A stretch of 8,596 nucleotides of DNA from a bacterium (GTDB lineage: Bacteria; UBP15; UBA6099; DSWB01), in assembly GCA_020061125.1 (NCBI GenBank), contig JAGUYV010000464.1:1-8596 (forward strand), given 5' to 3'. The notes under the pieces were generated by a model that made no database searches, had not been told where the DNA came from, and saw only the letters and a list, made by a program, of their open reading frames with translations. The translations under genes were made by a program, and so were the position numbers. This document shows positions 1 through 8,596 of the stretch, one piece after another (position 1 is the stretch's first letter; each line of letters begins with the position of its first letter).

Positions 1-56
1 CAAAAGTGAGGAAAAACACCGGGACTGGGTGCGTTTTGCGACAGCAAAACCTTGCC

Positions 57-142
57 TGTCCCGCGTTTTTTCCGACGCCGGGACTTTTTCAACGGCCCCC
101 TGTACCTGTTTTTTACGGCCGCCGGACTTTTTCAACAGCCCC
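57..142. repeat. 43-bp imperfect tandem repeat with IS-tip-like ends
   Basis: Two units lie head to tail, 57-99 and 101-142. Both read TGT.CC, then GTTTTTT, then GCCGGGACTTTTTCAACGGCCCC or its variant GCCGGACTTTTTCAACAGCCCC. The units differ by a few substitutions and small indels. The outer part, TTCAACAGCCCC, is the reverse complement of GGGGCTGTTGAA at 1461-1472, which is the edge of the transposase remnant. The units therefore look like right-hand tips of insertion-sequence-like elements whose bodies would lie to the left. A dispersed intergenic repeat is the alternative. A weak inverted pair, GTCCCG (58-63) and CGGGAC (79-84), is also present. Confidence 0.6.
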
Positions 143-175
143 AAAGCCCCATTGAATTTTCAACCGTGCAACGCG

Positions 176-205
176 TTGACAAAATAGTTGCACTTTTGCT
201 AAACT
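176..205 (+). promoter_or_regulatory. sigma70-type promoter for the PUR-family gene
   Basis: A perfect -35 box TTGACA (176-181) is followed after 18 bases by TAAACT (200-205), a 4/6 match to the -10 consensus. TGC stands just in front (197-199), giving an extended -10. Transcription would start near 212 and leave a leader of about 47 bases before the ATG at 259. Confidence 0.55.
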
Positions 206-258
206 GTGCGCATCGAAGAGATTTCCGGTTCGCGGGTCAGGTCAAGCGAGGTGCGGTC

Positions 259-465
259 ATGGGCGAGGAAACCCTGTTTTCCAAAAAAATCATTACTCGA
301 AACAAGGCGTTTTTCCTGGATTTGAAACAGAACGACAACGGAAAATTTCTCAAGGTAACGGAAAACAACGGCAGCAAGCGCAGTTTCGTGTTCATCCCCG
401 AAGAAGGACTCAAGGAATTCAGCGAATCCATCACCGAGATCATCAGCGGCCATTTTCAGGTGTAG
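259..465 (+). CDS. PUR-alpha-like single-repeat DNA/RNA-binding protein
   Basis: This is a 68-residue protein consisting of one PUR repeat. The diagnostic run is seen at residues 15-33: NKAFFLDLKQNDNGKFLKV, followed by a TENNGSKRSFVFIP strand and a C-terminal helix (about 49-63). It closely resembles human PUR-alpha repeats (for example FYLDVKQNAKGRFLKIAE). Bacterial one-repeat members such as Borrelia BpuR bind single-stranded nucleic acids as homodimers, so a small dimeric ssDNA/RNA-binding regulator is the expected role. The frame is open upstream to a TTG at 52, but that stretch runs through the tandem repeat. The ATG at 259 is preferred because GAGGTG (248-253) sits 5 bases ahead and a promoter lies between. 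Targets cannot be read from the sequence. Confidence 0.8.
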   Translation: MGEETLFSKKIITRNKAFFLDLKQNDNGKFLKVTENNGSKRSFVFIPEEGLKEFSESITEIISGHFQV

Positions 466-590
466 CCGGAATCGCCAGCGCAAGCAAATGTTCGCCCGAA
501 AAGAATCGAATACCTGTTTCTGTGACTGTGTTCGTGCAGCAATTTGACTGCAAACCGCAAAATAATTTCCAGCCAGATCTCCACGGAATA

Positions 591-599
591 TGGTATACT
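591..599 (+). promoter_or_regulatory. orphan extended -10 promoter
   Basis: TGG followed directly by TATACT gives an extended -10 (TGn plus a 5/6 hexamer). The -35 position (about 571-576, AGCCAG) is poor. A transcript from here would start near 606 and meet a good Shine-Dalgarno sequence at 637-643, but no start codon follows at a normal distance. It may be the remains of a disrupted gene, or it may feed the membrane-protein gene at 894. Confidence 0.3.
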
Positions 600-704
600 T
601 GGCTTCAGGGTGAAAAGCACGGCGCACACGGCACAATAAGGAGAAACCATCCAAATCTGCTATTGCTGTGATGCGGCTGGGAGCCTGCGTTGGGGATCCG
701 TTTA

Positions 705-746
705 ATGAAGCTGCAACACACGAAACATTCACTGCAACGCAACCAC
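705..746 (+). repeat. direct repeat copy A flanking the AT-rich gene
   Basis: This copy starts ATGAAGCTGCAACACACG, continues with ACATTCACT and ends ACGCAAC. It matches copy B at 1369-1410 over about 42 bases with a handful of differences. The two copies lie 664 bases apart, in the same orientation, on either side of the AT-rich gene at 894-1253. Confidence 0.75.
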
Positions 747-893
747 GGGGCAGGGCGGCTTCTACGCGCCGAGTCCGCGTACAACAAATGTCCCTGCTTT
801 AAATGTATGCGAGAGCTGTATTGCTCCTCAAACGCCAACACAACTACATATAGATGTGGGAAATAAAAGAGCACGATGATAAGAGACTAATAT

Positions 894-1253
894 ATGATGA
901 TAGATACATCAAATGAAAGTCAAATTGCATATGTTATGGTCATATCTATTACTATATTTTCTGTGATCGGTCATATTTTTCGACTATATTTGTTAAAACA
1001 TTATGGTGAAATAGCAACCGAGTTGGGAATCGTTAAAGATTGGAGAATTGGTGTTGATGGCAACTTTATTAAATTTCTCATTTTTGGAAGACGCAATGTA
1101 AACTCACGATATATTGCTATTTGTAGAGCTATATTGATTGTTTCTTTTATTGTATTTATGGTATGTTTCTATATGTTATTTTTGCATACAAAGATTGGAT
1201 TTATTTTGTTTGTTGTATTGTTCATTATATCAATGATGAGAAAATATGTGTAA
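894..1253 (+). CDS. AT-rich three-helix membrane protein, unknown function
   Basis: I do not recognise this 119-residue protein. It shows three hydrophobic segments: about residues 11-32, 74-97 and 100-115, the last two forming a tight hairpin near the C terminus. Between the first and second lies a polar stretch of about 40 residues with the motif LKHYGEIATELGIVKDWRIG, which reads as a folded cytoplasmic loop and is a good query for homologues. AAGAG (881-885) lies 8 bases before the ATG at 894; a second ATG at 897 is equally possible. The gene and its surroundings are strongly AT-rich, with mostly A/T in third positions, unlike every other gene here. Direct repeats bracket it. Together these suggest lateral acquisition as a small cassette. 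Confidence 0.6.
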   Translation: MMIDTSNESQIAYVMVISITIFSVIGHIFRLYLLKHYGEIATELGIVKDWRIGVDGNFIKFLIFGRRNVNSRYIAICRAILIVSFIVFMVCFYMLFLHTKIGFILFVVLFIISMMRKYV

Positions 1254-1264
1254 TAAATAATACA

Positions 1265-1300
1265 TTGAGAATTATGTTGAGAATTATGTTGAGAATTATC
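1265..1300 (+). repeat. three tandem copies of a 12-bp unit
   Basis: The unit TTGAGAATTATG occurs three times in a row at 1265-1276, 1277-1288 and 1289-1300, with a single mismatch at the last base. It starts 11 bases after the stop codon of the AT-rich membrane-protein gene and shares its low GC content, so it belongs to the same foreign segment. Confidence 0.9.
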
Positions 1301-1368
1301 GAAACACCATACTAATTAGAAAGCCATGTATTGAAAAATCGAATCAAATTGAGGTCGTTTATCGCAAG

Positions 1369-1410
1369 ATGAAGCTGCAACACACGACACATTCACTTAA
1401 ACGCAACAAC
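1369..1410 (+). repeat. direct repeat copy B flanking the AT-rich gene
   Basis: This copy starts ATGAAGCTGCAACACACG and carries ACATTCACT before ACGCAAC, as in copy A at 705-746. A short CGTTTA lies in front of both copies, at a slightly different distance. Composition returns to GC-rich soon after it, so copies A and B roughly mark the edges of the AT-rich segment. Confidence 0.75.
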
Positions 1411-1445
1411 AGCATAGGCTGCAACTGTGCCTGAATTCGCGCATA

Positions 1446-1766
1446 TCAAACAGTAAGCGTGGGGCTGTTGAACAACCCCCGACAGAAATAGGCTACTCTG
1501 CGATATTCACCATCCGTACGCCATGCGCCGGGCAATAGCTGCGACCTGCGATAATTTCGCGAAAACGCAATAGAAGGACTTACAAGGGCCTCCAGCGCCG
1601 CCAGAACGCGCCGCAAAGAGGCCGCGAGCCTCTTGAGATTGATGGCTGCGGCGGTGAGACAGGCCTGAATTTCCACATTGGCCATGCCGCGGCGGGCGGC
1701 GCGCCGCAATCCATGCGGCCATCAGTGTTCGCGCAAGGCCAGGGCTTTGTCATCCGCTTCTGAATG
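1446..1766 (-). pseudogene. decayed 3' end of an IS1182-like DDE transposase
   Basis: Reading the minus strand from about 1766, the frame gives DKALALREH, a TGA stop (1722-1724), then WPHGLRRAARRGMANVEIQ and LTAAAINLKRLAASLRR. The HGLRRA.RRG....IQ..LTAAA.NLKRL pattern is the conserved C-terminal end of DDE transposases of the IS1182-like group. Everything N-terminal of it, including the catalytic residues, is missing, and the remaining piece contains an in-frame stop. The open frame then continues past the element tip at 1461 to a stop at 1446-1448, so its last residues are not original coding sequence. Family assignment rests on motif recognition only. The piece is clearly non-functional. 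Confidence 0.7.
1461..1766 (-). mobile_element. insertion-sequence remnant, left tip retained
   Basis: The tip GGGGCTGTTGAACAACCCC (1461-1479) can fold on itself and matches the reverse complement of the tips at 88-99 and 131-142. The transposase 3' end lies directly inside it, which is the expected arrangement for an element end. Only about 300 bases of element sequence can be recognised. The right boundary is not visible and is placed where transposase-like coding stops. No target-site duplication could be identified. Confidence 0.5.
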
Positions 1767-1774
1767 CGTATAAT
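1747..1774 (+). promoter_or_regulatory. near-consensus promoter for the TRAX-like gene
   Basis: TTGTCA (1747-1752, 5/6) and a perfect TATAAT (1769-1774) are separated by 16 bases. Transcription would start near 1781, giving a leader of about 69 bases to the ATG at 1850. The -35 box lies within the recognisable transposase frame (the DDK codons read on the other strand), so the dead element may have supplied part of this promoter. Confidence 0.65.
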
Positions 1775-1787
1775 TCCACAAATCAGA

Positions 1788-1825
1788 CCGGACCGGGAAA
1801 CGGGCGCATGCATCGCGCGGTCCGG
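1788..1825 (+). promoter_or_regulatory. stem-loop in the leader of the TRAX-like gene
   Basis: CCGGACCG (1788-1795) and CGGTCCGG (1818-1825) form a perfect 8-bp GC-rich stem. Inside it, GCG (1804-1806) can pair with CGC (1814-1816) around a CATGCAT loop. The structure ends 9 bases before the Shine-Dalgarno AAGGAG (1835-1840). No U-run follows, so it is not a terminator. It could stabilise the message or bind a protein. Confidence 0.45.
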
Positions 1826-1849
1826 CAACCCCAAAAGGAGCAGGAAACC

Positions 1850-2488
1850 ATGGACCAGACATTGATGGCAGAAGTGGAACGGCTCAAGGAGTTTTTCGAC
1901 GCTGTGGACAAAGAGCGGGAAATCGCTTACGACACCGCGCGCACGCTGCGGCGCCGGTCCGTGAAACTGGTGCGGGACTTGCAGCGGCAGATGGATGTGG
2001 ATGTGGAAAAGGAACTGGCCGAATGCCGCGTGCTGGCCGTGCAACTGTCGCAAACGCCGAACAAATTCGGGTTTGTGGAAGAGGCGCTGCAGGAATACGC
2101 CGAGGCGGCGCTGACTTATTCATTTCTATTCGGCAAACCCGCACCCACGCAGGCGGACCTGGGCTGCACCGAACGCACTTACGCGCTCGGCCTTTCCGAC
2201 GCCATCAGCGAACTGCGCCGCCGCATTCTCACGCTGCTGCGCCAGGACGACATCCAGGGCGCCACGGCCATGTTCGATCTCATGGACGATTATTACCACA
2301 TGATTCTGGTCTTCGATCATACCGACGCAGTGTTGCCCCTGCGCCGCAAGCAGGACGCCCTGCGCGCGGTGACCGAACGCACGCGCGCCGACATCACCAG
2401 CATCATCTGCCAGAAACGGCTCGAGGAAAAGATTCCCGGCTTTGAAACGCGCCTGGACTCGGAACCCGAACCCGAAGCCGGGGAATGA
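1850..2488 (+). CDS. translin/TRAX-family protein, probable RNA endonuclease
   Basis: This 212-residue, all-helical protein is of usual translin-family length. The core signature is clear: LQEYAEA (80-86), YALGLSDAISELRRRIL (111-127), then FDHTDAVLPLRRKQD (155-169), typical of archaeal and bacterial members. In human TRAX the catalytic residues are E126, E129, D193 and E197. The aligned residues here are E82, E85, D117 and E121 with the same local spacing. Human translin lacks the Asp, so this is TRAX-like and probably catalytic. TRAX is the nuclease of C3PO, which cleaves single-stranded RNA and helps process tRNA; an archaeal relative forms an octamer. ATG 1850 is preferred over the in-frame ATG at 1808 because AAGGAG (1835-1840) lies 9 bases ahead and 1808 falls in a hairpin loop. 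Substrate and partners are unknown. Confidence 0.85.
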   Translation: MDQTLMAEVERLKEFFDAVDKEREIAYDTARTLRRRSVKLVRDLQRQMDVDVEKELAECRVLAVQLSQTPNKFGFVEEALQEYAEAALTYSFLFGKPAPTQADLGCTERTYALGLSDAISELRRRILTLLRQDDIQGATAMFDLMDDYYHMILVFDHTDAVLPLRRKQDALRAVTERTRADITSIICQKRLEEKIPGFETRLDSEPEPEAGE

Positions 2489-2489
2489 G

Positions 2490-2524
2490 CCGTCGCGCCA
2501 ACGGCGCGATATTGCGGTTTTTTT
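2490..2524 (+). terminator. intrinsic terminator after the TRAX-like gene
   Basis: TCGCGCC (2493-2499), loop AAC and GGCGCGA (2503-2509) form a 7-bp stem. It extends with CCG (2490-2492) and CGG (2515-2517) across a 5-base bulge and is followed at once by seven T (2518-2524). The structure begins just after the stop codon. It lies between two converging genes but has a T-run only on the plus side. Confidence 0.75.
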
Positions 2525-2534
2525 ATGAAATCAT

Positions 2535-2555
2535 GGCGCACCGGAATGCTGCGCC
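2535..2555 (-). terminator. weak hairpin downstream of the receiver gene
   Basis: GGCGCA (2535-2540) and TGCGCC (2550-2555) form a 6-bp stem with a 9-base loop, just past the stop codon of the receiver gene on the minus strand. The sequence after it in that direction (ATGATTTC) is not a real U-run, so it is at best a weak terminator or a 3' stabilising hairpin. Confidence 0.3.
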
Positions 2556-2560
2556 GCGGC

Positions 2561-2947
2561 TCACTGGCGGTCCCGCTTGAGCAGCTTGGACACCGAGTCC
2601 GTGAGGGTGTTCAACTCGAACGGCTTGGTGATGTACTTTCGCGCGCCGTCCACGAATCCTTTGACTTTTGCGTCCAGTCTTGTGGTGCCCGAGAGAATCA
2701 GCACGGGCGTGTTGCATGTCATGTCGTTCCGCTTGATCATGCGGCACAGTTCATATCCGTCGCCGTCGGGCAGGGTCAGGTCAAGGACAATCAGGTCCGG
2801 CACGGTCTGGGAAAGATAAAGTTCGGAGTCCCTGAAGCTCAAGGCTGTGTCCACGAGGTACCCCTCCGGTTCCAGGGTGTCTCGCACAAGCTCCACCACA
2901 TCCGGGTCGTCATCAATCACAAGAATTCGATATTTTGTCTCGGTCAT
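2561..2947 (-). CDS. stand-alone CheY-like response regulator receiver
   Basis: This 128-residue protein is one complete receiver domain with no output domain. The acidic pocket D12-D13-D14 sits in ILVIDDDPD, the phospho-acceptor is D56 in LIVLDLTLPDGDG, the switch Ser is S86 in LILSG, and the conserved Lys is K108 in YITKPFE. All key residues are present, so it should accept phosphate from a histidine kinase and signal by protein contact. No kinase is in the window. An in-frame ATG at 2983 would add 12 residues, but a TTTAGA / TAATAA promoter-like pair on the minus strand would start the transcript at about that codon. The ATG at 2947 also matches where receiver domains begin. Neither start has a strong Shine-Dalgarno sequence. 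It is divergent from carA; no functional link is evident. Confidence 0.85.
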   Translation of the reverse strand: MTETKYRILVIDDDPDVVELVRDTLEPEGYLVDTALSFRDSELYLSQTVPDLIVLDLTLPDGDGYELCRMIKRNDMTCNTPVLILSGTTRLDAKVKGFVDGARKYITKPFELNTLTDSVSKLLKRDRQ

Positions 2948-2979
2948 GTCCCACGCCCGCGCATTTGAATGTAATATCA

Positions 2980-3018
2980 ACATGTTTATTACCCAGTTTC
3001 AACAGCGTCTAAACATGT
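2980..3018. promoter_or_regulatory. paired ACATGT palindromes between receiver gene and carA
   Basis: ACATGTTTA (2980-2988) and TAAACATGT (3010-3018) form an exact 9-bp inverted repeat across 21 bases. Each half contains the palindrome ACATGT, and the two palindrome centres are 33 bases apart, close to three helical turns. They lie in the divergent promoter region and overlap the likely start of the receiver transcript. This geometry suits a dimeric repressor binding two sites, but no regulator can be named. Confidence 0.35.
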
Positions 3019-3069
3019 AAATCATAAAAAAATTTGTTCCGGTTGACCGCCAACTTTTTTCAAATCCTG

Positions 3070-3099
3070 TTGTATCCCGCGCCGCGCGACTTATATAGT
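3070..3099 (+). promoter_or_regulatory. candidate carA promoter
   Basis: TATAGT (3094-3099, 5/6) is preceded after 18 bases by TTGTAT (3070-3075, 3/6). Transcription would start near 3106 and give a leader of about 68 bases. The -35 box is weak, so an activator or a different promoter remains possible. No terminator-like attenuator is visible in this leader. Confidence 0.4.
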
Positions 3100-3173
3100 A
3101 TATTGACCGGAAGTGCGCACGCGCCCTCAAGGTCGAATAACGGCAATTTTACCGTATCTGAAGGTTTGCGCTT

Positions 3174-4259
3174 ATGAAAGCAGTCATTGCGCTCGCGGAT
3201 GGGACGATTTACGAAGGCCGCAGCTTCGGCGCCACCGGCATCGCCGGGGGCGAGCTGGTGTTCAACACAAGCATGAGCGGGTACCAGGAGATTCTCACGG
3301 ATCCGTCCTACAGGGGGCAGATCGTGACCATGACCTACCCGTTGATTGGGAACTACGGGGTCAATCCCGAGGATGTGGAATCCTCGGGGCCGCAGGTGCA
3401 GGGTTTCATCGTGCGCGAGAACAGCGTGGTGCGCAGCAACTGGCGCGCCACCAGAACCCTGGACGAGTATCTGGACGATCACAACATCATGGGCGTGGAC
3501 CTGGTGGACACCCGCGCCATCACCAGGCACATCCGCGACCACGGGGCGCAGAACGCCGTGATTTCCACCACGCGCAAAACCCCGGAGCAGCTTGTGCGCA
3601 TGGCGCGCGAGTGGCCGGACATGGCCGGGCTGGACCTGGTGCGCGATGTGTGCGTGGACAAGCCCACGGACTGGAACCGCTCGGGCCGGTTCCGCGTGGC
3701 CGTGCTGGACTGCGGCGTGAAGTACAACATTCTGCGCGAACTGCAAAAGCGGGGCGCGCGGCTCAAGCTGTTTCCCGCTCACGGAGATCTCAAGGATATC
3801 CTCAAATTCAAGCCACACGGGGTTATGCTTTCCAACGGGCCGGGCGACCCGGACGCCGTGCCATACGCCGTGGACACCGTACGAGAGCTTGTGGGCCGGC
3901 AGCCCATGTTCGGCATTTGCTTCGGACACCAGATCCTGGGCCTGGCCATGGGAGGCAACACCTACAAACTCAAATTCGGGCACCGCGGAGCGAACCACCC
4001 GGTCAAGGACATGCGCACCGGCAAGGTGCACATCACGGTCCAGAACCACGGATTCTGCGTGGACCTGGATTCCCTGGACAACGCCGCGGACATCGAGGTC
4101 ACGCATCTGAATCTCAACGACAACACCGTGGAGGGCATCAAGCACAAAAAGCTGCCCATCTTCTCGGTGCAGTTTCACCCCGAGGCCTCGCCCGGCCCGC
4201 ACGACACGCTCTACATGTTCGATGAGTTCATGGCTGCGGTGGAAAAAACGAATGCGTAG
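3174..4259 (+). CDS. carA: carbamoyl phosphate synthetase small (glutaminase) subunit
   Basis: CarA hydrolyses glutamine and passes ammonia to CarB for carbamoyl phosphate synthesis, the first step toward pyrimidines and arginine, in the cytoplasm. The 361-residue protein is of normal length. Residues 1 to about 150 form the CarA-specific N-terminal domain (LADGTIYEG, FNTSMSGYQEILTDPSY, DTRAITRHIR). Residues about 173-357 are a class I glutamine amidotransferase with nucleophile C249 in FGICFGHQ and the His/Glu pair H335 and E337 in QFHPEASPGP; SNGPGDP (220-226) is also present. The start ATG follows GAAGG (3160-3164) by 9 bases. The gene lies 242 bases upstream of carB on the same strand, a wide gap for this pair. 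All catalytic residues are present. Confidence 0.97.
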   Translation: MKAVIALADGTIYEGRSFGATGIAGGELVFNTSMSGYQEILTDPSYRGQIVTMTYPLIGNYGVNPEDVESSGPQVQGFIVRENSVVRSNWRATRTLDEYLDDHNIMGVDLVDTRAITRHIRDHGAQNAVISTTRKTPEQLVRMAREWPDMAGLDLVRDVCVDKPTDWNRSGRFRVAVLDCGVKYNILRELQKRGARLKLFPAHGDLKDILKFKPHGVMLSNGPGDPDAVPYAVDTVRELVGRQPMFGICFGHQILGLAMGGNTYKLKFGHRGANHPVKDMRTGKVHITVQNHGFCVDLDSLDNAADIEVTHLNLNDNTVEGIKHKKLPIFSVQFHPEASPGPHDTLYMFDEFMAAVEKTNA

Positions 4260-4312
4260 GGAGTCGCGAGTAGCGTGTAGCGTGTGGGAAAGGCAAAGGC
4301 GTAGGGAGTAGC
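4254..4312 (+). repeat. short GTAG-type direct repeats after carA
   Basis: GCGTAGGGAGTCGC (4254-4267) and GCGTAGGGAGTAGC (4299-4312) are near-identical. The first copy contains the carA stop codon. Between them TAGCGTG occurs twice in tandem (4271-4277, 4278-4284). The pattern looks like a family of simple dispersed intergenic repeats that has spread into the carA-carB gap. Function is unknown. Confidence 0.6.
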
Positions 4313-4429
4313 AATACAAAAATAAACAATTTTTCAGGCAACAAAGAAAGAAGTTTTGGAGTACATAGGAATCAGGCAAACGAAGAAGCGAGGGCAAAGA
4401 AAACATTTTTTGAAGATTTGGATTCATTC

Positions 4430-4489
4430 GTGACCATTCGCGATCTGCATTTCGCGCCAGGCACACCGCTCCAGGCGCTGTCTTTTTAA
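4430..4489 (+). other. possible 19-codon leader frame upstream of carB
   Basis: A frame from GTG 4430 to TAA 4487-4489 encodes 19 residues, runs straight through the terminator-like hairpin at 4454-4478, and ends on the carB Shine-Dalgarno sequence (4488-4494). Only a weak GGA (4420-4422) precedes the GTG. A run of six T (4406-4411) lies just upstream. The layout resembles the pyrBI leader of enteric bacteria, but a short open frame in this setting can easily be chance. Confidence 0.2.
4454..4487 (+). terminator. terminator-like hairpin just ahead of carB
   Basis: GCGCC (4454-4458) pairs with GGCGC (4474-4478), then an A-A mismatch, then GG (4460-4461) with CC (4471-4472), closing a 9-base loop. 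After TGTC come five T (4483-4487), immediately before the carB Shine-Dalgarno. It could end transcription after carA, act as an attenuator for carB, or be weak and of no consequence. Confidence 0.4.
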
Positions 4490-4501
4490 GGAAGTTGACC
4501 G

Positions 4502-6169
<1,668 letters not shown>

Positions 6170-6328
6170 CGCGAACCGGGTCCGATGAAGAGCCTGGAGG
6201 GTGTGTCAAAACGGAATCCGGACAGGCAGGCGCTGTGATCGCAGCAAAGCGCGGCGGCACAATATCCCGCGCGTTTCAATTCATCCCGCTTACCATATAT
6301 CACATAAATCATGAGCAAGGCCGGGAAT
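6170..6328. other. gap between converging carB and TPR genes
   Basis: No gene or clear terminator is visible here. A near-palindrome GCTGTGATCGCAGC lies at 6231-6244 without a T-run. No frame resembles the second half of CarB. Confidence 0.5.
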
Positions 6329-6991
6329 TCAGTCTTCCTGGAAATGCCAGAGGTTTTCGTGGCGCAGAGTTGCGTTGGGGTCAACGCCGAGCGCTTTCTT
6401 GAAATGAGAATCGGCGCGGGCCTCGTCACCGAGCTTCATGCAGACGATGCCCATGTGATTGTGCGCGGGCGCATTTCGGGGATTGATTTCGAGCGCGCGG
6501 TTCAGATGGCGCGCCGCGGCTTGGTAATCGCCTCTGTGATGGCGGCAGATGGCCAGTCCCTGGTGCGCGTTGGCCAGGGCGGGATTCAATTCCAGCGCCT
6601 TTTGGAAAAGGGATTCGGCTTTCTCGATGTCGCCGAGATTGCGTCCGTGCAGAATGCCGAGGCGGCACAGGGCGTCTGCATGGTCCGGGGCGATTTGCAA
6701 AGTCTTCTCGAACACAGTCCGCGCCTGCTCGTGATTTCCCGAATACGCAAGAATTTTTCCCAGATTGTTGAACACATCGGCGTCGCCCGGCCGCTCGCCG
6801 AGCAGTTGTTTGAACACGGCCGCGCTTTGCGGGTACCGGCCCAGTCGCAGCAGGCACACGCCGCGATTGTACCGTGCCAGGGAATGGCCCGGTTCGGCCT
6901 GAAGCACGCGGTCAAAGCAATCCAGCGCGCGTTCATATTCTCGTTCGCGCCCGAGATTCAAGCCTTCCAGAAACAAAGCGCGCACATCCAT
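6329..6991 (-). CDS. tetratricopeptide repeat protein
   Basis: This 220-residue protein is almost entirely six tandem TPR units, at about residues 2-35, 36-69, 70-103, 104-138, 139-172 and 173-206. Each shows the helix-turn-helix pattern with the usual small and aromatic positions, for example FNNLGKILAYSGNHEQARTV and QKALELNPALANAHQGLA. The fourth unit carries one extra residue. There is no signal peptide or membrane segment, so it is probably a soluble cytoplasmic scaffold. The family does not give a specific function. The ATG at 6991 is only about 2 bases from the expected transcript start of the TATAAT at 7000-7005, and no Shine-Dalgarno is present, so a leaderless message is likely. It converges on carB and is followed upstream by the beta-propeller gene on the same strand. 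Confidence 0.85.
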   Translation of the reverse strand: MDVRALFLEGLNLGREREYERALDCFDRVLQAEPGHSLARYNRGVCLLRLGRYPQSAAVFKQLLGERPGDADVFNNLGKILAYSGNHEQARTVFEKTLQIAPDHADALCRLGILHGRNLGDIEKAESLFQKALELNPALANAHQGLAICRHHRGDYQAAARHLNRALEINPRNAPAHNHMGIVCMKLGDEARADSHFKKALGVDPNATLRHENLWHFQED

Positions 6992-6999
6992 GATGTCAC

Positions 7000-7028
7000 A
7001 TTATACAAAGGATTGAAGCCAATGGCAT
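7000..7028 (-). promoter_or_regulatory. promoter for the TPR gene
   Basis: On the minus strand, ATGCCA (7023-7028, 4/6) and a perfect TATAAT (7000-7005) are separated by 17 bases. The transcript would begin near 6993, almost at the start codon at 6991. Confidence 0.55.
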
Positions 7029-7157
7029 GACTGGTTCATGAAACGCCGCAACAAACCGCGCCATGCTCTTTCTCCCTGCCTCCCCGCGATTTGCATGTTT
7101 TTGAATTTGTTTTTGTATTCGCTCTCGAATTCGCATTTGCATTGCTTTTGCTTTTGC

Positions 7158-7178
7158 GGAAGACGGAAGACGGAAGAC
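7158..7178 (+). repeat. three tandem GGAAGAC units
   Basis: GGAAGAC occurs at 7158-7164, 7165-7171 and 7172-7178, ending 2 bases before the stop codon of the beta-propeller gene. To the left, 7100-7157 is low-complexity sequence rich in TTTGC/TTTTG. Together they form a simple-sequence patch in the gap between the two minus-strand genes. Confidence 0.7.
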
Positions 7179-7180
7179 GG

Positions 7181-8464
7181 TTACTTCCACAGCGGAGCGG
7201 GATCTTTGGGGAAGGACACCTTGCCGGATTCGATGCCGAAGCACAGAACGGCGAAGCGGTGCACGAAGAACCCGGAGCGGCGTTCCTCGAAGATTGCGCC
7301 GTTGATGAAGAGGCGTTTTGAGTCCGGGGACCAGAACGGGCGGCAAGTGCCGCAGATGAAATTGGGCACGGGTTTGCTGGATTTCACGATGGCGCGCTTT
7401 TGGGGATCCGCGACGAGGATTTTGAGGCCCGTGGGGTCCGTGGCCGGGTTGGCTGCGCTCTGGTCGGGAATTCTCGGAACCGCGGCCAGGGCCGCGAGGC
7501 GGCCGTCATGGCTCCAGGCGGGAAGCACGCGCTCAATGGGCGGCCCTGCGGGTATGCGGGTCTGAATGCCATCGGCGATATTGGTGAATGTAATGTTGAA
7601 CCCGTCCACGGACACTGCGGCGCTGCCGTCCGGAGATATGTCGAACATCTGTCCCCAATCCGCATTTCCGGGCATTGGCGCGATGGCCCCGGAGTGCGGG
7701 TCCAGCCGGTAGGTGAGGCGCATGTCGTGGTTTTCCGGCGCGTAGCCCGTGAACAGCAGGGCGGGGGTGGAATCCCACGCCAGCGCTCCGGGTCCGAGAG
7801 CGGGGTAGAGATCCGCGGCGTTGATTTCGCGCACATTGTTCAACGCACAGTCTGACACGAATAGCCGGAACGCGCCGGGCCGGTCCTGTTGCGGATCGGC
7901 ATTGGCGCGCGCGTAGGGATCGAGGCCGGGCTGCCTGCCCTGGGTTTTGAGCATAGGCGCTCGCGAGCAAGCGAACGCGGCCCACCGGCCGTCAGGCGAT
8001 GCAGCCAGGCTGCGCACCGTGCATTGTTTGATCACATACTCATTGAGTTGGGACCCGTCTTTTGTGAGCAACACCATGCGATCCGGGAGGCGCGCGGCAA
8101 GAATGTTGTTTCCGCACGCCGCGGGCGGGATGGCGCGCACATCCTCAAATTCCAGCATGAAACGGGCGGATCCCGCGGTTTCGCCGGGATTCACAATGCG
8201 CCAGTTCAAGGAAAAGCGGTGCGCGCGCGCTGCCGCGCGGATGGGCGCTGGAAGCAGGTCCATTTCCTGGCGAGGCATGACAGGGAGTTTAGCGTTCACC
8301 GTCAGCAGGGCCGTGCTTTCTGGAATAAGCGCGACAGCCAGAACGCCGGGCACGGGGCGCATCAAAAACCAGGTGTAGCCCCCGGCGATGGCCAGAAACA
8401 GGAACACAAAAACCGCCGCCAGCAGCGGCAGGGAACGGGTGCGTTTGGATTCCGTGTCTTGCAC
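7181..8464 (-). CDS. membrane-anchored TolB/PD40-type beta-propeller protein
   Basis: With the GTG start at 8464 the protein has 427 residues. A basic N-terminal stretch (KRTR) leads into one transmembrane segment (about 11-34), and the rest is probably outside the cytoplasm. PD40/WD40-like blade motifs are seen: AASPDGRWAAFA (about 154-165), DISPDGSAAVS (275-285), PAWSHDGRLAALA (315-327) and PFWSPDSKRLFI (376-387). This is the blade signature of TolB and similar propellers, which serve as protein-binding or ligand-binding platforms. No enzyme domain is visible. The frame is open to a TTG at 8539, but that would overlap the upstream gene by 44 bases; the GTG has GGGGGA (8475-8480) 10 bases ahead. 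A specific function cannot be assigned. Confidence 0.7.
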   Translation of the reverse strand: MQDTESKRTRSLPLLAAVFVFLFLAIAGGYTWFLMRPVPGVLAVALIPESTALLTVNAKLPVMPRQEMDLLPAPIRAAARAHRFSLNWRIVNPGETAGSARFMLEFEDVRAIPPAACGNNILAARLPDRMVLLTKDGSQLNEYVIKQCTVRSLAASPDGRWAAFACSRAPMLKTQGRQPGLDPYARANADPQQDRPGAFRLFVSDCALNNVREINAADLYPALGPGALAWDSTPALLFTGYAPENHDMRLTYRLDPHSGAIAPMPGNADWGQMFDISPDGSAAVSVDGFNITFTNIADGIQTRIPAGPPIERVLPAWSHDGRLAALAAVPRIPDQSAANPATDPTGLKILVADPQKRAIVKSSKPVPNFICGTCRPFWSPDSKRLFINGAIFEERRSGFFVHRFAVLCFGIESGKVSFPKDPAPLWK

Positions 8465-8495
8465 GGGATTATTGTCCCCCAAAGAACGGGGCGGG

Positions 8496-8596
8496 TCAAG
8501 AGCGCCCCGGCGCGAGCACGCATACCGCGCCCGCGGCAAGGACCGCGCAGCAAAGCCACAGCGCGCCGGACACCCCGGTGAGCGGGATGATGATCG
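8496..8596 (-). CDS. C-terminal end of a membrane protein, cut by the window edge
   Basis: The last 32 codons of a gene on the minus strand are present (8594-8496, stop TGA). They encode IIIPLTGVSGALWLCCAVL followed by AAGAVCVLAPGRS, which is a transmembrane helix with a short tail, typical of the last helix of a multi-pass transporter such as an MFS-type protein. The family cannot be named from this piece. It ends 31 bases before the GTG of the beta-propeller gene, so the two may form an operon. Confidence 0.5.
   Translation of the reverse strand, partial: IIIPLTGVSGALWLCCAVLAAGAVCVLAPGRS

Follow-up and report, generated by a model that had tools for sequence, protein, structure and literature searches.

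The window, that is, the whole 8,596-nt stretch of DNA analyzed here, encodes a TRAX-type member of the translin superfamily from a bacterium of the uncultured candidate phylum UBP15; its homology to TRAX, its predicted fold and the conservation of the acidic quartet of the TRAX active site are all established. By analogy with its archaeal relatives, this protein most likely forms homo-oligomers and acts as a metal-dependent endoribonuclease on short single-stranded RNA. TRAX is the RNA-cutting subunit of C3PO, a helper of eukaryotic RNA interference (RNAi) that removes guide or passenger strands once they are nicked, and the ancestral C3PO is thought to have been a single TRAX-type nuclease. 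The single-copy bacterial homologs with a full active site described below, mostly without a detected Argonaute, could reveal the role of this RNase before its recruitment to RNAi.

Table 1 Features of the window
Feature	Position	Strand	Basis or comment
Bacterial TRAX-type translin-superfamily protein, 212 aa	1850..2488	+	phmmer, profile, AlphaFold model
Likely ribosome-binding site (AAGGAG) serving the start at 1850	1835..1840	+	Direct sequence reading; precedes 1850 by 9 nt
E82 codon, predicted metal ligand	2093..2095	+	Invariant in 46/46 rows; aligned to AfTrax
E85 codon, predicted metal ligand	2102..2104	+	Invariant in 46/46 rows
D117 codon, counterpart of the Asp replaced by Ala in 3zc0	2198..2200	+	Asp in AfTrax and the UBP15 proteins; Glu in most other bacterial homologs
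E121 codon, predicted to be a catalytic acid (E197 in human TRAX)	2210..2212	+	Invariant in 46/46 rows; role of E197 from PMC9246224
Direct repeat, 42 nt	705..746		90% identical to 1369..1410
ORF without family, 119 aa	894..1253		A+T-rich
Direct repeat, 42 nt	1369..1410		90% identical to 705..746
Transposase remnant	1446..1709	-	NCBIfam NF033551, E=2e-4
carA	3174..4259
carB, half length, 555 aa	4502..6169	+	Ends after the oligomerization domain

Sequence evidence for a TRAX-type protein

A phmmer search of the PDB sequences identified AfTrax of Archaeoglobus fulgidus (3zc1; E=1.3e-11, residues 12-194) and NEQ131 of Nanoarchaeum equitans (5jr9; 5.6e-6) as the best solved relatives of the protein. 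When a profile (A4) built from 14 prokaryotic relatives was run against the PDB chains, the matches were led by AfTrax (1.7e-42), NEQ131 (2.4e-28), human TRAX (7.6e-14) and fly TRAX (7.9e-12 and 1.4e-10), followed by translins at 5e-7 and weaker (human translin, 5e-4); this order, with the TRAX chains before the translins, assigns the protein to the TRAX branch of the superfamily. The Pfam Translin model (PF01997), against which the first-pass annotation had proposed to check its TRAX assignment, yields on its own 16.6 bits, below the curated cut-off of 25.9, so that this check holds for the profile of relatives, which reaches both TRAX and translin chains, but not for the Pfam model. A search of the whole genome with the latter at E 0.001 produced no match; the curated Translin model can therefore miss bacterial TRAX-type proteins of this kind and, being too distant, was replaced by protein and alignment queries in the genome searches. 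Scanning of a collection of genome contigs with the protein alone detected no relative, an alignment of four sequences used as the query retrieved five UBP15 loci, and no relative was found among the viral contigs and plasmids searched.

The NCBIfam PRK14562 models (NF011156-NF011161) match the protein over its full length, with E values from 4e-15 to 1.5e-39 and scores below the curated cut-offs of these models; given the full-length match at the latter E value, they apparently represent prokaryotic TRAX. These models carry the name 'haloacid dehalogenase superfamily protein', which does not fit the fold and appears to be wrong, so that the NCBI model set seems to misname such proteins.

An alternative start upstream, at 1808, would give a longer frame; because the homologs begin near 1850 and the AAGGAG motif precedes that position at a distance of 9 nt, the 1850 start is preferred.

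Acidic quartet, conservation and phylogeny

The translation contains LQEYAEA and YALGLSDAISELRR, and the positions of the acids E82, E85, D117 and E121 are set by the motifs LQEYAEA and YALGLSDAISELRRR. The first-pass annotation had recognized here a complete TRAX quartet and had suggested an alignment with archaeal homologs, which bears it out: in the phmmer alignment, the four acids land on QELVEA and FADAVGELRR of AfTrax, that is, on its E, E, D and E. The two AfTrax entries 3zc1 and 3zc0 differ, D vs A, exactly in the D117 column; because the alanine is in the RNA-bound entry, 3zc0, this Asp was changed by mutation for that structure. E82, E85 and D117 presumably are the equivalents of human TRAX E126, E129 and D193. 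The human counterpart of E121, E197, is a catalytic residue (PMC9246224).

In an alignment of 46 rows from UBP15 and other bacteria (four rows are the same gene entered twice), position 117 is acidic throughout, with D in 8 rows and E in 38, the other three members of the quartet being invariant along with G114, R124, R165 and D169. The rows with D at this position come from UBP15 and a single further genome (G073); all remaining rows have E. Thus, the bacterial homologs outside UBP15 (L025-L032 and L036-L065) have, in all but one genome, an E-E-E-E site. Ahead of the first catalytic helix, the loop of the UBP15 proteins is about 6 residues shorter than in the other bacterial homologs, which might alter substrate access. 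In the phylogenetic tree, the UBP15 proteins form one clade (support 98/99), and the archaeal rows are on very long branches.

Predicted fold

The AlphaFold2 model, made from six UBP15 sequences (mean pLDDT 85), is all-helical over the 212 residues, and its best Foldseek matches are AfC3PO and NeC3PO. In VIA-align comparisons, Z was about 21 for AfC3PO and NeC3PO (for AfC3PO 3zc0, Z 21.2 at 1.9 Å over 185 residues); human TRAX (3pja) reached 19.9, translin 16-17 and the first clearly unrelated helical row 9.7. The model thus has the all-helical translin fold. The superposition on 3zc0, together with the sequence alignment, implies that the four acids would meet in one three-dimensional site. 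Taken jointly, the single-sequence match, the profile match and the structural Z score put the resemblance to TRAX that the first-pass annotation had claimed far beyond chance.

Comparison with known systems

With AfTrax/AfC3PO (3zc0, 3zc1), the UBP15 protein shares full-length homology, the fold, the E-E-D-E quartet and a single subunit type; it differs in its bacterial host and in the shorter loop that leads into the first catalytic helix, and the two are 25% identical. NEQ131/NeC3PO (5jr9, 5jrc, 5jre), which is likewise archaeal, is similar in fold and acidic quartet at 20-21% identity. Human and Drosophila TRAX in C3PO (3pja, 3axj) have the same fold and catalytic quartet as well, but the eukaryotic chain is longer and pairs with a translin paralog, whereas no second paralog was found here.

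Translin-superfamily proteins of eubacteria, archaea and eukaryotes are the subject of Gupta et al. 2012 (J Mol Evol 75:155), as cited by PMC5424206 and PMC8762117. Bacterial TRAX having already been described there, the UBP15 protein extends an established family to one more bacterial phylum rather than representing a novel type of system, and the earlier remark that bacterial members are little studied is fair, provided that this survey is kept in mind. The same survey reportedly includes single TRAX-type genes in Chloroflexi.

Distribution and gene neighborhood

The observation of the first-pass annotation that no second paralog accompanies the gene extends to the genome: no second TRAX-type paralog was found in the window genome, which is 79% complete, so that one could be missed; the chance of this is smaller in the UBP15 genomes G001 and G003 (92-95% complete). 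The gene is present in 6 of the 7 UBP15 genomes examined, once in each; the seventh, G002, is 97% complete and has no TRAX homolog, which shows the protein to be dispensable. Among the 386 genomes of a broad sample, all 15 positive ones, 9 of them outside UBP15, have one copy each. In a second bacterial phylum, that of G010, the gene was detected in 175 of 201 genomes (87%), with two matches in 3 of the 175 and a single copy in the others. Outside these two phyla, homologs are sparse.

Across the UBP15 families, there is no conserved neighboring gene, the shared flanks of loci L009-L011 being confined to one genus, and reading of the neighboring frames revealed no recognizable partner gene beside the other bacterial copies; a PEP-CTERM protein adjoins one copy in the G010 phylum. 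TRAX-SepRS operons have been described in archaea (PMC5424206, PMC8762117), and no SepRS gene was recognized in the frames read beside the bacterial copies. Within the window, no RNA families or tRNAs were found. Bacterial RNase P RNA was detected in 5 of the 7 UBP15 genomes (it was not found in the incomplete window genome), so the TRAX-type protein is not a likely replacement for RNase P.

Probable function and its alternatives

We consider it quite probable that the protein is a stand-alone bacterial C3PO, in which copies of one TRAX-type subunit would join to form a closed barrel; short single-stranded RNA would be cut in its interior, at a metal held by E82, E85, D117 and E121. Both homo-oligomerization and RNase activity are suggested by analogy with AfTrax and NEQ131, which work without translin; in particular, N. 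equitans Trax alone degrades RNA via oligomerization (PMC9051087). Following the Nanoarchaeum C3PO, 'single-strand-specific endoribonuclease' would describe the protein better than 'structure-specific', the term of the first-pass annotation.

A different reading draws on eukaryotic translin, which has the same fold, binds nucleic acid and has only E197 of the quartet in common with TRAX (PMC9246224): the protein might be a non-nuclease member of the superfamily acting by RNA or single-stranded DNA binding. However, the protein retains the whole quartet, whose positions are acidic in every homolog examined, and the profile puts AfTrax and human TRAX far above human translin, which makes this reading unlikely. 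The idea that the sequence belongs to a helical-bundle protein of another family, with acids matching TRAX by chance, could appeal to the sub-threshold Pfam match alone, but is refuted by the PDB and profile matches, a fold score far above those of unrelated helical bundles and the invariance of the quartet; its probability is negligible.

An Argonaute-linked RNase clearing nicked guide or passenger strands would correspond to the known role of eukaryotic C3PO, and one UBP15 relative, G003, does encode a Piwi protein. Yet no Piwi domain was found in the window genome (at its 79% completeness) or in 5 of the 6 other UBP15 genomes, nor was one recognized among the neighboring frames; with Piwi not found in 6 of 7 UBP15 genomes and no conserved neighbor, a role in RNAi is very improbable. 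For the stand-alone C3PO, the scarcity of Piwi in the phylum, the RNase P RNA of the relatives and the lack of a linked partner gene point to Argonaute-independent RNA turnover or trimming as the cellular job, with tRNA-derived fragments or other short pieces of RNA as possible substrates. More tentatively, and as a possibility rather than an expectation, bacteria of at least two phyla might possess, almost universally, an RNase system that is built from TRAX homo-oligomers, cuts single strands independently of Argonaute and has tRNA-derived or other short RNAs as substrates; its active site would be E-E-D-E in UBP15 and E-E-E-E in most others.

Other features of the window

Just upstream of the TRAX gene, the C-terminal end of an IS1182-family transposase survives as a remnant. 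Farther upstream, the two direct repeats flank the ORF without family, where G+C is about 30% compared to about 60% in the gene-rich part; the 705-1410 region is possibly a mobile cassette. Downstream, carA is accompanied by the half-length carB. Four other UBP15 genomes have half-carB frames (558-599 aa) with 69-72% full-length identity, and in a fifth the frame is cut by the contig end; separate full-length carB frames are located elsewhere in these genomes. The carA and half-carB pair is a conserved extra unit in UBP15.
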